A stretch of DNA of 64,000 nucleotides. It comes from Phytoactinopolyspora limicola (GTDB lineage: Bacteria > Actinomycetota > Actinomycetes > Jiangellales > Jiangellaceae). Under the pieces are notes generated by a model. That model was not told the DNA's origin and did not search any database. It saw only the letters and a program-made list of their open reading frames with translations. This document shows, piece after piece, positions 1 through 64,000 of the stretch (positions are counted from its first letter, which is position 1; every line of letters starts with the position of its first letter). Both the position numbers and the translations under genes were made by a program. Location of the stretch: positions 539,652 to 603,651 of the forward strand of contig NZ_JAAOEN010000001.1 of the NCBI RefSeq assembly GCF_011320225.1, written 5' to 3'.

Positions 1-1368
1 TTCGAGCGGTCGTTCGGCGGCGATCCGGTCTGGCGGCCCCGTGCCGACAACGGTTCGAGTAGTCGGGACACGATGCATGTCTGGGACAGTGCCGGCAACA
101 TCGCGGTCGACGTCATGCCGTATCTGATGCAAGCGCTCGGCAACAATCCCGAGGCGGCGCAGAACTTCTTCAACCAGGGTGGCAACATCAAGGTCGAGAT
201 CGGCGATCAGGAGCAGTACGTCAACGCACGTCTCCAGTACATGATCCAGGAACGTACATGGCGCCCCGGCGCTGGGTCCGACGGCGGCGCCGGGCTGGGC
301 ATCGCATTGGAGACGGCGACGACCACGTTCCGGGACCGGTCGTCACAGGGCCGGATCTCGGCCCGGATCGCCTCGCAGACGTTCGCTTTAATCGGTTCGC
401 AGACGGGTGAGGGAGCGAGCAATCGCTTGGGCCCCATCCCGGACAGCCCCGGCTGGCACATGTGGGAAGGCATGCGTGAGAACGTCGCGAACATGCTCGC
501 CGACTACGCACCCGATCTGATTCAAACAGCAGGTCAAAACGGTCGGTTGAATTCCATCGCGGAACGAGGATGGACGGGCACAACCGACCGGTTCGGCGAA
601 GATGCCCCGTACGGCGCGACGATGAACCGGGAGCTGATGGAACAGTTGCTGGGTACCCTCGGCCACGATGCCGAGCACATCGAGATCGTAATGGCCGGTG
701 TTGTAGGTGCGTCCCAGCTACGTATGTCCGTCGCTCTGGAGAACGGCCTGACCGACGGGCACGAGTTGTCGGCCCCGGCGGCCATCTTGACCAATACAGC
801 GGTTCCACCTGCCCTTGAGAATGCTCAGCATCAAGGTGCAGAGGCGCTGGGATGGTTGCTTAACAGTGCGTTCTACGGCGCCGAACAAGCGGACCGGATT
901 GCTCAGCAGCATGCTGACCTGCTTGCTCAGGGTCTGGACGTCCTCACCGTCGTCCCCGGTGTGGCCCCTGGAGGACGATGGTCGAAGTTCGTCTTCGACC
1001 AGATCAAGCGCGAGACGCTGAACAGCATCAGGAATAGCGGCGCCACGGGTAACGCTGAAAACATCGCCAACCTAACGCCTGATCAAGTGCAGCAACTTGA
1101 GCGTAACTTGTTCAACCTGCTGCTTGCACACGGCTATTTCGATCAACAGTATGTCGACGAGGCGAACGGTGGTCCTGAGAGCACGCGCTTCTCAGCGCCG
1201 CCGGAAGATGCAATCGATCGCACGGTGGATCCGCCAGAGATCCTATTCGGCAGCGAAGCCTGGGACGAGTGGCGGCTGGACGACAGACCGCTCCAGAAGT
1301 GGGTGAACTCGTTGATCACCATTTCGTTCAAGCAGGCCCTCGAGCATGGATTTGAGCTGAGTCCGTGA
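1..1368 (+). CDS. Uncharacterised large protein, 3' part only
   Basis: The reading frame is open from base 1, so the gene begins upstream of the window; the first internal ATG is at 73 but the frame continues before it. About 455 residues of the C-terminal part are visible, ending at TGA 1366-1368. I see no signal peptide or membrane helix in this portion and no catalytic motif; it is mostly helical, alanine/asparagine-rich, with a conserved-looking stretch around GLGIALETATTTFRD. Large actinobacterial proteins of this kind are often encoded next to small secreted WXG100-type proteins and a lipoprotein, and a lipoprotein gene follows at once (ATG overlapping this stop). Function unknown. Confidence 0.75.
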   Translation, partial: FERSFGGDPVWRPRADNGSSSRDTMHVWDSAGNIAVDVMPYLMQALGNNPEAAQNFFNQGGNIKVEIGDQEQYVNARLQYMIQERTWRPGAGSDGGAGLGIALETATTTFRDRSSQGRISARIASQTFALIGSQTGEGASNRLGPIPDSPGWHMWEGMRENVANMLADYAPDLIQTAGQNGRLNSIAERGWTGTTDRFGEDAPYGATMNRELMEQLLGTLGHDAEHIEIVMAGVVGASQLRMSVALENGLTDGHELSAPAAILTNTAVPPALENAQHQGAEALGWLLNSAFYGAEQADRIAQQHADLLAQGLDVLTVVPGVAPGGRWSKFVFDQIKRETLNSIRNSGATGNAENIANLTPDQVQQLERNLFNLLLAHGYFDQQYVDEANGGPESTRFSAPPEDAIDRTVDPPEILFGSEAWDEWRLDDRPLQKWVNSLITISFKQALEHGFELSP

Positions 1369-2021
1369 TGAAGGTGACGAGCCGATACGTTGTTATCGCG
1401 GCGCTGGCGGTGACAGTAGCGGGGTGTACATCGGGGGATGACGCCTCGGCGGACGACGATGCTAACGGTGACGGAGTGACCAGCGCAGATGGACTGTGTG
1501 AGTTCGTTCCCTGGGAACATGTGCAAAATGCCCTGGGACTTGATGACTTAGAAGGTGACGGAACACTGATCGAATTCCGCCCACTGGCTCGCACCGCCGA
1601 TCAGGCTACCTCGGTGGTGCGGCGTGGCACCTGCTGGGTTCGTCGTTCAGGTGAAACCGATCGCGGAGGTGCGGTGCGCGTCCGGGTGGATTGGAACCTG
1701 GACGAGCGGCGGGACGATTTCGAGTTGGGGCTGAAGAATGAGGCCGCCGGCCGGTTCCCGGATGAGGTGGGGTTGGGTTATGCGTGGACGCGGGATGATC
1801 GTCCGCGTCCTGACGGGTCTGAGGGCCTGATTGGCGGCGCCCAGCTGGCGTATGGAGATGTCATCGTGTCAGCGGTGATTAATCTTCCTGCTGAGGGGAC
1901 TGATCCGAAAGAGAGCGGTACGGCGATTGTGTTGGAGATGGTCGAGTCGTTGAATCTTCCTGATCAGTGGACGCTGGATGACGACCCGCCCAGTCGACTC
2001 GGCAGTAGTTCTGTTGACTAG
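1368..2021 (+). CDS. Secreted lipoprotein of unknown function
   Basis: 217 residues with a typical lipoprotein signal: basic start, hydrophobic core (VVIAALAVTV) and lipobox VAGC, after which comes an acidic serine/aspartate linker (TSGDDASADDD). The mature part would be anchored to the outer face of the membrane. The ATG at 1368 overlaps the stop of the upstream gene (ATGA), and a GTG three bases earlier is also possible. The tight coupling suggests the two products work together. The overall size and the layout (lipobox, acidic linker, one globular domain containing two cysteines) recall DUF3558-type lipoproteins, but I cannot confirm the family. Confidence 0.8.
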   Translation: MKVTSRYVVIAALAVTVAGCTSGDDASADDDANGDGVTSADGLCEFVPWEHVQNALGLDDLEGDGTLIEFRPLARTADQATSVVRRGTCWVRRSGETDRGGAVRVRVDWNLDERRDDFELGLKNEAAGRFPDEVGLGYAWTRDDRPRPDGSEGLIGGAQLAYGDVIVSAVINLPAEGTDPKESGTAIVLEMVESLNLPDQWTLDDDPPSRLGSSSVD

Positions 2022-2048
2022 TGTCCCCGACCACGGGCTCCGTGCTCG

Positions 2049-2825
2049 TCAGTCACTTGAGCGGATGACGACCGTGCCCTCACCACTGGCCGTCATCCAG
2101 ACACGTTCGCGGCCGGGTTTGATGTTCACCCGAGGAATGAACTGGAGGAGCCACTTGACTCCCCGCAACGTCGCGCGGCGGTTGTAGTCGGCGGGTGCGG
2201 CGAACTCGACTCCGGCGGTGAAGGCAAGTACCGCTTCTGCTTCGACCCTTAATGGAGCATCTTCGGTGACCTTGAGAACTACCGTCTGACCGGGCGTTGC
2301 GGTCGCGATCAGACCAGTGCCACGCACGACCCATGCGAACGTGGTGTCACGTACGGCTGCTAGCTGGAGTGGGATGGTTTCCTCAAGGGTGACCGATAGG
2401 TCGTCGTCGAATGCCAGTACTTCCTGCTGAGATAGGACCACGACCGAGTCGTCGACAATCTCCAATATCGACACGTCGCCACCCTGATAGCCGAGCCAGA
2501 CCTCCCCGTCTCCGGAGCCGCGGTGCGCCTTGAGATTCCCGGTCAGCACAATGCCGCCGGCAACATCAACGTCCACGCGTTTCGCGGCCATGTCTCGGAA
2601 CTTCTTGTCACGGGCCGCCCGGCGCAGCCCTTTGCGCTCGACCAGCTGGCGAAGCTCGTCGTCGAGGTCGTCACCTTCGTGGCGGTAGGTGATGGTTCCG
2701 CGTTCCGCAAGTATCCGGTTGCGCCGGATGCGCATCGGCCGTTCAGGGGCAACGCGGACACCAAGAACGTGTGATGCCGCGTGGAACATGCGGTCGCAGC
2801 CGCCCTCCAGCCTCTGAAGCGACAT
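2049..2825 (-). CDS. AIM24-like beta-rich protein
   Basis: 258 residues, no signal peptide or membrane segment. After a basic, helical N-terminal region (residues 1-80) the rest is beta-rich with alternating hydrophobic residues, and the last part (WVVRGTGLIATATPGQTVVLKV ... VWMTASGEGTVVIRS) resembles the repetitive beta-fold of the AIM24/TRAP-like family. That family has no agreed biochemical role in bacteria. The gene is convergent with the lipoprotein gene (27-bp gap) and divergent from the YbaK-type gene at 2956. The family assignment is a resemblance only; a plain hypothetical protein is the safe reading. Confidence 0.6.
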   Translation of the reverse strand: MSLQRLEGGCDRMFHAASHVLGVRVAPERPMRIRRNRILAERGTITYRHEGDDLDDELRQLVERKGLRRAARDKKFRDMAAKRVDVDVAGGIVLTGNLKAHRGSGDGEVWLGYQGGDVSILEIVDDSVVVLSQQEVLAFDDDLSVTLEETIPLQLAAVRDTTFAWVVRGTGLIATATPGQTVVLKVTEDAPLRVEAEAVLAFTAGVEFAAPADYNRRATLRGVKWLLQFIPRVNIKPGRERVWMTASGEGTVVIRSSD

Positions 2826-2955
2826 GCCGCTACGTTAACAAGCATGACCATGTTGTGTAGCCCCTTGAACCGCTGAACCAGGTCGGCATGAGGTCCGGTG
2901 CGCGGGGCCTAATAAGAGTGCGGGCCGTTGGTGCGCTGTCGTAAGCTCGTCTGCC

Positions 2956-3450
2956 GTGACTGAAGCGGCAACCGAAGGCATCGGGGCTCACCCCAACGTC
3001 CAGCGCGTGCGCAGCGCTCTTCAGGCCGCTGGGGTCGAACGCGACATTGTCGTTCTCCCAGAGTCAGCACCTACGGCTGCGGCGGCTGCGCAGCAGCTTG
3101 GGTGTGACGTCGGCGCGATCGCGAACTCGCTGATCTTCACGTGCGACGGGGCGCCGTTGCTTGTCCTCACCAGCGGGGCGCACCGGGCCGACACCAAGTT
3201 GCTCAGTGCGGCTGCGGGTTCGCGGGTGGGACGTGCGGACGCGGAGTTCGTGCGCGAGCACACCGGTCAGCCGATCGGCGGTGTCGCACCCGTCGGGCAT
3301 GGTCAACCGGTTCGCACCTTCGTGGACAGATGGCTGGCCAGGTACGACGAAGTCTGGGCAGCCGCTGGGCACCCGTACACCGTGTTCCCGACGACGTTCG
3401 ACGAGTTGCTGGCGATCACCGGCGGGACGGTTGTCGACGTTCAGCCCTGA
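2956..3450 (+). CDS. YbaK/ProX-type aminoacyl-tRNA deacylase
   Basis: 164 residues with the YbaK/EbsC fold signature: the N-terminal PTAAAAAQQLGCDVGAIANSLIF segment, the LVLTSGAHRADTKLL strand containing the conserved lysine, and GQPIGGVAPVGH near the C-terminal half. Members hydrolyse mischarged aminoacyl-tRNAs (for example Cys-tRNA-Pro or Ala-tRNA-Pro) in trans and act in the cytoplasm; the exact substrate cannot be told from sequence. The GTG at 2956 is chosen because it gives the usual family length. It overlaps the convergent thiamine-binding gene by 10 bp at the 3' ends. Confidence 0.9.
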   Translation: MTEAATEGIGAHPNVQRVRSALQAAGVERDIVVLPESAPTAAAAAQQLGCDVGAIANSLIFTCDGAPLLVLTSGAHRADTKLLSAAAGSRVGRADAEFVREHTGQPIGGVAPVGHGQPVRTFVDRWLARYDEVWAAAGHPYTVFPTTFDELLAITGGTVVDVQP

Positions 3451-3746
3451 TTGCGCTGCTGTAGCCGCGCTTCCAGCCGGTCTACCTTGCCCGTCAGCTC
3501 TCCAACGTGTCCCGGGCGGATGTCGGCCTTCAGGACGAGGCTGACGCGCCCGCCATGCCGGCCAGCTGCTTCGCAGGCTCGGCGGACGACGTCAAAACAC
3601 TCGTCCCACTCCCCTTCGATGGTGGTGAACATTGCGTCGGTGCTGTTCGGCAGGCCGGATTCGCGGACCACTTCAACGGCGTCGGCGACCGCCTCGGATA
3701 CCGACTCACCGGCGCCGGTGGGAGCAACGGAGAACGCAACAAGCAT
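3441..3746 (-). CDS. MTH1187/YqgV family thiamine-binding protein
   Basis: 101 residues matching the small DUF77/MTH1187 family: N-terminal MLVAFSVAPTGAGESVSEAVADAV, central NSTDAMFTTIEGEWDE and C-terminal RPGHVGELTGKVDRLEARL. Family members form ferredoxin-like oligomers that bind thiamine or related ligands; a physiological role is not settled. A longer in-frame ORF extends upstream to 3983 but runs antisense over the SRPBCC gene, so I place the start at the ATG (3744-3746) where family similarity begins. Probably transcribed with the SRPBCC and ArsR genes upstream (26-bp gap). Confidence 0.88.
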   Translation of the reverse strand: MLVAFSVAPTGAGESVSEAVADAVEVVRESGLPNSTDAMFTTIEGEWDECFDVVRRACEAAGRHGGRVSLVLKADIRPGHVGELTGKVDRLEARLQQRNQG

Positions 3747-3772
3747 GTCGCCATGGTGCCACGGGTTGCGAC

Positions 3773-4312
3773 TTAGGAGCTCTCCGTGGCGACCTTGCTG
3801 TAGATGTCGAAGAGCAGGCCATAGTCGGGCTCCAGGTCTGATGGGTTCCCGCCGTCGAGGTGGACATCGAGGCTGTCGAGCATGGCATGCCACCCAGTGC
3901 AGAAGCTGACGGCCGGCTCCGGCCGCAACGGGCGCTGCAGCAGCGTGAGCACGGTTCCGTCGCCGTCGGAGAAGATCTCCCACCTGACGGTGGAGACGGG
4001 TTCGCCCGGCCAGATCCAGGTGTGCACGAGGTGACGACGCGGCTCTACCTCCGTCACTTCTCCCGCGGCTCGTCCTTCGTCACCGAAGTCGAAGACTGCC
4101 GATCCGCCCACCTCCGGTTCAATGGTCACTCCGGGCAACCAGCGGGCTTGCTGGCCAGGTTCGGTGAGTGCTGCCCACACCCGCTCGGGCGAGTGGGCGA
4201 GGCGTCGCTCGAAGCGGATCTGCCATTCACCGTCGGGTCCCAGCCCGAGCGTGCCCCGACGGTCGTCGAGGGCCGGTGCCTGGTCGGCCTGGCTGTCAGA
4301 GTTCTTCGTCAT
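3773..4312 (-). CDS. SRPBCC (Aha1-like) domain protein
   Basis: About 179 residues. The START/SRPBCC fold is shown by IRFERRLAHSPERVWAALTEPGQQARWLPG near residue 35 and the later strands HLVHTWIWPGEPVSTVRWEIF and GTVLTLLQRPL, ending in a helix. Such proteins bind hydrophobic ligands in a helix-grip pocket; the specific ligand is unknown. It lies directly downstream of an ArsR repressor gene and overlaps it by 17 bp, the common ArsR-SRPBCC arrangement; the same pair recurs at 39853-40802. The start at ATG 4310-4312 is chosen over an upstream in-frame ATG at 4390, which would run through the ArsR gene. Confidence 0.85.
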   Translation of the reverse strand: MTKNSDSQADQAPALDDRRGTLGLGPDGEWQIRFERRLAHSPERVWAALTEPGQQARWLPGVTIEPEVGGSAVFDFGDEGRAAGEVTEVEPRRHLVHTWIWPGEPVSTVRWEIFSDGDGTVLTLLQRPLRPEPAVSFCTGWHAMLDSLDVHLDGGNPSDLEPDYGLLFDIYSKVATESS

Positions 4313-4628
4313 CGGAGTCCTTCCATACGTCGTCGAGGTGTCGTTCGAGTGCGTCGAGGCGGTTGGCCCAGTTGTTACGGGTGCGTTCAATCCATGCGCC
4401 AGCCTCGTCCAGAGGTCCTGGTTCGAGGCGATAGATCCGTTGTTGGGCGCGGCTGCGCCAGCTCACGAGTCCCGCTTCGTGCAGTACTCGTAGATGACGT
4501 GAGATGGCCGGGCGACTGACTCCGAACTGTGCCGCCAGTTCGCCGGCCGGGCGTTCTCGTTCTGCGACGAGTTCTAACAGGCGGCGCCGGACCGGATCAG
4601 CAAGCGCCTCGAAGACGGTGACTTCCAT
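4296..4628 (-). CDS. ArsR-family transcriptional repressor
   Basis: 110 residues. The winged-helix core is clear: FEALADPVRRRLLELVAERE, then ELAAQFGVSRPAISRHLRVLHEAGLV as the recognition helix, and a wing RSRAQQRIYRLEPGPL. There is no metal-binding ELCVCDL motif, so it belongs to the non-metal ArsR branch that usually regulates a neighbouring SRPBCC gene. An inverted repeat GTAAC-N6-GTTAC starts 10 bp upstream of its start codon and is a good candidate autoregulatory operator. Translational coupling with the SRPBCC gene is likely because of the overlap. Confidence 0.92.
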   Translation of the reverse strand: MEVTVFEALADPVRRRLLELVAERERPAGELAAQFGVSRPAISRHLRVLHEAGLVSWRSRAQQRIYRLEPGPLDEAGAWIERTRNNWANRLDALERHLDDVWKDSDDEEL

Positions 4629-4637
4629 GCCTGGTTT

Positions 4638-4653
4638 GTAACATGCGAGTTAC
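4638..4653. promoter_or_regulatory. Candidate ArsR operator
   Basis: Perfect inverted repeat GTAAC-ATGCGA-GTTAC, arms of 5 bp with a 6-bp spacer, 10 bp upstream of the ArsR start. A further GTTAC half-site follows at about 4665. The 5-N6-5 design is the same as the two palindromes in front of the second ArsR gene near 40.8 kb, although the arm sequence differs. Confidence 0.6.
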
Positions 4654-4784
4654 GTAGAAGACAAGTTACATAATGGCGTCGTGTCCATCTGCTTCATGGT
4701 GCGATTGGGACGCTTGGGCACTCGTGCCGGTCGAGGGCGTCACACCTATGAGCCGTCCGGGCATGTAGCGCCTAAGCTAACGTC

Positions 4785-5024
4785 ATGGAGCAGAAACTGC
4801 TGACACTCGCCGACGTAGCCGAGCTGCTGAACACGTCCTCCGCTCAGGTCTACGCCTTGGTGCGCAGTGGCGAACTGCCCGCGATGAAAATGGGTGGTCG
4901 AGGTCAGTGGCGCGTCCACCCTGATCGCCTGGCGCAGTACATCGAGACGGCGCACCAGAGCACGGCCGAATGGGTTAAGCAGAATCCGCTGCGTGAAGAC
5001 GTGAGTGAGGGCAGCAGCACCTGA
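4785..5024 (+). CDS. Excisionase-type helix-turn-helix protein
   Basis: 79 residues forming a MerR-like winged helix of the HTH_17/excisionase type: LLTLADVAELLNTSSAQVYALVRSGELPAMKMGGRGQWRVHPDRLAQYIE. Proteins of this size bind DNA and are common as stand-alone chromosomal regulators in actinobacteria, often near oriC, rather than as phage excisionases. The acidic tail (residues 65-79) is poorly conserved. The gene is followed after about 110 bp by the DLW-39 gene, an arrangement I regard as core-chromosomal and not part of the mobile element that starts at 6358. Confidence 0.85.
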   Translation: MEQKLLTLADVAELLNTSSAQVYALVRSGELPAMKMGGRGQWRVHPDRLAQYIETAHQSTAEWVKQNPLREDVSEGSST

Positions 5025-5136
5025 CCGAGTGGCTCATGGCGGCAACGGGAGGTTACGAACCGGTGGGCGGGATGATCTCGGGTGAGTTAGCCTCGCTTCA
5101 GGACTAACCAACTACCCTTGGAGGGGCGGAACACCC

Positions 5137-5277
5137 GTGTCCAAGAAGAAGATTCTTTTTACCGCATTTGTCGCTATCGCCGGGTACCTCGGCTACCGCA
5201 AGTATCAGTCCGGGCAGGATGAACGCGACCTCTGGGCTGAGGCCACAGACCCCGTTCCTCCACCGCAGGAGCGCTGA
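5137..5277 (+). CDS. DLW-39 family small protein
   Basis: A 46-residue protein starting at GTG 5137 with a good ribosome site (GGAGGGG about 10 bp upstream). It has basic KKK at residues 3-5, a short hydrophobic segment ILFTAFVAIAGYLGY, then RKYQSGQDERDLWAEATDP with the family-defining DLW. The DLW-39 family is a set of very short actinobacterial proteins, often encoded near gyrA and tRNA genes close to the origin; the function is unknown. A single-pass membrane location is likely. The gene is small enough to be missed by automated callers. Confidence 0.9.
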   Translation: MSKKKILFTAFVAIAGYLGYRKYQSGQDERDLWAEATDPVPPPQER

Positions 5278-5393
5278 GTTCACAGCCGGGCTCGGTTGGG
5301 GCAAAAAGCGACTTGAAGTTGACGTAGCGTCATCTCCTACCGTTCAGGGTGGGTCGGAGATACCGGCCCGGTGAACAACACGGAGAAAATGGC

Positions 5394-6143
5394 GTGAGCT
5401 GGTCGATCAACGAAGTAGCCCAGCTGTCTGGAGTTACCTCCCGGACGCTGCGGCACTACGACGCGATCGGCTTGCTTCCGCCGGCTTGGACCGCACCTGG
5501 CGGCCGTCGTCATTACGAACAGGAGCAACTGTTCCGGTTGCAGCGAATCCTGTTGCTGCGCGACCTGGGCCTGGGCCTCGACGCCATCGGGGATGTTCTG
5601 GCCGCGCAAGATCACCACAGTGCAGTGGAGGTCTTGCGCCAGCACCGCACCTGGTTGCTGCGGGAACGACGACGACTCGGTCAGCTGGTCAAAACCGTGG
5701 AGGACACCATCGCCACCTTCGAGGAAGGAGGGACGATGAACCCGAGCGAGATCTACCAAGGCTTCAGCCACAATGAGTACGAAGCCGAGGCGCGGCAACG
5801 GTGGGGTGACGAGGCCGTCGACCGCGGCAACGCCGTCGTTGCGGAGTGGACTCCCCAGCAGTGGCAGGACGCCAAAGCCGAGTTCAACTCGCAGAACCAA
5901 GAGTTGGCTCAGCTGATGGACGACGGCGTCGCTGTCACTGACCAGCGGGTTCAGGACATCATCGACCGCCACTACAACGGCATGACCCTGTTCTGGACCC
6001 CAGACCGCGAGTCGTACACCGGTTTAGGACAGATGTACGTCGACGATGAGCGATTCGCTCAGAACTACGAGTCCGTGCGTACCGGTTTGGCGGCGTACCT
6101 GCGTGACGCGATGAAGGTGTACGCCGAGACCCGCCTGAGCTAG
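5394..6143 (+). CDS. MerR-family regulator with TipAS effector domain
   Basis: 249 residues from GTG 5394. Residues 3-70 are a MerR winged helix (WSINEVAQLSGVTSRTLRHYDAIGLLPPAW...RRHYEQEQLFRLQRILLLRDLG), followed by a coiled-coil dimerisation helix to about residue 110. The C-terminal 120 residues (MNPSEIYQGFSHNEYEAEARQRWG to YAETRLS) are a TipAS domain, which in Streptomyces TipAL traps thiopeptide antibiotics and triggers transcription. An internal ATG at 5736 could give a stand-alone TipAS product, as known for tipA. A longer upstream start at 5349 lacks a ribosome site, whereas GGAGA precedes the GTG. Confidence 0.9.
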   Translation: MSWSINEVAQLSGVTSRTLRHYDAIGLLPPAWTAPGGRRHYEQEQLFRLQRILLLRDLGLGLDAIGDVLAAQDHHSAVEVLRQHRTWLLRERRRLGQLVKTVEDTIATFEEGGTMNPSEIYQGFSHNEYEAEARQRWGDEAVDRGNAVVAEWTPQQWQDAKAEFNSQNQELAQLMDDGVAVTDQRVQDIIDRHYNGMTLFWTPDRESYTGLGQMYVDDERFAQNYESVRTGLAAYLRDAMKVYAETRLS

Positions 6144-6326
6144 TACTTGGCTTGTGGCGGACTCGGATCCTGGTGAGAGCTGCAGATCTCACCAGGTCCA
6201 CGCGGGCATCGGCGGGCGGGAGTGAGTGCAAAACGCGGCCAGAAGTGTCACGATTCGGCGTTGAGCCGCAGGACGCGCTACTCTTGGTCGCGGTTCGCCT
6301 GCTTATGCTCGAGCTGAACCACCCCA

Positions 6327-6402
6327 GGGGGCGTAGCTCAACTGGCAGAGCACTGCCTTTGCAAGGCAGGGGTTAGGGGTTCGAGTCCCCTCGTCTCCAC
6401 CA
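6327..6402 (+). tRNA. tRNA-Ala (anticodon TGC)
   Basis: The cloverleaf is clear. The 7-bp acceptor stem pairs 6327-6333 with 6392-6398 and tolerates two G-T pairs. The anticodon stem CTGCC/GGCAG closes the loop TTTGCAA (anticodon TGC), and the T loop is TTCGAGT. CCA is encoded at 6400-6402. Its 3' half (6358-6401) is the attachment core of the integrated element that follows, and integration kept the tRNA gene intact. Confidence 0.95.
6358..6401 (+). repeat. attL: 44-bp attachment core in tRNA-Ala
   Basis: Covers the tRNA-Ala anticodon loop to the CCA end and is identical over 44 bases to 11050-11093. The match stops abruptly at both edges (C versus A before, A versus C after). This is the usual signature of site-specific integration by a tyrosine recombinase into a tRNA gene. 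Confidence 0.92.
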
Positions 6403-6440
6403 GCACGTGTAGAGAGAATCTCGGCCGCGATGTCGGCCCG

Positions 6441-6458
6441 CGTGCCATTCACGTGCCA
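6441..6458. promoter_or_regulatory. Paired 7-bp repeats, candidate integrase arm sites
   Basis: CGTGCCA at 6441-6447 is repeated exactly at 6452-6458, an 11-bp period (one helical turn), between attL and the integrase stop. Tandem direct repeats with such spacing next to an att core are typical of arm-type binding sites of tyrosine integrases. The pair at the other end of the element has a different sequence (GTCCGCA). Confidence 0.45.
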
Positions 6459-6478
6459 GAGGCGCGTCGGGTGGTGCG

Positions 6479-7198
6479 TCATGACTGTTCTCCGTCCGGT
6501 GTGATCGTTGTGGCGATGTGGGTGTTCATGGCGTCGGCGATCACGCGGTCACGGTCGTTGGCCGCGTGCAGGTAGATCACGGCGGCGCGAGTGCTGGAGT
6601 GGCCCATGCGCTCCATCAACTCCCGCAGGTTCGCCCCGCTGGCAGCGGCCAATGTGTTTCCGGTGTGCCGGAGGTCGTGGAAGTGAACGCCGCTGATCCC
6701 GGCCGCCTTGCACGCCTTGATCCAGATGCGGCGGAAGTTCTGCCGCCTGATGTAGCCGCCTTGAGGTCCGGCGAACACGCGCCCATCGGGTCCGGGCTGA
6801 GCGAAAGCCGACACGTGCGACCGCAGCGCCGGAAGCAGGTCAGACGGCACCGCGACGCGGCGCTTTCCCGCGTCCGACTTCGGCCCCTTGACCACCAGTT
6901 CGCCGGTCTTCAGTTCGACCTGGCCACGCCGAACGGTGATCCATCCGTGATCGAGGTCTAGATCCCGGCGCCGGAGCGCGGCCAACTCTCCCAGCCGGAG
7001 CGTGGTAAACGCCGCCAGCAGGACCAGGACCCGGTGTCGGCGGTCAATCTTGGCGAGCACGGCCGCGATCTCGGCGACTGTGAGGGTAGGGCGCTCAGGG
7101 CTTCGGTCGTCACCGGCACCCTTGATTCGGCACGGATTGCGACGGATCAACCCGTCTTCGACGGCGGTGTTCATCATCGCCCGCAACAGCCGGTACGC
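6479..7198 (-). pseudogene. Tyrosine integrase, 5'-truncated
   Basis: About 239 codons encode only the catalytic domain: AYRLLRAMMNTAVEDGLI, then the catalytic Arg in TLRLGEL (residue 64 counted from the TTG at 7186), Lys near 103, HDLRH (170-174), His 196 in MGHSS and Tyr 205 in AVIYLHA, so the active site is complete. Family members are about 380 residues, with an N-terminal arm-binding domain and a SAM-like core-binding domain. These are missing: an in-frame TAG lies at 7199-7201, and the DUF5615 toxin ends 36 bp further upstream. A TTG start at 7186 would be needed for expression. Most likely inactive for integration. Confidence 0.85.
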
Positions 7199-7236
7199 CT
7201 ATGCACGGCCAAGGCCGACCAGGCAAGCCGGAAGAT

Positions 7237-7608
7237 TCAGCCGTCCGGATCTCCGAGCCACCAGACAAGCGGGTGTTCGCCCAGACCTTCTGGCGGATTG
7301 CCTGCCAACGCGACGAGAGCTTTGCGCAGCCTGTTCAAGCCCGGACGGGTACGCGGGAAACGGACATGGTGGCAATACACGACTCCGACGTGTCCCGGTA
7401 TCACGGCTATCGCGGCGCTGAATGTGTTGACGTCCTCAGTCACAACAATCCGGCCCTCAGCCACGGCTGCTTCCAGGACCTGCCGATCGTCTAAGCCGCG
7501 GAGTTGCGGCCGATGTGCGATCAGCGCGACGGCGTCGATGCCGTCAGCATGCAGGTCGTCGGCCAACCAAGGCGGATAGTGCTCGTCAAGCAGGAATCGC
7601 AGGCTCAT
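7237..7608 (-). CDS. DUF5615 PIN-like toxin
   Basis: 123 residues with the PIN-like DUF5615 pattern: N-terminal RFLLDEHYPPWLADDLHADGIDAVALI with the first acidic residue, central RIVVTEDVNTFS carrying TED-x-N/D, then VVYCHH. The fold is related to PIN RNases; conserved acidic residues (Asp 8, the Glu-Asp near 59) would coordinate metal. It lies 70 bp downstream of an RHH antitoxin gene in the same direction, so the pair is a presumed type II toxin-antitoxin module. Toxicity of this family has been little tested. Confidence 0.85.
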   Translation of the reverse strand: MSLRFLLDEHYPPWLADDLHADGIDAVALIAHRPQLRGLDDRQVLEAAVAEGRIVVTEDVNTFSAAIAVIPGHVGVVYCHHVRFPRTRPGLNRLRKALVALAGNPPEGLGEHPLVWWLGDPDG

Positions 7609-7678
7609 CTCTCCGGATCTTTCTTGTCTTGGTCCGGCCCAAGCGCCAGCGACCTCCCGTTTGCTCTAATTCGTGATG

Positions 7679-8101
7679 TCATGCCGAGTCGAGCGCACGT
7701 CGACGCTCCCAGGCCGATAATGCTTCGTCCTGACTTGCGTGTTCCCGCTCGATCAACTCATCGATCTCGCCGCGGAAATCCGCCCAGTACGCCAACGCAG
7801 CCTCGACATCGGGTATCGACAACCCGAGTGCATCCGCCACCACCGCGGGCGAACGCTCGTCTTTGTCGTGCTGTAGCCACGACTCGGCCACCGTCCACAC
7901 CTGAGGCCCCACAGCCAGCGCGGCGCGTCGCTCACCAGTGACGGTGGTCACGAACACGATCCCCGGATGTGCCTCCATTCGCAGCCATTCACGCACCGCA
8001 CCGACTACCACGCTCGACTTCTTAGTGCCAGACCGGCGCGCATAGTCGGCCAGGTTGCGATCGACCTGGTCAGGAAACCGCACATTCGTTGGCGACGTCA
8101 T
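7679..8101 (-). CDS. RHH/DUF433-type antitoxin
   Basis: 140 residues. The N-terminal MTSPTNVRFPDQVDRNLADYARRSGTKKSSVVVGAVREWLRMEAHPG is a ribbon-helix-helix DNA-binding domain, and the C-terminal half (VWTVAESWLQHDKDERSPAVVADALGLSIPDVEAALAYWADFRGEIDELI) resembles the DUF433 helical domain that binds the toxin. It should repress its own promoter and neutralise the DUF5615 toxin encoded downstream. A CTACA-A-TGTAG palindrome starts 4 bp upstream of the start codon, exactly where an autoregulatory operator is expected. Confidence 0.87.
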   Translation of the reverse strand: MTSPTNVRFPDQVDRNLADYARRSGTKKSSVVVGAVREWLRMEAHPGIVFVTTVTGERRAALAVGPQVWTVAESWLQHDKDERSPAVVADALGLSIPDVEAALAYWADFRGEIDELIEREHASQDEALSAWERRRALDSA

Positions 8102-8104
8102 ACA

Positions 8105-8115
8105 CTACAATGTAG
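8105..8115. promoter_or_regulatory. Candidate RHH antitoxin operator
   Basis: Perfect palindrome CTACA-A-TGTAG in the 38-bp gap between the divergent RHH antitoxin gene and the DUF433 gene. Its length and position fit a ribbon-helix-helix dimer site that could control both directions. Confidence 0.5.
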
Positions 8116-8139
8116 CAACCAGCGCCCGAACATTGCTAG

Positions 8140-8802
8140 GTGTGCGTGGATGACACGAGGTTCACGACTCCACTGTTCACTGTGTCCGAGGCGGCCATGC
8201 ACCTAGGGATTCCTCGGGAGACAATCCGTAGCTGGACGCTGAAGACTGCCCTTGAAGCTCCCCTGGTGCACCGTGTCGAGCCGGAGGTGCGTCACGGCGC
8301 GGCGATCCCATTCGTTGCACTGGGCGAGGCCCTGTTGTTGCGCGCATTGCGCGCTTAGGGCGTTAGGCTGCCTGCCATCGTCGAGGCGGTGACCTCGCTT
8401 CGCCGAGACCTCGGTGATGAGTACATCCTCGCCAGCGAGGCGATTGCGACTGATGGCGTCGATGTCCTGGTCAAGGTGGCGGAGGGGGACGAATGGAGGC
8501 GCGCGCGGGTCAGGCAGGGCGGCATTCGGGGCGTCATCGAATTGGGTATCGAGCCGATCAAGTTCGCCGCCGACGGCTACCCGGAGCGCATCAAACTGAC
8601 GGGCTATCAGCGGGCCGATGTGATCATCGATCCGCGGTTCGGTTTCGGTCAACCCATCGAGGACAGTTCGGGCGTACGGGTCGAGGACATTGTCGACTTG
8701 TTCGAGGCTGGCGAACCGATCTCTGTCGTCTCGGAGGAGTTCGGGGTCGATGAGCGGATCGTCGATGAGCTCGTCCGAGTCCACCTCAGACGCGCCGCTT
8801 AG
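8140..8802 (+). pseudogene. DUF433 antitoxin gene with one in-frame TAG
   Basis: From GTG 8140 the frame encodes an HTH plus DUF433 protein of about 220 residues interrupted only by TAG at 8356-8358. The N-terminal part is TRFTTPLFTVSEAAMHLGIP...PLVHRVEPEVRHGAAIPFVALGEALLLRALRA. After the stop the same frame resumes with GVRLPAIVEAVTSLRRDLGDEYILASE and continues to VVSEEFGVDERIVDELVRVHLRRAA without other damage. The family normally reads straight through at this point. It is either a recent nonsense mutation or a sequencing error; readthrough is conceivable. Its partner should be a PIN-like toxin, and the stub of one follows at once. Confidence 0.85.
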
Positions 8803-8848
8803 GTTTTACATCGACTCCAGCCTTGGAGCTGTTGCCATCCCGGCGAAC
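8797..8848 (+). pseudogene. Stub of PIN-like toxin N-terminus
   Basis: Overlapping the end of the DUF433 gene, the frame reads APLRFYIDSSLGAVAIPAN, which matches the first 15 or so residues of the PIN-like toxin that normally follows DUF433 antitoxins (RFY-[IL]-D-x-SLG). It then passes without a break into a different protein, the HTH antitoxin. No usable start codon is left, so this is a recombination scar. Confidence 0.6.
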
Positions 8849-9106
8849 ATGGCTGCCGGGCAGGGGGTGACGCTGGTTCCCGCCCACGCCGAGCTGACCA
8901 CACAGCAGGCGGCGTCGCTTTTGAACGTCTCGCGACCGTTCCTGATCGGACTACTTGACCAGGATGAAATCGAGTACCGCACCGTCGGCACCCACCGTCG
9001 CATCAAAGCCTCGTCTCTGTTGGACTACATGCGCCGCGACGACGCGAAACGCCGGAACGCCGCCGACGAGCTAGCCGCCCTCACGCAGGAGATGGGTTTG
9101 ACCTGA
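8849..9106 (+). CDS. Excisionase-type HTH antitoxin, N-terminally truncated
   Basis: 85 residues from ATG 8849: an HTH_17 core LTTQQAASLLNVSRPFLIGLLDQDEIEYRTVGTHRRIKASSLLDYMRRDD followed by a helical tail RNAADELAALTQEMGLT. Full-length relatives are about 140 residues with an extra N-terminal region ahead of the GQxVTLxPxHxELTT motif and are encoded just before a PIN toxin; here that N-terminal region is replaced by the PIN-like stub. The stop overlaps the ATG of the PIN remnant (ATGA), which preserves the usual TA layout. DNA binding may survive. Confidence 0.6.
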   Translation: MAAGQGVTLVPAHAELTTQQAASLLNVSRPFLIGLLDQDEIEYRTVGTHRRIKASSLLDYMRRDDAKRRNAADELAALTQEMGLT

Positions 9107-9240
9107 TGGCTTTCGTAGTCGTCTACGACGCCAACGTCCCTAGCCGCGCTCACCTTTGTCTGCCCCGCGACGGTCGTAGGCTGTCATCGCTGCCCAACGG
9201 TGAACATGCAGGTCAGAACCGAATTGGCGACTCCCGGTAG
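9106..9240 (+). pseudogene. PIN-domain toxin, 3'-truncated
   Basis: Starts ATG 9106 in overlap with the HTH antitoxin stop and encodes MAFVVVYDANVPSRAHL, the standard beginning of the PIN toxins paired with this antitoxin type, with the first catalytic Asp in YDANV. Similarity ends after about 11 residues; the remaining 33 codons are unrelated and stop at 9238-9240. The other acidic residues of the RNase active site are missing, so the toxin is dead. Confidence 0.65.
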
Positions 9241-9361
9241 CCACTAAGATCGAATTGCCAAGGCGAAGGCCGTCGACTCGGGCGCCCAGGGAAGTTGTGG
9301 CTGCATCTGATGGGGAAAATCAACCCCTCGTCATGCAAGGGCTCGGCGGGCCGTCGTTAAT

Positions 9362-9376
9362 CCTCTACACTAGAGG
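9362..9376. promoter_or_regulatory. Candidate AbiEi operator
   Basis: Perfect inverted repeat CCTCTA-CAC-TAGAGG, 36 bp upstream of the AbiEi start, overlapping a -10-like TACACT. AbiEi antitoxins are known to repress their own promoter by binding inverted repeats, so this is the expected place for such a site. Confidence 0.5.
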
Positions 9377-9411
9377 CATTGCTGTTGAGGTTTTCCGACG
9401 GAGGTGGTGGC

Positions 9412-9996
9412 GTGAGTATGAATGCTGCCGCGTTGCTGTCTGAGCTGCCGGAGACGTTCCGTTATTCGGAGGGCAAGCGGCGGATTGGTGAGCGTCAGCT
9501 CCGGAATCTCATCGGTGCTGGACATGTCATTGGGCTCGCACGTGGCTTGTATCGCAAGCGTGACTGGCATGGTGACGAGGATCTGATCGAGATCGCGGCC
9601 AGGTCGTCCCGTGCGACGATCTGCCTGCGCTCGGCGCTGGCTCGGCATGACCTGATCGACGACATCCCCGCCGCCGTCGACATTGCCATTCCCCGTGGGG
9701 CATGGACACCGGAGATCACTATCGCCGTCCGGTGGCACCATTTCGACTCGGCGACGTTCGAGATCGGCCGAGAGGCTCTCACGATCGACGCTGACCGCAG
9801 TATCGGCCTCTACTCGGCTGAGCGCAGCATCATCGACGCCTTCCGGATGCGCCATCTTGAAGGCGCAGATCTGGCGAATGAAGCCCTGAAGCGGTGGCTA
9901 CGCAAGGGCGGGCAGCCCTCCACGCTGCTGCGCACAGCCAACGCCTTCCCACGAGCAAAGACGCCGCTACGTCAGACATTGGAGATCCTGCTGTGA
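9412..9996 (+). CDS. AbiEi-type antitoxin (type IV TA)
   Basis: 194 residues from GTG 9412, preceded by GGAGGTGG. N-terminal winged helix (FRYSEGKRRIGERQLRNLIGAGHVIGLARGLYRKRDW), then the AbiEi C-terminal region with ARSSRATICLRSALARHDLIDDIP and VRWHHFDSATFEIGREAL. In AbiE systems this protein represses the operon and counteracts the nucleotidyltransferase toxin without stable binding. Its stop overlaps the GTG of the toxin gene by four bases (GTGA), the normal coupling. It is the only undamaged system in the tRNA-Ala element besides the RHH/DUF5615 pair. Confidence 0.9.
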   Translation: MSMNAAALLSELPETFRYSEGKRRIGERQLRNLIGAGHVIGLARGLYRKRDWHGDEDLIEIAARSSRATICLRSALARHDLIDDIPAAVDIAIPRGAWTPEITIAVRWHHFDSATFEIGREALTIDADRSIGLYSAERSIIDAFRMRHLEGADLANEALKRWLRKGGQPSTLLRTANAFPRAKTPLRQTLEILL

Positions 9997-10889
9997 GCCC
10001 TGTCTCGCGAGATAGCCCTGGCGGGGCTGCGTACCTGGATCTACAGCGGCAAGCGCGGGCATCGGGGCGCCCAACCGACGAGCTGATCCAGCTGTACGTC
10101 CTGGAAGGTTTCCTCGCTCGACTCGCCGTGAGCCCGGTCCGGGACAAGTTCGTCCTCAAAGGTGGTGTGCTGCTCGCAGCGTTCGGTAATCGCCGCCCCA
10201 CCCGCGATGTCGACCTTGCCGGGCAGGATCTCCGTAACGACGCCGACACCATCCTCGTCTTGGTGCGCGACGTGCTTGCCGTGGCCACAGCAGAGGACGA
10301 CGGCATCGAATTCGTCCCTGACACGGCTACGGCGGAAATCATCCGTGAAGAGGATGCCTACCCCGGCGTCCGCATTAGCATTGAAGCCCGATTGGCACGG
10401 GCCAAGCCGCGGTTCCATGTGGACGTGAATGTGGGAGACCCGATCTGGCCGGAACCCACGGTGGTCTCCGTCCCGAGACTTCGAGGTGGCGATCCCATTG
10501 AAGTGACTGGCTACCCGCTGCACATGGTCCACGCGGAGAAGATCGTGACTGCCGTTCAGCGAGGAACGGTGAACACCCGCTGGCGCGACTTCGCTGACCT
10601 GTGGACGTTGTCGAACCACCACCCAGTCAACGGGGCGGATTTGCAGAATGCGCTCAACGAGGTCGCGCAGTACCGGCGCGCAGAGTTGGGACTCCTGCGG
10701 GACGCGCTCGACGGATACGCCGACATCGCCCAGAACAAGTGGGCGGCATGGCGGCGACGTCACGGTCATGACCACCTGCCGGCCACGTTCGACACCGTCC
10801 TCGACGCCGTCATCACCTTCGCCGATCCTGCGCTCGCTCGCGAGGCCGGCGAGCGCACCTGGGAACCAGGCAGCAGACAGTGGAAGTAG
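9993..10889 (+). CDS. AbiEii-type nucleotidyltransferase toxin
   Basis: 298 residues of the AbiEii/DUF1814 family. Motif I is FVLKGGVLL (Lys 56-Gly-Gly), motif II RPTRDVDL (Asp 72 and Asp 74, metal ligands), with later HAEKIVTAVQRG and RWRDFADLW corresponding to motifs III and IV. These enzymes are GTP- or pyrimidine-dependent nucleotidyltransferases that stop growth; homologues such as MenT modify tRNA acceptor ends. All catalytic motifs appear intact. It is translationally coupled to the AbiEi gene. The system could protect against phages and stabilise the element. Confidence 0.9.
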   Translation: MSPVSRDSPGGAAYLDLQRQARASGRPTDELIQLYVLEGFLARLAVSPVRDKFVLKGGVLLAAFGNRRPTRDVDLAGQDLRNDADTILVLVRDVLAVATAEDDGIEFVPDTATAEIIREEDAYPGVRISIEARLARAKPRFHVDVNVGDPIWPEPTVVSVPRLRGGDPIEVTGYPLHMVHAEKIVTAVQRGTVNTRWRDFADLWTLSNHHPVNGADLQNALNEVAQYRRAELGLLRDALDGYADIAQNKWAAWRRRHGHDHLPATFDTVLDAVITFADPALAREAGERTWEPGSRQWK

Positions 10890-10924
10890 CTCACCATCCG
10901 AGCCAAAGAGATGAAGATCATTTA

Positions 10925-10942
10925 GTCCGCAGATAGTCCGCA
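10925..10942. promoter_or_regulatory. Paired 7-bp repeats, candidate arm sites
   Basis: GTCCGCA at 10925-10931 and again at 10936-10942 (11-bp period), about 107 bp before the attR core. The same pair recurs on the far side of attR at 11155-11172. Confidence 0.45.
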
Positions 10943-10993
10943 AGGGGCTCAAAACCAGCCACCGTTGGCTATCTGCGAAGGTAGTTGAATAAC

Positions 10994-11032
10994 CTGACCA
11001 GAGTGATGTTGATCTACATCAGGGCAGGTCAG
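10994..11032. repeat. Nested inverted repeat beside attR
   Basis: Two perfect inverted repeats, one inside the other: outer arms CTGACC (10994-10999) / GGTCAG (11027-11032) and inner arms TGATGT (11004-11009) / ACATCA (11016-11021). It lies between the AbiEii stop and the attR core and could be a terminator, a cofactor site of the recombination complex, or an origin-like relic; I cannot decide. Confidence 0.4.
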
Positions 11033-11049
11033 AAGTCCTCTTGATCGCA

Positions 11050-11093
11050 TTTGCAAGGCAGGGGTTAGGGGTTCGAGTCCCCTCGTCTCCACC
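11050..11093 (+). repeat. attR: second copy of tRNA-Ala 3' end
   Basis: 44 bases identical to 6358-6401. Only the anticodon-loop-to-CCA half of the tRNA is present, with no D arm or 5' acceptor strand, so this is not a second tRNA gene. It marks the right end of the integrated element. Confidence 0.92.
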
Positions 11094-11154
11094 CATAAGA
11101 GTGCAGGTCAGATCGATATCTGATCTCGTTGGCCTGGCCGACATAGCAAGATCA

Positions 11155-11172
11155 GTCCGCAAATGGTCCGCA
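11155..11172. promoter_or_regulatory. Paired 7-bp repeats outside attR
   Basis: GTCCGCA at 11155-11161 and 11166-11172, 11-bp period, the same motif as at 10925-10942 but on the chromosomal side of attR. The position suggests that a second element once lay to the right of attR. Confidence 0.4.
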
Positions 11173-11178
11173 AGGTGA

Positions 11179-11358
11179 TTACCTTTCCCCAACTTGGGGG
11201 TCGGCTGCGAAGTCGTGGTCAAGGATGCCCATGATTACCTCGTCCTGCCATTTGCCGTCGATGAAGGTGGCCTGGTGCTCTCGTCCTTCCTCGAAGAGTC
11301 CACGTCCGAGGTAGCAGCGAATCGTTGGAGCGAGGTCGTGGCGGGCGTTGAGCGTCCC
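11179..11358 (-). pseudogene. GNAT acetyltransferase C-terminal fragment
   Basis: A 59-codon stretch reads TLNARHDLAPTIRCYLGRGLFEEGREHQATFIDGKWQDEVIMGILDHDF and ends at TAA 11179-11181. It matches the end of GNAT N-acetyltransferases of the RimJ/RimL type (the ...G[RL]xEEGRxxxAxxxDGxWxDxxxMxIL pattern). The acetyl-CoA-binding part and the start are missing, with an in-frame stop at 11359-11361, so it is a relic. Confidence 0.6.
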
Positions 11359-11468
11359 TCATGGTCTGTCAGCACGACTATGGATTTGTTGTGTCCTCCA
11401 GAGAGGGACGATTGTCCTTAGTTGAAGGACATCCGTCGCTTGAACGTGCCCAGAGCAGGCACAACGAT

Positions 11469-11519
11469 CGCCCTGTCAAGGCGGAGGCCGCGGGGTTCAA
11501 GTCCCGTCAGGACCGCCAG
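11469..11519 (+). pseudogene. 3' fragment of tRNA-Asp, candidate old att site
   Basis: The sequence CGCC-CTGTCAA-GGCG is a tRNA-Asp anticodon arm (anticodon GTC), followed by a variable region, T arm, acceptor 3' strand and CCA. The T-stem has one extra G compared with normal tRNA-Asp, which breaks two base pairs, and there is no D arm or 5' strand before it. As with attR, this is how the right end of an element integrated in tRNA-Asp would look after decay. Confidence 0.55.
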
Positions 11520-11719
11520 CATCATCGCAATTCATGGCCGATTTGGCCGTGACCGTTTGCATGCCCGGGCCTCGTTTGCCCATACGGGCCGGACTCGCCT
11601 CGCTGCCTCGTCCAAGGCATGCGGCATGGCAGCCATCAAGATGGCCCGATCGTCGGTGACTACGCCTTGGGGCCGAACGTCCTCTCGTGCGTGATCAAAA
11701 CGGCCGACGGGCGGTGTTA

Positions 11720-12613
11720 CTACTCCCAGCCTTGGGCGTGCGGGTCCCAAGAGCCTGTGGCGGTGTCGGCGAGTAGTGGGTCAAGGAAGGGCTGGACTGC
11801 GATCAGCGCTGTCTCAAGATCGACTGCGTCGAAACCGATTGTTCGGCGAGCCTCGGCGCTATAGCCGCGTTTCCAGAGCGCATCGTCGGGAACGTGGAAC
11901 GTAGCTGGCAGCGGGAGGTCTCGCCGGGCAGCTTCGTTCACCAGAGCCCGTCGCTGGAGATCAGCTTCCACGGTCGCGCGGCGAGTGATTGCGACGAGGT
12001 CAACGAGATCCTTGTATCGGGTCGACGGCCTGCCATTGTGTCGCTCAAGGATCGCGCACACCTTGTCAGCAATGTGATCCACCAGAGGGTAGGCCATCCA
12101 CATTGCTTTCTTACGGTCGACGATATGGGCATCGGTCAAGGGCGGCACCGGTTCCGGTGCGCCGGTCATCACAACGCCGTCGGCAACGATGTCGATCTGG
12201 AACGCAGCCCATAGCTTCGCGCCGATGAACGACTGGACCTTGACCCGGGCCCCCTGAGCCCCATTGGCCGTGATCTTCAAGCCGGCGCCAACCTCAAAGC
12301 GCATCCAATCGCCGATGTCGGCCGCAGCGGCCTCACGGACCTGACGCTCGACGTCGGTGATCGCTCCCGCACGGTAGACGTCGATGTCGACAGTGTGGCG
12401 AACGGAGAGCCTCCGAGCGAGCAAGGCAGTTGCGCCTTTGATCACCCAAGCATCGTCGACACGATAAAGCCGCTCAACGAGTTGATCATAGGCATACTGA
12501 CGCAGAAGGTCACCCAGTCGCCACGAGCTTGCGGCCGCCTCGACCTTGAGCTTGTCAGTAACCGCGCGCCGGGCCGCTTCAGGAGTTTTGTAGCGCTGCT
12601 CATCGCTGGTCAC
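11720..12613 (-). CDS. AbiEii-type nucleotidyltransferase toxin, second system
   Basis: 297 residues starting at GTG 12613 within a GTGA overlap with its antitoxin. Motifs: WVIKGATALL (Lys 59; Gly-Ala instead of the usual Gly-Gly), HTVDIDVY (Asp 76 and Asp 78), then HIADKVCAILERHNGRPSTRYKDLVDLVAI, the classical motif III/IV block with RYKDLVDL. The predicted activity is nucleotide transfer to tRNA or another target. It differs strongly from the toxin at 9993, so the two are not a recent duplication. GC and codon use look like the surroundings. Confidence 0.88.
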   Translation of the reverse strand: MTSDEQRYKTPEAARRAVTDKLKVEAAASSWRLGDLLRQYAYDQLVERLYRVDDAWVIKGATALLARRLSVRHTVDIDVYRAGAITDVERQVREAAAADIGDWMRFEVGAGLKITANGAQGARVKVQSFIGAKLWAAFQIDIVADGVVMTGAPEPVPPLTDAHIVDRKKAMWMAYPLVDHIADKVCAILERHNGRPSTRYKDLVDLVAITRRATVEADLQRRALVNEAARRDLPLPATFHVPDDALWKRGYSAEARRTIGFDAVDLETALIAVQPFLDPLLADTATGSWDPHAQGWE

Positions 12614-13329
12614 GTGGTGACACCACCTACGCTGCCGTTAGTGGCATCGGAAACGGCTTGTTCCAGCCACGTCTCGCGTTCTGGGTCTGCGGTGAGGTCA
12701 AGGAGCCAACGAAATAGACCAACGCCGTCACCGCGGCGCAGACCATGCGCAGCCGCATGCGGAGCAACCGTGCGGGCGATAACGCCGGGATAGTCGTAAC
12801 CCGCACGGAGAGCATCGGCGACAAGCTCGCCGACAGCTCCGGGATCCTCTTTCTCCGAGAGAAGGTCAGCCGCGATCCGATGTGGCCGCGTGACCGGAAG
12901 TCCGCCTACATTCTGCCAATCGCTGTCAGAGAGCACCCGGCGATGAAGCCGTACGTCGTCGCGACGAGTCTGTCTACGGACAGGGAGCGTGAACTCATGG
13001 ACATCGGCCGGGAGAAGGCCGAGACCGTAGAGTGCAGCCGCAGAACGATGAGATACGACGCCTTGCTCCCGAGTACGTTCCCATGCTGGGGTTGAAGGGC
13101 TGAGCTGCAGCCATGCGGCCCGAAGCTCAGAGTGCTCAGGTTCACCAGCACCACGTATTCGGTACACGCTGTGAGCCACGCGCTCAACAGAGCCCGAGCG
13201 GACCTGCCGAACAAGCGTTGACCACGCAACGCCGGCGTTCTCGACTTGCCGCTTGGTCACCAGACCCCACTGCTCTTCCGCAATGGACAACACCGTAGGC
13301 CACGAAGCCGAGCTAGACATGTCCTTCAC
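12610..13329 (-). CDS. AbiEi-type antitoxin, second system
   Basis: 239 residues with an N-terminal AbiEi winged helix (VLSIAEEQWGLVTKRQVENAGVAWSTLVRQVRSGSVERVAHSVYRIRG) and a C-terminal region of the longer actinobacterial type (VVSHRSAAALYGLGLL, VTRPHRIAADLLSEKEDPGAVGELVADAL). The start is GTG 13329 or ATG 13320; only the ATG has a purine-rich GAAGGAC just before it, and leaderless translation is possible. It should repress the operon through the inverted repeat that begins 5 bp upstream. Convergent with nothing; the operon points back towards the tRNA-Ala element. Confidence 0.87.
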   Translation of the reverse strand: MKDMSSSASWPTVLSIAEEQWGLVTKRQVENAGVAWSTLVRQVRSGSVERVAHSVYRIRGAGEPEHSELRAAWLQLSPSTPAWERTREQGVVSHRSAAALYGLGLLPADVHEFTLPVRRQTRRDDVRLHRRVLSDSDWQNVGGLPVTRPHRIAADLLSEKEDPGAVGELVADALRAGYDYPGVIARTVAPHAAAHGLRRGDGVGLFRWLLDLTADPERETWLEQAVSDATNGSVGGVTT

Positions 13330-13333
13330 TCTA

Positions 13334-13410
13334 TAGCGAATCCGCTACATTTCGCAGTCGAAATCCTCTGCATCCATGCGTTCTCGCGCGATTCCGCTAT
13401 ATATTGCAGT
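13334..13410. promoter_or_regulatory. Candidate operators of the second AbiE system
   Basis: An inverted repeat TAGCG-AATC-CGCTA (13334-13347) sits next to the AbiEi start. In addition, 21-bp imperfect direct repeats (about 17 of 21 identical, both containing TCCGCTA and GCAGT) lie at 13338-13358 and 13390-13410. The layout suggests cooperative binding by the antitoxin. Confidence 0.45.
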
Positions 13411-13650
13411 AGTGCAACGTGGTTAGTTGTCGACCCTCTTCAGCCACACCCCGGCACAGCTTTCGGTGGGGGCGCTGACCGAAAGAGAGCCACACGAGCA
13501 GCTCAGGTGTGCAGCCGCAACGAGATCGAGCCGCCGAACGCCTGGACCGAGTCTGGCCTGACACCGGCCCGACGCGAAGTCTCTAGTAGCCGCAATAGCG
13601 CCTGGACTTTCGGCTTGGGATCTGCTGCACGGATAGGTGACAGTTCCTAG
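13411..13650. other. Intergenic, nothing recognised
   Basis: 240 bases between the second AbiE promoter and the IS3 remnant. Short open frames exist on the plus strand, but none has a ribosome site or a recognisable motif. Confidence 0.5.
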
Positions 13651-13800
13651 TCATGCTGCCGGGTCAGCTGGCGGGTAAATGATGGTGTCGAACTCGATGG
13701 GGTCAAACGGCCGGGCGGGGTTGGCGTCGGCGGTGGTGGTAGGTCCGCTCGATCCAGGTCACGATCGCGATGAGCAGCTGCTTTGCCTCCCTCGGCTCAT
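13651..13800 (-). pseudogene. IS3-type transposase C-terminal remnant, frameshifted
   Basis: On the minus strand one frame reads EPREAKQLLIAIVTWIERTYHHRRRQPRPA and, after a frameshift, another reads DPIEFDTIIYPPADPAA followed by TGA at 13651-13653. Together they match the end of IS3-family OrfB proteins (AI-x-WIExxYHRRRRQ ... L-TPIEFE ... PA-x-AA). The DDE catalytic part and inverted repeats are not present. It lies immediately before the TetR operator and probably marks the right limit of the accessory region. Confidence 0.65.
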
Positions 13801-13811
13801 TCTACGCAACA

Positions 13812-13838
13812 TTAGGCCATGCAGCCTACTGTTAGGCC
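13812..13838. promoter_or_regulatory. Candidate TetR operator over the start codon
   Basis: Three half-sites in alternating orientation: TTAGGCC (13812-13818), GCCTA (13824-13828) and TTAGGCC (13832-13838), giving the overlapping inverted repeats TAGGC-N6-GCCTA and CCTA-N4-TAGG. They cover the ATG of the TetR gene, so binding would block its own expression. Confidence 0.45.
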
Positions 13839-14472
13839 GCCTGGTCGAAAAGTGAATCCGATCATTCAGGCAGCCCGTCGCGAACAGATCATCGAGGCCG
13901 CCATCGACACCGTGGCGGAGGTCGGTTACCCGGGCACCACGTTGGCGCGAATCGCTGAGCGGGCCCAGACCAGCAAGAGCGTGATCTCGTACCATTTCCC
14001 TGGTAAGGACGACCTGTTGGAACAGGTCGTTCTGCAGATCTACGCCGACACCTGGGCCTTCATGGAACCCCGGGTAGAAGCCGAGACCACAGCGGCCGGC
14101 CAGCTTGGCGCCTACATCACCGCTGAACTCGACTACATGCGAGAGCATCGCGCTCGTCTGCTCGCGGTGGCAGACATCGTCGCCAACCACCGAACGGCGG
14201 ATGGTTCGCTGCGCTTCACCCCTGACGCCGAAGGATCCCAGGGAGCCGAGGGTTTAGGCCTCGGGGTACTGACAGACATCCTCAGGCGCGGTCAGCGCGC
14301 CGGGGAGTTCCGAAATTTCGATCCACAGGTCCTCGCCGTGACCGTCAACCGAGCCCTCGACGGGGCCCTGGGTCGGTGGGTGACAGAACCATCGCTCGAC
14401 CTGGGCGCCTACGCCACCGAGCTGACGACCCTGTTCGACCTGGCCACCCGAAAGCCGCAGAAAGAGTCATGA
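13819..14472 (+). CDS. TetR-family transcriptional regulator
   Basis: 217 residues. The N-terminal HTH is typical (RREQIIEAAIDTVAEVGYPGTTLARIAERAQTSKSVISYHFPGKDDLLEQV, residues about 20-70), followed by an all-helical ligand domain. The ATG at 13819 keeps the family's usual leading RPPGRKVNP segment. It is translationally coupled to the next gene (ATGA overlap at 14469), so it probably controls that glycosidase-like product and itself. The effector is unknown. Confidence 0.92.
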   Translation: MQPTVRPPGRKVNPIIQAARREQIIEAAIDTVAEVGYPGTTLARIAERAQTSKSVISYHFPGKDDLLEQVVLQIYADTWAFMEPRVEAETTAAGQLGAYITAELDYMREHRARLLAVADIVANHRTADGSLRFTPDAEGSQGAEGLGLGVLTDILRRGQRAGEFRNFDPQVLAVTVNRALDGALGRWVTEPSLDLGAYATELTTLFDLATRKPQKES

Positions 14473-15512
14473 TGAACCTGAACTATCGAGGTGTCGCCTA
14501 CGACACTGGCACCAATAACGATCACGGCGACACGCTGTCACGGGAGGTGTGGGAACCCGACCTGGTCAGCCAGGAACTGCGTGCCATCCGCGAAGACCTG
14601 CACTGCAATGCTGTCGGCCTCTACGGGACCGATCTCGACCGCCTCGCCGAAGCGGCCACCATGGCGTTGGAAGACGGGCTCAATGTGTGGCTGCAGCCGA
14701 GGCTCGTCGACGCAAACGCGCAGCAGACCCTTGATCACATCGCGAAAGCAACCCGGGTAGCCGAAGAACTACGGTGCCGGTACCACAACGTGACGCTCAA
14801 CGTCGGATGTGAGCTGAGTATCTTCGCCGAAGGCATCATTCCAGGTGCCGACTACGAGCAGCGCAGCGCCAAGCTTGCCTCTCCGCGGCACTGGCCACTG
14901 ATGCCCTGGTACAACCGCAAACTCAACACACTGCTCGCCTCCGCAGCCAAGGTCGCACGAGCTGGTTTCGACGGAGCAATCACTTACAGCGCCGGGATGT
15001 GGGAGAGAGTGAATTGGGAGCGGTTCGACATGGTCGGGCTCGACTACTACCGCCTCCCATACAACCACGCCACCTACGCCACGAACCTCCGCAAACATCA
15101 CCGGCACGGCAAGCCGATCGTCATAACTGAGTTCGGCTGCGGCAGCTACCGCGGAGCCGAGGAAAAGGGGCCCTCCGGCCACGAGATCATCGATCACGAT
15201 TCCCCAGTCCCACATATCACCGGCGGACACGTCCGAGACGAACAGGTCCAGGCGGACCAGCTCGCCGAGTTGCTCGATATCTATGAGGCCGAGGGCGTGC
15301 ATGGTGCCTTTGTCTTCGAGTTCATCGAGCCCAGCTATCCGCATTCAGCTGACGCTCGCTATGACCTGGATATGGCTGGGTATGGACTGGTCAAAGTACT
15401 ACCCCGCACGGCAGCGCAACCTTATCGGTGGCAGCCGAAGAAGGCGTTCGACACCGTCGCCACACGCTACGCCCAAGCCGCGGAGGCCAGCGACACTCCA
15501 CCTTCGGAATGA
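14469..15512 (+). CDS. Glycoside-hydrolase-like TIM-barrel protein
   Basis: About 347 residues, no signal peptide. It starts MMNLNYRGVAYDTGTN and shows TIM-barrel features: LREL-type helices with LNVWLQPRL, then TLNVGCELSIFAEGII (a possible acid/base Glu after strand 4), DMVGLDYYRLPYN and PIVITEFGCGSYRGAEEKG (a candidate nucleophile Glu after strand 7), and GAFVFEFIEPSYP after strand 8. Similar proteins are often labelled abortive-infection or hypothetical, but the barrel with two glutamates argues for a retaining glycosidase-type fold. It is always plausible that it is non-catalytic. It is co-transcribed with the TetR gene. Confidence 0.72.
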   Translation: MMNLNYRGVAYDTGTNNDHGDTLSREVWEPDLVSQELRAIREDLHCNAVGLYGTDLDRLAEAATMALEDGLNVWLQPRLVDANAQQTLDHIAKATRVAEELRCRYHNVTLNVGCELSIFAEGIIPGADYEQRSAKLASPRHWPLMPWYNRKLNTLLASAAKVARAGFDGAITYSAGMWERVNWERFDMVGLDYYRLPYNHATYATNLRKHHRHGKPIVITEFGCGSYRGAEEKGPSGHEIIDHDSPVPHITGGHVRDEQVQADQLAELLDIYEAEGVHGAFVFEFIEPSYPHSADARYDLDMAGYGLVKVLPRTAAQPYRWQPKKAFDTVATRYAQAAEASDTPPSE

Positions 15513-16212
15513 AACGGGTGGTACAACGGCGCCTGCTGTGGCTTATCGGCCTGCACTACGTGTATCTGGAACTGCTTTCACCATCTGGCCTAACGGGAGC
15601 ACTTGCAGACGGCGAGAACTCGGACCGATCGTATGCGCAGGCAGTCGTGCGCACGCTCTTCAACAGGTAGACGGAAGCCCCTACGAAGCATGTAACGCCG
15701 CTCGTCGACCAGTCCAGGTCTCGTCATGTCCAACCTCGGAGCTGCCACGCCTCGTGCAGGTCGAGGGCACGGGTCCCGGTGAGGGAGAATGGAGGTGCCG
15801 ATTGGGCAGCCTACGAGAGAAGAACCTGATACGGGCATAGATCTAATGCTCCGCATGGGGAACCAATAAGAGGCACCTATCTGCGTTCTCGAAATTCGAG
15901 GGATTCGATCCCAGTCAATCAAGATGCGTTCATAGTTCAGAAGGAGCGCTTGAGTCATACCCGCCACCAGAGATGCCACGTCACGGTCATGTCGGTGCTC
16001 GATCTCCGGCTGGGCCTGAAAGAGCGCTGACGCAGACATCTACGTGACGGACCGGCGCCATACGGGAGCGCGGCAGCTCTGCGCAGGCGGCGCGGATGAG
16101 ATCGGCCGTGGGGCGAGTGCTCACGAGGTGGGTTCGCCCGCTAGTGTGTGGCGTCAAGATCACCGATGTTGATGCATACATATCGGGCAGCACGTAACAG
16201 TCGGAGCATCGA
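15513..16212. other. 700-bp region without a recognisable gene
   Basis: Neither strand gives a convincing protein. A minus-strand frame around 15900-16039 (ALFQAQPEIEHRHDRDVASLVAGMTQALLLNYERILIDW) has a protein-like composition, but no full-length ORF, start context or family match that I can name. It may be a decayed gene. The last 70 bases carry AT-richer sequence (GTTGATGCATACATAT) that may be the promoter of the SMP-30 gene. Confidence 0.45.
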
Positions 16213-17115
16213 ATGACCGAAAGATTCAAGGCCCATTTCGAGAGCCTGGATGACCGTTTCGCTTCCTACGGAGGAGATGAATACGTCGAGATCCTTCATT
16301 CCGGCAGTCGAAAGACCGAAGGCCCCGTATATTTCCCAGCGGGCCGCTACCTCGTGTGGAGCGACATTCCGAATGATCGGCTGTTGCGCTGGGATGAGAC
16401 GACGGGAAACATCGGTGTTTTCCGGGAGCCGTCGGGAAACGCGAACGGCAATACCATCGATCGGCAGGGCCGGCTGCTGACGTGTGAGCAGGGCGCCCGA
16501 CGGGTAACCCGTACCGAACACGACGGCTCGGTCACCGTACTGGCAGACCGATACGACGGAAAGCGGCTGAACAGCCCGAACGACATCGTAGTCCGCTCCG
16601 ACGGGTCGATCTGGTTCACCGATCCCCGGTATGGCATCACCGGGTACTACGAAGGAACCGAGGCCGAGAGCGAGATCGGCGCCGACCATGTCTACCGGAT
16701 CGATCCGGCTACCGGTCAGGTCGAGATCGTCGCTGACGACTTCGTTCGCCCCAACGGCTTGGCCTTCTCAGCCGACGAGAGCCAGCTGTACATCGTCGAC
16801 ACCCGTCGGCGGCATATGCGGGTCTTCGAGGTGAGCGACGACGGCGAACTATCCGGTGGTGACGTGTTCGCCGAGGCCTGGTTCGATGGGATCCGGCTGG
16901 ACCACCTCGGGCGCATTTGGGCGGCGGCGCTGGACGGTCTGCACTGCTACGACCCGGACGGCACCCTCATCGGAAAGCTGAGACTGCCGGAAGCGGCTTC
17001 GAATCTCACCTTCGGCGCCGCCAAGCGCAACAACCTGTTCATCACCAACTCCGCCGGGGATCTCTACTCGATCCGGGTCACTTTTGCTGGCGCGCGGCCG
17101 GGGGCAACCAGATGA
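16213..17115 (+). CDS. SMP-30/gluconolactonase family lactonase
   Basis: 300 residues forming a six-bladed beta-propeller of the SMP-30/Gre family. Metal ligands are recognisable: Glu 36 in KTEGPVY, the Asn of LNSPNDIVV and the Asp of YIVDTRRR, plus SPNDIVVRSDGSIWFTDPRYG and RPNGLAFSADE. Members hydrolyse sugar lactones such as gluconolactone in the cytoplasm. The last dozen residues (AGARPGATR) look unusual for the family, and a DUF433 fragment starts right at the stop, so the natural 3' end may have been altered by a local rearrangement. Confidence 0.9.
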   Translation: MTERFKAHFESLDDRFASYGGDEYVEILHSGSRKTEGPVYFPAGRYLVWSDIPNDRLLRWDETTGNIGVFREPSGNANGNTIDRQGRLLTCEQGARRVTRTEHDGSVTVLADRYDGKRLNSPNDIVVRSDGSIWFTDPRYGITGYYEGTEAESEIGADHVYRIDPATGQVEIVADDFVRPNGLAFSADESQLYIVDTRRRHMRVFEVSDDGELSGGDVFAEAWFDGIRLDHLGRIWAAALDGLHCYDPDGTLIGKLRLPEAASNLTFGAAKRNNLFITNSAGDLYSIRVTFAGARPGATR

Positions 17116-17214
17116 TCCGCAGGGAGGCAATCCGCAGGTGGACGCTGATGATCGCCTTCGGCTCGCCGATGGTGCACCGTGTCGAGCCGGAGGTGTGTCA
17201 TCGCGCGGCGACAT
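17112..17214 (+). pseudogene. Second DUF433 antitoxin fragment
   Basis: The frame reads REAIRRWTLMIAFGSPMVHRVEPEVCHRAA, closely matching RETIRSWTLKTALEAPLVHRVEPEVRHGAA of the DUF433 gene at 8140. The nucleotide match is also high, including the run coding VHRVEPEV. Only about 33 codons remain between the SMP-30 stop and the next promoter. It is a remnant 9 kb away from the tRNA-Ala element. Confidence 0.7.
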
Positions 17215-17269
17215 CACCGGTCCGGAAACTTGGGTGCGGTCTGTCAACACCGGTGACACGATCGCCACC

Positions 17270-18010
17270 ATGAGATTGAGCCACGACAGCTACGTCGAGC
17301 ACGTCCGTTCAGAGGCCGCCCGGATCGCCGCGGTGGCACAGCGGGGTCTGGAGGTCGACGTCCCCTCGTGCCCCGGCTGGACGGTGCGCGACCTCGTCGA
17401 ACACACGGCTGAGGTCTACCGGCACAAGATCGCCTGTATGCAGGAGAAGGCATTCCCGGAGCCGTGGCCCCCGGAGCGCGACGACGAGCCGGCCCTCGAC
17501 TACTTCGCACGCGCTACCGAGGATCTGCTCACTGAACTCACCAGCCGCGATCCTCTCGAATTCGCCGAGACATGGTGGTGGGACGAACGCACCGTCGGCT
17601 TCTGGGGCCGTCGGATGGCGCATGAGAGCGCCATCCATCGAATCGATGCTGAACTCGCCCACGATGACGTCACCCCGGTCGACGCCGCACTCGCCCTCGA
17701 CGGTGCCGACGAAGTCCTGCGCCTGATGCTGGCCGAGGACTGGAGCGACGAACCGTACCGCGATCTGCCGCCGGCCATTGTCCGCGTTCGGTGCGGTGAC
17801 GTGGCCTGGCGCGCGGTGATGGAACCGATGGCCGTCGTTGTCCACGTCGACCGATCATCCGACGAGCCGGTCGACGCGACCGTGACCGGTGACGCCGAAG
17901 CCCTCTACCTCTGGCTGTGGGGCCGCGGCCCAGACCGGACACTTGCCTCCGATGGAGACCCTACTGCCGTGGCACATCTGGACGCGCGGATGCGCCTGGC
18001 AACCCTGTGA
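17270..18010 (+). CDS. Maleylpyruvate isomerase-type (DinB/mycothiol) protein
   Basis: 246 residues from ATG 17270. N-terminal four-helix DinB/MDMPI domain: VDVPSCPGWTVRDLVEHTAEVYRHKIA with the conserved CPGWTVRDLVxH metal/thiol motif, then MAHESAIHRIDAELAHDD carrying the second metal histidine. The C-terminal half is an SCP2-like domain ending LWLWGRG. Related proteins use mycothiol as cofactor in isomerisation or transfer reactions. The frame is open upstream to 17084, but that part is the DUF433 relic read in another frame, so it is not coding. Confidence 0.88.
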   Translation: MRLSHDSYVEHVRSEAARIAAVAQRGLEVDVPSCPGWTVRDLVEHTAEVYRHKIACMQEKAFPEPWPPERDDEPALDYFARATEDLLTELTSRDPLEFAETWWWDERTVGFWGRRMAHESAIHRIDAELAHDDVTPVDAALALDGADEVLRLMLAEDWSDEPYRDLPPAIVRVRCGDVAWRAVMEPMAVVVHVDRSSDEPVDATVTGDAEALYLWLWGRGPDRTLASDGDPTAVAHLDARMRLATL

Positions 18011-18030
18011 GCAATCACCAGGCCGGCTTC

Positions 18031-18066
18031 GACGGGCATTGGTGGTAGGACGGGCGTTGGTGGTAG
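18031..18066 (+). repeat. Tandem duplication of 18 bp
   Basis: GACGGGCATTGGTGGTAG followed directly by the same unit with one change (A to G). It lies in the 227-bp gap between the DinB-type gene and the MMPL gene. No function is apparent. Confidence 0.7.
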
Positions 18067-18237
18067 CTGGAGTCGGGTCTTTGGGTCTGTCGCGATGTGG
18101 TGAAGATGATCGTGTCCCGGGGGAGACCCAGGGGTGCCCCTGAGACTTTGCAGGCTGTTCCCCGATATGGGGCGTGCGTGCTGTCTGGAACTCTCGAAGT
18201 GCCAGTGCATTTCACGATCCGGAAGCCGGGGGCGACG

Positions 18238-20478
18238 ATGTCCGCACCGACCGCTATCGAGCTCGACCGCGAAAGGTTGTCGAGCCCGCCTGTACGGCGA
18301 GGACCCATTGTGGCTGTTGCCACGTGGAGCGCCCGTCATCGCTGGACCGCGCTGCTGCTGTGGATCGCCTTCGTGGTCGCCGCTGTGGTCGGCGGTGCTG
18401 CGGTCAGCGGCAATGACCTGGACGAGAGCACGATGACCGTCGGTGCGTCCGGTGCGGCCGACACCGCGATGGCCGACGCGGATTTCGGCGACGTACCGAA
18501 CGAGTCGATCTTGATCCAGGCCGCGGACGGTGGGACCCTCGACTCCGCATCGGCCTCTGAGGCGGCGCAGGCACTCTCGGCCGCAGCCGCCGCTGTGCCG
18601 GGAGTGGCATCGGTTGTTGAGCCTGCCCCGTCCGCCGACGGAAGCTCGCTACTAGTGCAGGTGTCGCTGGTCGAACCCGACGGCAACGGTGACGCGGAAC
18701 ACCGGGTTCTTGCCCAGGTCGCCGCCGACCTCCAGGAGGCCGTCGAGCCGGTCGCGTCCGAGTACCCGGAGCTGTGGATCGGTCAGGTCGGCAACGCCTC
18801 GTTGAGCTCCGCCATCGACCAGGTGGTCGCGGACGACTTCCGGTTGGCCGAGATGTTGTCGCTTCCGGTGACGCTAGCCATCCTGGCGGTCGTGTTCGGC
18901 GCGCTCATCGCGGCCGGCGTTCCCGTCCTGCTGGCGTTCTCGTCGGTCGGTGCTGCCCTTGGTCTGTCGACGTTTGCCTCGTACCTCGTTCCGACCTCGG
19001 AGCTCCTGGCGTCGGTTGTCCTGCTGATCGGGATGGCCGTCGGTGTCGACTACTCGCTGTTCTACATCCGCCGCGCGCGTGAGCAGCGCAACAACGGAGA
19101 TGCCGTGGGCCGAGCCATCGAGGTCGCCGCGGCGACGTCCGGGCGTGCGGTCGTGATCTCCGGGTTGACGACGGTGGTGGCGATGGCCGGCATGTTCTTG
19201 GCGGGGCTCGCCGTCTTCGACTCGTTCGCCATCGGAACCATTCTGGTGATCGGGGTCGCGGTCGTCGGGTCGCTGACGGTGCTGCCTGCTCTGCTGTCAT
19301 TGCTCGGCCGGTGGGTGGATCGTCCGCGGATCCCGGTGTTGTGGAGACTGACGCGGCGCGAGGGTGGCGCCAGGTTCTGGCCCGCCGTCTTGCGGCCGGT
19401 GCTTCGTCGCCCGGCGGCCGCGTTCACCATCGGCGTCGTCGGGCTTGGCGCGCTGGCCGCCCCTGCGGTGTCGATGACGCTTGGGGAGCCCGATTTGGAG
19501 GACTTGCCGGGATCGATCGTCGAGGTGGACACGTTGAACCGGCTCTCGGAGGCCTACCCGCGGGAAGGTACGGTTCACACCGTCGCGATATGGACAGAGG
19601 ATGGCTCGGCGCTCGACGTCGCCTCGGTCGAATCGGCTGTCTCCGAGCTAACCCGATCCACGTCGGCGGACTCGTTGTTCGCCGACGCCGAGGCGTCTGT
19701 CCTCGAGGTGGCCACGGAGGGAAACGTGGCGCAACTCCCGGTCCCGGTGGCCGGCGGGTTGGACGATGCCCAGGAAGCGGAGTCGCTGGAGACGCTGCGT
19801 GCCCTGGTCGACGAGACTGTCGCCTCGTTCGCCGGCATCGCCGCTGGCGTCACTGGGCCGATCGCCTGGGATGCCGACTTCCGTGGCCAACTCGGCGAAC
19901 GACTGCCCTACGTCATCGGCTTCGTCCTTCTGCTCAGCGTGGTGGTGCTCATCCTGGCCTTCCGGTCGCTAACCATCGCACTAACCGCCGCTGGGCTGAA
20001 CCTGCTGTCGGTCGGAGCCGCCTACGGACTGCTGGTGCTGGTGTTCCAGAACACCTGGGCCGAAGGGCTGCTCGGCTTCACTTCGACGGGAGCGATCGTC
20101 ACCTGGGTGCCGTTGTTCCTGTTCGTGATCCTGTTCGGGCTGTCGATGGACTACCACATCTTCGTGGTGAGCCGGATCCGTGAGGGACGCGCGCTGGGGA
20201 TGCCGACCCGACAGGCGATCGAGCACGGTATCACCGCCTCTGCCGGAGTGGTGTCGAGCGCCGCGTTCGTTATGGTCGCCGTATTCTCGATCTTCACGAC
20301 GCTGTCGATGATCGAGTTCAAGCAGATGGGCGTTGGTATGGCTGCGGCCATTCTGATCGACGCGACGATCGTCCGTGCCATCGTCCTGCCCGCGGCGATG
20401 CGGCTGCTGGGCGAGCGCAACTGGTGGCTGCCGCGTCCACTCAACCGGCTGAACCGGCTGCGGGTCGTCGGAGGCTAG
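18238..20478 (+). CDS. MMPL/RND-family membrane transporter
   Basis: 746 residues with the MMPL layout: one N-terminal helix (WTALLLWIAFVVAAVVGGAAV), a periplasmic-type domain, helices 2-6 including VVLLIGMAVGVDYSLFYIRRAREQR (the conserved GxxVDYxLFxxxRxxE motif), then a second half with GLSMDYHIFVVSRIREGR. These proteins export lipids, siderophores or drugs using the proton gradient; Asp-Tyr pairs in helices 4 and 10 relay protons. The ATG at 18238 is chosen because upstream codons (from 18097) are unlike the family. It overlaps the convergent lipoprotein gene by four bases. Confidence 0.93.
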   Translation: MSAPTAIELDRERLSSPPVRRGPIVAVATWSARHRWTALLLWIAFVVAAVVGGAAVSGNDLDESTMTVGASGAADTAMADADFGDVPNESILIQAADGGTLDSASASEAAQALSAAAAAVPGVASVVEPAPSADGSSLLVQVSLVEPDGNGDAEHRVLAQVAADLQEAVEPVASEYPELWIGQVGNASLSSAIDQVVADDFRLAEMLSLPVTLAILAVVFGALIAAGVPVLLAFSSVGAALGLSTFASYLVPTSELLASVVLLIGMAVGVDYSLFYIRRAREQRNNGDAVGRAIEVAAATSGRAVVISGLTTVVAMAGMFLAGLAVFDSFAIGTILVIGVAVVGSLTVLPALLSLLGRWVDRPRIPVLWRLTRREGGARFWPAVLRPVLRRPAAAFTIGVVGLGALAAPAVSMTLGEPDLEDLPGSIVEVDTLNRLSEAYPREGTVHTVAIWTEDGSALDVASVESAVSELTRSTSADSLFADAEASVLEVATEGNVAQLPVPVAGGLDDAQEAESLETLRALVDETVASFAGIAAGVTGPIAWDADFRGQLGERLPYVIGFVLLLSVVVLILAFRSLTIALTAAGLNLLSVGAAYGLLVLVFQNTWAEGLLGFTSTGAIVTWVPLFLFVILFGLSMDYHIFVVSRIREGRALGMPTRQAIEHGITASAGVVSSAAFVMVAVFSIFTTLSMIEFKQMGVGMAAAILIDATIVRAIVLPAAMRLLGERNWWLPRPLNRLNRLRVVGG

Positions 20479-21215
20479 GGCGTCGGGCTACTTGAAGAGG
20501 CCGCAACCTCGTCCCGGATCGCGCCGGTGAACTGCTCGATGGTGGTGACCTGGCCCCAGCGCTCACCGCTGAGGTCGTCTGCCTGCACGTACACGCCGGA
20601 CATATGGTGGTCGCCACTGCCCTCCAGCCAGAAGCCGTCGATGGCCACCGTGAACACACGATGCCCGGCGGGACTCTCCGTTCCGGCCGCGACCTCGGTG
20701 ACATCTTCCGCGACTGCTACGACATCCAGCCCGATGCCGGATTCGGCCAGATCCTTGACCGTGACCTTGGTTGTTCCGCCGGTGCCCGCCACCCAGCCCT
20801 CGAATCCGTGGGTGACGTAGAGGACGCCGCCGTCCGGCTGGCTGCCATAGAGAACGTCGTCGACGGCTATTTCGATCTGAACCCGGTCGCTGCCGTCCGG
20901 TATCACGTCGGTGATCGTCCCGGTGACAATCACGTCAGCGAACTCGAGCGCTTCGGCGGGGGACGCCAGCGGCTCGTAGTCGACCTGTGCCCCGCCGCTC
21001 AGCAAATAGGTGAACTCCTCGGCCGATTCGGGCTGCGACGCTTGTGCGGCTTGAGGGTCCATCGATGCTGCTTCACTCTGCTCGGCTAGCTCTGCACTAC
21101 TCTGTTCGGCTGGGATGGCTTCATCCTGTCCGGCTGGGGCGGCGTCGTTCGCACAAGCTCCCATGGTGATCATGCCGATGAGGGCAATGGCGAGTACACC
21201 GGTCCGTACGTTCAC
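20475..21215 (-). CDS. Secreted lipoprotein of unknown function
   Basis: 246 residues from GTG 21215, with GGGAGG six bases upstream. Lipoprotein signal NVRTGVLAIALIGMITMGAC, then a low-complexity acidic/Gln/Ala linker (residues 20-70) and a beta-rich domain (FADVIVTGTITDVIPDGSDRVQIEIAVDDVLYG...VLYVTHGFEGW) that resembles a small OB-like beta-barrel as seen in proteins of unknown function from actinobacteria. Surface-exposed role likely. A longer ORF upstream to 21305 lacks a ribosome site. Confidence 0.78.
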   Translation of the reverse strand: MNVRTGVLAIALIGMITMGACANDAAPAGQDEAIPAEQSSAELAEQSEAASMDPQAAQASQPESAEEFTYLLSGGAQVDYEPLASPAEALEFADVIVTGTITDVIPDGSDRVQIEIAVDDVLYGSQPDGGVLYVTHGFEGWVAGTGGTTKVTVKDLAESGIGLDVVAVAEDVTEVAAGTESPAGHRVFTVAIDGFWLEGSGDHHMSGVYVQADDLSGERWGQVTTIEQFTGAIRDEVAASSSSPTP

Positions 21216-21637
21216 GTCGGCCTCCCTTGTTCCTGTTCCTTTGTGACGCACCGACCGGTCGTTCGGTTCCAGTACGGCATGGTGAGTTCGGGGCAGCAAG
21301 ACCAAGATCCACCGTCTTCCTGACAGTCACCCTGGCTCCGCGCAAACGGGCATCGTCTCTCAGGAGTTGAGTGCGGCGGCCGGATCGGACGGCGGGCCGC
21401 GATAGGTGTTGAGGCGCAGGTCCAGATCGCTACGGCCGAACCGCCATCGGAACGCTGAGAGCCCGTTGCACGGGTTCGGCGCGCGGCGGGTGAGAGCTGT
21501 TCCTCCACCGCGTCCAATCAGGCGGTAGCCGACTGCGGGAGCGCGCTCAGCCTTGACGCGATCCGTGGCGAGAATTGGTCGAAACCCGGCCAGCTGGCAA
21601 CTGTTGGAGTTGTCTGGGCCTGACGAGGATCTTCTGT
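21216..21637. other. Intergenic, no clear gene
   Basis: 420 bases between the lipoprotein gene and a small membrane protein. A minus-strand frame over 21360-21677 ends in LRLNTYRGPPSDPAAALNS and has a protein-like composition, but its start and N-terminal part are unconvincing; it might be a gene remnant. Confidence 0.4.
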
Positions 21638-21781
21638 ATGACTGTCCTGGTCCAGCTTGTTGTCTACCCGGTGGCACTCGTCGCGCTCATCGGTGCTGGC
21701 TGGCTTTTCGACAAAGTGCTGCATCCGCCCGGCAAGCGGCTACCGGATCAAGAGTTCGCGAAGCGTTGGGGGCGTGATTGA
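21638..21781 (+). CDS. Possible small membrane protein
   Basis: 47 residues: MTVLVQLVVYPVALVALIGAGWLFDKVLHPPGKRLPDQEFAKRWGRD. A single hydrophobic helix (residues 3-23) is followed by a charged tail. GAGGA lies about 9 bases before the ATG. No family is recognised; a longer reading from 21575 adds a non-conserved-looking N-terminus. Could be a real small inner-membrane protein or a chance ORF. Confidence 0.4.
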   Translation: MTVLVQLVVYPVALVALIGAGWLFDKVLHPPGKRLPDQEFAKRWGRD

Positions 21782-21905
21782 GCCACGGTTCTACGGCCGC
21801 TGGGCGCCGGGAGGCAGCGCCATTTTCGGCGCAGCACCGGCGAGCGAGCGTGAGCAGCAATCCGCGTAGCCTGGCGAGAACAATGCGATTGGGTAGATTC
21901 ACGCC

Positions 21906-22871
21906 ATGCGCACCGTTGCGGTCCTAGCGCTCGACGACGTCGTCGGGTTCGAGCTGTCGGTCCCGCCACAGATTCTCGGATCGGCCCAGACTGCCTCCGG
22001 CGAGCGGCTCTACGACGTCAGAGTCTGCGGTGACCGGCCGGTTATGGCGGGCGCGCGAGGTGAACCGATGTTCGCCGTCCACCCGCCGTACCCGATGGAA
22101 GAAGCAAGCCGTGCCGACACGATCATCGTTCCCGCCGTCACCGGTGACGGTACCGAACAGCCCGAGGTGCACGAGCTATTGCGTACTGCACACGCCCGTG
22201 GCGCGCGGATCGCCTCGATCTGCGGCGGAGCTTTCGTGCTCGCGGCTGCCGGACTGCTCGACGGTCGGCCGGCCACCACACACTGGGCGTTCGCCGACGA
22301 ACTCGCCGCACGTTACCCGCAGCTGCGAGTCGACCCCGCAGTGCTCTACGTCGACGACGGCCAAATCCTGACCGCCGCTGGCCTCGCGGCGGGAATCGAC
22401 CTGTGCTTCCACCTGATCCGGTGCGATTACGGGGCAGACGTCGCCGCCCGCACAGCGCGCTGGGTTGTCACGGCACCCCACCGGGCAGGCGGTCAAGCCC
22501 AGTTCATCGCTTACGACGCGTCTGATCCCGGTTCCGACCCCACGATGGCATCGGTCATGGAGTGGATGATCGAGAACCTGCATCAACCGATCACATTGAG
22601 CGACATCGCCCAACAGGCATATACCAGCTCCCGCACACTCAGCCGCCGCTTCCGCGAGCAGACTGGACTCTCGCCGCTGCAGTGGCTGCTCAGGCAGCGG
22701 ATCGCGCAGGCGCAGCGATTGCTCGAAACGACCAACCTGCCGATCGAGCAGATCGCCATCCGGGCTGGATTCGGCAGCGCCCCCGGGATGCGGCGACACT
22801 TCATTCGGCTCGCGGGCACCACCCCAGCCGCCTACCGGAGCACCTTCAACATCAGATCCATTGCCGAATAG
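21906..22871 (+). CDS. GlxA-type regulator (DJ-1/PfpI plus AraC domains)
   Basis: 321 residues. Residues 1-190 are a DJ-1/PfpI-like (glutamine amidotransferase fold) domain with the elbow Cys 106 in SICGGAF; residues 215-315 are an AraC/XylS double HTH (MEWMIENLHQPITLSDIAQQAYTSSRTLSRRFREQTGLSPLQWLLRQRI...IAIRAGFGSAPGMRRHF). In such proteins the N-terminal domain senses a ligand and does not hydrolyse. The regulated gene is unknown; there is no obvious divergent partner. Confidence 0.93.
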   Translation: MRTVAVLALDDVVGFELSVPPQILGSAQTASGERLYDVRVCGDRPVMAGARGEPMFAVHPPYPMEEASRADTIIVPAVTGDGTEQPEVHELLRTAHARGARIASICGGAFVLAAAGLLDGRPATTHWAFADELAARYPQLRVDPAVLYVDDGQILTAAGLAAGIDLCFHLIRCDYGADVAARTARWVVTAPHRAGGQAQFIAYDASDPGSDPTMASVMEWMIENLHQPITLSDIAQQAYTSSRTLSRRFREQTGLSPLQWLLRQRIAQAQRLLETTNLPIEQIAIRAGFGSAPGMRRHFIRLAGTTPAAYRSTFNIRSIAE

Positions 22872-22970
22872 TCCCCAGGCCGATCGTCATTTCTCCGCCG
22901 ACACAACCTGATCGAGCGCCAGGGCGTGTAAGGGGAACGAGAGCGCATCGAATGAGGGCAGGCGGAACGG

Positions 22971-24278
22971 ATGGATCGTTTTCGGCGTGAACTTGAGAGT
23001 TTTCTGGATCAGCCGCTAGGAGATGTTGATGCCAGTCTGGCTGTCGCGGCTGCTCGGCGGCGCCGCACCCGTCGAGTGGCAGCCGTTGTTGGTGCCGCCG
23101 CGGTGTTGGTGGTCGGTGGGGTGGCGGTGACCGCCGCTGTGGCCGGTTTTGGTGGAGACGCGCCTTCGGATGATCCCAGGCCTGCCGGCTCCGAAGAGCC
23201 GTTGCCGGTGCCGACGCAGACCGAACGGGGCGCGCCCCTCAGCGTGACGGACTGGCTGCCTGAGGAGCCCATGCGGGGTACACCGCCGGAGGTGGGCACG
23301 TTGATCTACCGGACGTGTGTCGATGATGCCTGCGTCGTCACTCTGCTCACTCCGGACGGGGCGGAGTATCCGCTGGCCGAGATCAACCCGGACCTGGTGG
23401 CGAAGATTGAGAAGTACGGGCTTGACGGGGCGGCCCTCTCCCACGACGGCAAGCAGATGGGTATTCGGCTGGACGAGGGGTTCGAGGTGTTCAGGATCGG
23501 GTACGACGACTTCCTTAGTACATGGCCGCGTGGTCCAGCCGGATCCCGGTGGGAGGTTATCGGCTGGGGTGTTGGATCAGCGCAGTTGTGTCTCGCCCAG
23601 ACCGTTGACGGGCAGGCGACGGCGTTAAGTCTCAATCTAGTCATCCATGAGCTTGAGGATGACGCCGGCCTGCCACCGATTCCTGTGGGGTCGGAATCCG
23701 CCGGGTGCGGGGCGCTCGCTGAGCCGATCGATACGGCTGTTGCACCAGAGAAGCGGCAGCGCATCACTGAGCCGCTCGACGCTACTCGGGTGGCTGTCAA
23801 CGAATGGATCGACGACGTGCCGGCGGGGACGGTAGTCGACTGGGGGGATTACGATTGGGAAACCACCGGGGCTCTGCGTGATGGTGAGACGCTCGCCGGT
23901 CCGCGCGGGGTGCACGAGGGCATCTGGTATCCGGGTTCCCAGGTCGGCGGCGATTACCACGGGCAGCGGGGTTTCAAGGTGTTTACCCCGAATGGCGACG
24001 AGCTGAGAATGACCGGGGTCATCGTGCGTGGCTACCACGTAGGGCCGGAGTACACGCGGTTTGATCTTCCGGAGCCGACGCCAGAGGAGACGTGGGAGTA
24101 CCTGGCCCTGATTCACGACGGGGTTGCCGTGTCTAGAAAGTCCACCGTCGACGACGCGACAGACGTGTTCGTCCTGCCCGCTGACGGCGGCGATCCTCGG
24201 CTGCTGCACACGCTGCCCTTTGACGCGGAGGTCATCATGCCCGGCGCCGTGGTGGCGGTGGGCGCACATGGACACTGA
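22971..24278 (+). CDS. Membrane protein, presumed anti-sigma or signal protein
   Basis: 435 residues: a 35-residue cytoplasmic N-terminus ending in RRRRTRR, one membrane helix (VAAVVGAAAVLVVGGVAVTAAVAGF), then a large extracytoplasmic region with beta-propeller-like repeats (LDGAALSHDGKQMGIRLDEGFEVFRI, DVFVLPADGGDPRLLHTLP). It overlaps the SigE-type sigma gene by 11 bases, so the two are co-translated. The topology suits an anti-sigma or stress-sensing partner, but the N-terminus has no zinc-binding HxxxCxxC motif. Gene order (membrane protein first) is the reverse of the usual sigma/anti-sigma order. Confidence 0.72.
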   Translation: MDRFRRELESFLDQPLGDVDASLAVAAARRRRTRRVAAVVGAAAVLVVGGVAVTAAVAGFGGDAPSDDPRPAGSEEPLPVPTQTERGAPLSVTDWLPEEPMRGTPPEVGTLIYRTCVDDACVVTLLTPDGAEYPLAEINPDLVAKIEKYGLDGAALSHDGKQMGIRLDEGFEVFRIGYDDFLSTWPRGPAGSRWEVIGWGVGSAQLCLAQTVDGQATALSLNLVIHELEDDAGLPPIPVGSESAGCGALAEPIDTAVAPEKRQRITEPLDATRVAVNEWIDDVPAGTVVDWGDYDWETTGALRDGETLAGPRGVHEGIWYPGSQVGGDYHGQRGFKVFTPNGDELRMTGVIVRGYHVGPEYTRFDLPEPTPEETWEYLALIHDGVAVSRKSTVDDATDVFVLPADGGDPRLLHTLPFDAEVIMPGAVVAVGAHGH

Positions 24279-24789
24279 CGGATTCACCGAGTTCGTGGCC
24301 AACCGCGGGCCAGCCTTGTTGCGGATGGCGCTGGCCCTGACCGCGGATCGCGCGTTGGCCGAAGATCTGGTTCAGGAAGCACTGACCCGCGCCGTGGGCC
24401 GTTGGGGAAAGCTGGTCCGCGACGGCGATCCGGAGAGATACATCCGGGCGATCATGCTCAACGAGACCCGATCGCAGTGGCGCCGCCGCGTTCGGCGGCA
24501 AGAGGTAGTCACCGACGACGTACCGGAATTAGCCGCGACCGACACCACCGACTACGACGTCGTCCATCGAATCGACATGGCGAACGTCCTTAAACACCTA
24601 TCACCGCGCCAGCGCGCAATCATCTACCTGCGCTACTACGAAGACATCTCCGTGGCCGAAACGGCGACCCTGATGAATTGCTCACCCGGGACGGTTAAGC
24701 GGCAATCGTTCGACGCACTGAAGCGGATCCGCCGTCTGGCGCCCGAGCTGATACCCGACAACGAAGTGACCGAGCGAGAAGCCACATAG
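24268..24789 (+). CDS. SigE-family ECF RNA polymerase sigma factor
   Basis: 173 residues. Region 2 (FTEFVANRGPALLRMALALTADRALAEDLVQEALTRAVGRWGKL) and region 4 (LKHLSPRQRAIIYLRYYEDISVAETATLMNCSPGTVKRQSFDALKRIR) are clear; this is the SigE-like actinobacterial ECF type (SANT/ECF56-like). It guides RNA polymerase to a small regulon that probably includes its own operon. The start is ATG 24268 inside the end of the preceding membrane-protein gene. Confidence 0.92.
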   Translation: MDTDGFTEFVANRGPALLRMALALTADRALAEDLVQEALTRAVGRWGKLVRDGDPERYIRAIMLNETRSQWRRRVRRQEVVTDDVPELAATDTTDYDVVHRIDMANVLKHLSPRQRAIIYLRYYEDISVAETATLMNCSPGTVKRQSFDALKRIRRLAPELIPDNEVTEREAT

Positions 24790-24880
24790 CCACCCTGCGT
24801 TCTGGGGCGAGTGGCCGACGAGGATCGAGCCCCTGATCCGGCCGCCGAGTGGAATTGAGGTTCGTCCACCTCCGGCGGCT

Positions 24881-25306
24881 TCAGCCGCCTAGGCCGGACC
24901 GTGCGATGACGTTGGTGATGGTGATGTGAACTGCGGTGAAGCCTTCCTGCACGAATGCTTCGGCGAGATCCTGTGCGGGCTGCGCGGGGTAGTAACGGGC
25001 CGCGATGCCTGCCGCGACATGGGTGACCTGGGCCGGATCGGTAGAGGTTCGTGCGTGTCCTTCGATGGTGACGAAACTGTACGGTTGCTGTTCATCGCTG
25101 ACGCAGACCGCGATGCGCCGGTTGTCGGCTAGTAGTTTGCCTTTGACGCTCCCGGGCGATAGGGCAAAGGCCAGTTCATCGTCGTCGAGGATGAAGCAGA
25201 CCGGGGTGACGTGGGGACTCCCGTCGGCGCGGGTGAGGGCAACGTGGGCAAGTCTTGTGTCCGCCGTAAGGAAGGACCGCCACTCCTTGTCGGTCATTGC
25301 TGTCAT
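24881..25306 (-). CDS. PPOX-class F420-dependent oxidoreductase
   Basis: 141 residues of the split-barrel flavin/F420-binding fold: MTDKEWRSFLTADTRLAHVALTRADGSPHVTPVCFILDDDELAFALSPGSVKGKLLADNRRIAVCVSDE. Residues RADGSPHVTPV and the KGK-LL-NR segment are typical of the F420/FMN-binding PPOX group. The ATG at 25306 is supported by AAAGGAA upstream; the 74-codon extension upstream is not family-like. The substrate is unknown. It is followed on the same strand by nothing close and preceded by a second PPOX gene at 25378. Confidence 0.87.
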   Translation of the reverse strand: MTAMTDKEWRSFLTADTRLAHVALTRADGSPHVTPVCFILDDDELAFALSPGSVKGKLLADNRRIAVCVSDEQQPYSFVTIEGHARTSTDPAQVTHVAAGIAARYYPAQPAQDLAEAFVQEGFTAVHITITNVIARSGLGG

Positions 25307-25377
25307 TGGGGTATTCCTTTCATTCGTTTCTCGCCCGATAACTAGAACTCGTGCCCGCGGACGTCCGGCCGGTGACA

Positions 25378-25923
25378 CTAGAAGCGCCAGCGGGTGGCGC
25401 TGAACCCGGCTTCCTTGCCGAACGCGAATACCCGCGCCGGCTCGACCCCGTAGACGTGCCGAGGATCGTTGAGGCCGGTGTCGCCCGGATCGTAGAACTC
25501 GCCGCCTCGGACGAACGGAGACCACCACGGATACTTGGCCGGAAACAGGTCCGCGACTTCTCGCAATCGGGCCGCGTTCCGTACGAGCTCGGCGGTGCCT
25601 TCGAGAACCAGGTCGACATCATGGCCGGGCACCGTGACCACGCAACCGTTGTTCCGCGCGACGTTGCGGGCTTTGCGGGAATGCCGGAACGTGGCGAAAT
25701 AGACTGCTCCCTCGAGCCACACAGCCAGCACCGGGACGACATGAGGCCGTCCATCCGGGCCGGTTGTGGCCAGCAGGAAGTCGCCCGCCTCGGCGACCCG
25801 AGTCTGGACGTCCGTCCAGCTCAGGGAGGTCAGGGGGGCGCCGCGCGGGCTCGACAGCTGCTCGGGAGTGGGCTCCGGTGCGCCTGCCGCGGTGTCCGCT
25901 TCGACTGTGCCGTCCGTCGTCAT
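25378..25923 (-). CDS. PPOX-class FMN/F420-binding protein
   Basis: 181 residues. Typical split-barrel core: LSWTDVQTRVAEAGDFLLATTGPDGRPHVVPVLAVWLEGAVYFATFRHSRKARNVARNNGCVVTVPGHDVDLVLEGTAEL, then WWSPFVRGGEFYDP. The pattern DGRPHVVPV...KARNVARNN is shared by pyridoxamine oxidase-like F420 enzymes. Start placed at ATG 25923; an in-frame start at 25995 would run over the inverted repeat that probably controls the gene. It is distinct in sequence from the PPOX protein at 24881. Confidence 0.85.
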   Translation of the reverse strand: MTTDGTVEADTAAGAPEPTPEQLSSPRGAPLTSLSWTDVQTRVAEAGDFLLATTGPDGRPHVVPVLAVWLEGAVYFATFRHSRKARNVARNNGCVVTVPGHDVDLVLEGTAELVRNAARLREVADLFPAKYPWWSPFVRGGEFYDPGDTGLNDPRHVYGVEPARVFAFGKEAGFSATRWRF

Positions 25924-25957
25924 GTCGACCACGCTATGTTCGTCTCCCAATAAGTAA

Positions 25958-25988
25958 AAGCGATTGTTTTCGATGATTGTGATCGCTT
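25958..25988. promoter_or_regulatory. Inverted repeat in the PPOX promoter
   Basis: AAGCGAT (25958-25964) and ATCGCTT (25982-25988) form a perfect 7-bp inverted repeat with a 17-bp spacer upstream of the PPOX gene. The core AAAAGCGAT also appears in the promoter between the hydrolase operon and the LysR gene (28499-28507), so the same regulator might act here. Confidence 0.4.
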
Positions 25989-26061
25989 CAGTCAATATTC
26001 AGGGTGGTGGATGCAGGAGTGGGCCTCGATCGCGTCGTCGTCTCCTGGTTTTGAATGGGCC

Positions 26062-26829
26062 TCATTGACCGGAGGCCCGATGGGCGGTGACGAGCCAGGC
26101 GCACGAGTCGAACCACACCCCGTCACTGGTCTGGTGGTCCCGTAGTTGCGCCTCAAGCCGTTGAAGGGTGCGATCTCGCGCGGCCGGAGCGTCGGGGAGC
26201 ATCGCTGTGACCGCGGGCAGTGCGAGCAGGTTGTCGCGCGCGGCGACGACGTCCGGGCCGTAGTAGATCGCCTCGTGGAGAGCGATCAGGTTGACGTTGG
26301 TGAAACCCGCCGCGGTCAGAACGGCCTGGATGGTGTCGGGATGGCCGAGAGAGAAGGCGTCCGGTCCGCCGATCGGCGCCGACCCGCCGGGGGTCAGCGC
26401 GGCCCGGATCGCGGTAGCCCATTCCTGGCGTTCGGCGGGCTGCCAGACCAGTTGAACGAGCGGCGCACCGGGACGTAGTGAGCGGGCGATGTTCGTGAAC
26501 GCGGCCGTCGGGTCGGTGAAGAACATCGTCCCGAACCGGCTGATCGCCAGGGTGAACCGTCCAGGCGGCAGCCAATGCGATTCGGCATCGCCACACTCGA
26601 AGGCCACGTTGGTGAGACCTTCGTCCGTGCTGAGCCGCCGTGCGCGCGCCACCATGGCGGTGGAGACGTCGACGCCGATGACGTCCCCGGCGTAGGCGGC
26701 CCGGGCCGCCGCGCGGGTGGTCTGCCCGGTGCCGCAGCCGACGTCGAGAACCCGCGCATCGGGTTTGATGTCGACAGCGCCCATCAGGCGGGCGTGGTAG
26801 CGCACCAGCTCGGCGTCGTAGTCGAACAC
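26062..26829 (-). CDS. Class I SAM-dependent methyltransferase
   Basis: About 255 residues. Motif I VLDVGCGTGQTTR, acidic end of strand 2 GVDVSTAMV, motif II GDAESHWLPPGRFTLAISRFGTMFF and a C-terminal helical cap place it in the UbiE/COQ5-like class I family. The acceptor substrate is unknown. I choose the GTG at 26829 because GGAGG lies eight bases before it; it begins one base after the stop of the LLM oxidoreductase gene, so the two are one operon. A GTG at 26838 is the alternative. Confidence 0.9.
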   Translation of the reverse strand: MFDYDAELVRYHARLMGAVDIKPDARVLDVGCGTGQTTRAAARAAYAGDVIGVDVSTAMVARARRLSTDEGLTNVAFECGDAESHWLPPGRFTLAISRFGTMFFTDPTAAFTNIARSLRPGAPLVQLVWQPAERQEWATAIRAALTPGGSAPIGGPDAFSLGHPDTIQAVLTAAGFTNVNLIALHEAIYYGPDVVAARDNLLALPAVTAMLPDAPAARDRTLQRLEAQLRDHQTSDGVWFDSCAWLVTAHRASGQ

Positions 26830-26830
26830 G

Positions 26831-27658
26831 TCACACACCTCCGGGGTCGGCCGGGCCGTCGCGAAGCAGACCACGCACGGCGTCGAGACTGGCTTCGGGG
26901 TCAACTTCCGGGAGCCACCAGGTGGCTCCCGCTTTCTGGTACGGCTCGGGATCCGTGCCGGGGCTCAGGCCGACGACGAGGTCGTATCCGTCGAGCCCGC
27001 CGCGCAGGTCGGTGAGCATGGCGGTGATCTCGGCTACCTGATCCGGGTGCTCGAGGTTGGCGGGGAAGAACCCGTCGAGCCTGGCGGCCCGGAGGATCGG
27101 CTTGGTATGTCCGGGCATTCCGGCGGCCCAGATGGGGACGCCGGGTCGTTGCACCGGTCGGGGCAGGAACCGGATGTTGTCGATGGTGTAGTGCTCGCCG
27201 TGGTGGCGGACCGGCTCCCCGGACCAGGCGCCGGCCAGGACGGTCAACGCTTCGTCGAGCATCCGGCCTCGGCGGCGGCCGTTGAGTTCCTCGGCGGTCT
27301 TCGACATCTCGGCTGCGAACCGGTCGCTGCCGATGCCGACCCCGAGGGTGAGACGCCCGCCGCTGAGCCGGTCCAGGGTCGCGGTCTCGCGGGCGACCTT
27401 CGCCGGTCGGCGCCGAGGAAGTGGCGTGACCATCGGACCCAACCGAAGCCGCTGCGTGGCGGTCGCCACCGCGGCCAGCCCGATCCATGGGTCGGCGATC
27501 TGCCGGATCGGCTCCCGCCAGCACATCTGGTCCCAGACGAACAGTCCGTCCCAGCCGGCCGCCTCGGCATCCGCGGCCAGCCGCGCAAGCACGAGCGGAT
27601 CGGCGAGGTCGCCGAACAGCGGCAGCCACAACGCTGAGCGCAGGCGGGATGTCGTCAT
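26831..27658 (-). CDS. LLM-class F420-dependent oxidoreductase
   Basis: 275 residues, bacterial luciferase-like TIM barrel: ALWLPLFGDLADPLVLARLAADAEAAGWDGLFVWDQM at the start, RLRLGPMVTPLPRRRPAKVARETATLDRLSGGRLTLGVGIGSD in the middle and GVPIWAAGMPGHTKPILRAARLDGFF later. These enzymes use reduced F420 (or flavin) for hydride transfer. Middle gene of a three-gene operon (hydrolase, LLM, methyltransferase): ATGA overlap upstream, one-base gap downstream. Confidence 0.92.
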   Translation of the reverse strand: MTTSRLRSALWLPLFGDLADPLVLARLAADAEAAGWDGLFVWDQMCWREPIRQIADPWIGLAAVATATQRLRLGPMVTPLPRRRPAKVARETATLDRLSGGRLTLGVGIGSDRFAAEMSKTAEELNGRRRGRMLDEALTVLAGAWSGEPVRHHGEHYTIDNIRFLPRPVQRPGVPIWAAGMPGHTKPILRAARLDGFFPANLEHPDQVAEITAMLTDLRGGLDGYDLVVGLSPGTDPEPYQKAGATWWLPEVDPEASLDAVRGLLRDGPADPGGV

Positions 27659-28353
27659 GTGGTCACGCCTGGCTCGAGGGTGTATCTGTCCAGCCAGTCC
27701 GCCAGCTCACCGGGCCGGCTGAGCACGACGCAGTGACCGCCGGCGATCTCGTCGGGCACGATCCCCAACCGCGCCGGCACCAGGCGGCGGAAGAACTCGG
27801 GCGGGAAGAAGCGGTCTTCACGGCAGAGCAGGAACCGCGTTGGTACGTCCGGCCATGCCTCCAGCGGCCAGGCAGCGGCCATCGCGGCAGCGGAAGGATG
27901 CGCACGCTCGCGACGCAGCGCCTCGTCGGCCAGCTCTCGGGGTACGTCGTTGTAGAAGCTGACGTATGGGTCGGCGTTCCCGGTCAACCCTCCATCGCGT
28001 TCGGCCTGCTCTGTCACCGCGCTGCTGTAGCTCGTGTTCTCCCACCACGCATCCGGCGGCTCACCGGGCGACGGCACCATACCTGCCAGCAGCACCAGCA
28101 TGTCGACAGGTAGCCGGTCGGCGACGAGCGGGGCGGTGAACGCGCCGAAGGAGTGCCCTACGACGACCAGGTCTCGTTTTCCCCGGACCGCCTCGACGAC
28201 GACGTCGACATAGTCATCGAGCGTCGCGGAGTCGTCATCGGCGGGAAGGTCGGGGGCGACCACGTCGTGTCCGCGCGCGCGAAGCTCCGGTTCCACGAGG
28301 TGCCAGGCCCAGGCGCTGTCTCCGGCGCCGTGGATCAACACAAAGGTGCTCAT
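27655..28353 (-). CDS. Alpha/beta hydrolase (EstC-like)
   Basis: 232 residues with FVLIHGAGDSAWAW (oxyanion region), the nucleophile elbow GHSFG with Ser 68, and EIAGGHCVVLSRP carrying the catalytic His. Proteins of this short type include plant hydroxynitrile-lyase/esterase-like enzymes. It is the first gene of the operon with the LLM oxidoreductase and methyltransferase, and it is divergent from the LysR gene, which probably controls it. Confidence 0.92.
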   Translation of the reverse strand: MSTFVLIHGAGDSAWAWHLVEPELRARGHDVVAPDLPADDDSATLDDYVDVVVEAVRGKRDLVVVGHSFGAFTAPLVADRLPVDMLVLLAGMVPSPGEPPDAWWENTSYSSAVTEQAERDGGLTGNADPYVSFYNDVPRELADEALRRERAHPSAAAMAAAWPLEAWPDVPTRFLLCREDRFFPPEFFRRLVPARLGIVPDEIAGGHCVVLSRPGELADWLDRYTLEPGVTT

Positions 28354-28491
28354 GGTGGATCGTTCCTTTCAGCGGCTCATCGGCGGTCTTCGGAGCGCGT
28401 GGCGGCCGCGATGGCTGGCTCCGCGGTGGGGCGATCGACGACGGTGGTGGTCGTGTTCGCGGTTATGGCACTGACTCTAGGAGCGATCGAA

Positions 28492-28508
28492 TATCGTGAA
28501 AAGCGATA
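28492..28508. promoter_or_regulatory. Candidate LysR-type binding site
   Basis: TATCG-TGAAAAG-CGATA, a 17-bp interrupted palindrome in the 208-bp divergent region between the hydrolase operon and the LysR gene, 54 bp before the LysR start. Its size fits the recognition half of a LysR-type control region. Confidence 0.5.
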
Positions 28509-28561
28509 ATTTCCAATCGAGTTGATCGCTGATAGAAATCGTCTGGTGTACACTCGGACAT

Positions 28562-29461
28562 ATGGTCGACGTCGAGCTGCGGCACTTGGCCGCGATGGCC
28601 GCCGTGGTCGACGAGGGCTCGTTCGGCCGGGCGGCGATCCGGCTCGGCTACACCCAGTCGACCGTGAGCCAACAGATCGCCACGTTGGAGAAGGCCGTCG
28701 GTGGCCCGGTGTTCGATCGGCCCGGTGGGCCGAAGGCGGTGCGGATCACTCCGCTCGGTTTGGTCGTGCTTGACCAGGGACGCGAGCTGCTGTCACGGGC
28801 GGCGACCCTCGCCGACGCGGTGGACCGCTTCCATGCCGGTGACGGCCGGATCGACATCGGCATCTTTCAGAGTATGTCCAACGTAATCTTGCCGACCCTC
28901 GTGCGCCGTCTGCGCGACGAGCGTCCACGATGCGACATCAGACTGACCGAGGAGGTGCCTGGCCAGTTACCCGCGATCCGCGACCTCGACCTGCTGTTCT
29001 ACGACGGCGTCCTCGAGGGCGAGGTCGAGCACCTCAAGCTGTTCGACGACCCCTACGTGCTGGTGGCCCGCCCGGGTGGTTTCCCCGACGGTCCGGTCCG
29101 GATAGAACAGCTCGACGACGAACCGTTGGTCGCCTACCCGCTCGCCTGCGACCAGCCCCGTATGGAGCAGGCGCTGGCGGATGGCGGCGCGCACCCGCGG
29201 GTTGTGTTCCGAAGCGGCGGCGACGACACCCTCTTGTCGATGGTGCGGGCCGGGATGGGATCGGCGGTGCTGCCCTCACTCGTCGTCCACGCCGCAGACG
29301 TCAAACACGACGAACGGCTCCGTGTCCACGACCTGCTGCCAAAGCTCCCGCCCCGCGAGATCTACCTGCACTGGCGCGCCGGACGTACCCATTCCCCGAT
29401 CACGGCGCGCACGATCGAGATCGCCATCGACGCGGTGACGGAGCTGTCCGAGCAACTCTGA
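28562..29461 (+). CDS. LysR-family transcriptional regulator
   Basis: 299 residues. N-terminal winged helix DVELRHLAAMAAVVDEGSFGRAAIRLGYTQSTVSQQIATLEKAVGGPVFDRPGGPKAVRITPLG, then a linker helix and two-lobed effector domain (IDIGIFQSMSNVILPTLV...GDDTLLSMVRAGMGSAVLPSLVV). It likely activates the divergent hydrolase-LLM-methyltransferase operon in response to a small molecule, and it may also act on the PPOX promoter at 25.9 kb, which shares a motif. Confidence 0.93.
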   Translation: MVDVELRHLAAMAAVVDEGSFGRAAIRLGYTQSTVSQQIATLEKAVGGPVFDRPGGPKAVRITPLGLVVLDQGRELLSRAATLADAVDRFHAGDGRIDIGIFQSMSNVILPTLVRRLRDERPRCDIRLTEEVPGQLPAIRDLDLLFYDGVLEGEVEHLKLFDDPYVLVARPGGFPDGPVRIEQLDDEPLVAYPLACDQPRMEQALADGGAHPRVVFRSGGDDTLLSMVRAGMGSAVLPSLVVHAADVKHDERLRVHDLLPKLPPREIYLHWRAGRTHSPITARTIEIAIDAVTELSEQL

Positions 29462-29501
29462 GTTCGGCCGGCGTCGTCCGACGCCCCATTCCGCGCGGCC
29501 A

Positions 29502-29804
29502 CTAAACGTCGGTGAGTTCGACGGTGACGGTCACGATGTCGCCCACGTCGATGGACTCGGCCGCGCGGACCGAACGTTTGATGGGTAGTACGTAGCAGTT
29601 GTTCTTGCTGTCGGGAAAGATCGACGTCGACCACGTGGTGCCACCCACCGTGACCTGCACTCGCCGGGAGCCGAAACCACGGTGCAGGCCGGCCGTCATC
29701 TGCCGGACGTCTTCGGACTCATCGATCGGCAGGCTGACGAACGTCCAGCTTTCGTCGCGGCGAGCATCCCACTCCCATAACTCCGCATCGAACACGATGA
29801 CCAC
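29502..29804 (-). CDS. DUF1905 family protein
   Basis: 100 residues starting at GTG 29804. The beta-barrel DUF1905 pattern is present: FDAELWEWDARRDESWTFVSLPIDESEDVRQM, then GFGSRRVQVTVGGTTWSTSIFPDSKNNCYVLPIKRSVR and DVGDIVTVTVEL. The conserved WxFVxLP...GFGxxxVxVxIGxxxWxTSxFP signature makes the family call safe. The function is unknown. Confidence 0.9.
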   Translation of the reverse strand: MVIVFDAELWEWDARRDESWTFVSLPIDESEDVRQMTAGLHRGFGSRRVQVTVGGTTWSTSIFPDSKNNCYVLPIKRSVRAAESIDVGDIVTVTVELTDV

Positions 29805-29876
29805 AACCTGAGCATCGCATAGGCGACGGACAGAGTCGCTCAGCCGTGGTCACCAGGTTCCGCCCCGGCCAGCCGT

Positions 29877-30800
29877 TCAGCCGTTGTCGCGCGACCGGCG
29901 AGCTGTCCGCAGCAGGGTGGCCAGCTCGCCGACCTCACCGAGGTGTTGGAGCTTGTCGGGGTTGGCGATGGAATGAATCGCCTGGATCCGACCGTCGGCG
30001 ATATCGAGCACCATCACCCCGAACAGCTTGCCGTGCTCGTCGACCGCGAATCCTCCGGATTGGCCGTTGATCTCGGTCAACTGGATGTGTACACCCATGC
30101 CGACCAGCGTGGGGATCCCTCCGGACAACGCTCGCGCCACCCGGGTGCGACCGTTGACCGGCCGCCGTTGTGCTGGGACCTTGCCGCCGCCGTCGGCATG
30201 GAGCGCCACGTCCTGCGCCAGCAGCTCTTCCAGGGCCGGCAGGTCGCCCTGCTGGGCGGCGGCGAAGAAGCGTTGCGCCAGCTCGTCGCGCTGTCGACGC
30301 GTGGCGTACTGGCGGGGCCGGCGCTCCCGCACGTGGGTACGCGCCCGGGCCACCAGGTGTCGGGTGCTGTCCACCGTGGTGCCGATGAACTCGGCGACCT
30401 CGGCGTACGAATACTCGAAGACCTCGCGGAGGAGAAAAGCGGCCCGCTGCTGGGGCGTCAAGCTCTCCAGCAACACCAGGAACGCCAGCGAGAGGGAGTC
30501 GCTGGCCTCGGCTCGCTCGGCTGGTGTTGAGGCAGTGGCCAGCGGTTCCGGGAGCCATTCTCCGACGTATCGCTCTCGTCGCGCCCGCGCCGAGCGTAGA
30601 TGGTCGATGGCCAGCCGAGTGACCAGCGTTGCGACATACGCCCGCGGCGAGTTGATCTGCTCCCCCCGTTGCGCGATCTGGTGCATCCGAAGGAACGCTT
30701 CCTGCACGACGTCTTCGGCTTCGCCGACGCTACCGAGCATCTGGTAGGCGATGGCGAACGCTCGTGGCCGTAGCTCGCTGTAAAGCTCCGAGGTAGACAT
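29877..30800 (-). CDS. SigJ-type ECF sigma factor with SnoaL domain
   Basis: 307 residues. Sigma region 2 (LRPRAFAIAYQMLGSVGEAEDVVQEAFLRMHQ) and region 4 (LESLTPQQRAAFLLREVFEYSYAEVAEFIGTTVDSTRHLVARARTHV) are followed by a C-terminal SnoaL/NTF2-like domain (FFAAAQQGDLPALEELLAQDVALHADGGGKVPA), the structure of ECF41/SigJ factors. In ECF41 the C-terminal domain modulates activity in place of an anti-sigma. It is followed on the chromosome (6 bp upstream in the operon) by an NAD-dependent epimerase gene; ECF41 genes are typically next to oxidoreductases or epimerases. Confidence 0.93.
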   Translation of the reverse strand: MSTSELYSELRPRAFAIAYQMLGSVGEAEDVVQEAFLRMHQIAQRGEQINSPRAYVATLVTRLAIDHLRSARARRERYVGEWLPEPLATASTPAERAEASDSLSLAFLVLLESLTPQQRAAFLLREVFEYSYAEVAEFIGTTVDSTRHLVARARTHVRERRPRQYATRRQRDELAQRFFAAAQQGDLPALEELLAQDVALHADGGGKVPAQRRPVNGRTRVARALSGGIPTLVGMGVHIQLTEINGQSGGFAVDEHGKLFGVMVLDIADGRIQAIHSIANPDKLQHLGEVGELATLLRTARRSRDNG

Positions 30801-30806
30801 ATCGGC

Positions 30807-31751
30807 CTAACTCAATCCGTCGGTGAAACCGGTGCGCCAACTCGGGTAGAGCGGCGTCCATGCCAGTTCGCGTTTGGCTTTCTCGGAGGAGATTCCGCGG
30901 GCCCGCGTCATCATGTCTACTGCGCCCTTGCCGGCCAGCAATCGGGCGAGCCAGGCTGGCACTCGGCGCGGTGGTTTGGCACCCAGGGCGCGCGCCAGGA
31001 CCGGCATGAACTCGTGCACCGGTGCCGGTTCGTCGTCGGCGACGTTATAGATCCCGGGCCTGCCCTTCTCGATGGCGGCCACCGTGGCCGACGCGGCGTC
31101 AGCGATGTGCACCAGCGACCACACGCCACCACCCCCACCGACGATGGGAATCTTGCGCTTGCGGACTTGCTCGGCCATGACGGCGTCCGGGGCTGCGCTG
31201 ATGCCGGTGCCAGGGCCATAGAAGCCACCGTAGCGAAGCACGATGCCGTCGGCCCAGGTAATGGCGGTCACCGAATCTTCCACGTGACGTAACGCGGCGA
31301 CCACCTCGCTGGCATCCGTGGGTGGATTCGGCTCGAGGTGTCCGTTCTCGTCGGCGACCGGCCCGCCGGCCCGTTCCATCCACAGCGCGTTGCTCTGGGC
31401 CACGAAGGTGCGCACGCCGACGGCGCGGGCGGCCGCCAGCAGATGGTCGGTGCCTTCGACGCGTAGCCGGTTCGTGGCGACTGCCATCCGCTTCGCGGGC
31501 CCCGTCTTCATCGGCCCAGTCAGCGCGGTGAGTTGATGGACGATCACCTCGGGCTCGGCCTTGGCCACCGCGTCGGCCACCGAGTCGGGATCGAGCGCGT
31601 CGATGACGGCCGGTTCCGCGCCCAGCGCACGCAGCAGACCAGTCTTCGCTGGTGATCGGGTGGTGCCCACGACGTCGTGGCCGCGCTGCACCAAAAGTGG
31701 AACGAGATGACCGCCGATGGCGCCGGAGGCTCCGGCGATAAAGATCTTCAT
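30807..31751 (-). CDS. NAD-dependent epimerase/dehydratase
   Basis: 314 residues of the extended SDR type: IFIAGASGAIGGHLVPLLVQRGHDVVGTTRS (Rossmann GASGAIG) and VLRYGGFYGPGTG downstream. The usual active-site YxxxK is not obvious (WADGIVLRYGGFYG contains the structural Tyr of atypical SDRs), so it may be an atypical member that binds NAD(P). It ends 6 bp before the SigJ-type gene, so the two form an ECF41-like pair. Confidence 0.88.
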   Translation of the reverse strand: MKIFIAGASGAIGGHLVPLLVQRGHDVVGTTRSPAKTGLLRALGAEPAVIDALDPDSVADAVAKAEPEVIVHQLTALTGPMKTGPAKRMAVATNRLRVEGTDHLLAAARAVGVRTFVAQSNALWMERAGGPVADENGHLEPNPPTDASEVVAALRHVEDSVTAITWADGIVLRYGGFYGPGTGISAAPDAVMAEQVRKRKIPIVGGGGGVWSLVHIADAASATVAAIEKGRPGIYNVADDEPAPVHEFMPVLARALGAKPPRRVPAWLARLLAGKGAVDMMTRARGISSEKAKRELAWTPLYPSWRTGFTDGLS

Positions 31752-31765
31752 GACGTCTCCACGCT

Positions 31766-33412
31766 TCACTTGGTCTCCAGGTCGCGGCGGCGGAAGGCGG
31801 TGAGGCCGCCCGCAACCAGCCCACCAGCGACCACCAGAAGAATGATCATCGCTGGCCAGGCGACGTCATCCAGTGGCGGTTGCCCGGCATGTTCCATTGG
31901 TAGGACGTTGCGCAGCCATGAAGGAATGTCCATGAGTGTTCCGAAGACACCGGTGAACAGACCCAGACCGAGCACTACCCAGGTCGCGGCGATCGCTCGC
32001 GGGAAGACACCGAACAGCAGCGCACCGATGCCGAGGATGACCAGCAGGCCCGGAACGTGGGCCAGGTGTGCGGCAGTCACGTCCCAGACGTAGGAGCCAT
32101 CGCCCACCGAGATGGCCGCGCCGACCCCGCTGCTGAAACCAGCCACGAGCAGCGCCGCTACCAGACCGATCGCCAGCACCGCCAGGTAGCTGCCGAACCA
32201 GGTCCAGCGGCTGGTCGCCGTCGCCAACACGGGCTCCGCGCGGCCCTTGGTCTCCTCGCTCCGCACCGCCTGGATGCCATGGATCAGCATGACGCCCGCG
32301 AGCGAAGCAGTGAACAGCGTGATCACCCCGAGGAAGCCCTCGGTGAGGGTGTCCACGGAGCCACCGAACATCTCGATTCGGTCCTCGCTGATGCCATCGG
32401 TGTCGGTGATCTGATCGGCGAAGCCACCGAACATAAAACCGAACATCGACAGCGCCACCGTCCACCAGATCAACGCGGTCCGTTGCAGCCTGAACGCCAC
32501 GGCGAACGGAGACCTGAGCCATCCCGCCGCCGCTGGTGTTCCGGCGCGGGCGGCGACCAACCCCGCCCCCACGTCCCGGCGGTCAGACAGCGCGTATCCG
32601 GCCGCGGCGGCGACAGCCGCGAGGCCAACCGACAACACCAGCGGCCACCACCGGCCGTCCACGTACGGTCGGGTCTGATTCGACCAAGCCAGCGGCGAGA
32701 ACCACGACAACGAGCTGCCGTAGTCGTTCATCATGTCGCCCGCCACCCGCACCACCCACGCCCCGCCGAGCACCGCGCCGGCGATGCTGGTGGCGGTCCG
32801 GGCGTACTCGGTGATCTGTACGGTGAGCGACGTGACACCCGCGAACACCAGCCCCACAGCCCCGACGCTCGCGCCGAACAGCAGTCCGTCACCGCCGAAG
32901 TCGCGGGCCGCCATGGTGCCGCTGATCATCAGCGCCAACGCGGCGTTCGCGCCCACGGCGACCGTCAGCACCGCGGTGAGCTGAGCGTATCTCCCCACGA
33001 CGGTGGAGCGGAGAAGCTCTGCCCGGCCGTTCTGCTCCTCGACACGGGTGTGCCGGGAAACGAGCTGAATGCTCATCAGCGCGGCAAGGACGAAGAACAC
33101 CAGCCCGTAGACGCCAGCGACGTACAGGTCCGCGGAAATGTCATCGCGGCCATAACCGGGGCCGAAGATCGCCCCGACCGCGCCTTCCATGAACCGGCGG
33201 ACATCTGCTTGCTGTTCTTCTGTCTCGGTGAGGTTGCTCGCCGCCGTGGTGAGTTGGAGGAGCAGCACACAGATGCCCAGGAGCCAGGCGGGTAGCTTGA
33301 TCCGATCCCGGCGCAGGATGAACCGGATCAGCGTGCCGGTGCCGGCGAGCACGTCGCCCGGCGAGGTGTTGGCTGGCGCCCGGGTCGATTCCCGGACGGC
33401 GGTCGCTGTCAT
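31766..33412 (-). CDS. ABC-2 type exporter permease
   Basis: 548 residues with about 12 predicted membrane helices in two halves (for example [81 protein letters not shown]). It matches the long double-unit permeases of actinobacterial polyketide-antibiotic exporters (tetronasin type). Overlaps the ATPase gene by four bases (ATGA). The exported substrate is unknown; self-resistance or multidrug efflux is usual for the family. Confidence 0.9.
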
Positions 33413-34347
33413 CGACCCTCCCCGTCATCGTCTCCGGACTTCTGGCCGCCGCCGACCGCAGCGAGTTCGTCGCCGTAGTGCCGCAGCATGAGTTCCTCCA
33501 GCGTCGGCGGGTGGCTGATCAGCGTGCGGATCTCGAACTGGCTCAGCGCCCGGACGGCGTCATTGAGGTGGGCACCATCGACCGCGAACCGCACCCGGCC
33601 GTCCGTGGCGTCCAGGTCGTGGATCCCGGGTATCTGATCCAGGCCGGTCACCGGCTTGTTGGTGTCGGCTTCGATGGAGGTCCGGGTCAGATGCCGCATC
33701 TCGGTGAGGGTGCCGGACTGCACGATCTCGCCGTGCCGAATGATGCTGACCTTGTCGGCGAGTTCCTCCACCTGAGCCAGGATGTGGCTGGAGAGCAGCA
33801 CGGTGCGCCCCTCAGCCTTGACCTGGTTGATCACATCCTGGAATACCACTTCCATCAGCGGATCCAGCCCGGCGGTGGGCTCGTCGAGCAGCAGCAGTTC
33901 CGCGTCGGAGGCAAGCGCCGCGACGATCGCCACCTTCTGCCGGTTTCCTTTGGAGTAGGTGCGGCCCTTCTTCGTGGGGTCGAGGTCGAACCGGTCGATC
34001 AGGTCGGCCCGGCGGGCCTGGTTGAGGCCACCCCGGAGGCGGCCGAGGAGGTCGATCGCCTCACCGCCGGTGAGATTCGGCCAAAGCTCGACGTCCCCAG
34101 GCACGTACGCCATCCGGCGGTGCAGGGCGACCGCACTGTGCCATGGGTCGCTGCCGAGCACTTCCGCCCGGCCGGAGTCGGCCCGCAGCAGTCCGAGCAG
34201 CACCCGGATGGTGGTCGATTTGCCCGCGCCGTTCGGGCCGAGGAATCCATGCACCTCGCCGGTCTCCACGGTCAAGTCGAGGTGGTTCAGAGCCCGGGTC
34301 TGGCCGAAGGTCTTCACCAGCCCGGAGGTTGCGATCGCGGCAGTCAT
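33409..34347 (-). CDS. ABC exporter ATP-binding protein
   Basis: 312 residues: Walker [10 protein letters not shown] (37-45), Q-loop region, Walker [14 protein letters not shown]-loop LLSSHI, and a C-terminal extension of DrrA type. The signature motif lies at YSKGNRQKV, with the degenerate SKGNRQK sequence that is normal for this class. It powers the permease encoded downstream. It is the first gene of the operon that continues into the permease and perhaps the epimerase and sigma factor. Confidence 0.93.
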
Positions 34348-34498
34348 GGCGTCTCCGTTCGTTTGCTCACGACCTACAGACGAGACACCTCAGCAGCTCA
34401 TGACCGGCGGTGACTCAGGTCACGCAACGGCGTACGACACCACCCGAACCTCGGCGACGCCTGGAATGGCCGGCCGGCCTGTCCGCCTTGTACCGGAC

Positions 34499-34930
34499 AT
34501 GACCACTACATCTTTCGACCCGCGCGTTCTGCTCGCCGAGAGCCGGCTCGGTGTCCTCGCCACCATCAAGTCGGACGGGCGCCCACAGCTGTCGCCGGTG
34601 ACACCCTTCTACGATCAGGAGACCGAGGTCATCTATGTGTCGATGAGAGAGGGCCTCGCCAAGACGGCGAATCTCCGCCGGGATCCGCGGGCGGCGCTGG
34701 AGGTCACTAGTCCGGACGGCTGGGCATGGGCGACAGCCGAGGGAACCGTTGAACTCACCGGCCCCGGAACCGACCCGCAGGGCCCCGAAGTCGAGGCGTT
34801 GGTCGACTACTACCGCAGAGCCGCTGGCGATCACCCCGATTGGGACGAGTATCGGTCGGTCATGGTGTCCGACCGGCGTGTACTCATGGTGATGGCGGTC
34901 GAGCACGTGTACGGCGCGAAGATTCGCTGA
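34499..34930 (+). CDS. PPOX-class F420-dependent oxidoreductase
   Basis: 143 residues: FDPRVLLAESRLGVLATIKSDGRPQLSPVTPFYDQETEVIYVSMREGLAKTANLRRDPRAALEVTSPDGWAWATAEGTVEL. The pattern SDGRPQLSPV...KTANLRRDPRA is typical of F420-binding PPOX proteins of the Rv1155 type. It starts at ATG 34499 and is divergent from the ABC exporter. It is the third PPOX protein in the window. Confidence 0.9.
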   Translation: MTTTSFDPRVLLAESRLGVLATIKSDGRPQLSPVTPFYDQETEVIYVSMREGLAKTANLRRDPRAALEVTSPDGWAWATAEGTVELTGPGTDPQGPEVEALVDYYRRAAGDHPDWDEYRSVMVSDRRVLMVMAVEHVYGAKIR

Positions 34931-35086
34931 CGGCTCCGGACCGCGTCGTCGAGTGACCCCTGCACACTTACCGGGTTAAACGACAAGCTAAGGCCGGTGA
35001 GCGTGCGATGTCGAGAAAGTGTCTCCGGCTCCGTTGTAGGGGTACCGACGGCCACAATGGTCGTCGGCGGACCTGAGGAGGACACG

Positions 35087-35500
35087 ATGGCGAAGTACCT
35101 GTTGCTCAAGCACTACCGCGGCGGTCCGGAGCCGGTACCCGGTACCGATGTTCCGATGGATCAGTGGACACCCGACGAGGTCAAGGCGCACATCGCCTTC
35201 ATGCAACACGTCGCGGACGTGTTCCGGGAGCGAGGCGAATACGTCGACGGCCAGGCGCTGTCGCCGGAGGGTACCTTCGTGCGGTACGACGGCGAGGGCA
35301 AACCACCGGTCACCGACGGCCCGTTCGCGGAGACCAAGGACCTCATCGCCGGCTGGATGGTCATCGACGTCGACTCTCAGGAGCGGGCTTACGAGGCCGC
35401 ATCGTTCCTGTCGTCGGCGCCGGGGCCGGGCGGCCGGTCGATACACGAGTGGATCGAGGTGCGGCCGTTCCTGAGCGAGCCGCCTGTGGTTTCCGAATGA
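35087..35500 (+). CDS. YCII-related (DGPF) protein
   Basis: 137 residues from ATG 35087 with GAGGAG upstream. It contains the DGPF-domain signature (KPPVTDGPFAETKDLIAGWMVIDVDS...AYEAASFLSSAPGPGG...IEVRPF). DGPF/YCII proteins have a ferredoxin-like fold of unknown role and are regularly co-encoded with ECF42 sigma factors, as here (ATGA overlap at 35497). Confidence 0.93.
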   Translation: MAKYLLLKHYRGGPEPVPGTDVPMDQWTPDEVKAHIAFMQHVADVFRERGEYVDGQALSPEGTFVRYDGEGKPPVTDGPFAETKDLIAGWMVIDVDSQERAYEAASFLSSAPGPGGRSIHEWIEVRPFLSEPPVVSE

Positions 35501-36669
35501 ACGACCTGCTGAAGGACCTGACCCCGCAGGTTCTCGGTATTCTCGTCCGCCGCGGAGCCGACTTCGCGGCGGCCGAGGATGCCGTGCAGGAGGCGCTGAT
35601 CGAAGCGGTACGCCGATGGACCGGCACGGTGCCGGAGGACCCCAAAGGCTGGCTGGTGCGGGTCGCCAGCCGCAAGCTGGTCGACGCGCACCGCTCGGAG
35701 ATCGCCCGTCGTCGGCGGGAAGAGCGGGTGCATCGGGAACCACAACCCGGACCAACGGAGCAGGCCGACGACACACTTCTGCTGCTCAGCCGATGCTGCC
35801 ACCCGTCGCTGAGCTCTGCTTCGGCCATAGCCCTCACCCTGCGTGCGGTAGGTGGGCTGACGACGGCGCAGATCGCCCGGGCCTTCTTCGTGCCGGAGTC
35901 GACGATGGCGCAGCGGATCTCCCGGGCCAAACGGACGGTGACCGGTGCCCGGTTCGACCAGCCCGGTGACATCCACGCAGTGCTGAGGGTCCTCTATCTG
36001 ATCTTCAACGAGGGATTCAGTGGCGAGGTCGACCTGGCCGTCGAGGCGATCCGGCTGACTCGCCAGCTCGCCGCCTCGACGGGCGACCCCGAGGTAGCGG
36101 GCCTCCTGGCACTCATGCTTCTTCACCACGCCCGGCGGGAAGCGCGCCAGACGGAGTCCGGCGCCCTCGTGCCGCTCGACGAACAGGACCGGTCCACGTG
36201 GGATACCGCGCTGATCGCCGAGGGCGTCGAGATCCTGCAGCGTGCGCTCGCCCAGGACCGGCTCGGTGAGTATCAGGCACAGGCCGCGATCGCCGCGCTG
36301 CACGACGACGCCGCCACGTCCGACGAGACCGACTGGCCGCAGATCCTGGAGTGGTACGACGAACTGATGCGGCTCTCCGACAGCCCAGTGGTCGCGCTCA
36401 ACCGCGCGGTCGCCGTCGGGCACGTCGATGGTTCGCTGGCTGGACTCCGAGCTCTCGCCGACGTCGACGTTGCGGTACCCCGTCGTGACGCCGTCGCGGC
36501 CTACCTTCACGAACGTGCGGGGAACCCGGCGGAGGCGGCCCGACTCTATGCCGTCGCTGCGCAGAAGGCACCCACCGCGGCCGAACGTGACCACCTCATC
36601 ACCCGTGCGGCGCACCTGAACACACGGAGCGGTCGGAGCACCGGCTCGGACGAGCCTCGGGCGGACTGA
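35497..36669 (+). CDS. ECF42-type sigma factor with C-terminal TPR-like domain
   Basis: 390 residues. Region 2 is LVRRGADFAAAEDAVQEALIEAVRRWTGTVPEDPKGWLVRVASRKLVDAHR, region 4 ALTLRAVGGLTTAQIARAFFVPESTMAQRISRAKRTV. The long C-terminal part (from about 180: DIHAVLRVLYLIFNEGF...LIAEGVEILQRAL...IAALHDDA...LNRAVAVGHVDG...LHERAGNPAEAARLYAVAAQKAPTAAERDHL) is the TPR-like DUF6596 domain of ECF42, which takes the place of an anti-sigma factor. ECF42 regulons are usually limited to the DGPF genes beside them. Translationally coupled to the DGPF gene. Confidence 0.94.
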   Translation: MNDLLKDLTPQVLGILVRRGADFAAAEDAVQEALIEAVRRWTGTVPEDPKGWLVRVASRKLVDAHRSEIARRRREERVHREPQPGPTEQADDTLLLLSRCCHPSLSSASAIALTLRAVGGLTTAQIARAFFVPESTMAQRISRAKRTVTGARFDQPGDIHAVLRVLYLIFNEGFSGEVDLAVEAIRLTRQLAASTGDPEVAGLLALMLLHHARREARQTESGALVPLDEQDRSTWDTALIAEGVEILQRALAQDRLGEYQAQAAIAALHDDAATSDETDWPQILEWYDELMRLSDSPVVALNRAVAVGHVDGSLAGLRALADVDVAVPRRDAVAAYLHERAGNPAEAARLYAVAAQKAPTAAERDHLITRAAHLNTRSGRSTGSDEPRAD

Positions 36670-36765
36670 CGGGCCGCTGCCATGTCATCCGGACCGAGGG
36701 GCGGGACAGGCCGAGGGCACAGCGATCGGTGTCCAAACCACCCGGTGCCACGTACGATTCTGCAT

Positions 36766-37215
36766 GTGACCAGCACACCTGTTTCGGTCCAGCGGCTGAA
36801 TGACCTCGCACGGCTGCGTCGGGTCCGCGACCGGATGGATCGGGAGTACGCACAACCGCTGGACGTCGAGGCGCTCGCCCGCGGCGCGAACATGTCTGCT
36901 GGACACCTGAGCCGCCAATTCCGGCTCGCCTATGGCGAATCCCCCTATTCCTACCTGATGACGCGGCGGATCGAGCGGGCCATGGCGCTGCTGCGGCAGG
37001 GTGACCTCAGCGTGACCGAGGTGTGTTTCGCGGTGGGCTGTTCGTCGCTGGGAACCTTCAGCACCCGCTTCACCGAGCTGGTGGGTATGTCGCCCAGCGA
37101 ATACCGACGCCGGGAAGCGGGCGCGATGATGGGGATGCCACCGTGCGTGGCGAAAAAGATCAGCAGACCGATCAGGAATCGAGAAGCGCGGGTTGTCGAG
37201 CCGCACCTAACCTAG
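36766..37215 (+). CDS. AraC-family regulator, HTH-only type
   Basis: 149 residues. AraC/XylS double HTH (LARLRRVRDRMDREYAQPLDVEALARGANMSAGHLSRQFRLAYGESPYSYLMTRRIERAMALLRQGDLSVTEVCFAVGCSSLGTFSTRFTELVGMSPSEYRRR) with only a short extra tail, so no separate ligand domain. The GTG 36766 has a TACGAT box about 9 bp upstream and may be leaderless. A VOC gene follows after 5 bp, forming the common AraC-VOC pair. Confidence 0.92.
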   Translation: MTSTPVSVQRLNDLARLRRVRDRMDREYAQPLDVEALARGANMSAGHLSRQFRLAYGESPYSYLMTRRIERAMALLRQGDLSVTEVCFAVGCSSLGTFSTRFTELVGMSPSEYRRREAGAMMGMPPCVAKKISRPIRNREARVVEPHLT

Positions 37216-37220
37216 TCGCC

Positions 37221-37631
37221 ATGGACATCAGCATTTACCAGGCCTTCCTCCCACACAACGACCCCGCCGCGTCGTTGGCGTTCTATCGCGACACGTTGGG
37301 TTTCGAGGTCCGCAATGACGTGGAGTACGGCGGCATGCACTGGATCACCGTCGGCCCCGCTGATCAACCGGGAACGTCCATCGTCCTGCATCCGCCGTTC
37401 GCCGACCCAGGTATCACCGACGAGGAACAACGCGTCGTCGCCGAGATGATGGCCAAAGGTACCTTCGCCAGCATCAATCTGGCGACGCCCGACGTCGACC
37501 GCACGTTCGAGCAGCTACAGTCCGGCGATGCCGACGTCGTCCAAGAGCCGACCGACCAGCCGTGGGGCGTTCGCGACTGCGCCCTACGCGACCCCGCGGG
37601 CAACATGATCCGTATTTTCGAGGTCCGCTGA
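37221..37631 (+). CDS. VOC-family (glyoxalase-like) protein
   Basis: 136 residues: FLPHNDPAASLAFYRDTLGFEVRNDVEYGGMHWITVGP and ATPDVDRTFEQLQSGDADVVQEPTDQPWGVRDCALRDPAGNMIRIFE, the two beta-alpha-beta-beta-beta modules of the VOC superfamily. Functions range from glyoxalase to antibiotic binding (bleomycin resistance type). It is in an operon with the AraC gene 5 bp upstream; the ATG at 37221 fits the family start. Confidence 0.92.
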   Translation: MDISIYQAFLPHNDPAASLAFYRDTLGFEVRNDVEYGGMHWITVGPADQPGTSIVLHPPFADPGITDEEQRVVAEMMAKGTFASINLATPDVDRTFEQLQSGDADVVQEPTDQPWGVRDCALRDPAGNMIRIFEVR

Positions 37632-37680
37632 GCGAGCAAGAATCCCGACGGAAGCGTCGCGCACCACAGGAGGGAACCCG

Positions 37681-40071
<2,391 letters not shown>

Positions 40072-40478
40072 AGCGACGGCCGCCAGGTGTTGGTGGAGGC
40101 GGGACACCACAATCGATGGCCATCCGCCCTGCATACCGTCGTGTGCTCTGCGCTGCACGGGATGGTCGAGATCGAAGCCTCGGTGTTCGATCAACAGCCG
40201 GGTTCCACGACCTTCGGGGACAAGCCGCCAGGTGACCTCGGTGTCTAGTGGTCCATTCCGCCACGAGTAGCGCAGTAGCCGCAGTGGCTCGACGTCGAGT
40301 ACGACGCAGGACGTGACGCCCCACTGCCCGGTGTCGAGCGTGAACTCGTGGCCCGGTTCGGGCTGGAAGTTGGTGGCCATGAACCACTCGGCGAGCTGGT
40401 CGGGTTCGATGAGCGCGGCCCAGACGGCTTCCGGGGGGTGCGGGAGGAATTCGTCGACCTCGATCGAGGCGCGCGCAG

Positions 40479-40802
40479 TCATTGTTCGATGTCCTCCTGC
40501 GCATCTAGGTGGTGCCGCAGGTCAGTGAGCCGGCCCCGCCAGAACCGCTCGTAGGGGTGCAACCAGTCGGCGATCTCCCGCAATCGTTGGGGCGCGACGT
40601 GGTAGATCCGCTGCCGGCCCAGCTGCTCGGTGGTGACGAGGCCCGCGTCGCGGAGAACCTTGAGGTGCTCGGACACGCTGGGGCGGGTCATGGCGAAGCG
40701 GTCGGCCAACTCGTTGACCGGCTGTGCTCGGTCACGGAGCAGATCGAGCAGCGCGCGCCGAGTTGGGTTGGCCAGCGCGGTGAAGACATCAGTGTCGCCC
40801 AT
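40479..40802 (-). CDS. ArsR-family transcriptional repressor
   Basis: 107 residues: VFTALANPTRRALLDLLRDRAQPVNELADRFAMTRPSVSEHLKVLRDAGLVTTEQLGRQRIYHVAP, a standard ArsR winged helix without metal-binding cysteines. It should bind the two GTAGG-N6-CCTAC sites that lie between its start and the VOC gene, repressing both directions. Its neighbour downstream is an SRPBCC gene, as in the pair at 3.8-4.6 kb, but the two ArsR proteins are only distantly similar. Confidence 0.93.
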   Translation of the reverse strand: MGDTDVFTALANPTRRALLDLLRDRAQPVNELADRFAMTRPSVSEHLKVLRDAGLVTTEQLGRQRIYHVAPQRLREIADWLHPYERFWRGRLTDLRHHLDAQEDIEQ

Positions 40803-40818
40803 GTTGCCCAGCTTATCG

Positions 40819-40862
40819 GTAGGCGTTACCCTACTTATTGAAATGAGTAGGAAATTTCCTAC
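40819..40862. promoter_or_regulatory. Two candidate ArsR operators
   Basis: GTAGG-CGTTAC-CCTAC at 40819-40834 and the perfect palindrome GTAGGAAATTTCCTAC at 40847-40862. Both have 5-bp arms and 6-bp centres with 28 bp between centres. They lie in the 82-bp divergent region of the ArsR/SRPBCC operon and the VOC gene. Confidence 0.65.
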
Positions 40863-40884
40863 CTATTAGGTGGAGGAGCACAGA

Positions 40885-41244
40885 ATGATCAGTGACATCC
40901 AGGTGGTAAACGTCCCGGTATCGGATCAGGACGTCGCGTATCGGTTCTACGTCGACACCCTGGGTCTACGAGTGGTGGCCGACCAGGAGGGTGGGCCACA
41001 CGGGCGCTGGTTGCAGGTAGCAGCCAAGTCCGGAACAACAACACTGGCCTTAACAGGTGCCGGTGATCAGGCTGGCAGCGTCTCCGGTCTGGTCTTTACC
41101 AGCGACGACATCGACGCCGACGTTGCCGCTCTCCGTCAACGCGGAGTCGAGTTCCCGAGCGGAATCCAGGACATGCCCTGGGCGCGCGCCGCACAGTTCG
41201 CCGATCCGGACGGCAACCAGCTCGTCTTGCAGACCGCTACCTGA
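40885..41244 (+). CDS. VOC-family protein
   Basis: 119 residues: ISDIQVVNVPVSDQDVAYRFYVDTLGLRVVADQE and VSGLVFTSDDIDADVAALRQRGVEFPSGIQDMPWARAAQFADPDGNQLVLQTA, the glyoxalase/bleomycin-resistance-type fold of the small PhnB-like group. GGAGGA precedes the ATG. It is divergent from the ArsR-SRPBCC operon and likely repressed by the same ArsR. Confidence 0.92.
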   Translation: MISDIQVVNVPVSDQDVAYRFYVDTLGLRVVADQEGGPHGRWLQVAAKSGTTTLALTGAGDQAGSVSGLVFTSDDIDADVAALRQRGVEFPSGIQDMPWARAAQFADPDGNQLVLQTAT

Positions 41245-41281
41245 GCGTCCGGACGACGTCGTCGAGTACACCGACGCCGTC

Positions 41282-41403
41282 GTGATCGTTGCCGGTTTCG
41301 GGTCGCAACCCACCGGTGATCGTTGCCGGTTTCGGGTCGCCAGGGCGCCCTGATCTTGATTTTGATCACGGGTGGGGAGGGCTCGAAACCGGCAACGATC
41401 ACC
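41282..41403. repeat. Intergenic palindrome family, copy 1
   Basis: Two direct copies of a 25-bp unit beginning GTGATCGTTGCCGG (41282-41306 and 41316-41340), and an inverted copy of its first part at 41384-41403. It fills the junction of the convergent VOC and amidohydrolase genes. Similar hairpins are at 55.0 kb and 59.5 kb, also between convergent genes; they probably act as two-way terminators. Confidence 0.7.
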
Positions 41404-41407
41404 GGGG

Positions 41408-42847
41408 TTAGGCGGGCCAGCCGGCTCGCGCGCTGATCTCAGCCGCGGATTGCTGGGCGTCCCGGACGACCTTCTCGGTGTCGACGTCGACGAGTTCGCC
41501 GCGCCACAGGAGAATCCGTCCGTCCACCAGCACGGTGTCGACGTTGGCGGGCTGGGCGAGCGACACCAACTGGGTAGCGGGATCCCCGGGCGGAGCCATG
41601 TTGGGGTCGAGCTGGTTGACCAGAATGATGTCCGCCCGCTTCCCGGGAGTCAGCGAGCCTACTTCGTCGCCGAGCCCCAGGCTGCGGGCGCTGTCGATCG
41701 TGGCCAGCTCGAGCAGATGGCGATGGGTGATGCCGGTGTCCGGACCGAGGCGGTTGGTGGTCATCTTGTACAGGATCCGCATCGCGCTGAACATGTCGGC
41801 GCTGTCGATCGAACTGCTGTCGACGGACAACCCGAGGAGCGCGCCGGCCTGAAGCAGCTCGTAGTACTGGATCTGCTCGGCCGGTCCACGCCCAGCCTCA
41901 CCGATCGACGACATGCTCCATACCGTGCCGCGCTCGGCGACGATGTCGTTCTCGGCAGCGGTTGTCAGAGTCGGGTGCACCAGTTGCACGTCCGGGCCGA
42001 GGAGTTGCTCTTCCTCCAAGAGTGTCACGAGACCGGCCGGCGACGCGTGCAACGTGATGGGTAGCCCCATCTCGCGCGCCGAACCCCAATCTTCATGGGC
42101 GAGTTCGATGGAGATGGCACCCCTAGGACTCTGACCTGGGACGACGTTGCGTGATGCCACTCCCAGATGGAGGAGGCCGTTGGTGGTGTCAGCGTCGGCG
42201 AACCATCGTTGTTTGGTGCGGGCGATCCCCTCGACGTCCATCGGTACGTCCAGCGGTCCACGTTGTGCCCATCCGTAGGAGAAACGGCCCCTGATCCCAG
42301 TTTCGACGAGTGCCCGGAGTGACGCGTCGGCGAACTCCGGTGAGCGGACGTTGTGTGACCAGTCATGCACCGTGGTGATGCCGGCCGAGATGCCCTCGGC
42401 GAGGGCGAGCCGGGTGGCCCGATAGGTGTCGGTCGGCGTGAAGTGGGGGCCGAGCACATTGGTGACGTTGAAATAGCCCCGGTCGGGATCGCCGTTGAGC
42501 ATGAACGGGCGCATCGCGCTGTTCCACAGGTGCCAGTGGGTGTCGACGAAACCCGGCATGACGATCTTGCCGCGCGCGTCGATCTCGGCCGCTCCTCGAA
42601 CGGACAGCTTCTCGCCGACCGCGACGATCCGGCCGTTCTTGACGTGGACGTCGGCGCGTGGAATGTCACCGATCTCTTGGTCGACGGACACGACGTGCCC
42701 GCCTCGGATGACGTACTCTCCGCGACGTGGTGGCTTCTTGGGATACCCTTGGCGGGCAGATGCTGGCTGGGCCGCGACGATGCCGGTTGCCGCGGCGATC
42801 GCACCGCCGATCGCTGTTCGGCGATTGATGTGCTTGTTCATCCCCAT
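41408..42847 (-). CDS. Tat-exported amidohydrolase
   Basis: 479 residues from ATG 42847, with AAGGAG six bases upstream. The N-terminus NRRTAIGGAIAAATGIVAAQPASA is a twin-arginine signal. Amidohydrolase features: VIRGGHVVSVDQ, PGFVDTHWHLW (metal HxH), LPITLHASP (metal His), LVHPT, and LTPGKRADIILV near the end. A metal-dependent hydrolase of the chlorohydrolase/TRZ type (Nt_Hyd-like) acting outside the membrane. The stop lies close to the palindrome repeat; the promoter carries a GGATA-CCA-TATCC palindrome likely bound by the GntR regulator. Confidence 0.88.
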   Translation of the reverse strand: MGMNKHINRRTAIGGAIAAATGIVAAQPASARQGYPKKPPRRGEYVIRGGHVVSVDQEIGDIPRADVHVKNGRIVAVGEKLSVRGAAEIDARGKIVMPGFVDTHWHLWNSAMRPFMLNGDPDRGYFNVTNVLGPHFTPTDTYRATRLALAEGISAGITTVHDWSHNVRSPEFADASLRALVETGIRGRFSYGWAQRGPLDVPMDVEGIARTKQRWFADADTTNGLLHLGVASRNVVPGQSPRGAISIELAHEDWGSAREMGLPITLHASPAGLVTLLEEEQLLGPDVQLVHPTLTTAAENDIVAERGTVWSMSSIGEAGRGPAEQIQYYELLQAGALLGLSVDSSSIDSADMFSAMRILYKMTTNRLGPDTGITHRHLLELATIDSARSLGLGDEVGSLTPGKRADIILVNQLDPNMAPPGDPATQLVSLAQPANVDTVLVDGRILLWRGELVDVDTEKVVRDAQQSAAEISARAGWPA

Positions 42848-42880
42848 GCGACACTCCTTACGGTAGAGCCGACACTTTTG

Positions 42881-42893
42881 GGATACCATATCC
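42881..42893. promoter_or_regulatory. Candidate GntR operator
   Basis: GGATA-CCA-TATCC, a 13-bp palindrome 34 bp upstream of the amidohydrolase start, next to the GntR gene. FadR-type GntR proteins usually bind short palindromes of this size (TGGT-N-ACCA-like). Confidence 0.45.
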
Positions 42894-42999
42894 TCGAATT
42901 GGTCAACGTCAACCTTGCATAGCCGGATAACCCGGGCCACGGCGACGGCCGGCCCGGCGAGGAGTGACGGTTGTGGCGGACTAAGAACCCGCGCGGGTT

Positions 43000-43659
43000 C
43001 TAATACGGCGTCGACGACGCGAGATGGGCTGCCATAGCGGCGGCGGCCCCCTGTGGATCGTTATCGGCCAGCGCTTCGATGATCGCCTCGTGTTCGGCGG
43101 CGATCCGGTCTAAGGTCTCGTCTTCCCACGAGATCTCCCGGGTGGCCAGGCGGGTCAGGCCGCGGAGGCGGCGCAGAGCATCCTCGGCGAGGTGATGTCC
43201 CACGGCATGGGGAATGTGTAGATGGAAATCGTCGTCGCAGTCGAGGTAGGCGTTGACGTCGCGCGCCCGGATCGCTCGTCGAGCGCGGATCATGATCAGT
43301 CGCAACTGGTCGACGTCGGAGACGTCCATGCTGAGTGCGGCTTGGGAGGCGAACACCGGCTCCAGTGCGTCACGCATCATGACCACTTCGGCAAGCAGCC
43401 CGTCCGTGGGGTTGGCGATGACCACCTGGCGCCGCGCCCCCTCCTCGAGGATTCCCTGGTTGAGCAGCTCGGCGAAGGCCTCCCGGACCGGAGTGCGGGA
43501 GACGCCCAGCATCGTGCCGATCTGGGTCTCCCCGAGACTCGTTCCTGGCTGAAACTCTCCGTGCAGGATGGCGCGGCGCAACTGCTCGTATACCCGTTTG
43601 CTGGTGGGGGTCTTGTCTGGGGCGGCCGATCTGGCCGGCTCGGGACGGAATCCTTTCAT
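43000..43659 (-). CDS. GntR-family regulator (FadR/FCD type)
   Basis: 219 residues. Winged helix SKRVYEQLRRAILHGEFQPGTSLGETQIGTMLGVSRTPVREAFAELLNQGILE, then an all-helical FCD domain with metal-binding histidine pattern (DFHLHIPHAVGH, AEHEAIIEALADND). Such regulators repress catabolic operons and are released by a pathway metabolite. The start overlaps the end of the CocE/NonD hydrolase gene by 4 bp, so it is the second gene of that operon. The expected operators are at 42881 and in the divergent region 45297-45367. Confidence 0.92.
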   Translation of the reverse strand: MKGFRPEPARSAAPDKTPTSKRVYEQLRRAILHGEFQPGTSLGETQIGTMLGVSRTPVREAFAELLNQGILEEGARRQVVIANPTDGLLAEVVMMRDALEPVFASQAALSMDVSDVDQLRLIMIRARRAIRARDVNAYLDCDDDFHLHIPHAVGHHLAEDALRRLRGLTRLATREISWEDETLDRIAAEHEAIIEALADNDPQGAAAAMAAHLASSTPY

Positions 43660-45296
43660 GCGGCTGTCCCACCACCGGGCGCGACGAAGCATCGCAGGCG
43701 CGCGGCTCGCTGGCCGCCGAGGATCACGTGCTGCTCGGTGGGCCGGACGTCCCATTGGTACCACGGGTCGGCATCGGTGCCCGGATGGATCGGGTACCGC
43801 GGAAACTCCGACGAGCTGAGCTCAAGTCGTAGCTGGTGGCCCGGCCGCAGGCGGTAGCCCGTGCTGCCGAGATCGACGGTGACCGCGGCCGGCCAGGGGG
43901 GCGCCGCCGACGCCGCGCCGTCGAGGATCCTCATGCCCGTTCCGTCTGGTGCCACATCGATCAGCCTCGCCATGATGTAGGTGGACGATCCGGTAGCGCC
44001 GAGCCACAATGTGACGTCGGCGGGACCGGCGAGGTCCATGGGCTCACGCAGGGGTTCAGTCTGGAACACCAGCACGTCGTCTCGTTGAGCCGTGGCGCTT
44101 TCGTCCGAGGGTTTGATCAACGGATGATACGCGTGTGCGAGTCCGGGTACCGGGTTGTGTGGGTCGTGTAACCACCGTGCGGGGCGCTCGGCGTCGTCGG
44201 CCACCGTGTGGAGGGCGCCGCCGCGGGAGTCACCAACCAGGAACCACTCGGCCGGCCGGCTCCGCGGGGGCGGCCAATCCGCGCTCTGCTCCCAGGGGCC
44301 GTGCGCGATGCGCCACCGCACGGGTGCGGCATCGGGCCAGCTCCGTTCGCGCAGGGTGGCGTCGAAGAAGGGTGCCATAGGGGCGAGGTAGGTGTCGAGG
44401 AAGCTCACCATGGTGGCCTCGTCGGCCATGGGATCGACGAACGGCTCACCCTGGTCGCGCACGGGAGTCCAGCCGTGGTCGGTGGCGTCCATCACGAGGT
44501 GTTGCGGGGCTCGACGAGCCGCGGCGCTCTGCCGCCAGGTGTTGATCTGGCCCCGGCGGGTCATGTCCCACCACCCGCCGAGATGGAGAGCGGGAAGGTC
44601 GCCACGGACCGGAATCTGGGCGATGGTCCCCAGCCGGTCCTTGGCCGCGTCATCGAGGAAGGCCGGCCGTGGGCGGCCACCCAACGCGGTCGGCACGACG
44701 TCGCACAGGGGTCGAATGCTCCAGTCGAGTTGGCCGTCGTAGTCGTAGAGCGCTTCGTCGATCCACGTCTCGAAGGCCCACAACGAGCAGACCTCCATGG
44801 CGAAGATGCCCTGCCGGTGGGTGAGGTCACGGAAGTCGGCCGAGATGACGCGCGGAGCGAGAGCGGCCAGCGCCGGATGTCCGGAGGATGCCGCCGCCCA
44901 TTGGGTCCAGCCGAAGTACGAGTCGCCGAACATGCCGACGGGCCCGGCGCACCACGGCTGGCGGCTGATCCAGTCCACGGTGTCGTAGCCGTCGGTGATC
45001 TCGTGCCGGAACGGTTCGGTGTCGCCGTCGGACCTGATCTTGCCGCGCACGTCTTGAACCACGACGGCATAACCACGTTCGGTGAACCATCGGGCGATCA
45101 GCGGCATGAAGCACTCGTCGCCGGCTTTGTCGTACGGCAGCCGCGAAAGCAGAACCGGCCAGCGTTGACCCTGCTTGGGCACGTAGACATCGGTGGCCAA
45201 CCGGATGCCGTCGCGCATGCGGACGGCGTAGGGCCGCGCGTCGTGGGGCACGTCACCGAAGGGCCGCCGCGTGGCTGGGTGCGGAAGCACGATCAC
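43656..45296 (-). CDS. CocE/NonD-family hydrolase
   Basis: 546 residues starting at GTG 45296. Alpha/beta hydrolase domain: VPKQGQRWPVLLSRLPYDK, GYAVVVQDVRGKIRSDGD, then the nucleophile elbow MFGDSYFGWTQWAAA (Gly-Asp-Ser-Tyr), LGGWWDMTRRG, and MDATDHGWTP with the catalytic His. The C-terminal jelly-roll domain (ADVTLWLGATGSSTYIMARLIDVAPDG) is typical of CocE/PepX enzymes. Relatives hydrolyse esters such as cocaine or acyl esters. It overlaps the GntR gene and is divergent from the amidohydrolase-transporter operon. Confidence 0.92.
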   Translation of the reverse strand: MIVLPHPATRRPFGDVPHDARPYAVRMRDGIRLATDVYVPKQGQRWPVLLSRLPYDKAGDECFMPLIARWFTERGYAVVVQDVRGKIRSDGDTEPFRHEITDGYDTVDWISRQPWCAGPVGMFGDSYFGWTQWAAASSGHPALAALAPRVISADFRDLTHRQGIFAMEVCSLWAFETWIDEALYDYDGQLDWSIRPLCDVVPTALGGRPRPAFLDDAAKDRLGTIAQIPVRGDLPALHLGGWWDMTRRGQINTWRQSAAARRAPQHLVMDATDHGWTPVRDQGEPFVDPMADEATMVSFLDTYLAPMAPFFDATLRERSWPDAAPVRWRIAHGPWEQSADWPPPRSRPAEWFLVGDSRGGALHTVADDAERPARWLHDPHNPVPGLAHAYHPLIKPSDESATAQRDDVLVFQTEPLREPMDLAGPADVTLWLGATGSSTYIMARLIDVAPDGTGMRILDGAASAAPPWPAAVTVDLGSTGYRLRPGHQLRLELSSSEFPRYPIHPGTDADPWYQWDVRPTEQHVILGGQRAARLRCFVAPGGGTAA

Positions 45297-45367
45297 AGCG
45301 GAAGAATACCAGAGAGACTTTCGTATACATCTGAACCTGTGGTGTACTTACGACCCGAGGAGGCCTG
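45297..45367. promoter_or_regulatory. Divergent promoter region of the catabolic cluster
   Basis: The 71 bp between the hydrolase and amidohydrolase-transporter operons hold GTATAC (45323-45328) and GTGTAC (45342-45347), 19 bp apart, in AT-richer sequence. They are plausible GntR half-sites. GAGGAGG at 45357-45363 is the ribosome site of the amidohydrolase gene. Confidence 0.4.
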
Positions 45368-46738
45368 ATGCACACCGATATCCAGACCCCGGCACTGTTG
45401 TTCGCTCCGCCGGTGCCTCGGCAGCCACCGGTATGGCTGACCAACGCCCGGCTCTTCGACGGCACACCCCACCCCATTCGGCAACGTGTCGGCGTGCTGA
45501 TCGAGGACGGCCGCATCTCACGGGTGGGTGACGTAGGGGACGGGACACCCGAAGGCACCATCGTGATCGACCTAGCTGGCAAGTTGATCATGCCGGGGAT
45601 GATCAACGGACACCTTCATGGTGTCGGAGCCGTGCCGGAACTCGGCTTCGGGGCTCAGCCCACGTTGCCCGGCACCCTCAGCCACGCCCTAGGCGCGAAG
45701 CTCCGGGAGTTCTTGCGCTACGGCGTCACCACGGTCCGTGACATGGGCACCTACGGTGATCAAGTCATGGAGAACCGGCAGGCGATGCGGGCCGGCGTGT
45801 TCCGTGGCGCGCGGATCCTCACCTGCGGGCTGATCATCTCGGGCACCGCGCCCGGAGGTGTCATCTTCGAGGGAATGTACCGCGAGGCCGATGGGCCCGA
45901 CGAGATCCGCAAAGGAGTACGAGAGCAGATCCGCCGCGGCGCCGACTTCATCAAGATCATGACCAATGGCGCCCGGTCGGTCGAACTCGAAGCCGGCCTG
46001 TGCCGAGACGCGGGTGACAGCGCGGCCGCCATGCCGAACCAGCTCACCATGGAGGAGATGGCAGCCGCCGTCGACGAGTCGCACCGCATGGGCTACGACG
46101 TGGCCGCACACGCCGAAGGGATAGGTGGCTGCGAAGCGGCCATCGACCTGAACATGCGCACCATCGAACATGGCTTCTACCTGCACCGCCGGCCAGACCT
46201 GCTGGACCGGATGGCCGAAGCCGACATCGCATTGGTCCCGACCTTCTCCAGCTCGTACGTGTTCGCCGGGCTCGACCTCCAGGTGGGGCTCGGCGGCGAT
46301 ACCGAGGCGTACTGCACACCAGAGCTCGACGCGGTGGCGGTCGCCAACATCCGAGAACTGGAGAAGACCATTCATGCGGCGGTGGCGGCAGGCACCCCGA
46401 TGGTCATCGGCGGAGATGATCTCGAGCTGCGCCGCGGCGGCATCTGGATCGAGGTCCAGCGCCTGGTGCATCACGGACTCCCGGCACACGACGCGCTCGT
46501 GATGGCCACCTCCGGCGCCGCTGCCGCCCTGGGCCTGTCCGACCTCGGATCGATCGAGGCGGGCAAGGTGGCCGACATCGCCGTGCTGAACGGTGACCCC
46601 ATCGCCAACCCGGACATCCTCGGAGATCCCCGGCAGTTCTGGTTGGTCCTCCAGGACGGGGCTCCCGTCGCAGGCACCGCCATCGAAACTGACCTCGCCG
46701 ACCTCGGCACACCCCAATCGGACAGCCCTTCGACATGA
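45368..46738 (+). CDS. Amidohydrolase (imidazolonepropionase-like)
   Basis: 456 residues, no signal peptide. Metal motif PGMINGHLHG (HxH), Lys in DFIKIMTNGA (metal-bridging carboxylated lysine), AHAEGIGG and IEHGFYLH (metal histidines), Asp in VIGGDDLEL, and IEAGKVADIAVL at the end. This belongs to the AHS family with Xaa-Pro-dipeptidase-like and dipeptidase-like members. The gene is coupled (ATGA) to the ABC transporter permease gene, which suggests that it processes the imported compound in the cytoplasm. Confidence 0.92.
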   Translation: MHTDIQTPALLFAPPVPRQPPVWLTNARLFDGTPHPIRQRVGVLIEDGRISRVGDVGDGTPEGTIVIDLAGKLIMPGMINGHLHGVGAVPELGFGAQPTLPGTLSHALGAKLREFLRYGVTTVRDMGTYGDQVMENRQAMRAGVFRGARILTCGLIISGTAPGGVIFEGMYREADGPDEIRKGVREQIRRGADFIKIMTNGARSVELEAGLCRDAGDSAAAMPNQLTMEEMAAAVDESHRMGYDVAAHAEGIGGCEAAIDLNMRTIEHGFYLHRRPDLLDRMAEADIALVPTFSSSYVFAGLDLQVGLGGDTEAYCTPELDAVAVANIRELEKTIHAAVAAGTPMVIGGDDLELRRGGIWIEVQRLVHHGLPAHDALVMATSGAAAALGLSDLGSIEAGKVADIAVLNGDPIANPDILGDPRQFWLVLQDGAPVAGTAIETDLADLGTPQSDSPST

Positions 46739-47382
46739 GCTTCGCCGAATATCTCGGTCAGCGTTGGTCCGACATCCTGGTGTTGGGGATCCAGCACGCT
46801 CAGGTCGTCCTGATCGCCGTCGGCATCGCCACAGTCATCGGCATCACGATGGCTGTTGTGGTGGAACATCACCCGTTGGCTCGGCGGACCGCGCTGACCC
46901 TGACCGGAACGATGCTGACCATCCCGTCGTTCGCGCTGTTCGGCCTCCTGATCCCGGTGTTCAGCCTAGGAGCCCCGCCCGCGATCGCCGCGCTCGTGCT
47001 GTACGCCATCTTCCCCATCCTGCGCAATGCCGTGACCGGCCTGGAGTCGGTTCCCGCCGACGTCGTCGATGCGGCGCGCGGCATGGGTCTGTCGCGGCGC
47101 GGCCTGCTTCTCACCGTCCGGGTGCCCCTGGCCTGGCCCGTGGTACTCAACGGGATCCGGATCGCGACCATCATGAGCGTCGGCATCGCCGCGATCGGCG
47201 CCGCCGTCGCCGGCCCGGGGCTCGGCCGGCTGATTTTCGACGGACTGGCCCGGATGGGCGGCGCCAATGCGCTCAACGACACCCTCGCCGGGCTGCTCGG
47301 CGTCGCCGTGCTGGCGCTGATCCTCGACCTCGGCTTCGTCCTGATATCCCGACTCACCACTCCGCGAGGAATCCGTGTCTGA
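46735..47382 (+). CDS. QAT-type ABC transporter permease 1
   Basis: 215 residues, five or six membrane helices, with the EAA loop (NAVTGLESVPADVVDAARGMGLSRRGLLLTVRVPLAWPVVLNGIR). It belongs to the OpuB/ProW/glycine-betaine (QAT) permease family. ATGA overlap with the amidohydrolase gene and 8-bp overlap with the ATPase gene show one operon. Confidence 0.93.
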   Translation: MSFAEYLGQRWSDILVLGIQHAQVVLIAVGIATVIGITMAVVVEHHPLARRTALTLTGTMLTIPSFALFGLLIPVFSLGAPPAIAALVLYAIFPILRNAVTGLESVPADVVDAARGMGLSRRGLLLTVRVPLAWPVVLNGIRIATIMSVGIAAIGAAVAGPGLGRLIFDGLARMGGANALNDTLAGLLGVAVLALILDLGFVLISRLTTPRGIRV

Positions 47383-48520
47383 CACCGTGACCGGCGAACC
47401 ACCACGCACCATGATCCGGCTCGATCGGGTCAGCAAGGCGTACCCCGGCCTCGATGCCGCAGCGGTCGCCGACCTCTCGCTGGAGGTCTACGCCGGGGAG
47501 ATCGTCGTCCTGCTAGGTCCGTCCGGGTGTGGCAAGACGACGACGATGCGTATGATCAACCGGCTGATCGAGCCGACGAGCGGACGGGTCTATGTCGACG
47601 GTGAGGACGTCACCGACGTCGACGCCGACCACCTGCGCCGCCGGATCGGCTACGTCATCCAACAGGTCGGATTGCTGCCGCACCTGACCGTCGGGGCGAA
47701 CATCGGCCTGGTGCCGCGCACCCTGGGATGGCCGCGCTCACGAATCGACCAGCGCGTCACCGAGCTGCTGGAACTGCTCGGCCTCGACCCCGACGCCTAT
47801 CGGCAGCGCTATCCCAAGCAGCTGTCCGGCGGTGAGCAACAGCGGGTCGGAGTTGCCCGGGCTCTGGCGGCCGATCCCCCGGTGATGCTGATGGACGAGC
47901 CGTTCGGCGCGCTCGATCCGATCATCCGGGACCGCCTGCAAGACGAGTTCCTCCAGCTCCAGGAGAAGATCCGCAAGACGGTGGTGTTCGTGACCCACGA
48001 CATCGAGGAAGCCATCAAACTCGGCGACCGGATCGCCGTGTTCCGGAAGGGAGGGCAGATCGCTCAGTTCGACACACCCGCCCGGCTGCTGGCTCAGCCG
48101 GCGGACGACTTCGTCGCCTCGTTCATCGGCTCCGGTGGATCGGTCCGGTTGTTGGGGTTGCAGCGTGTGTCGGAACTCCCGCTCGAACCCGTCGCAACGG
48201 TGGATGCCGCCACCGCACGATCCACCGGACTCGACGCGGAGCCCGCGGAGCACAGTGTGGTGGTGGACGCGGGCCGCCCGCTGTATTGGCAACGCGGAGG
48301 CGCAGACCGCCCAATGGCGGTGGTCCGAAGCACGCAGACCGTCTTCGAAGCGTTGGACACGATGCTCGCCGCACACGACGAAACCGCGCTCGTCCTGGAC
48401 GAGGACGGCCGTATCCGGGGCTGCCTGCGGGCCGGCACGGTTATGCGGCACGCCCATCCGGACGAGGTAGGCCGCACCGCGAGCGCCGTCGGCCCAGGTG
48501 GTCCTGGAGAGTGGCGATGA
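47375..48520 (+). CDS. QAT-type ABC transporter ATP-binding protein with CBS region
   Basis: 381 residues from GTG 47375. Walker A GPSGCGKT (48-55), Q-loop IGYVIQQVGLLP, signature LSGGEQQRVG, Walker B PVMLMDEPFGALDP, H-loop VFVTHDIEEA. The C-terminal part (about residues 255-375, VFEALDTMLAAHDETALVLDEDGRIRG) is a single CBS-like region as in ProV/OpuA proteins, where it can sense ionic strength. Operon member, ATGA overlap with permease 2. Confidence 0.94.
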   Translation: MSDTVTGEPPRTMIRLDRVSKAYPGLDAAAVADLSLEVYAGEIVVLLGPSGCGKTTTMRMINRLIEPTSGRVYVDGEDVTDVDADHLRRRIGYVIQQVGLLPHLTVGANIGLVPRTLGWPRSRIDQRVTELLELLGLDPDAYRQRYPKQLSGGEQQRVGVARALAADPPVMLMDEPFGALDPIIRDRLQDEFLQLQEKIRKTVVFVTHDIEEAIKLGDRIAVFRKGGQIAQFDTPARLLAQPADDFVASFIGSGGSVRLLGLQRVSELPLEPVATVDAATARSTGLDAEPAEHSVVVDAGRPLYWQRGGADRPMAVVRSTQTVFEALDTMLAAHDETALVLDEDGRIRGCLRAGTVMRHAHPDEVGRTASAVGPGGPGEWR

Positions 48521-49320
48521 CGGTGTCGTCAATCGAACCCAGCCCCAACCCCACCGTGCCGGCATCGACCACCGTCCGGCCGCCGCGGCGCCTGCGTCAC
48601 CTGTCGCTGGCCGACGTGATCGTCACCCCGGCTGTGCTCCTGGCGGTCCTGGCCGCGCTGATGGTGTATCTGAATAGTCGGGAACTCGACGACATCGAAC
48701 AACGATCGATCAACTGGCCCACCATCAGCCGGCTTCTCGTCGAGCACATACAGCTGGTCGCCGTCTCCAGCCTCCTCGTGATCGCCATCGCGGTTCCGAC
48801 CGGGGTGTTGCTCACCCGCCCAGCGCTGCGCCACGCATCCGGTCCGATCCTGGCGTTGGCCAATCTTGGCCAGGCGGTGCCGTCCATCGGCGTGTTGGTG
48901 CTCCTCGCGGTCACCGTCGGTACCGGCTTCCGGATGGCGATCATCGCACTCGTCTTGGTGGCCTTCCTGTCGGTGCTGCGCAACACCATCGTGGGCCTGA
49001 TGGGTGTCGACCGTGCTCTGATCGACGCCGCGCGTGGTATGGGTCTGACCAAGACGCGGGTGCTGTTCCTGGTCGAACTCCCACTCTCGGTGCCGGTGAT
49101 GCTGGCGGGCATCCGGGTCGCCTTGATCCTGAACGTGGGTAATGCCGCCCTTGCTTCGTACACCAACGCCGGCGGGCTCGGCACCCTGATCCAGGCCGGT
49201 ATCGCACTCAACCGGATGCCTGTGTTGATCACCGGGTGTGTCCTCGCCGCGGTGCTCGCCCTCACCCTGGACTGGCTGGCCGGGGTGGTGGAACGGGTGG
49301 TCCGGCCACGGGGCCTCTGA
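48517..49320 (+). CDS. QAT-type ABC transporter permease 2
   Basis: 267 residues with an N-terminal cytoplasmic tail and about six helices (IVTPAVLLAVLAALMVYL, HIQLVAVSSLLVIAIAVPTGVLL, ILALANLGQAVPSIGVLVLLAVTVGTG). The EAA loop is IVGLMGVDRALIDAARGMGLTKTRVLFLVELPLSVPVMLAGIR. Systems with two different permeases and one ATPase are typical of OpuB/OpuC-like importers. A longer ORF upstream belongs to the ATPase gene in another frame. Confidence 0.93.
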   Translation: MTVSSIEPSPNPTVPASTTVRPPRRLRHLSLADVIVTPAVLLAVLAALMVYLNSRELDDIEQRSINWPTISRLLVEHIQLVAVSSLLVIAIAVPTGVLLTRPALRHASGPILALANLGQAVPSIGVLVLLAVTVGTGFRMAIIALVLVAFLSVLRNTIVGLMGVDRALIDAARGMGLTKTRVLFLVELPLSVPVMLAGIRVALILNVGNAALASYTNAGGLGTLIQAGIALNRMPVLITGCVLAAVLALTLDWLAGVVERVVRPRGL

Positions 49321-49369
49321 GGCGCGAACGTGCCCACAACCTGACCGATGACCTGAAAGGAACGGATAG

Positions 49370-50356
49370 ATGCGCACCACGAATGTTCGACGAGTCCGCG
49401 GTGGAGCCCTTACGGCGATCGCCGTGACCGCGCTGTTGACGAGTGCATGTTTGAGCGACTCGGGCGGTTCGGGGGATACCGCGCCGGGGAGTCTGGCCGA
49501 ACTCGGTGACCTCGACGACGCACAGTTCACCGTCGGCTCGAAAGAGTTCACCGAACAGCTGATCCTGTGTGAAATCACCGCGATCGCTTTGCAGTCCACC
49601 GGGGCGAGCGTCGACCGGCAGTGTGGACTGGCCGGCAGCGACACCACACGTACTGCTCTGACGTCCGGCAACATCGACATGTACTGGGAGTACACCGGTA
49701 CCGCCTGGATCAGCTACCTCCAGAACACCGATCCGATCAACGACCCAGACGAGCAGCTCCAGGCGGTGGCGGCGGAAGACGAAGCCTCCAACGACGTCAT
49801 ATGGCTCGACCGGGCGCCGTTCAACAACACCTACGCCATCGCCGCCGCTGACGACGTCGTCGGCGAATACGGAGTTACGAGCCTGTCCGAGTATGCCGAT
49901 CTCGCCAACTCCGACCAGAGTGCGGCGTCGCTCTGCGTCAACAGCGAGTTCAGCGTGCGAAACGATGGTCTGCCCGGAGTTGAACGTACCTACGGCTTCG
50001 AGCTGGCAGCCAACCACGTGGCGACGCTGGAAGAGGGGACGATCTACAACGCCATCGGGCAGAGCGATCCCTGCAACTTCGGGATGGTGGCCACCACCGA
50101 TGGCCGGATTCAGGCGTTCGGGCTCACCGTGCTCGACGACGATCAGGGCTTCTTCCCCGTATACAACCCGGCGGTGACCGTGCGCAAGGACGTCTTCGAC
50201 GAGCATCCTGGCCTGGCCGAGGTGCTCAACCCGGTGGCGGCGGCGCTGAACACGGAGTCGATGCAGCAGATGAACACCAGCGTCGACATCGACGGCGAGC
50301 GGCCAGCCGACGTCGCTCGAGACTGGTTGGTCGAGCAGGGATTCATCGGCGAGTAG
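49370..50356 (+). CDS. QAT-type substrate-binding lipoprotein
   Basis: 328 residues: lipoprotein signal (GGALTAIAVTALLTSAC), then the OpuAC/glycine-betaine-binding fold: FTVGSKEFTEQLILCEITAIALQSTGASV, NIDMYWEYTGTAWISYL, FGMVATTDGRIQAFGLTVLDDDQGFFPVYNPAVTVR. Choline/betaine-type binding proteins use aromatic cages to hold the quaternary ammonium group. An AAAGGAA ribosome site lies upstream of the ATG. The genes upstream suggest a quaternary ester or amide as substrate and not an osmolyte alone. Confidence 0.92.
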   Translation: MRTTNVRRVRGGALTAIAVTALLTSACLSDSGGSGDTAPGSLAELGDLDDAQFTVGSKEFTEQLILCEITAIALQSTGASVDRQCGLAGSDTTRTALTSGNIDMYWEYTGTAWISYLQNTDPINDPDEQLQAVAAEDEASNDVIWLDRAPFNNTYAIAAADDVVGEYGVTSLSEYADLANSDQSAASLCVNSEFSVRNDGLPGVERTYGFELAANHVATLEEGTIYNAIGQSDPCNFGMVATTDGRIQAFGLTVLDDDQGFFPVYNPAVTVRKDVFDEHPGLAEVLNPVAAALNTESMQQMNTSVDIDGERPADVARDWLVEQGFIGE

Positions 50357-50454
50357 TCCCGTGACGCTGTTGGTGCACCGCGCACCGCCGGCCGGTGTTC
50401 TCCGCGCCGACCGCGCCCGGCGTCCAGCCCGATGATGGTGGCGGCGGCCAGCTC

Positions 50455-51177
50455 TCAGGGGGCTGACCCCGCCGCGCGCCAGAACTGGCGCTTCGCATCG
50501 TCGTCGCGTACGACGATGTCGAGCCGGGCCAGCTCCTCGCGCAGCTGCTGAGCGTCGTCGCGGTCACCACGGTCGAGTGCGCGTTGCCGCGCCTTGAGGA
50601 TCGCGTTGGTGGCGACGGGCAGGAGTGGGGTGCCCTCCACCCAGCGCCGGTACTGGTCGTGATGCGGGTCGCCGTCGTGCCACGGCCAGCCGTGGGTGTC
50701 GAAGGCGATTGCCAGGCGATCGCGTTCGCTCCGACCCATGTCGGCCTTGTGCCGGAGGACTTCCTCGGTCCCAGGGCCCAGCACCACCACTTCTTTGAGT
50801 TCTTTGTGATCGATGAACACCGCCGTGGTGCTGGCGCGCCGGATCGGGGTTGCCGATGGGCCGGTGCCGAACGTGGCGTCGTCGTCGGTGACGATGACTT
50901 TCAGCGACTCGTTCTCGGCGAGGTAACCGACGATCGCTCCGGCGAGAACCCCGAGGACGATCGCGGCGATGGTGGTGTGTGGCTCGGGCCAGGAGTCGAT
51001 CAGCTCCAATGGACCCTGGTACGGCATCCATCGCACAGATTCCGCCCAGCCGGCGGCCTGCCGGAGCAGCCATCCGGCCCCGCCCCCGAGAAGCGGGAAG
51101 ACGAGATGGAACAGGAGGCGCGCACCTGAGTCCGGTTGGATCACCGTGGCGGCGCGGTCGGGCGTGGCAGCGGTCAT
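50455..51177 (-). CDS. YqeB-like membrane protein
   Basis: 240 residues from ATG 51177. Two helices near the N-terminus (LLFHLVFPLLGGGAGWLLRQAAGW and TTIAAIVLGVLAGAIVGYLA), then a cytoplasmic domain (SLKVIVTDDDATF...AVFIDHKELKEVVVLGPGTEEVLRHKADMGRSERDRLAIAFDTHGWPWHDGDPHHDQYRRWVEGTPLLPVATNAILKARQRAL...LREELARLDIVVRDDDAKRQFWR) matching the actinobacterial YqeB family; the end is a characteristic LRxELxxLxIVVRDxxxxQxWR. The function is unknown. Confidence 0.85.
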   Translation of the reverse strand: MTAATPDRAATVIQPDSGARLLFHLVFPLLGGGAGWLLRQAAGWAESVRWMPYQGPLELIDSWPEPHTTIAAIVLGVLAGAIVGYLAENESLKVIVTDDDATFGTGPSATPIRRASTTAVFIDHKELKEVVVLGPGTEEVLRHKADMGRSERDRLAIAFDTHGWPWHDGDPHHDQYRRWVEGTPLLPVATNAILKARQRALDRGDRDDAQQLREELARLDIVVRDDDAKRQFWRAAGSAP

Positions 51178-51359
51178 GGTCGCTGGTCCTTCTATCGTCG
51201 CGGCGCGGAGCACATGTGGTCGAGCACAACTGCGAGTGTCCGGCCCACCCACCCGCCCCCACATCGGCCGAGTGGCCAGCCGGCATGGCCAGGTGGCCAG
51301 CGACGGGTTGGCCATCGGATGGGCGCCCGGACCGGTGGGGCGAACGTAGGCTGCCGGTT

Positions 51360-52685
51360 ATGAGGCTCGCAGGACGTGCTGGCCGGGCCGAGACCACACC
51401 GGCGCGCTGGGTACTGCCCGGCGAGATCGCGTTGCCCGACGACGACCGGCCCACCGGGTACCGCCGCACGCTCCGGGATTGGGCGGTCGATTTCGCTCTT
51501 TTCGGTGCCGCGGCGCTCATCGGTGTCCGGCTGTGGATGGACGGGACCCCGGCGGCTGACCAGGTTGGGTGGGCGGAGGCGGTGAACCCCTGGGTCGGCG
51601 CTGCCGCGTGCGCTGCGTTGTGGCTACGCCGGCGGTGTCCAGTGGCACTGGTGGTGGCGATGATGCCGGCCATGTGGCTGGCTGAAACCGCACTCGGAGC
51701 TGTCGTGGTGGCCATCTTCACCGTCGCGGTCCACCGCCGGTGGCAGGTCGCGGGCCTGATGACCGTGCCGTTCGTCCTGATGGGTTTGATGGCGGGGTAC
51801 GTCGATCCGGAACCGGAGCTGGCAAGGGTCGGCACGATGGTGATGATCACGTCGTTCTTCGTGGTGCCGTTCGTGGTCGGCGTGGCGGTGCGTAGCCGCC
51901 GGCAGCTCGTCATCAGCCTCCATCGAGACGCCGAGCGGCAACGGCGTGAGCATGAAAGGCGGCTGGAGCATACCCGGCGGGACGAACGGGAGCGGATCGC
52001 CCATGAGATGCACGATGTGCTCGCCCACCGGATCTCATTGCTGACCGTCCACGCGGGAGCTCTCGCCTATCGGACTGAGCGGTCGGAGACCGGGACCGCA
52101 CCTGCACTCAACTCGGCCGAGGTAGCCTCAGCGGTCGCGGTGATCAAGGACAACGCCGACCACGCCCTGAGTGAGCTCGGTGAAGTGCTGCGGGTGCTGC
52201 GGTGGGGACCGGAGCCGGTCACCTCGAGTTCCACCGAGCCGGCCTGGCAGAACCAAAGGCTCGATCGCGTCGCTGAGCTGGTAGAGGAAGCCAGGGCGGT
52301 CGGCCAGCACGTCGACTTCGATCCGGGCTGCGTCGTGGACGAACGCGCGTCGATCCGCGGGCAAGTGCAACGGACCGCGTACCGGGTGGTCCAGGAGGGT
52401 CTGACCAATGCCCGCAAACACGCTCCGGCCCGACCGGTTCACGTCCGGCTGGCTGGGCAACCCGGGGCCGACCTCGAGATTTCGGTCACGAACCCGATGC
52501 CGCCGGCGGCGCAGCGCGGCGCCATCGCGGGTGTCGGCTTGACCGGCCTGGCCGAACGGGTCGCCATCGACGGCGGTGTCCTCGACTTCGATGCCGGTCC
52601 GCACACCTTCCGGCTGTGGGCACGGCTACCATGGCCGCATGACCGAGCCACCGACCGCGCCGGTCAAGGTCCTCCTCGTCGATGA
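51360..52685 (+). CDS. Sensor histidine kinase, NarL/HisKA_3 type
   Basis: 441 residues. Four to six N-terminal membrane helices (for example AVDFALFGAAALIGVRL, PVALVVAMMPAMWLAETALGAVVVAIFTVAV), coiled coil, then H-box RDERERIAHEMHDVLAHRISLLTVHAGAL with the phospho-accepting His in the EMHDVLAH motif, N-box VVQEGLTNARKHAP and G-box GVGLTGLAERVAIDGG. The start at ATG 51360 avoids a long upstream ORF that is antisense to the YqeB-like gene. It overlaps the response regulator gene by 47 bp. Confidence 0.93.
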   Translation: MRLAGRAGRAETTPARWVLPGEIALPDDDRPTGYRRTLRDWAVDFALFGAAALIGVRLWMDGTPAADQVGWAEAVNPWVGAAACAALWLRRRCPVALVVAMMPAMWLAETALGAVVVAIFTVAVHRRWQVAGLMTVPFVLMGLMAGYVDPEPELARVGTMVMITSFFVVPFVVGVAVRSRRQLVISLHRDAERQRREHERRLEHTRRDERERIAHEMHDVLAHRISLLTVHAGALAYRTERSETGTAPALNSAEVASAVAVIKDNADHALSELGEVLRVLRWGPEPVTSSSTEPAWQNQRLDRVAELVEEARAVGQHVDFDPGCVVDERASIRGQVQRTAYRVVQEGLTNARKHAPARPVHVRLAGQPGADLEISVTNPMPPAAQRGAIAGVGLTGLAERVAIDGGVLDFDAGPHTFRLWARLPWPHDRATDRAGQGPPRR

Positions 52686-53316
52686 CGACCCGCTCGTCTG
52701 CGCAGGACTACGGCTGATGTTCCGGGGATCGGGCGACATCGAGATCGTCGGCGAGGTCGGCGACGGAGGCGAGGTCACCGCCGCCGTGCAGCGACTGTCG
52801 CCGGACGTGGTGTTGATGGACGTGCGGATGCCCGGCCTGGACGGCATCGAGGCCACCCGGATGGTGACCACCCGCAGCGTCGGGCGCCGGACGCCAGTGG
52901 TGATCATGCTGACGACGTTCCAGGCCGATACGACGGTGATAGATGCGTTGCGGGCGGGGGCAGCCGGCTTTCTGACGAAGAACACTCCGCCGGAGCAGAT
53001 CGTCCAAGCGGTCCGCCGGGCTGCCGCCGGCGAACCGGTGCTCTCTCCCACGGCTGCCCGTACCGTCATCGACCAGGCCATCTCGACCGGCAATGCGGAG
53101 CGCACTCAGGCCGCCCGGGAGCGGCTGGAGCGGTTGGCGCCGCGGGAGCGTGAGGTGGCGGCGGCGGTGGCCGAGGGCCTTTCCAACACCGAGATCGCCG
53201 AGCGACTGTACATGTCGGTCGGGACAGTCAAGGCCCACGTGTCGAGCATGCTCACCAAGGTGGACGTGGCGAATCGGATTCAGCTGGCGATCCTGGTCCG
53301 CGACGCGGGTTCTTAG
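52639..53316 (+). CDS. LuxR/NarL-type response regulator
   Basis: 225 residues. Receiver domain with acidic pocket VLLVDDDPLV, phospho-acceptor Asp 61 in VVLMDVRMPGLDG, Thr in MLTTFQAD and Lys 115 in FLTKNTPP. C-terminal LuxR HTH: LAPREREVAAAVAEGLSNTEIAERLYMSVGTVKAHVSSMLTKVDVANRIQLAILV. Partner of the histidine kinase upstream; its target genes are not evident. Confidence 0.95.
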   Translation: MTEPPTAPVKVLLVDDDPLVCAGLRLMFRGSGDIEIVGEVGDGGEVTAAVQRLSPDVVLMDVRMPGLDGIEATRMVTTRSVGRRTPVVIMLTTFQADTTVIDALRAGAAGFLTKNTPPEQIVQAVRRAAAGEPVLSPTAARTVIDQAISTGNAERTQAARERLERLAPREREVAAAVAEGLSNTEIAERLYMSVGTVKAHVSSMLTKVDVANRIQLAILVRDAGS

Positions 53317-53348
53317 GGCTGCGTGGCGTCGTCGGCGAAGCCGGGTGC

Positions 53349-54233
53349 TCAGCGACTCGATGCTCGGACCGAGGCCCGAAACGCACCGGGGGTGGCGCCG
53401 GTGCGATGGTGGAAGTATTTGGAGAAGTTGGTGGCATCATCGAATCCCAGCTGGGCCGCGATCCGGGCGGCTGGCAGATCGGCGTGGGCGAGCAACCGCC
53501 TGGCCTCCAGGATCACCCGCCGGTCGATGAACTCCTTTGCGCTGACTCCAGCGGCAGCCTGGGTGGATCGGGTGAGGGTCCGCGTCGAATATCCGAGCGC
53601 GCGGGCGTAGTACGCGACCTGCCGGAACCGGAAGAAGTTCTGCTCGACGGCGGCCCGGAAGCGACGGAACGTGGCGTCCGGCTCGACCGCGGCGCCGCCG
53701 GTGGGGCCGGCGAGGTGGGATAGCCGTAGGACCAAAGCGGAGAGTAGATGCCGGAGGATCGCGGTGTGGACGGGCTGTGGGGGCGCTGGGCGGGAGTCGA
53801 ACGTATGGCGTAGCTGGGCGATGATGCCGCGGGTCACGACAGCATCGGAGCCGGCCGGGCGGTGGTAGGCCGGGCCAAATGCTTCGTCGAGGCGGGCCGC
53901 GGCGGCGGTGGCCGGATCCAGGAAGCTGGACTGGAAGAGGACGAGCTGGCCGTCGGCGGTGGCGAGGTCGCCGAACTGTTGGACTTGGCCGGGCCGGACC
54001 CAAAGCCACGACCCTGGCCGCAGCACGTGGCCGGTGAAGTCGACACTGTGCCACAGAGCGCCGTGCTCGATGGCGAACAGGAGGTGGAAACCGGGCCGCT
54101 GCGGCCCGGGCAAGCCGTCTTCGCTGGCCCGCTGGCGCAGTTGAGCCAGCGTCAATACCTCGACACCAGTGGTGACCCCCGAGGGTGGTGCGTAAGGAAC
54201 TTCTGGGATCGCCGAATGTCGCATTTTAACCAT
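53349..54233 (-). CDS. AraC-family regulator with cupin domain
   Basis: 294 residues from ATG 54233 (or ATG 54224). Residues 45-115 are a cupin-like sensing domain (RPGFHLLFAIEHGALWHSVDFTGHVLRPGSWLWVRPGQVQQFG); residues 190-290 are the AraC HTH pair (FFRFRQVAYYARALGYSTRTLTRSTQAAAGVSAKEFIDRRVILEARRLLAHADLPAARIAAQLGFDDATNFSKYFHHRTGATPGAFR). It is divergent from the NAD(P)-binding protein gene at 54314, its probable target. Confidence 0.92.
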   Translation of the reverse strand: MVKMRHSAIPEVPYAPPSGVTTGVEVLTLAQLRQRASEDGLPGPQRPGFHLLFAIEHGALWHSVDFTGHVLRPGSWLWVRPGQVQQFGDLATADGQLVLFQSSFLDPATAAAARLDEAFGPAYHRPAGSDAVVTRGIIAQLRHTFDSRPAPPQPVHTAILRHLLSALVLRLSHLAGPTGGAAVEPDATFRRFRAAVEQNFFRFRQVAYYARALGYSTRTLTRSTQAAAGVSAKEFIDRRVILEARRLLAHADLPAARIAAQLGFDDATNFSKYFHHRTGATPGAFRASVRASSR

Positions 54234-54238
54234 TAGTA

Positions 54239-54251
54239 GTCATCATATGAC
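54239..54251. promoter_or_regulatory. Palindrome in the AraC divergent promoter
   Basis: GTCAT-CAT-ATGAC, 13 bp, just upstream of the AraC start in the 80-bp gap before the NAD(P)-binding protein gene. A candidate operator, but a palindrome this short could occur by chance. Confidence 0.3.
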
Positions 54252-54313
54252 CTGGTAGCTGTCTTCCAACAACCATAACGTGGCGGTGAAAGCCTATACA
54301 TCAAGGAGGAGAG

Positions 54314-54964
54314 ATGGCGAAGATCGCCGTCATCGGTGCCAACGGAACCATCGGCAGCCGTATTGTCCGGGAGGCACTCAGCCGCGGCCACAGCGTCACG
54401 GCTGTGGTGCGCGACCCCGCGAAGGTCACTGAAACTCACCCACAAATGAACGTGACCACGGCCGACGTCCTCGACGTCGCGGCGCTCACCGCGGTCGGCA
54501 ACGGACACGACGTGGTGATCAGCGCCGTGGGCGGCGGCGACGGGCCCGGACACATCGCCACCATCAAGCCGGCCGCGGAGGCCCTCGTGGCGGCACTGCG
54601 TGCCCTGGGTGACACTGCTCCGCGGTTGATCGCCGTCGGTGGTGCGGGCTCGCTGCGTAAACCGGACGGCAGCCGAGTGTGGGACGCCGACGGGTTACCG
54701 GAGTTCGTCCTGCAGATCATGCACGCACATGGCGACGCCCTGGAGTACTACCGGACCGTGACCGATGTGCGGTGGACCAACATCAGTCCGGCGGCGGACA
54801 TCCAGCCAGGCGAACGGACCGGTACGTACCGCACCGCGCTCGACGAGCTGATTATGGACGCGGAAGGCAACAGCAGAATCTCGACGGAGGACTACGCTGT
54901 GGCCGTCGTCGACGAGGTGGAACAGGCCAGGCACATCGGCGAGCGGTTCACCGTCGCCTACTGA
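54314..54964 (+). CDS. NAD(P)H-binding atypical SDR protein
   Basis: 216 residues. N-terminal Rossmann motif KIAVIGANGTIGSRIVREALSRGHSVTAVVRDP (GANGTIG), then DVVISAVGGG, RLIAVGGAGSL and WTNISPAADIQPGERTGTYR, all typical of the NmrA/BVR-B-like atypical SDR group. Such proteins bind NAD(P)H and act as reductases or redox sensors. It has a GGAGGAG ribosome site, and the ATG at 54314 fits the family. Likely regulated by the divergent AraC protein. Confidence 0.92.
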   Translation: MAKIAVIGANGTIGSRIVREALSRGHSVTAVVRDPAKVTETHPQMNVTTADVLDVAALTAVGNGHDVVISAVGGGDGPGHIATIKPAAEALVAALRALGDTAPRLIAVGGAGSLRKPDGSRVWDADGLPEFVLQIMHAHGDALEYYRTVTDVRWTNISPAADIQPGERTGTYRTALDELIMDAEGNSRISTEDYAVAVVDEVEQARHIGERFTVAY

Positions 54965-55000
54965 GACACCTTCGGTAGCCAGTGACCTCCAGACCCGCCG

Positions 55001-55120
55001 TGATCGTTGCCGGATTTCCGCCCTCTGCCCCGGTGATCGTCGCGGTGATCGGGTCGCTATAGCGACCCAATCACCGCGACGATCACCTGAGGTCAGGGAC
55101 CGGAACCCGGCAACGATCAC
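55001..55120. repeat. Intergenic palindrome family, copy 2 (nested)
   Basis: An inner 56-bp palindrome (55032-55087) with one mismatch, arms starting GGTGATCGTCGCGG, centre CTATAG. It sits inside outer arms TGATCGTTGCCGG (55001-55013) and the inverted CCGGCAACGATCA (55107-55119). It is at the junction of the convergent SDR and DUF5324-type genes. Confidence 0.75.
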
Positions 55121-55139
55121 CGGGGCCTACAGGCAGCCT

Positions 55140-55934
55140 CTAGGTCTGGCTGTCCAGCGTGGCCTGGCTGTTGTTGGTAGCCGGATCGGGCTTGGTGTCC
55201 GCGGCCTTCTTAGCCGTGGTCTTCTTGGCCGGCGTGCTCTTCTTGGCGGCGGCCTTCTTTGCCGTGGTCTTCTTGGCTGGTGCCGCCTTCTTCGCTGGTC
55301 CGTCCGGGTCGGCCGCCGACTCTTCGTTGGCCTCCTCGTCCGTTGCCCCAGCCCCGACCGTGCCCGCCTCGCCTGGTGTCGACGAAGTGGCGTCGGCCTG
55401 CGGCTCTGGAGCCGGCGCCCACGGGCCCGCTGACGGGTCGTATGTGGTCCACTGCTCGTCGGCGCTCCGCCGTTTCAGCACACCCGCGACCACCGCGCCC
55501 GCGGCGGCAAACCCGCCCAACACCATGACCACGACCCGCCGGCGCCGCTTGCGACGTTGGCGGTGCGGCTCCTCCGCAATCTCCGTGGCTCGGTCGGAGA
55601 GGTCCTGTGCCTTTTCCGACACGATGTCGGCCGCACCGGCCAGCGAGCCGGCCACGCGCGGAACAACGTCGTTCATCAACGTCTCCTTGGCGTGGGCAGC
55701 CTTCGGTGCCATCTTGGACCGGGCCGCCTCGACCCGGGGTGCCACCCGCTCGGCCGCCGATTCGACGACCGGGACGACGCGTTCGCGGGCAGACTGGACC
55801 ACTGGTCCAGCAGCATCGCGAGCCCGCTTGCTGGCATCCCGGGCGGCATTACGTGCATGGACGGCTGCTTCACGGACCTCAGTGGCCGCTTCCTCCGCCT
55901 GTTTCTTCCGTCTCTTGCCGAACAACCTACTCAA
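55140..55934 (-). CDS. DUF5324-type protein with histone H1-like tail
   Basis: 264 residues. N-terminal basic MSRLFGKRRKKQAEEA followed by an apolipoprotein-like amphipathic helical region (repeated 11-mers in AAVHARNAARDASKRARDAAGPVVQSARERVVPVVESAAERVAPR), a membrane helix after RRKRRRR (VVVMVLGGFAAAGAVVAGVL), an acidic linker, and a Lys/Ala-rich tail AKKAAPAKKTTAKKAAAKKS. The protein is next to the cyclophilin and rhomboid genes, as in Streptomyces. The role is unknown; the tail may bind nucleic acid or cell-wall polymers. Confidence 0.78.
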   Translation of the reverse strand: MSRLFGKRRKKQAEEAATEVREAAVHARNAARDASKRARDAAGPVVQSARERVVPVVESAAERVAPRVEAARSKMAPKAAHAKETLMNDVVPRVAGSLAGAADIVSEKAQDLSDRATEIAEEPHRQRRKRRRRVVVMVLGGFAAAGAVVAGVLKRRSADEQWTTYDPSAGPWAPAPEPQADATSSTPGEAGTVGAGATDEEANEESAADPDGPAKKAAPAKKTTAKKAAAKKSTPAKKTTAKKAADTKPDPATNNSQATLDSQT

Positions 55935-56092
55935 GACGGGCCTCCTTGTTGATCGTCTTCACTCGGCCCCTTCCCCGTCTGACCTAAGGGTGGTTCTTCT
56001 AGATCATGCCTTGCCCTCCGACCCTATGCCTACTCGGGAGGCTCCGTGGGAGGATGAGGTCAAATCCATCGACGGACAGCGAAAGGCAGACC

Positions 56093-56617
56093 GTGGCCGA
56101 CAAGCTCCAAGCCTGCTTACACACCAACCATGGCGACATCACACTCTCTCTCTTACCCAATCACGCGCCGAAGACCGTTCAGAACTTCGTCGAGTTGGCC
56201 GAGGGTGCCCGAGAGTGGACAAATCCGGACACCGGAGAGCGAACCTCGGACAAGCTGTATGACGGCACGGTGTTCCACCGGGTCATCAGCGGCTTCATGA
56301 TCCAAGGCGGCGACCCGCTGGGCAACGGAACCGGTGGCCCCGGTTATGACTTCGCGGACGAGTTCCACCCCGAATTGGTCTTCGACCGGCCCTACCTCCT
56401 CGCCATGGCCAACGCCGGCCCCAACACCAACGGCTCGCAGTTCTTCATCACCGTTGGTCCGCAGCCGCACCTGAACCGCCGACACACCATCTTCGGTGAG
56501 GTCGCCGACGACTCGAGCCGCCAGGTGGTCGACACCATCGCCCAGGTGCCCACGGGCCGGGCGGACCGGCCGGTGAACGAGGTCGTCATCGAGTCGGTCA
56601 GCATCATCCGCGGCTGA
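56093..56617 (+). CDS. ppiA: Cyclophilin-type peptidyl-prolyl isomerase
   Basis: 174 residues from GTG 56093. Cyclophilin core: HTNHGDITLSLLPNHAPKTVQNFVELAEG, YDGTVFHRVISGFMIQGGDPLGNGTGGPGYDF (catalytic Arg in FHRV), LLAMANAGPNTNGSQFFITV and HLNRRHTIFGEV. It isomerises proline peptide bonds in the cytoplasm. The position just upstream of rhomboid and crgA is the standard one for actinobacterial ppiA. The alternative upstream start (56006) has no ribosome site. Confidence 0.95.
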   Translation: MADKLQACLHTNHGDITLSLLPNHAPKTVQNFVELAEGAREWTNPDTGERTSDKLYDGTVFHRVISGFMIQGGDPLGNGTGGPGYDFADEFHPELVFDRPYLLAMANAGPNTNGSQFFITVGPQPHLNRRHTIFGEVADDSSRQVVDTIAQVPTGRADRPVNEVVIESVSIIRG

Positions 56618-56630
56618 GGTCGCCACCAGT

Positions 56631-57551
56631 ATGAGCGGATCCGCCGACCAACACCCCGGGGGAGCTGGAGGTCCGGACGTCCCGGCCTGCTACCGGCACC
56701 CGCAGCGGGAGACGTATATTCGCTGCTCGCGGTGTAACCGGTTCATTTGTCCGGAGTGTATGACGGCCGCCCCGGTCGGGTTCCAATGCCCGGAGTGCAT
56801 CGCCGAGGGCAAGAAATCCGTGCGGGAGCCGCGCACGGCGCTCGGCGGACAGATCCGCGAGCACGGCGATGTCATCACCAAAACCCTCATCGGTATCAAT
56901 CTGGCTATCTGGCTGTTAGTGATGCTCATCCAGAATGGCCAGGTTTCCGACTCGATGCGGGCCTACGGTGCCAACTGGAACGAGTTGCCCGCGCGGTTCG
57001 CGTTGGTCATGGGGGTCGAGAACGACCCAGCCGGGGTGGGTATCGGTGTTGTCGAAGGCGAGTGGTATCGGCTGCTGACGGCGGCCTTCCTGCATCAGGA
57101 CTTCTGGCACATCGGTTTGAACATGTTCGCCCTGTGGATCCTGGGTAGTTCGCTCGAGCCGGTCCTCGGCCGGTGGCGGTTCATCAGCTTGTACCTGCTA
57201 TCGGCGCTGGGCGGCTCGGCGGTCTCGCTGCTGGGCGTGGGACACCCCTACTCGATGTCGTTGGGCGCCTCTGGCGCCGTCTTCGGGCTGTTGGGTGCGC
57301 TGCTCATCGTGATGCGCCGGTTCGAGCGGGACGTGAGCGCCGTGCTGGCGATTCTGGCGATCAACGTGGTGATCGGGTTCACCATGCCCCGGATCGACTG
57401 GCGGGCCCATTTGGGCGGGCTGATCGTTGGGGCGATCCTGGCCTTCGTCTTCGCCCACGCTCCGCGGCGGTATCGCACTCCACTGAGCGTCGTGGCGTGT
57501 GTGGTGGTGGCCGTAGGCATCGGTATCACGGTTGTGATGGCGTTGCCGTGA
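56631..57551 (+). CDS. Rhomboid-family serine protease with zinc-binding N-terminus
   Basis: 306 residues. The first 70 residues hold cysteines in a B-box-like pattern (CYRHPQRETYIRCSRCNRFICPECM...CPECIAEGKK). The rhomboid domain follows: TKTLIGINLAIWLLVMLI, HQDFWHIGLNMFALWILG, catalytic Ser 214 in LGASGAVFGLLG and His 260 in RIDWRAHLGGLIVGA. It cleaves membrane-anchored substrates within the bilayer. It is 14 bp from the ppiA stop, probably in the same operon, and is followed by a non-coding region with DnaA boxes. Confidence 0.95.
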   Translation: MSGSADQHPGGAGGPDVPACYRHPQRETYIRCSRCNRFICPECMTAAPVGFQCPECIAEGKKSVREPRTALGGQIREHGDVITKTLIGINLAIWLLVMLIQNGQVSDSMRAYGANWNELPARFALVMGVENDPAGVGIGVVEGEWYRLLTAAFLHQDFWHIGLNMFALWILGSSLEPVLGRWRFISLYLLSALGGSAVSLLGVGHPYSMSLGASGAVFGLLGALLIVMRRFERDVSAVLAILAINVVIGFTMPRIDWRAHLGGLIVGAILAFVFAHAPRRYRTPLSVVACVVVAVGIGITVVMALP

Positions 57552-57571
57552 ACGGCTTCACGGAGCGCGAG

Positions 57572-57763
57572 TTATCCACAGGACTTGTCCCCAGTGGGGA
57601 AAACTACACACGTGTAATCACAGCTGTGTAGGAGTCCTGTGGACAACTCGTCCGTGCAGGCCACAACGGTCTTTTCGCTTAACGAGAGGCCGTCTGAGGG
57701 CAACCGAGCCCACCGTGAAGAGTTATCCACAGCCCGCGAATTTGGGCCGTTGTGTGTGGATAT
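57572..57763. promoter_or_regulatory. Cluster of DnaA boxes
   Basis: Perfect boxes TTATCCACA at 57572-57580 and 57723-57731 and TTGTCCACA on the minus strand at 57638-57646; near matches at 57585-57593 (TTGTCCCCA) and 57755-57763 (minus strand, ATATCCACA). An inverted repeat CTACACA (57604-57610) / TGTGTAG (57625-57631) lies between them. All are in the 214-bp gap between the rhomboid gene and crgA. A classical AT-rich unwinding element is not apparent. Confidence 0.75.
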
Positions 57764-57765
57764 CT

Positions 57766-58020
57766 CTACTTCCATTGGGTCGCGCAGATGAAGCCACCGG
57801 TGATCAGACCCATGCCGATCACCAGGTTCCATCCGCCGAGAGCCTCCATGAACCCGATGTGCTCTCGCAGCAGGTAATACACGACGATCCAGACCAGACC
57901 CAGCAACAACAGGGTGAGCATGGTGGGCACCACCCAGCGGCCGGAGCTACCCGGGTCGCGTACCTCGCGTGATTCTTGCGCCATGGGGTCATCCTTCTTG
58001 CGGCGACGCGACTTCGGCAC
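57766..58020 (-). CDS. crgA: CrgA cell-division (septation) protein
   Basis: 84 residues from GTG 58020. Basic N-terminus (MPKSRRRKKDD after the start), then two membrane helices (WVVPTMLTLLLLGLVWIVVYYLL and LVIGMGLITGGFICATQWK), which is the CrgA layout. CrgA binds FtsZ, FtsQ and penicillin-binding proteins at the septum. The last residues lie next to the DnaA-box cluster. The in-frame start at 58095 would give a non-family N-terminus. Confidence 0.94.
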   Translation of the reverse strand: MPKSRRRKKDDPMAQESREVRDPGSSGRWVVPTMLTLLLLGLVWIVVYYLLREHIGFMEALGGWNLVIGMGLITGGFICATQWK

Positions 58021-58135
58021 GGTCGTTTCCTCTCGTGGTCGGTAATGGGCAGGCACTTCATGTTGGGAGACGTGCTCGGATAGCGTAGTAGTCACCAGGT
58101 TCGCCAGCTAAATCGTCCCGTGGGGGGTCCCCATC

Positions 58136-58867
58136 ATGTCCGAGCGTACGGCCGTCGGCCGCGGTTGGAAGACCGCGGCGCCGCTGGTGCTCGCACTGTG
58201 CGGGGCCTTGCTGGTCATCAGTGCGAAAACCTCCGGTGGTACCGACCTGCGGGGTGGCGACCTCCTGGAAATGACCGATCTCGTCCGGGCGGAGGAACGC
58301 CGGGTCCAGCAGTTGACCGTGCAGGCCGAGGAGATCCAGGTCGAAGTCGAGCGTTTGACGCAGAGCCGCGGAGACGACGAGACGAGGCGCCTCCAGGACG
58401 AGCTCGACGCTCTCCGCCCGCAGGCGAGTATGAGTCCGGTGCTGGGCCCGGGGCTGCAGGTCACGCTGCACGATGCCCCACGGACGGGGAACCGGCAGGA
58501 CCTCCTCGCCGGTGTCCACATCGAAGAGTTCATCATCCACCAGGAAGACCTCGAAGCCGTCATGAACGCGCTCTGGGCCGGTGGCGCCGAGGCCATGATG
58601 GTCATGGATCAACGTATCGGCGCGACGAGCACGGTCCGATGCGTCGGGCCGGTGCTTCAGCTGGAGGGACGGCAGTATGCGCCGCCGTACACCATCTCGG
58701 CGATCGGTGACCCAGACATGCTCCAGGCGGCGCTGGACGATTCGCAGGAGATCGCCTGGATCAAATCCTCGGCCGAGACGATCGGCCTGGGATACAACGT
58801 CGAGCCACTACAAGAGATCACCATGCCGGCCTACGAGGGGCCACGAGTGACGGGAACCAGATCATGA
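58136..58867 (+). CDS. DUF881 family membrane-anchored protein
   Basis: 243 residues with one N-terminal helix (TAAPLVLALCGALLVISAKTSGG), a coiled coil (residues 50-95: VRAEERRVQQLTVQAEEIQVEVERLTQSRGDDETRRLQDELDALR), and a DUF881 domain (PVLGPGLQVTLHDAPR...EEFIIHQEDLEAVMNALWAGGAEAMMVMDQRIGATSTVRCVGPVLQLEGRQYAPPYTISAIGD). Found next to crgA in most actinobacteria; function unknown, likely in the division machinery. ATGA overlap with trpG. Confidence 0.93.
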   Translation: MSERTAVGRGWKTAAPLVLALCGALLVISAKTSGGTDLRGGDLLEMTDLVRAEERRVQQLTVQAEEIQVEVERLTQSRGDDETRRLQDELDALRPQASMSPVLGPGLQVTLHDAPRTGNRQDLLAGVHIEEFIIHQEDLEAVMNALWAGGAEAMMVMDQRIGATSTVRCVGPVLQLEGRQYAPPYTISAIGDPDMLQAALDDSQEIAWIKSSAETIGLGYNVEPLQEITMPAYEGPRVTGTRS

Positions 58868-59490
58868 CCACCGGCCGGCTGCGCATCCTGGTTGTCGACA
58901 ACTACGACAGCTTCGTCTTCAATCTCGTCCAATACTTGGAGCAGCTAGGCGCCTCGTGTGAGGTCCGGCGCAATGATGATGTCCCCGCGGTCGACGGGTT
59001 CGACGGCGTGTTGCTCTCCCCCGGCCCGGGAACCCCGGAACGAGCCGGTGTCTGTATGGACCTGGTCCGCGAGGAAGCCGGCACGCTGCCCATCTTCGGC
59101 GTGTGCCTTGGGCTACAGGCCATCGGCGCCGTATACGGAGGTGTGGTGGGCCAGGCGCCCGAGCTGCTGCATGGCAAGACAAGTCAGGTCCGTCATCACG
59201 GCGTCGGTGTCCTCGAGGGTCTGGCTGACCCGTTTACCGCCACCCGCTACCATTCGCTGGCCATCGACCCGGCCACCATGCCGGCCGTGCTCGAGACCAC
59301 GGCGTGGACCGACGGCGGTGTGGTGATGGCGGCCCGGCACCGCGAGCTGCCGGTCGAAGGTGTGCAGTTCCACCCCGAGTCGGTGCTCACTGAAGGTGGG
59401 CACCGGATGCTCGCCAATTGGCTCGCTGTCTGCGGCGATCAGGACGCCATCCGCCGTTCGGCCGGCATGGCACCCGTCGTGTCCCGCTGA
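58864..59490 (+). CDS. pabA: Class I glutamine amidotransferase (pabA/trpG type)
   Basis: 208 residues: ILVVDNYDSFVFNLVQYL at the start, VLLSPGPGTPERAG, nucleophile Cys 81 in FGVCLGLQAIG, and VEGVQFHPESVLTEGGHRML with catalytic His and Glu. The enzyme supplies ammonia to aminodeoxychorismate or anthranilate synthase. In actinobacteria this locus is annotated pabA or trpG; no synthase component I is in the window, so the choice is uncertain. The gene overlaps the DUF881 gene. Confidence 0.93.
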   Translation: MTTGRLRILVVDNYDSFVFNLVQYLEQLGASCEVRRNDDVPAVDGFDGVLLSPGPGTPERAGVCMDLVREEAGTLPIFGVCLGLQAIGAVYGGVVGQAPELLHGKTSQVRHHGVGVLEGLADPFTATRYHSLAIDPATMPAVLETTAWTDGGVVMAARHRELPVEGVQFHPESVLTEGGHRMLANWLAVCGDQDAIRRSAGMAPVVSR

Positions 59491-59524
59491 CCGCACGGGC
59501 ACCCGACAAGCCGCACCCGTCCCC

Positions 59525-59580
59525 GGTGATCGTTGCCGGGTTCACGTCGCTATAGCGACGTGAACCCGGCAACGATCACC
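59525..59580. repeat. Intergenic palindrome family, copy 3 (perfect 56 bp)
   Basis: A perfect 56-bp palindrome (28-bp arms) starting GGTGATCGTTGCCGGG with centre CTATAG, between the convergent trpG/pabA and pknB genes, 30 bp from the pknB stop. Transcripts from either side would form a very stable hairpin. Confidence 0.85.
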
Positions 59581-59610
59581 TGTGGGTGCTACCGGTGGAC
59601 GTGCCACCGG

Positions 59611-61488
59611 TTAGTCGTCGCCCCAGTCGCCGCCTTCGCCGCCGTCCTGGTTGCCGCCGTCACCGGCATCACCGCCGCCGTTGTCACCGGCTTCGCCACC
59701 GCCGTCCTGATCGCCATCGTCGGTGCCGTTCTGGTCACCGTTCTCGTCGGCGTTGCCGTTCTGATCGCCGTTCTGGTCACCGTTCTGATCGCCGTTGCCC
59801 GGATCTTCGTCGGGCTCCTGGGCAACCCAGATGATGACCGTTTCGCCCGGCTCTCGCTCGGCGCCTTCTTCGGGACTCTGGTTGTACACCTGGTCGTTGG
59901 GGAAATCGCCGGTGATCTCGTACTCCACCTGAACCTCCAGGTCCAGGCGCTCCAACTCGTTGATGGCCGCGAGCCGCTGCGTGCCGATGACGTTGGGGAC
60001 CTCCACGACCTCCCGCCCCTCCGACACCACCAGGTTGACCGCGGTGTTCGGAGCCACCGGTTGACCGGCCTCCGGATCGGTGCTCAGGACCTCACCCTCC
60101 GGGCGGTCGCTAGCCTCATTGGTGATGCTGCCCACCTGGAGACCGGCGCCCTCGATGATCTCGCGGGCCTCCTCGAGCGAGCGTCCGACGACGGCCGGCA
60201 CCGGCTCGGCGTCGGGTTCGATACCCACCACCAGGACGACCTCGGAACCTTCGTCGACCTGGGTGTTGGGTCCAGGGTTCTGGCTCATGACATTGCCGAC
60301 TTGATCGGCATCGTCGGTGGGTTCGTTGTTCACGACCGGCTCGAGGTTGCGATCTCGCAGCGTGTCGACCGCAACCTGCTCGCTCTCTCCCACCAGCGTG
60401 GGGACCGTCACCTGCTGTGCCCCGTCGGAGCGGAAGAGCAGAAAGCCGATCAGTCCGGCGATACCCAGGACCGCTAGCGCACCGAGCACCACGGCCCACC
60501 AACTGACCCCCTTGGGTTCGTCCTCGTCTTCGAGGTCCTCGTCGCCGTGGAGTGTGCCGTCGTCGAGCATGTGGGTGTCGTCGTAGGCCGGGGCTGACGC
60601 ACCCATCAGCTGAGTCGCCGCGGACGTGTCGGCGTAGGCGGCCACGGGCAGACCCGCCGCGGCACGCTGGAGGTCAGCACGCATCTCGTACGCGCTTTGG
60701 TACCTCTCCTCGCGGGACTTGGCCAGGGCCTTCATCACGATGGCATCGAGATCGGCAGGGATCGACGGGTCGAGCACCGACGGCGGGGTGGCCATCTCCC
60801 GCACGTGCGAGACCGCGACCGAAACAAGCGACTCACCGACGAATGGCGGACGGCCGGTCAGCAGCTCATACATAACACAGCCGCTGGCGTACAGGTCGCT
60901 ACGGGCATCAGCCTGTTCACCGCGCGCCTGCTCGGGTGAGATGTACTGGGCCGTGCCCACCACTGCCGCGGTCTGAGTCAACGCCATCCCGGTGTCGGCC
61001 AGGGACCGGGCGATGCCAAAGTCCATGACCTTGACCTCACCAGTGGTGGTGATCATGATGTTGCCCGGCTTGATGTCGCGATGGACGATGCCGCCCCGGT
61101 GGCTGTACTCGAGTGCGTCGAGCATCGCGCTGATGACCTCGATCGAGCGCTCCGGCGTGAACCGGACCTGATCGCGCACCATCTCGCGTAGGGTCTGCCC
61201 CTCCACGTACTCCATGACGATGTAGGGCACCCGGTGCCCGTTGACCATGTCTTCACCGGTGTCGTACACCGCGACGATGTTCCGGTGGTTCAGGGAGGCC
61301 GCAGACTGTGCTTCGCGGCGGAACCGTGCCTGGAACGTGGCGTCGGCGGAATGGTCGACACGCAGCATCTTGAGCGCCACGATGCGGCCCAGCCGGCTGT
61401 CCCGGCCGCGCCTGACTTCCGCCATGCCGCCCCGGCCGATTACCTCGCCGAGCTCGTAGCGATCTCCGAGGAGTTGCGGCTCGCTCAT
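59611..61488 (-). CDS. pknB: PknB-type Ser/Thr kinase with three PASTA domains
   Basis: 625 residues. Kinase domain: glycine loop IGRGGMAEVRRG, Lys 40, HRD at 136-138 (VHRDIKPGNIM), DFG at 156-158, SPEQARG, to about residue 270. One membrane helix near 330-355 (WAVVLGALAVLGIAGLIGFLLF), then three PASTA repeats (VTVPTLVG, PVPAVVG, VEVPNVIG), one fewer than the four of M. tuberculosis PknB. A D/G/N/Q-rich tail of about 75 residues follows, with repeats of NGDQNGDQNGD. PknB senses lipid II or muropeptides and controls cell-wall growth. It is upstream of nothing, and last in the rodA-pbpA-pknB block. Confidence 0.95.
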   Translation of the reverse strand: MSEPQLLGDRYELGEVIGRGGMAEVRRGRDSRLGRIVALKMLRVDHSADATFQARFRREAQSAASLNHRNIVAVYDTGEDMVNGHRVPYIVMEYVEGQTLREMVRDQVRFTPERSIEVISAMLDALEYSHRGGIVHRDIKPGNIMITTTGEVKVMDFGIARSLADTGMALTQTAAVVGTAQYISPEQARGEQADARSDLYASGCVMYELLTGRPPFVGESLVSVAVSHVREMATPPSVLDPSIPADLDAIVMKALAKSREERYQSAYEMRADLQRAAAGLPVAAYADTSAATQLMGASAPAYDDTHMLDDGTLHGDEDLEDEDEPKGVSWWAVVLGALAVLGIAGLIGFLLFRSDGAQQVTVPTLVGESEQVAVDTLRDRNLEPVVNNEPTDDADQVGNVMSQNPGPNTQVDEGSEVVLVVGIEPDAEPVPAVVGRSLEEAREIIEGAGLQVGSITNEASDRPEGEVLSTDPEAGQPVAPNTAVNLVVSEGREVVEVPNVIGTQRLAAINELERLDLEVQVEYEITGDFPNDQVYNQSPEEGAEREPGETVIIWVAQEPDEDPGNGDQNGDQNGDQNGNADENGDQNGTDDGDQDGGGEAGDNGGGDAGDGGNQDGGEGGDWGDD

Positions 61489-61594
61489 CCTTGGCCCCTT
61501 CTCATATGTTCGTCGCGCACGCGAACGGTACCGGCAAACGAGCCCTCAGCGCTCCCCGGTCCATGACTAACGTCCAATAAGTGAGACATGACGG

Positions 61595-63085
61595 TCACGA
61601 GCTCAACACCGCCTCCATAACCGCCTTAGCGATCGGCGCGGCCAGCCGGCCGCCACCGATGTCGCTGCGAGCGGTATCCGGCGCGTCCTCGATCACGACC
61701 GCCACCGCGACGCGAGGATCGTCGGCGGGGGCGAACGAGGTGAACCAGGCGTACGGCGGCCGCTCCGGCGCGCTCTGCGCCGTACCGGTCTTGCCGGCCA
61801 CCTGGATGTTGGGTATTTGTGCGTTCGCCCCGGTGCCGTTCTCGACGACGTCCACCATCATCTCGGTCAGACGGCGGGCGGTGTCCGGCGAGATCGCCCG
61901 CGACAACTCTTCCGGCTCGGTCTGTTGGATCGTGGACACGAGGTCGGGGGCGCGTAACTCCTGGACGACGTACGGATCCATCAGCACACCGCCGTTGGCG
62001 ATCGCTGCGGAGACCATGGCGATCTGTAGCGGAGTGGCCGTGACGTCGAACTGGCCGATCGCCGACAGGACCGTTTGCGGTGCATCCGGATCATCGGGGA
62101 ACCGACTGGTGGCAGCGTTCATGTCGTCTTTGGTCAGCGGGCGTGAGTTGAACCCGAACCGCTCGGCTTGGTCACGAAGTGCGTCGTCGCCCAACTCCGC
62201 ACCTATGTCGGCGAACGCGGTGTTGCACGACATCCGCAGCGCGTTGGTGATGGTGGTCTCGTCATTGCTTCCGCAAGCCTGACCACTCTGATTCGGTAGC
62301 GTCCGGTTGGTCAACGGCAACGGATACTCCGCCCCGCCGAACACCACCGAATCCGGCTCGTACTCTCCGGACTCCAAGGCCGCCGCCGCGGTGACCAGCT
62401 TGAAGACCGAACCCGGGGGCAATGTTTCGGCGATGGCGCGGTTGTCAGCCGGCTTGTCGGGATCCGCTGGGATGTCGTTCTCCGGATCGCCATGGATCTC
62501 GATCCACGCCTCGCGCTGCTCTCTGATGGAGTGACTGGCCAGCGGGTTGGGGTCGTACGAAGGTTTGGTGACCATCGCCAGGATCGCCCCGGTCCGTACG
62601 TCAAGCGCAACCACCGCACCCTTGTTGTTGCCGAGCGTGTCCCACGCTGCCTGCTGTGCGGCCGGGTTGATGGTCAGTTTGACCGCACCACCCTTAGGCT
62701 CCTCCCCTGTCACCAGGTCGATCAGCCGCCGCACGAACAGGCGATCATCCTCGCCGGACAAGATGTCGTTTTGTGCGCGTTCGATCGCCGATCGGTGATA
62801 CAGGTAGGAGTAGTGCCCGGTCAGCGGCGCATACAGCGCCCCTTCCGGATACTCGCGCCGGAACTTGAAGTCGCCATCCACCTCGCGAGACACCGCTACC
62901 GGGGTGTCGTCGGCCAGCAGGATAGGGCCACGCTCACGCGCGTACTCGGCGATGGTGACCCGGCGGTTGTCGCCGCGGGCGTTCAACTCGTCTGCCCAGA
63001 AGGCCTGTATATAGGTGATGTTCACCAGGAGTGCGAGCACCAGAAGCAGGCAACCCGCCGACACCCGCCGGATCGGGGAGTTCAT
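61595..63085 (-). CDS. pbpA: Penicillin-binding protein PbpA
   Basis: 496 residues, single N-terminal helix (VSAGCLLLVLALLVNITYIQAF) and transpeptidase domain with SVFK (226-229), SCN (286-288) and KTG (432-434). Class B PBP (PBP2-like) that cross-links peptidoglycan, working with the RodA glycosyltransferase encoded next to it. The ATG at 63085 overlaps the rodA stop (ATGA). Placement upstream of pknB is standard. Confidence 0.95.
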   Translation of the reverse strand: MNSPIRRVSAGCLLLVLALLVNITYIQAFWADELNARGDNRRVTIAEYARERGPILLADDTPVAVSREVDGDFKFRREYPEGALYAPLTGHYSYLYHRSAIERAQNDILSGEDDRLFVRRLIDLVTGEEPKGGAVKLTINPAAQQAAWDTLGNNKGAVVALDVRTGAILAMVTKPSYDPNPLASHSIREQREAWIEIHGDPENDIPADPDKPADNRAIAETLPPGSVFKLVTAAAALESGEYEPDSVVFGGAEYPLPLTNRTLPNQSGQACGSNDETTITNALRMSCNTAFADIGAELGDDALRDQAERFGFNSRPLTKDDMNAATSRFPDDPDAPQTVLSAIGQFDVTATPLQIAMVSAAIANGGVLMDPYVVQELRAPDLVSTIQQTEPEELSRAISPDTARRLTEMMVDVVENGTGANAQIPNIQVAGKTGTAQSAPERPPYAWFTSFAPADDPRVAVAVVIEDAPDTARSDIGGGRLAAPIAKAVMEAVLSS

Positions 63086-64000
63086 CGGAGCCTCACCACC
63101 TGGGTGACGGCATCGTCCGAATATGACGGCGCCTCCGTCGGCGCTGGGCGCCGGGCCGCATCGGACAGCCGGATCAATAACGCAACCAAGACCCAGTTCA
63201 TTATCAACGAGGATCCACCAAGCGCGAGGAATGGGGTGGTGAGCCCAGACATCGGGATCAGCTTGGTGACTCCGCCGAGGACGACGAACACCTGCAACAT
63301 CAACGACGAGGCCAGACCGGCCGCCAGCAGCTTGCCGAAGGGGTCGCGCAAAACCAGAGCCGACCGCAAACCACGCGAGACGAGTAGCGCGTACAACAAG
63401 ATGATGGCCGTCAGGCCAGCCAGTCCGAGCTCCTCACCCAGCGCGGCGCCAATGAAGTCGCTTTCGGCGATGGGGATCATGTCTGGATAACCCTGCCCAA
63501 GACCGGTACCGATGGTCCCGCCGTAGGCCAACCCAAACAGCGCCTGGGCAATCTGATTGGTGGGGTCGTCGAAGGGGTTGAGCCAGAGATCGAACCGCGG
63601 CCGCACCTGCGACACCAGCTGGTACGCCGCCCACGCACCACCGAGCATCATCAGCAAGCCGAGAATGATCCACGAGATCCGCTCGGTCGCGATGTAGATC
63701 AACAGAACGAAACTGCCGAACAGCAGAACCGACGGTCCCATATCGTTCTGCACGGTCAAGATGCCGAGCGCGGTCAACCAAACAATCAAGATCGGCCCGA
63801 GATCACGTGCCCGCGGCAGGTCGACTCCGATGAACCGCCGTCCGGCCAGCGCTAACGCATCGCGGCTCTGTACCAGGAAACCGGCGAAAGCAATGATCAA
63901 CACGATCTTGGCGGCCTCGTTCGGCTGGAAGCTCATCCCGCCGATACGGATCCAAATCTGCGCACCCCGGATGTCGTGCCCGATCACCGGCATCAGCGGC
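63082..64000 (-). CDS. rodA: RodA/FtsW-family peptidoglycan glycosyltransferase, 5' part outside window
   Basis: The frame is open to base 64000 (the last visible codons read PLMPVIGH), so the N-terminus is beyond the window. About 305 residues are visible, with the SEDS signatures PVIGHDIRGAQIWIRIGGMSFQPNEAAKI, QNDMGPSVLLF and PIAESDFIGAALGEELGLAGLTAIILLYALL. It makes glycan strands from lipid II at the membrane and works with PbpA. FHA and phosphatase genes are expected upstream, outside the window. Confidence 0.94.
   Translation of the reverse strand, partial: PLMPVIGHDIRGAQIWIRIGGMSFQPNEAAKIVLIIAFAGFLVQSRDALALAGRRFIGVDLPRARDLGPILIVWLTALGILTVQNDMGPSVLLFGSFVLLIYIATERISWIILGLLMMLGGAWAAYQLVSQVRPRFDLWLNPFDDPTNQIAQALFGLAYGGTIGTGLGQGYPDMIPIAESDFIGAALGEELGLAGLTAIILLYALLVSRGLRSALVLRDPFGKLLAAGLASSLMLQVFVVLGGVTKLIPMSGLTTPFLALGGSSLIMNWVLVALLIRLSDAARRPAPTEAPSYSDDAVTQVVRLR

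What the first reader, a model, noticed from the sequence alone, without database searches (positions are those of the whole stretch)
57572..57763. DnaA-box cluster between the rhomboid gene and crgA
Three perfect 9-mers (two TTATCCACA, one TTGTCCACA in opposite orientation) and two one-mismatch boxes occur within 190 bp, with a CTACACA/TGTGTAG inverted repeat in the middle. In actinobacteria oriC lies at dnaA-dnaN, so this might be a DnaA-titration or DnaA-controlled promoter for crgA, coupling septation to replication, or part of a split origin.
Basis: partly seen in the sequence, partly recalled or inferred. Interest (0 to 1): 0.7.

Follow-up and report, generated by a model that had tools for sequence, protein, structure and literature searches.

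The report
Conserved DnaA-binding site beside crgA
The window holds a short non-coding DNA element, found near the replication origin in about two thirds of the related genomes examined, where the replication starter protein DnaA probably docks in a fixed arrangement beside the target site of a second, division-linked regulator, so it may help tie DNA copying to cell division.

Summary
The gap is convergent (3' of both genes), so this is no crgA promoter, and dnaA-dnaN lies 70 kb away. Comparison reveals a ~55-bp element: two DnaA boxes in one direction 4 bp apart, one inverted box 1 bp away, and an abutting palindrome (consensus GAATnACACnnGTGTnATTC). Sequence models find it in 81 of 118 genomes of the class, 78 at the crgA 3' end. 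It lies 9-133 kb from dnaA in 28 of 28 genomes checked; six (three strong, three weak hits) keep it away from crgA. Its palindrome recurs beside whiB genes (12 of 30 class-wide sites). The apparent mycobacterial counterpart binds DnaA in vitro and in vivo, and point mutations there lengthen cells (PMC7738170). Best reading: an extra-oriC DnaA-control site (datA/DARS-like logic, not a proven member of either), perhaps coupled to a division regulator. Direction of action and palindrome ligand are unproven.

The parts
57572..57580 (+). DnaA box A, perfect TTATCCACA
   Evidence: all nine letters invariant in 20 family loci
57585..57593 (+). DnaA box B, TTGTCCCCA, same direction as A, 4-bp gap
57595..57603 (-). 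DnaA box C, TTTTCCCCA on the - strand (2 mismatches), inverted to B with a 1-bp gap; completes the box triad
57603..57620 (.). palindrome ACTACACACGTGTAATCA abutting box C (class consensus GAATnACACnnGTGTnATTC)
57570..57623 (+). whole conserved core as matched by model R2 (type A element)
   Evidence: 60.7 bits, E 5e-18; this sequence is one of the 17 in the model
57638..57646 (-). DnaA box D, perfect TTGTCCACA, closes the outer inverted repeat with A; conserved in the family
57723..57731 (+). DnaA box E, perfect TTATCCACA, outside the class-wide core; equivalents in some family members only
57755..57763 (-). DnaA box F, ATATCCACA (1 mismatch), outside the class-wide core
56631..57551 (+). rhomboid family gene with a B-box-like zinc ribbon (below Pfam cut-off), ends 20 bp before box A
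   Evidence: PF01694 E 9e-35
57766..58095 (-). crgA (cell division protein), stop codon 2 bp after box F; start codon not settled
   Evidence: PF06781 E 4e-27

Best explanation
It is an oriC-proximal, cis-acting DnaA-control site conserved over much of class Actinomycetes, as a rule with one strong copy per genome. DnaA is expected to bind the triad of boxes (two head-to-tail with a 4-bp gap, one inverted with a 1-bp gap) as an ordered oligomer, and a second protein is expected to bind the abutting palindrome; that second protein also appears to act at the promoter of a division-type whiB gene. I think the most likely action is to limit initiation after oriC and this nearby site have been duplicated (holding DnaA, or changing its nucleotide state, in the manner of E. 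coli datA and the S. coelicolor clusters), with the palindrome-binder adjusting this to the division programme. Shown here: sequence, geometry, conservation, position, separability from crgA, recurrence of the palindrome beside whiB. Shown by others for the apparent mycobacterial counterpart: DnaA binding and a cell-length phenotype. Inferred: the oligomer, the negative sign, the identity and role of the palindrome-binder.
For: Clustering beyond chance. 48 of 59 crgA loci score 33 or more on a box-triad-plus-palindrome template near the crgA stop, against a best of 29 in 354 mononucleotide shuffles; gaps are exactly 4 and 1 in 44 of those 48, though only gaps 3-5 and 1-2 were allowed. In the family alignment information is 1.3-2.0 bits per base over the element, 0.4-0.8 just upstream and 0.6-1.3 just downstream. 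Models R1/R2 hit 81 of 118 class genomes at E <= 1e-6; by hand count 52 of the 89 genomes not used in training, four of these being close relatives of training ones. 78 of 81 hits abut the crgA 3' end (75 at 7-222 bp, 3 overlapping it by a base or two). 9-133 kb from dnaA in 28 of 28 genomes (20 strong hits, 8 weak). Kept away from crgA: G046 and G129 (weak hits) a few bases after the rhomboid stop, with crgA ~125 kb off on the other side of dnaA; G063 at the rhomboid 3' end; G045, G080 and G107 (weak) between divergent gyrB-like and response-regulator genes. Palindrome word: 30 sites in 118 genomes, 0 for the reversed control; 11 at this element, 12 beside whiB genes. No covariation for an RNA. 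Mycobacterial Rv0010c-Rv0011c site: among five top DnaA targets in vitro, ChIP peak in M. smegmatis, mutants longer (PMC7738170 passages).
Against: No binding experiment exists for this organism. 37 of 118 genomes have no hit at E <= 1e-6, among them all 7 of family f19 (probably Streptomyces, judged from genome size); the two f19 loci examined have DnaA boxes but no palindrome. Boxes B and C are weak here (1 and 2 mismatches). In E. coli, DnaA prefers box pairs 2-3 bp apart and a further added base pair cuts binding (PMC11317965 passages), so a 4-bp gap is not the E. coli optimum. crgA itself lies in the oriC-proximal gene block, so closeness to oriC is partly inherited. The negative sign rests on analogy; PMC7738170 leaves sign and mechanism open. 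I did not align the element to mycobacterial DNA. The palindrome template exceeds shuffles upstream of whiB in only 24 of 50 genomes.
Confidence: 0.6

Rival explanations
1. DARS-like positive site: ADP-DnaA assembles on the triad, loses ADP and leaves as apo-DnaA that rebinds ATP, promoting initiation; the palindrome-binder plays the part of IHF/Fis at DARS2.
For: Same orientation pattern as the E. coli DARS cores, two boxes one way and one opposite (PMC5742627 passages; E. coli DNA); fixed gaps argue for a specific oligomer rather than mere titration; PMC7738170 names nucleotide exchange as one possibility.
Against: Gaps differ: 3 and 5 bp in E. coli DARS1/2 against 4 and 1 here. The S. coelicolor clusters repress untimely initiation (PMC5742627 passage). 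E. coli DARS sites lie far from oriC, this one close.
Confidence: 0.25
2. A DnaA-controlled promoter: the palindrome's TGTAAT half is a -10 hexamer, as at the whiB promoters, and drives an antisense or small RNA across crgA or rhomboid.
For: Upstream of whiB 45 of 50 genomes have TTGACN-17/18-NNTAAT, 0 of 500 shuffles, and in the perfect-palindrome cases the palindrome overlaps that TAAT; in G045, G080 and G107 the element lies upstream of a response-regulator gene and points at it.
Against: The consensus scan found no sigma-70-like site in 57400-58200; expression of both flanking genes is unaltered in mycobacterial dnaA mutants (PMC7738170); the element is kept where crgA is gone.
Confidence: 0.12
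3. Part of a split or second replication origin.
For: More perfect boxes than the dnaA-dnaN gap (3 against 1) and similar density of boxes up to two mismatches (7 in 214 bp against 11 in 443 bp); oriC-proximal position.
Against: dnaA-dnaN has its own box array and the local skew turn; the gap averages 56% GC (no finer search for an unwinding element was made); the 9-133 kb separation is far beyond known bipartite origins (up to ~2 kb, PMC4285127 passages).
Confidence: 0.03
4. RNA structure: bidirectional terminator or 3' UTR hairpin whose stem happens to spell DnaA boxes.
For: Very stable fold (z -7.4); three terminator-like sites in 57400-58200 against 0.6 in shuffles; convergent genes need terminators.
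Against: RNAalifold covariation term +0.22, only 1 of 22 pairs with a double change; the words are conserved as sequence; boxes plus palindrome survive without crgA or without either neighbour.
Confidence: 0.05

Closest known systems
DnaA interaction site between Rv0010c and Rv0011c of M. tuberculosis / M. smegmatis (PMC7738170; that Rv0011c is crgA is recalled)
   Same: Place (3' side of crgA, oriC-proximal), a cluster of DnaA-like boxes with a small palindrome made of two box-like words.
   Different: The neighbour there is Rv0010c; the passages seen do not describe a class-wide triad, the abutting GAATnACAC palindrome, or its recurrence at whiB. Not aligned here.
S. coelicolor DnaA-box clusters (Smulczyk-Krawczyszyn 2006; cluster names H69, H24, D78 and details recalled; cited in PMC5742627)
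   Same: Extra-oriC DnaA-box clusters near oriC in an actinomycete that repress untimely initiation (PMC5742627 passage).
   Different: Whether any of them is the crgA-side cluster could not be checked (paper not held); the two f19 loci examined lack the palindrome.
E. coli DARS1/DARS2 core
   Same: Three boxes, one opposite to the other two; intergenic; fixed spacing.
   Different: Gaps 3 and 5 against 4 and 1; IHF/Fis against an unknown palindrome-binder; distance from oriC.
E. coli datA
   Same: Intergenic DnaA-box cluster controlling DnaA activity (PMC5742627 passages).
   Different: Built round an IHF site with boxes 7, 2 and 3; no such arrangement was tested here.

Membership tests
mycobacterial Rv0010c-Rv0011c DnaA site | lies at the 3' side of crgA near oriC | tested here: met
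mycobacterial Rv0010c-Rv0011c DnaA site | cluster of DnaA-like boxes including a palindrome of two boxes | tested here: met
   TTGTCCCCA-G-TGGGGAAAA at 57585-57603; description of the mycobacterial site
mycobacterial Rv0010c-Rv0011c DnaA site | sequence homology to the mycobacterial DNA itself | not tested
   no named mycobacterial locus was among the 27 fetched
mycobacterial Rv0010c-Rv0011c DnaA site | DnaA bound in vivo | not testable with these tools
   needs ChIP
DARS | three-box core with box I opposite to II and III | tested here: met
DARS | E. coli core spacing (3 and 5 bp) | tested here: not met
   4 and 1 bp here
DARS | stimulates ADP release from DnaA | not testable with these tools
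   biochemistry
datA | boxes arranged around a nucleoid-protein (IHF) site, promotes ATP hydrolysis | not testable with these tools
   palindrome ligand unknown; biochemistry needed
oriC | main DnaA array at dnaA-dnaN with skew turn | tested here: not met
   that place is L042:6992-7434, 70 kb away; skew examined over 15 kb only
WhiA binding site | GACAC word | tested here: inconclusive
   GACAC is inside several class copies (e.g. L064, L077, L089) but this window reads CTACACAC/GTGTAATC; motif from PMC3781837 passages

The most novel reading that the evidence does not exclude
A class-wide replication-division control element: one oriC-proximal site in which a fixed DnaA triad is fused to the operator of the regulator that also governs the division gene whiB2, so that DnaA activity and the septation programme read each other at a single DNA spot throughout Actinomycetes.
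Probability: 0.3. Interest if true: 0.9.

Novelty: new variant of a known kind. Interest (0 to 1): 0.7.

Why it matters
How actinobacteria restrain DnaA outside oriC is largely open, and the mycobacterial site was called cryptic by its discoverers. A fixed ~55-bp architecture kept across much of the class gives exact bases to mutate in harmless laboratory species, offers a reason why the mycobacterial site is under selection, and points to a second factor (shared with a whiB promoter) that could link replication to division.

Tried and rejected
crgA-promoter and split-origin readings: rejected as above. RNA structure: strong single-sequence fold but no covariation. Repeat family: BLAST of the 231-bp stretch finds no second copy in the genome, only its own inverted repeat and short matches. 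FtsR as palindrome-binder: its published motif is different (PMC6683498 passages). BldO: its published repeat TGxAATTxCA lies on the Streptomyces whiB -10 region (PMC5485038 passages) and overlaps the whiB word; left open. WhiA: plausible, inconclusive. A looser palindrome search of the own genome gave 4 sites, none beside a whiB signature; the window's own palindrome does not fit that pattern. NCBIfam did not type the whiB proteins, and one of the four whiB reading frames given to Pfam (L179) matched nothing, so 'whiB2' rests on context (CofD, CofH-like, nucleotidyltransferase neighbours) and recall.

Phylum test: R1 reached E <= 1e-6 in 4 of 149 genomes, all near the threshold; at least 12 of the 149 are of the host's own class and had no hit. 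R2 was not run there, so the outer limit is tested for type B only. Among 27 named crgA loci 12 have a hit at E <= 1e-6 with either model (hand count; E-values there are for 164 kb): one Phytoactinopolyspora, two Kineosporia, four Cellulomonas, Actinotalea, Canibacter and three MAGs. Ten have only weaker hits (E up to 1e-3), some of them 1-2 kb from crgA; five have none, among them Streptomyces thermovulgaris and Pseudoscardovia suis.

Errors of mine: locus L041 was put in the wrong orientation and counted there as a miss; R1 finds its element. Three further misses (L083, L084, L085) have a candidate away from crgA, strong for G045, weak for G023 and G046. One search failed on a file name and was rerun. 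In one search my promoter pattern had the wrong spacing and matched nothing; one search mends it. One search used some rounded genome lengths; those that mattered were checked.

Full report
OBSERVATION. The boxes are exactly as reported. Over the whole window near-matches are no more frequent than in shuffles (12 against 12.2), but the clustering is unusual: three of the genome's 73 perfect boxes fall within 160 bp, seen in 18 of 200,000 random placements, and no shuffle of the gap reached three perfect or five near boxes (3,000 shuffles). Nothing here is upstream of crgA.

ORIGIN. dnaA is at G000:C1:525521-526966; the element is 70 kb beyond it. The dnaA-dnaN gap holds 11 boxes of up to two mismatches, one perfect and three with one mismatch, and the local cumulative GC skew reaches its minimum just past dnaA (only 15 kb examined). 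The origin is therefore most likely there, although the window cluster has more perfect boxes (three).

CONSERVATION. crgA was found in 59 of 60 genomes, the host included. The DNA 3' of those 59 crgA genes repeats one design. Consensus in the host's own family: TTATCCACA-4-TTATCCCCA-1-TGGGGAAAA, then yTACACnnGTGTAATCACAG (type A; also in a few other families). In most other families with the element: TTGTCCACA-1-TGTGGACAA-4-TGTGGATGA, then ATnACACCGGTGTAATTC (type B). Both are two boxes in one direction 4 bp apart plus an inverted box 1 bp away, with a palindrome against the last box. 48 of 59 loci scored at least 33 on this template; the best of 354 shuffles scored 29. One of the 48 (L062) has a poor first box. 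Of the 11 misses, one was my orientation error (L041) and three have a candidate element elsewhere, one of them strong. In the family alignment the element is a block of 1.3-2.0 bits per base, with 0.4-0.8 upstream and 0.6-1.3 downstream.

CENSUS. Sequence-only models R1 (type B, 22 sequences) and R2 (type A, 17) were run on the same 118 class genomes. R1 hits 51 and R2 hits 30 at E <= 1e-6, with no overlap, so 81 of 118; leaving out genomes used in training, 52 of 89 (hand count). The other 37 have no hit at that level; they include all 7 genomes of family f19, probably Streptomyces, of which the two loci examined keep DnaA boxes but not the palindrome. crgA is present in 112 of the 118. 75 of the 81 hits lie 7-222 bp past the end of the crgA match, 69 of these 75 on the strand opposite to crgA; three more overlap that end by a base or two. 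In the phylum sample R1 reached that level in 4 of 149 genomes, all near the threshold.

NOT TIED TO crgA. Three of the 81 are elsewhere. G045 and G080, with the weaker G107, have it between divergent gyrB-like and response-regulator genes, about 31 kb from dnaA and 9-23 kb from crgA. G063 has it at the 3' end of rhomboid, overlapping the last codons, with crgA far away. Two further genomes (G046, G129; weak R1 hits) keep box-like words and palindromes within a few bases of the rhomboid stop, 44-45 kb from dnaA, while crgA sits some 125 kb on the other side of dnaA. Conversely some genomes keep it beside crgA with a different gene on the other side (read by eye, thiolase-like ends at L063, L064 and L069; not searched). 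In all 28 genomes for which I worked it out, of 35 with dnaA located, it is 9-133 kb from dnaA; eight of the 28 rest on weak hits. That fits a chromosomal control site better than a part of either gene.

PALINDROME. The word ATnACACnnGTGTnAT occurs 30 times in 118 genomes and its reversed control never. Eleven are at this element; 12 lie within about 350 bp of a whiB signature (Pfam confirms three); a 13th is the same sequence cut off by a contig end; five are at other places and one was not fetched. Upstream of the best whiB homologue of 50 genomes (of 60) 45 have TTGACN-17/18-NNTAAT, against 0 of 500 shuffles; 38 have a GTGT(C/G/A)(A/G)TT word (3 of 500), and 24 match the crgA-side palindrome template at 14 or better (0 of 500). 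So the palindrome resembles a promoter-overlapping operator there, clearly in about half. The neighbours (CofD, CofH-like, nucleotidyltransferase) suggest whiB2/whmD (context recalled), a class II Wbl that works with WhiA in division (PMC6282962 passages). WhiA's word GACAC (PMC3781837 passages) is inside several copies but not in this window's, so the ligand stays open.

WHAT IS PUBLISHED. In M. tuberculosis, DnaA pull-down sequencing gave five regions including Rv0010c-Rv0011c, ChIP-seq in M. smegmatis found homologues of the same five, and clinically recurrent changes in a small palindrome of two box-like words there, when reconstructed by the authors, lengthened cells and behaved like dnaA variants; flanking gene expression was unchanged in dnaA mutants, and titration or nucleotide exchange were offered as possibilities (PMC7738170: abstract, outline and passages). 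My searches (listings read) showed no paper describing the class-wide triad or its palindrome; the library holds open-licence papers only.

MECHANISM. Fixed gaps argue for a defined DnaA oligomer. The orientation pattern matches the DARS cores but the gaps do not, so I do not file it as a DARS; and a 4-bp gap is outside the 2-3 bp that E. coli DnaA prefers (PMC11317965 passages). Closeness to oriC means it is copied soon after initiation, which suits a brake; the S. coelicolor precedent is also negative (PMC5742627 passage). I put DnaA-control site of some kind at about 0.9, the negative sign at about 0.5.

HOST. G002, of the same genus, has a crgA contig of 519,333 bases with crgA at the same place as the record of Phytoactinopolyspora halotolerans, so the host is most likely a Phytoactinopolyspora (Jiangellaceae, recalled).

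Noticed in passing
G000 loci L044, L046, L047, L048, L051, L052, L053: Seven further pairs of perfect DnaA boxes in the same direction at a recurring 31-34 bp spacing, spread over the genome; genes beside them not examined.
   Followed up: no
L192 / L052 (G000:C34:368973-369134): A palindrome-like TGACAAGTGTGTGAT lies about 105 bp from one of these DnaA-box pairs.
   Followed up: no
whiB upstream regions, loci L194-L243: A strongly conserved whiB promoter, TTGACN-17/18-NNTAAT in 45 of 50 genomes, often followed by a GTGTC(A/G)TT-like word.
   Followed up: partly
L145, L146, L147: In three small-genome relatives the element sits between divergent gyrB-like and OmpR-type response regulator genes; a histidine kinase follows in L145.
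   Followed up: partly
G046, G081, G095, G108, G129: Two CrgA-domain matches in tandem, apparently in one reading frame.
   Followed up: no
window 57723-57763: A second inverted pair of boxes (E, F) next to the crgA stop, with equivalents in some but not all family members.
   Followed up: partly
window 57652-57661 and family equivalents: A further conserved patch (GCAGGtCa-like, 1.3 bits per base) just beyond box D in the family alignment.
   Followed up: no
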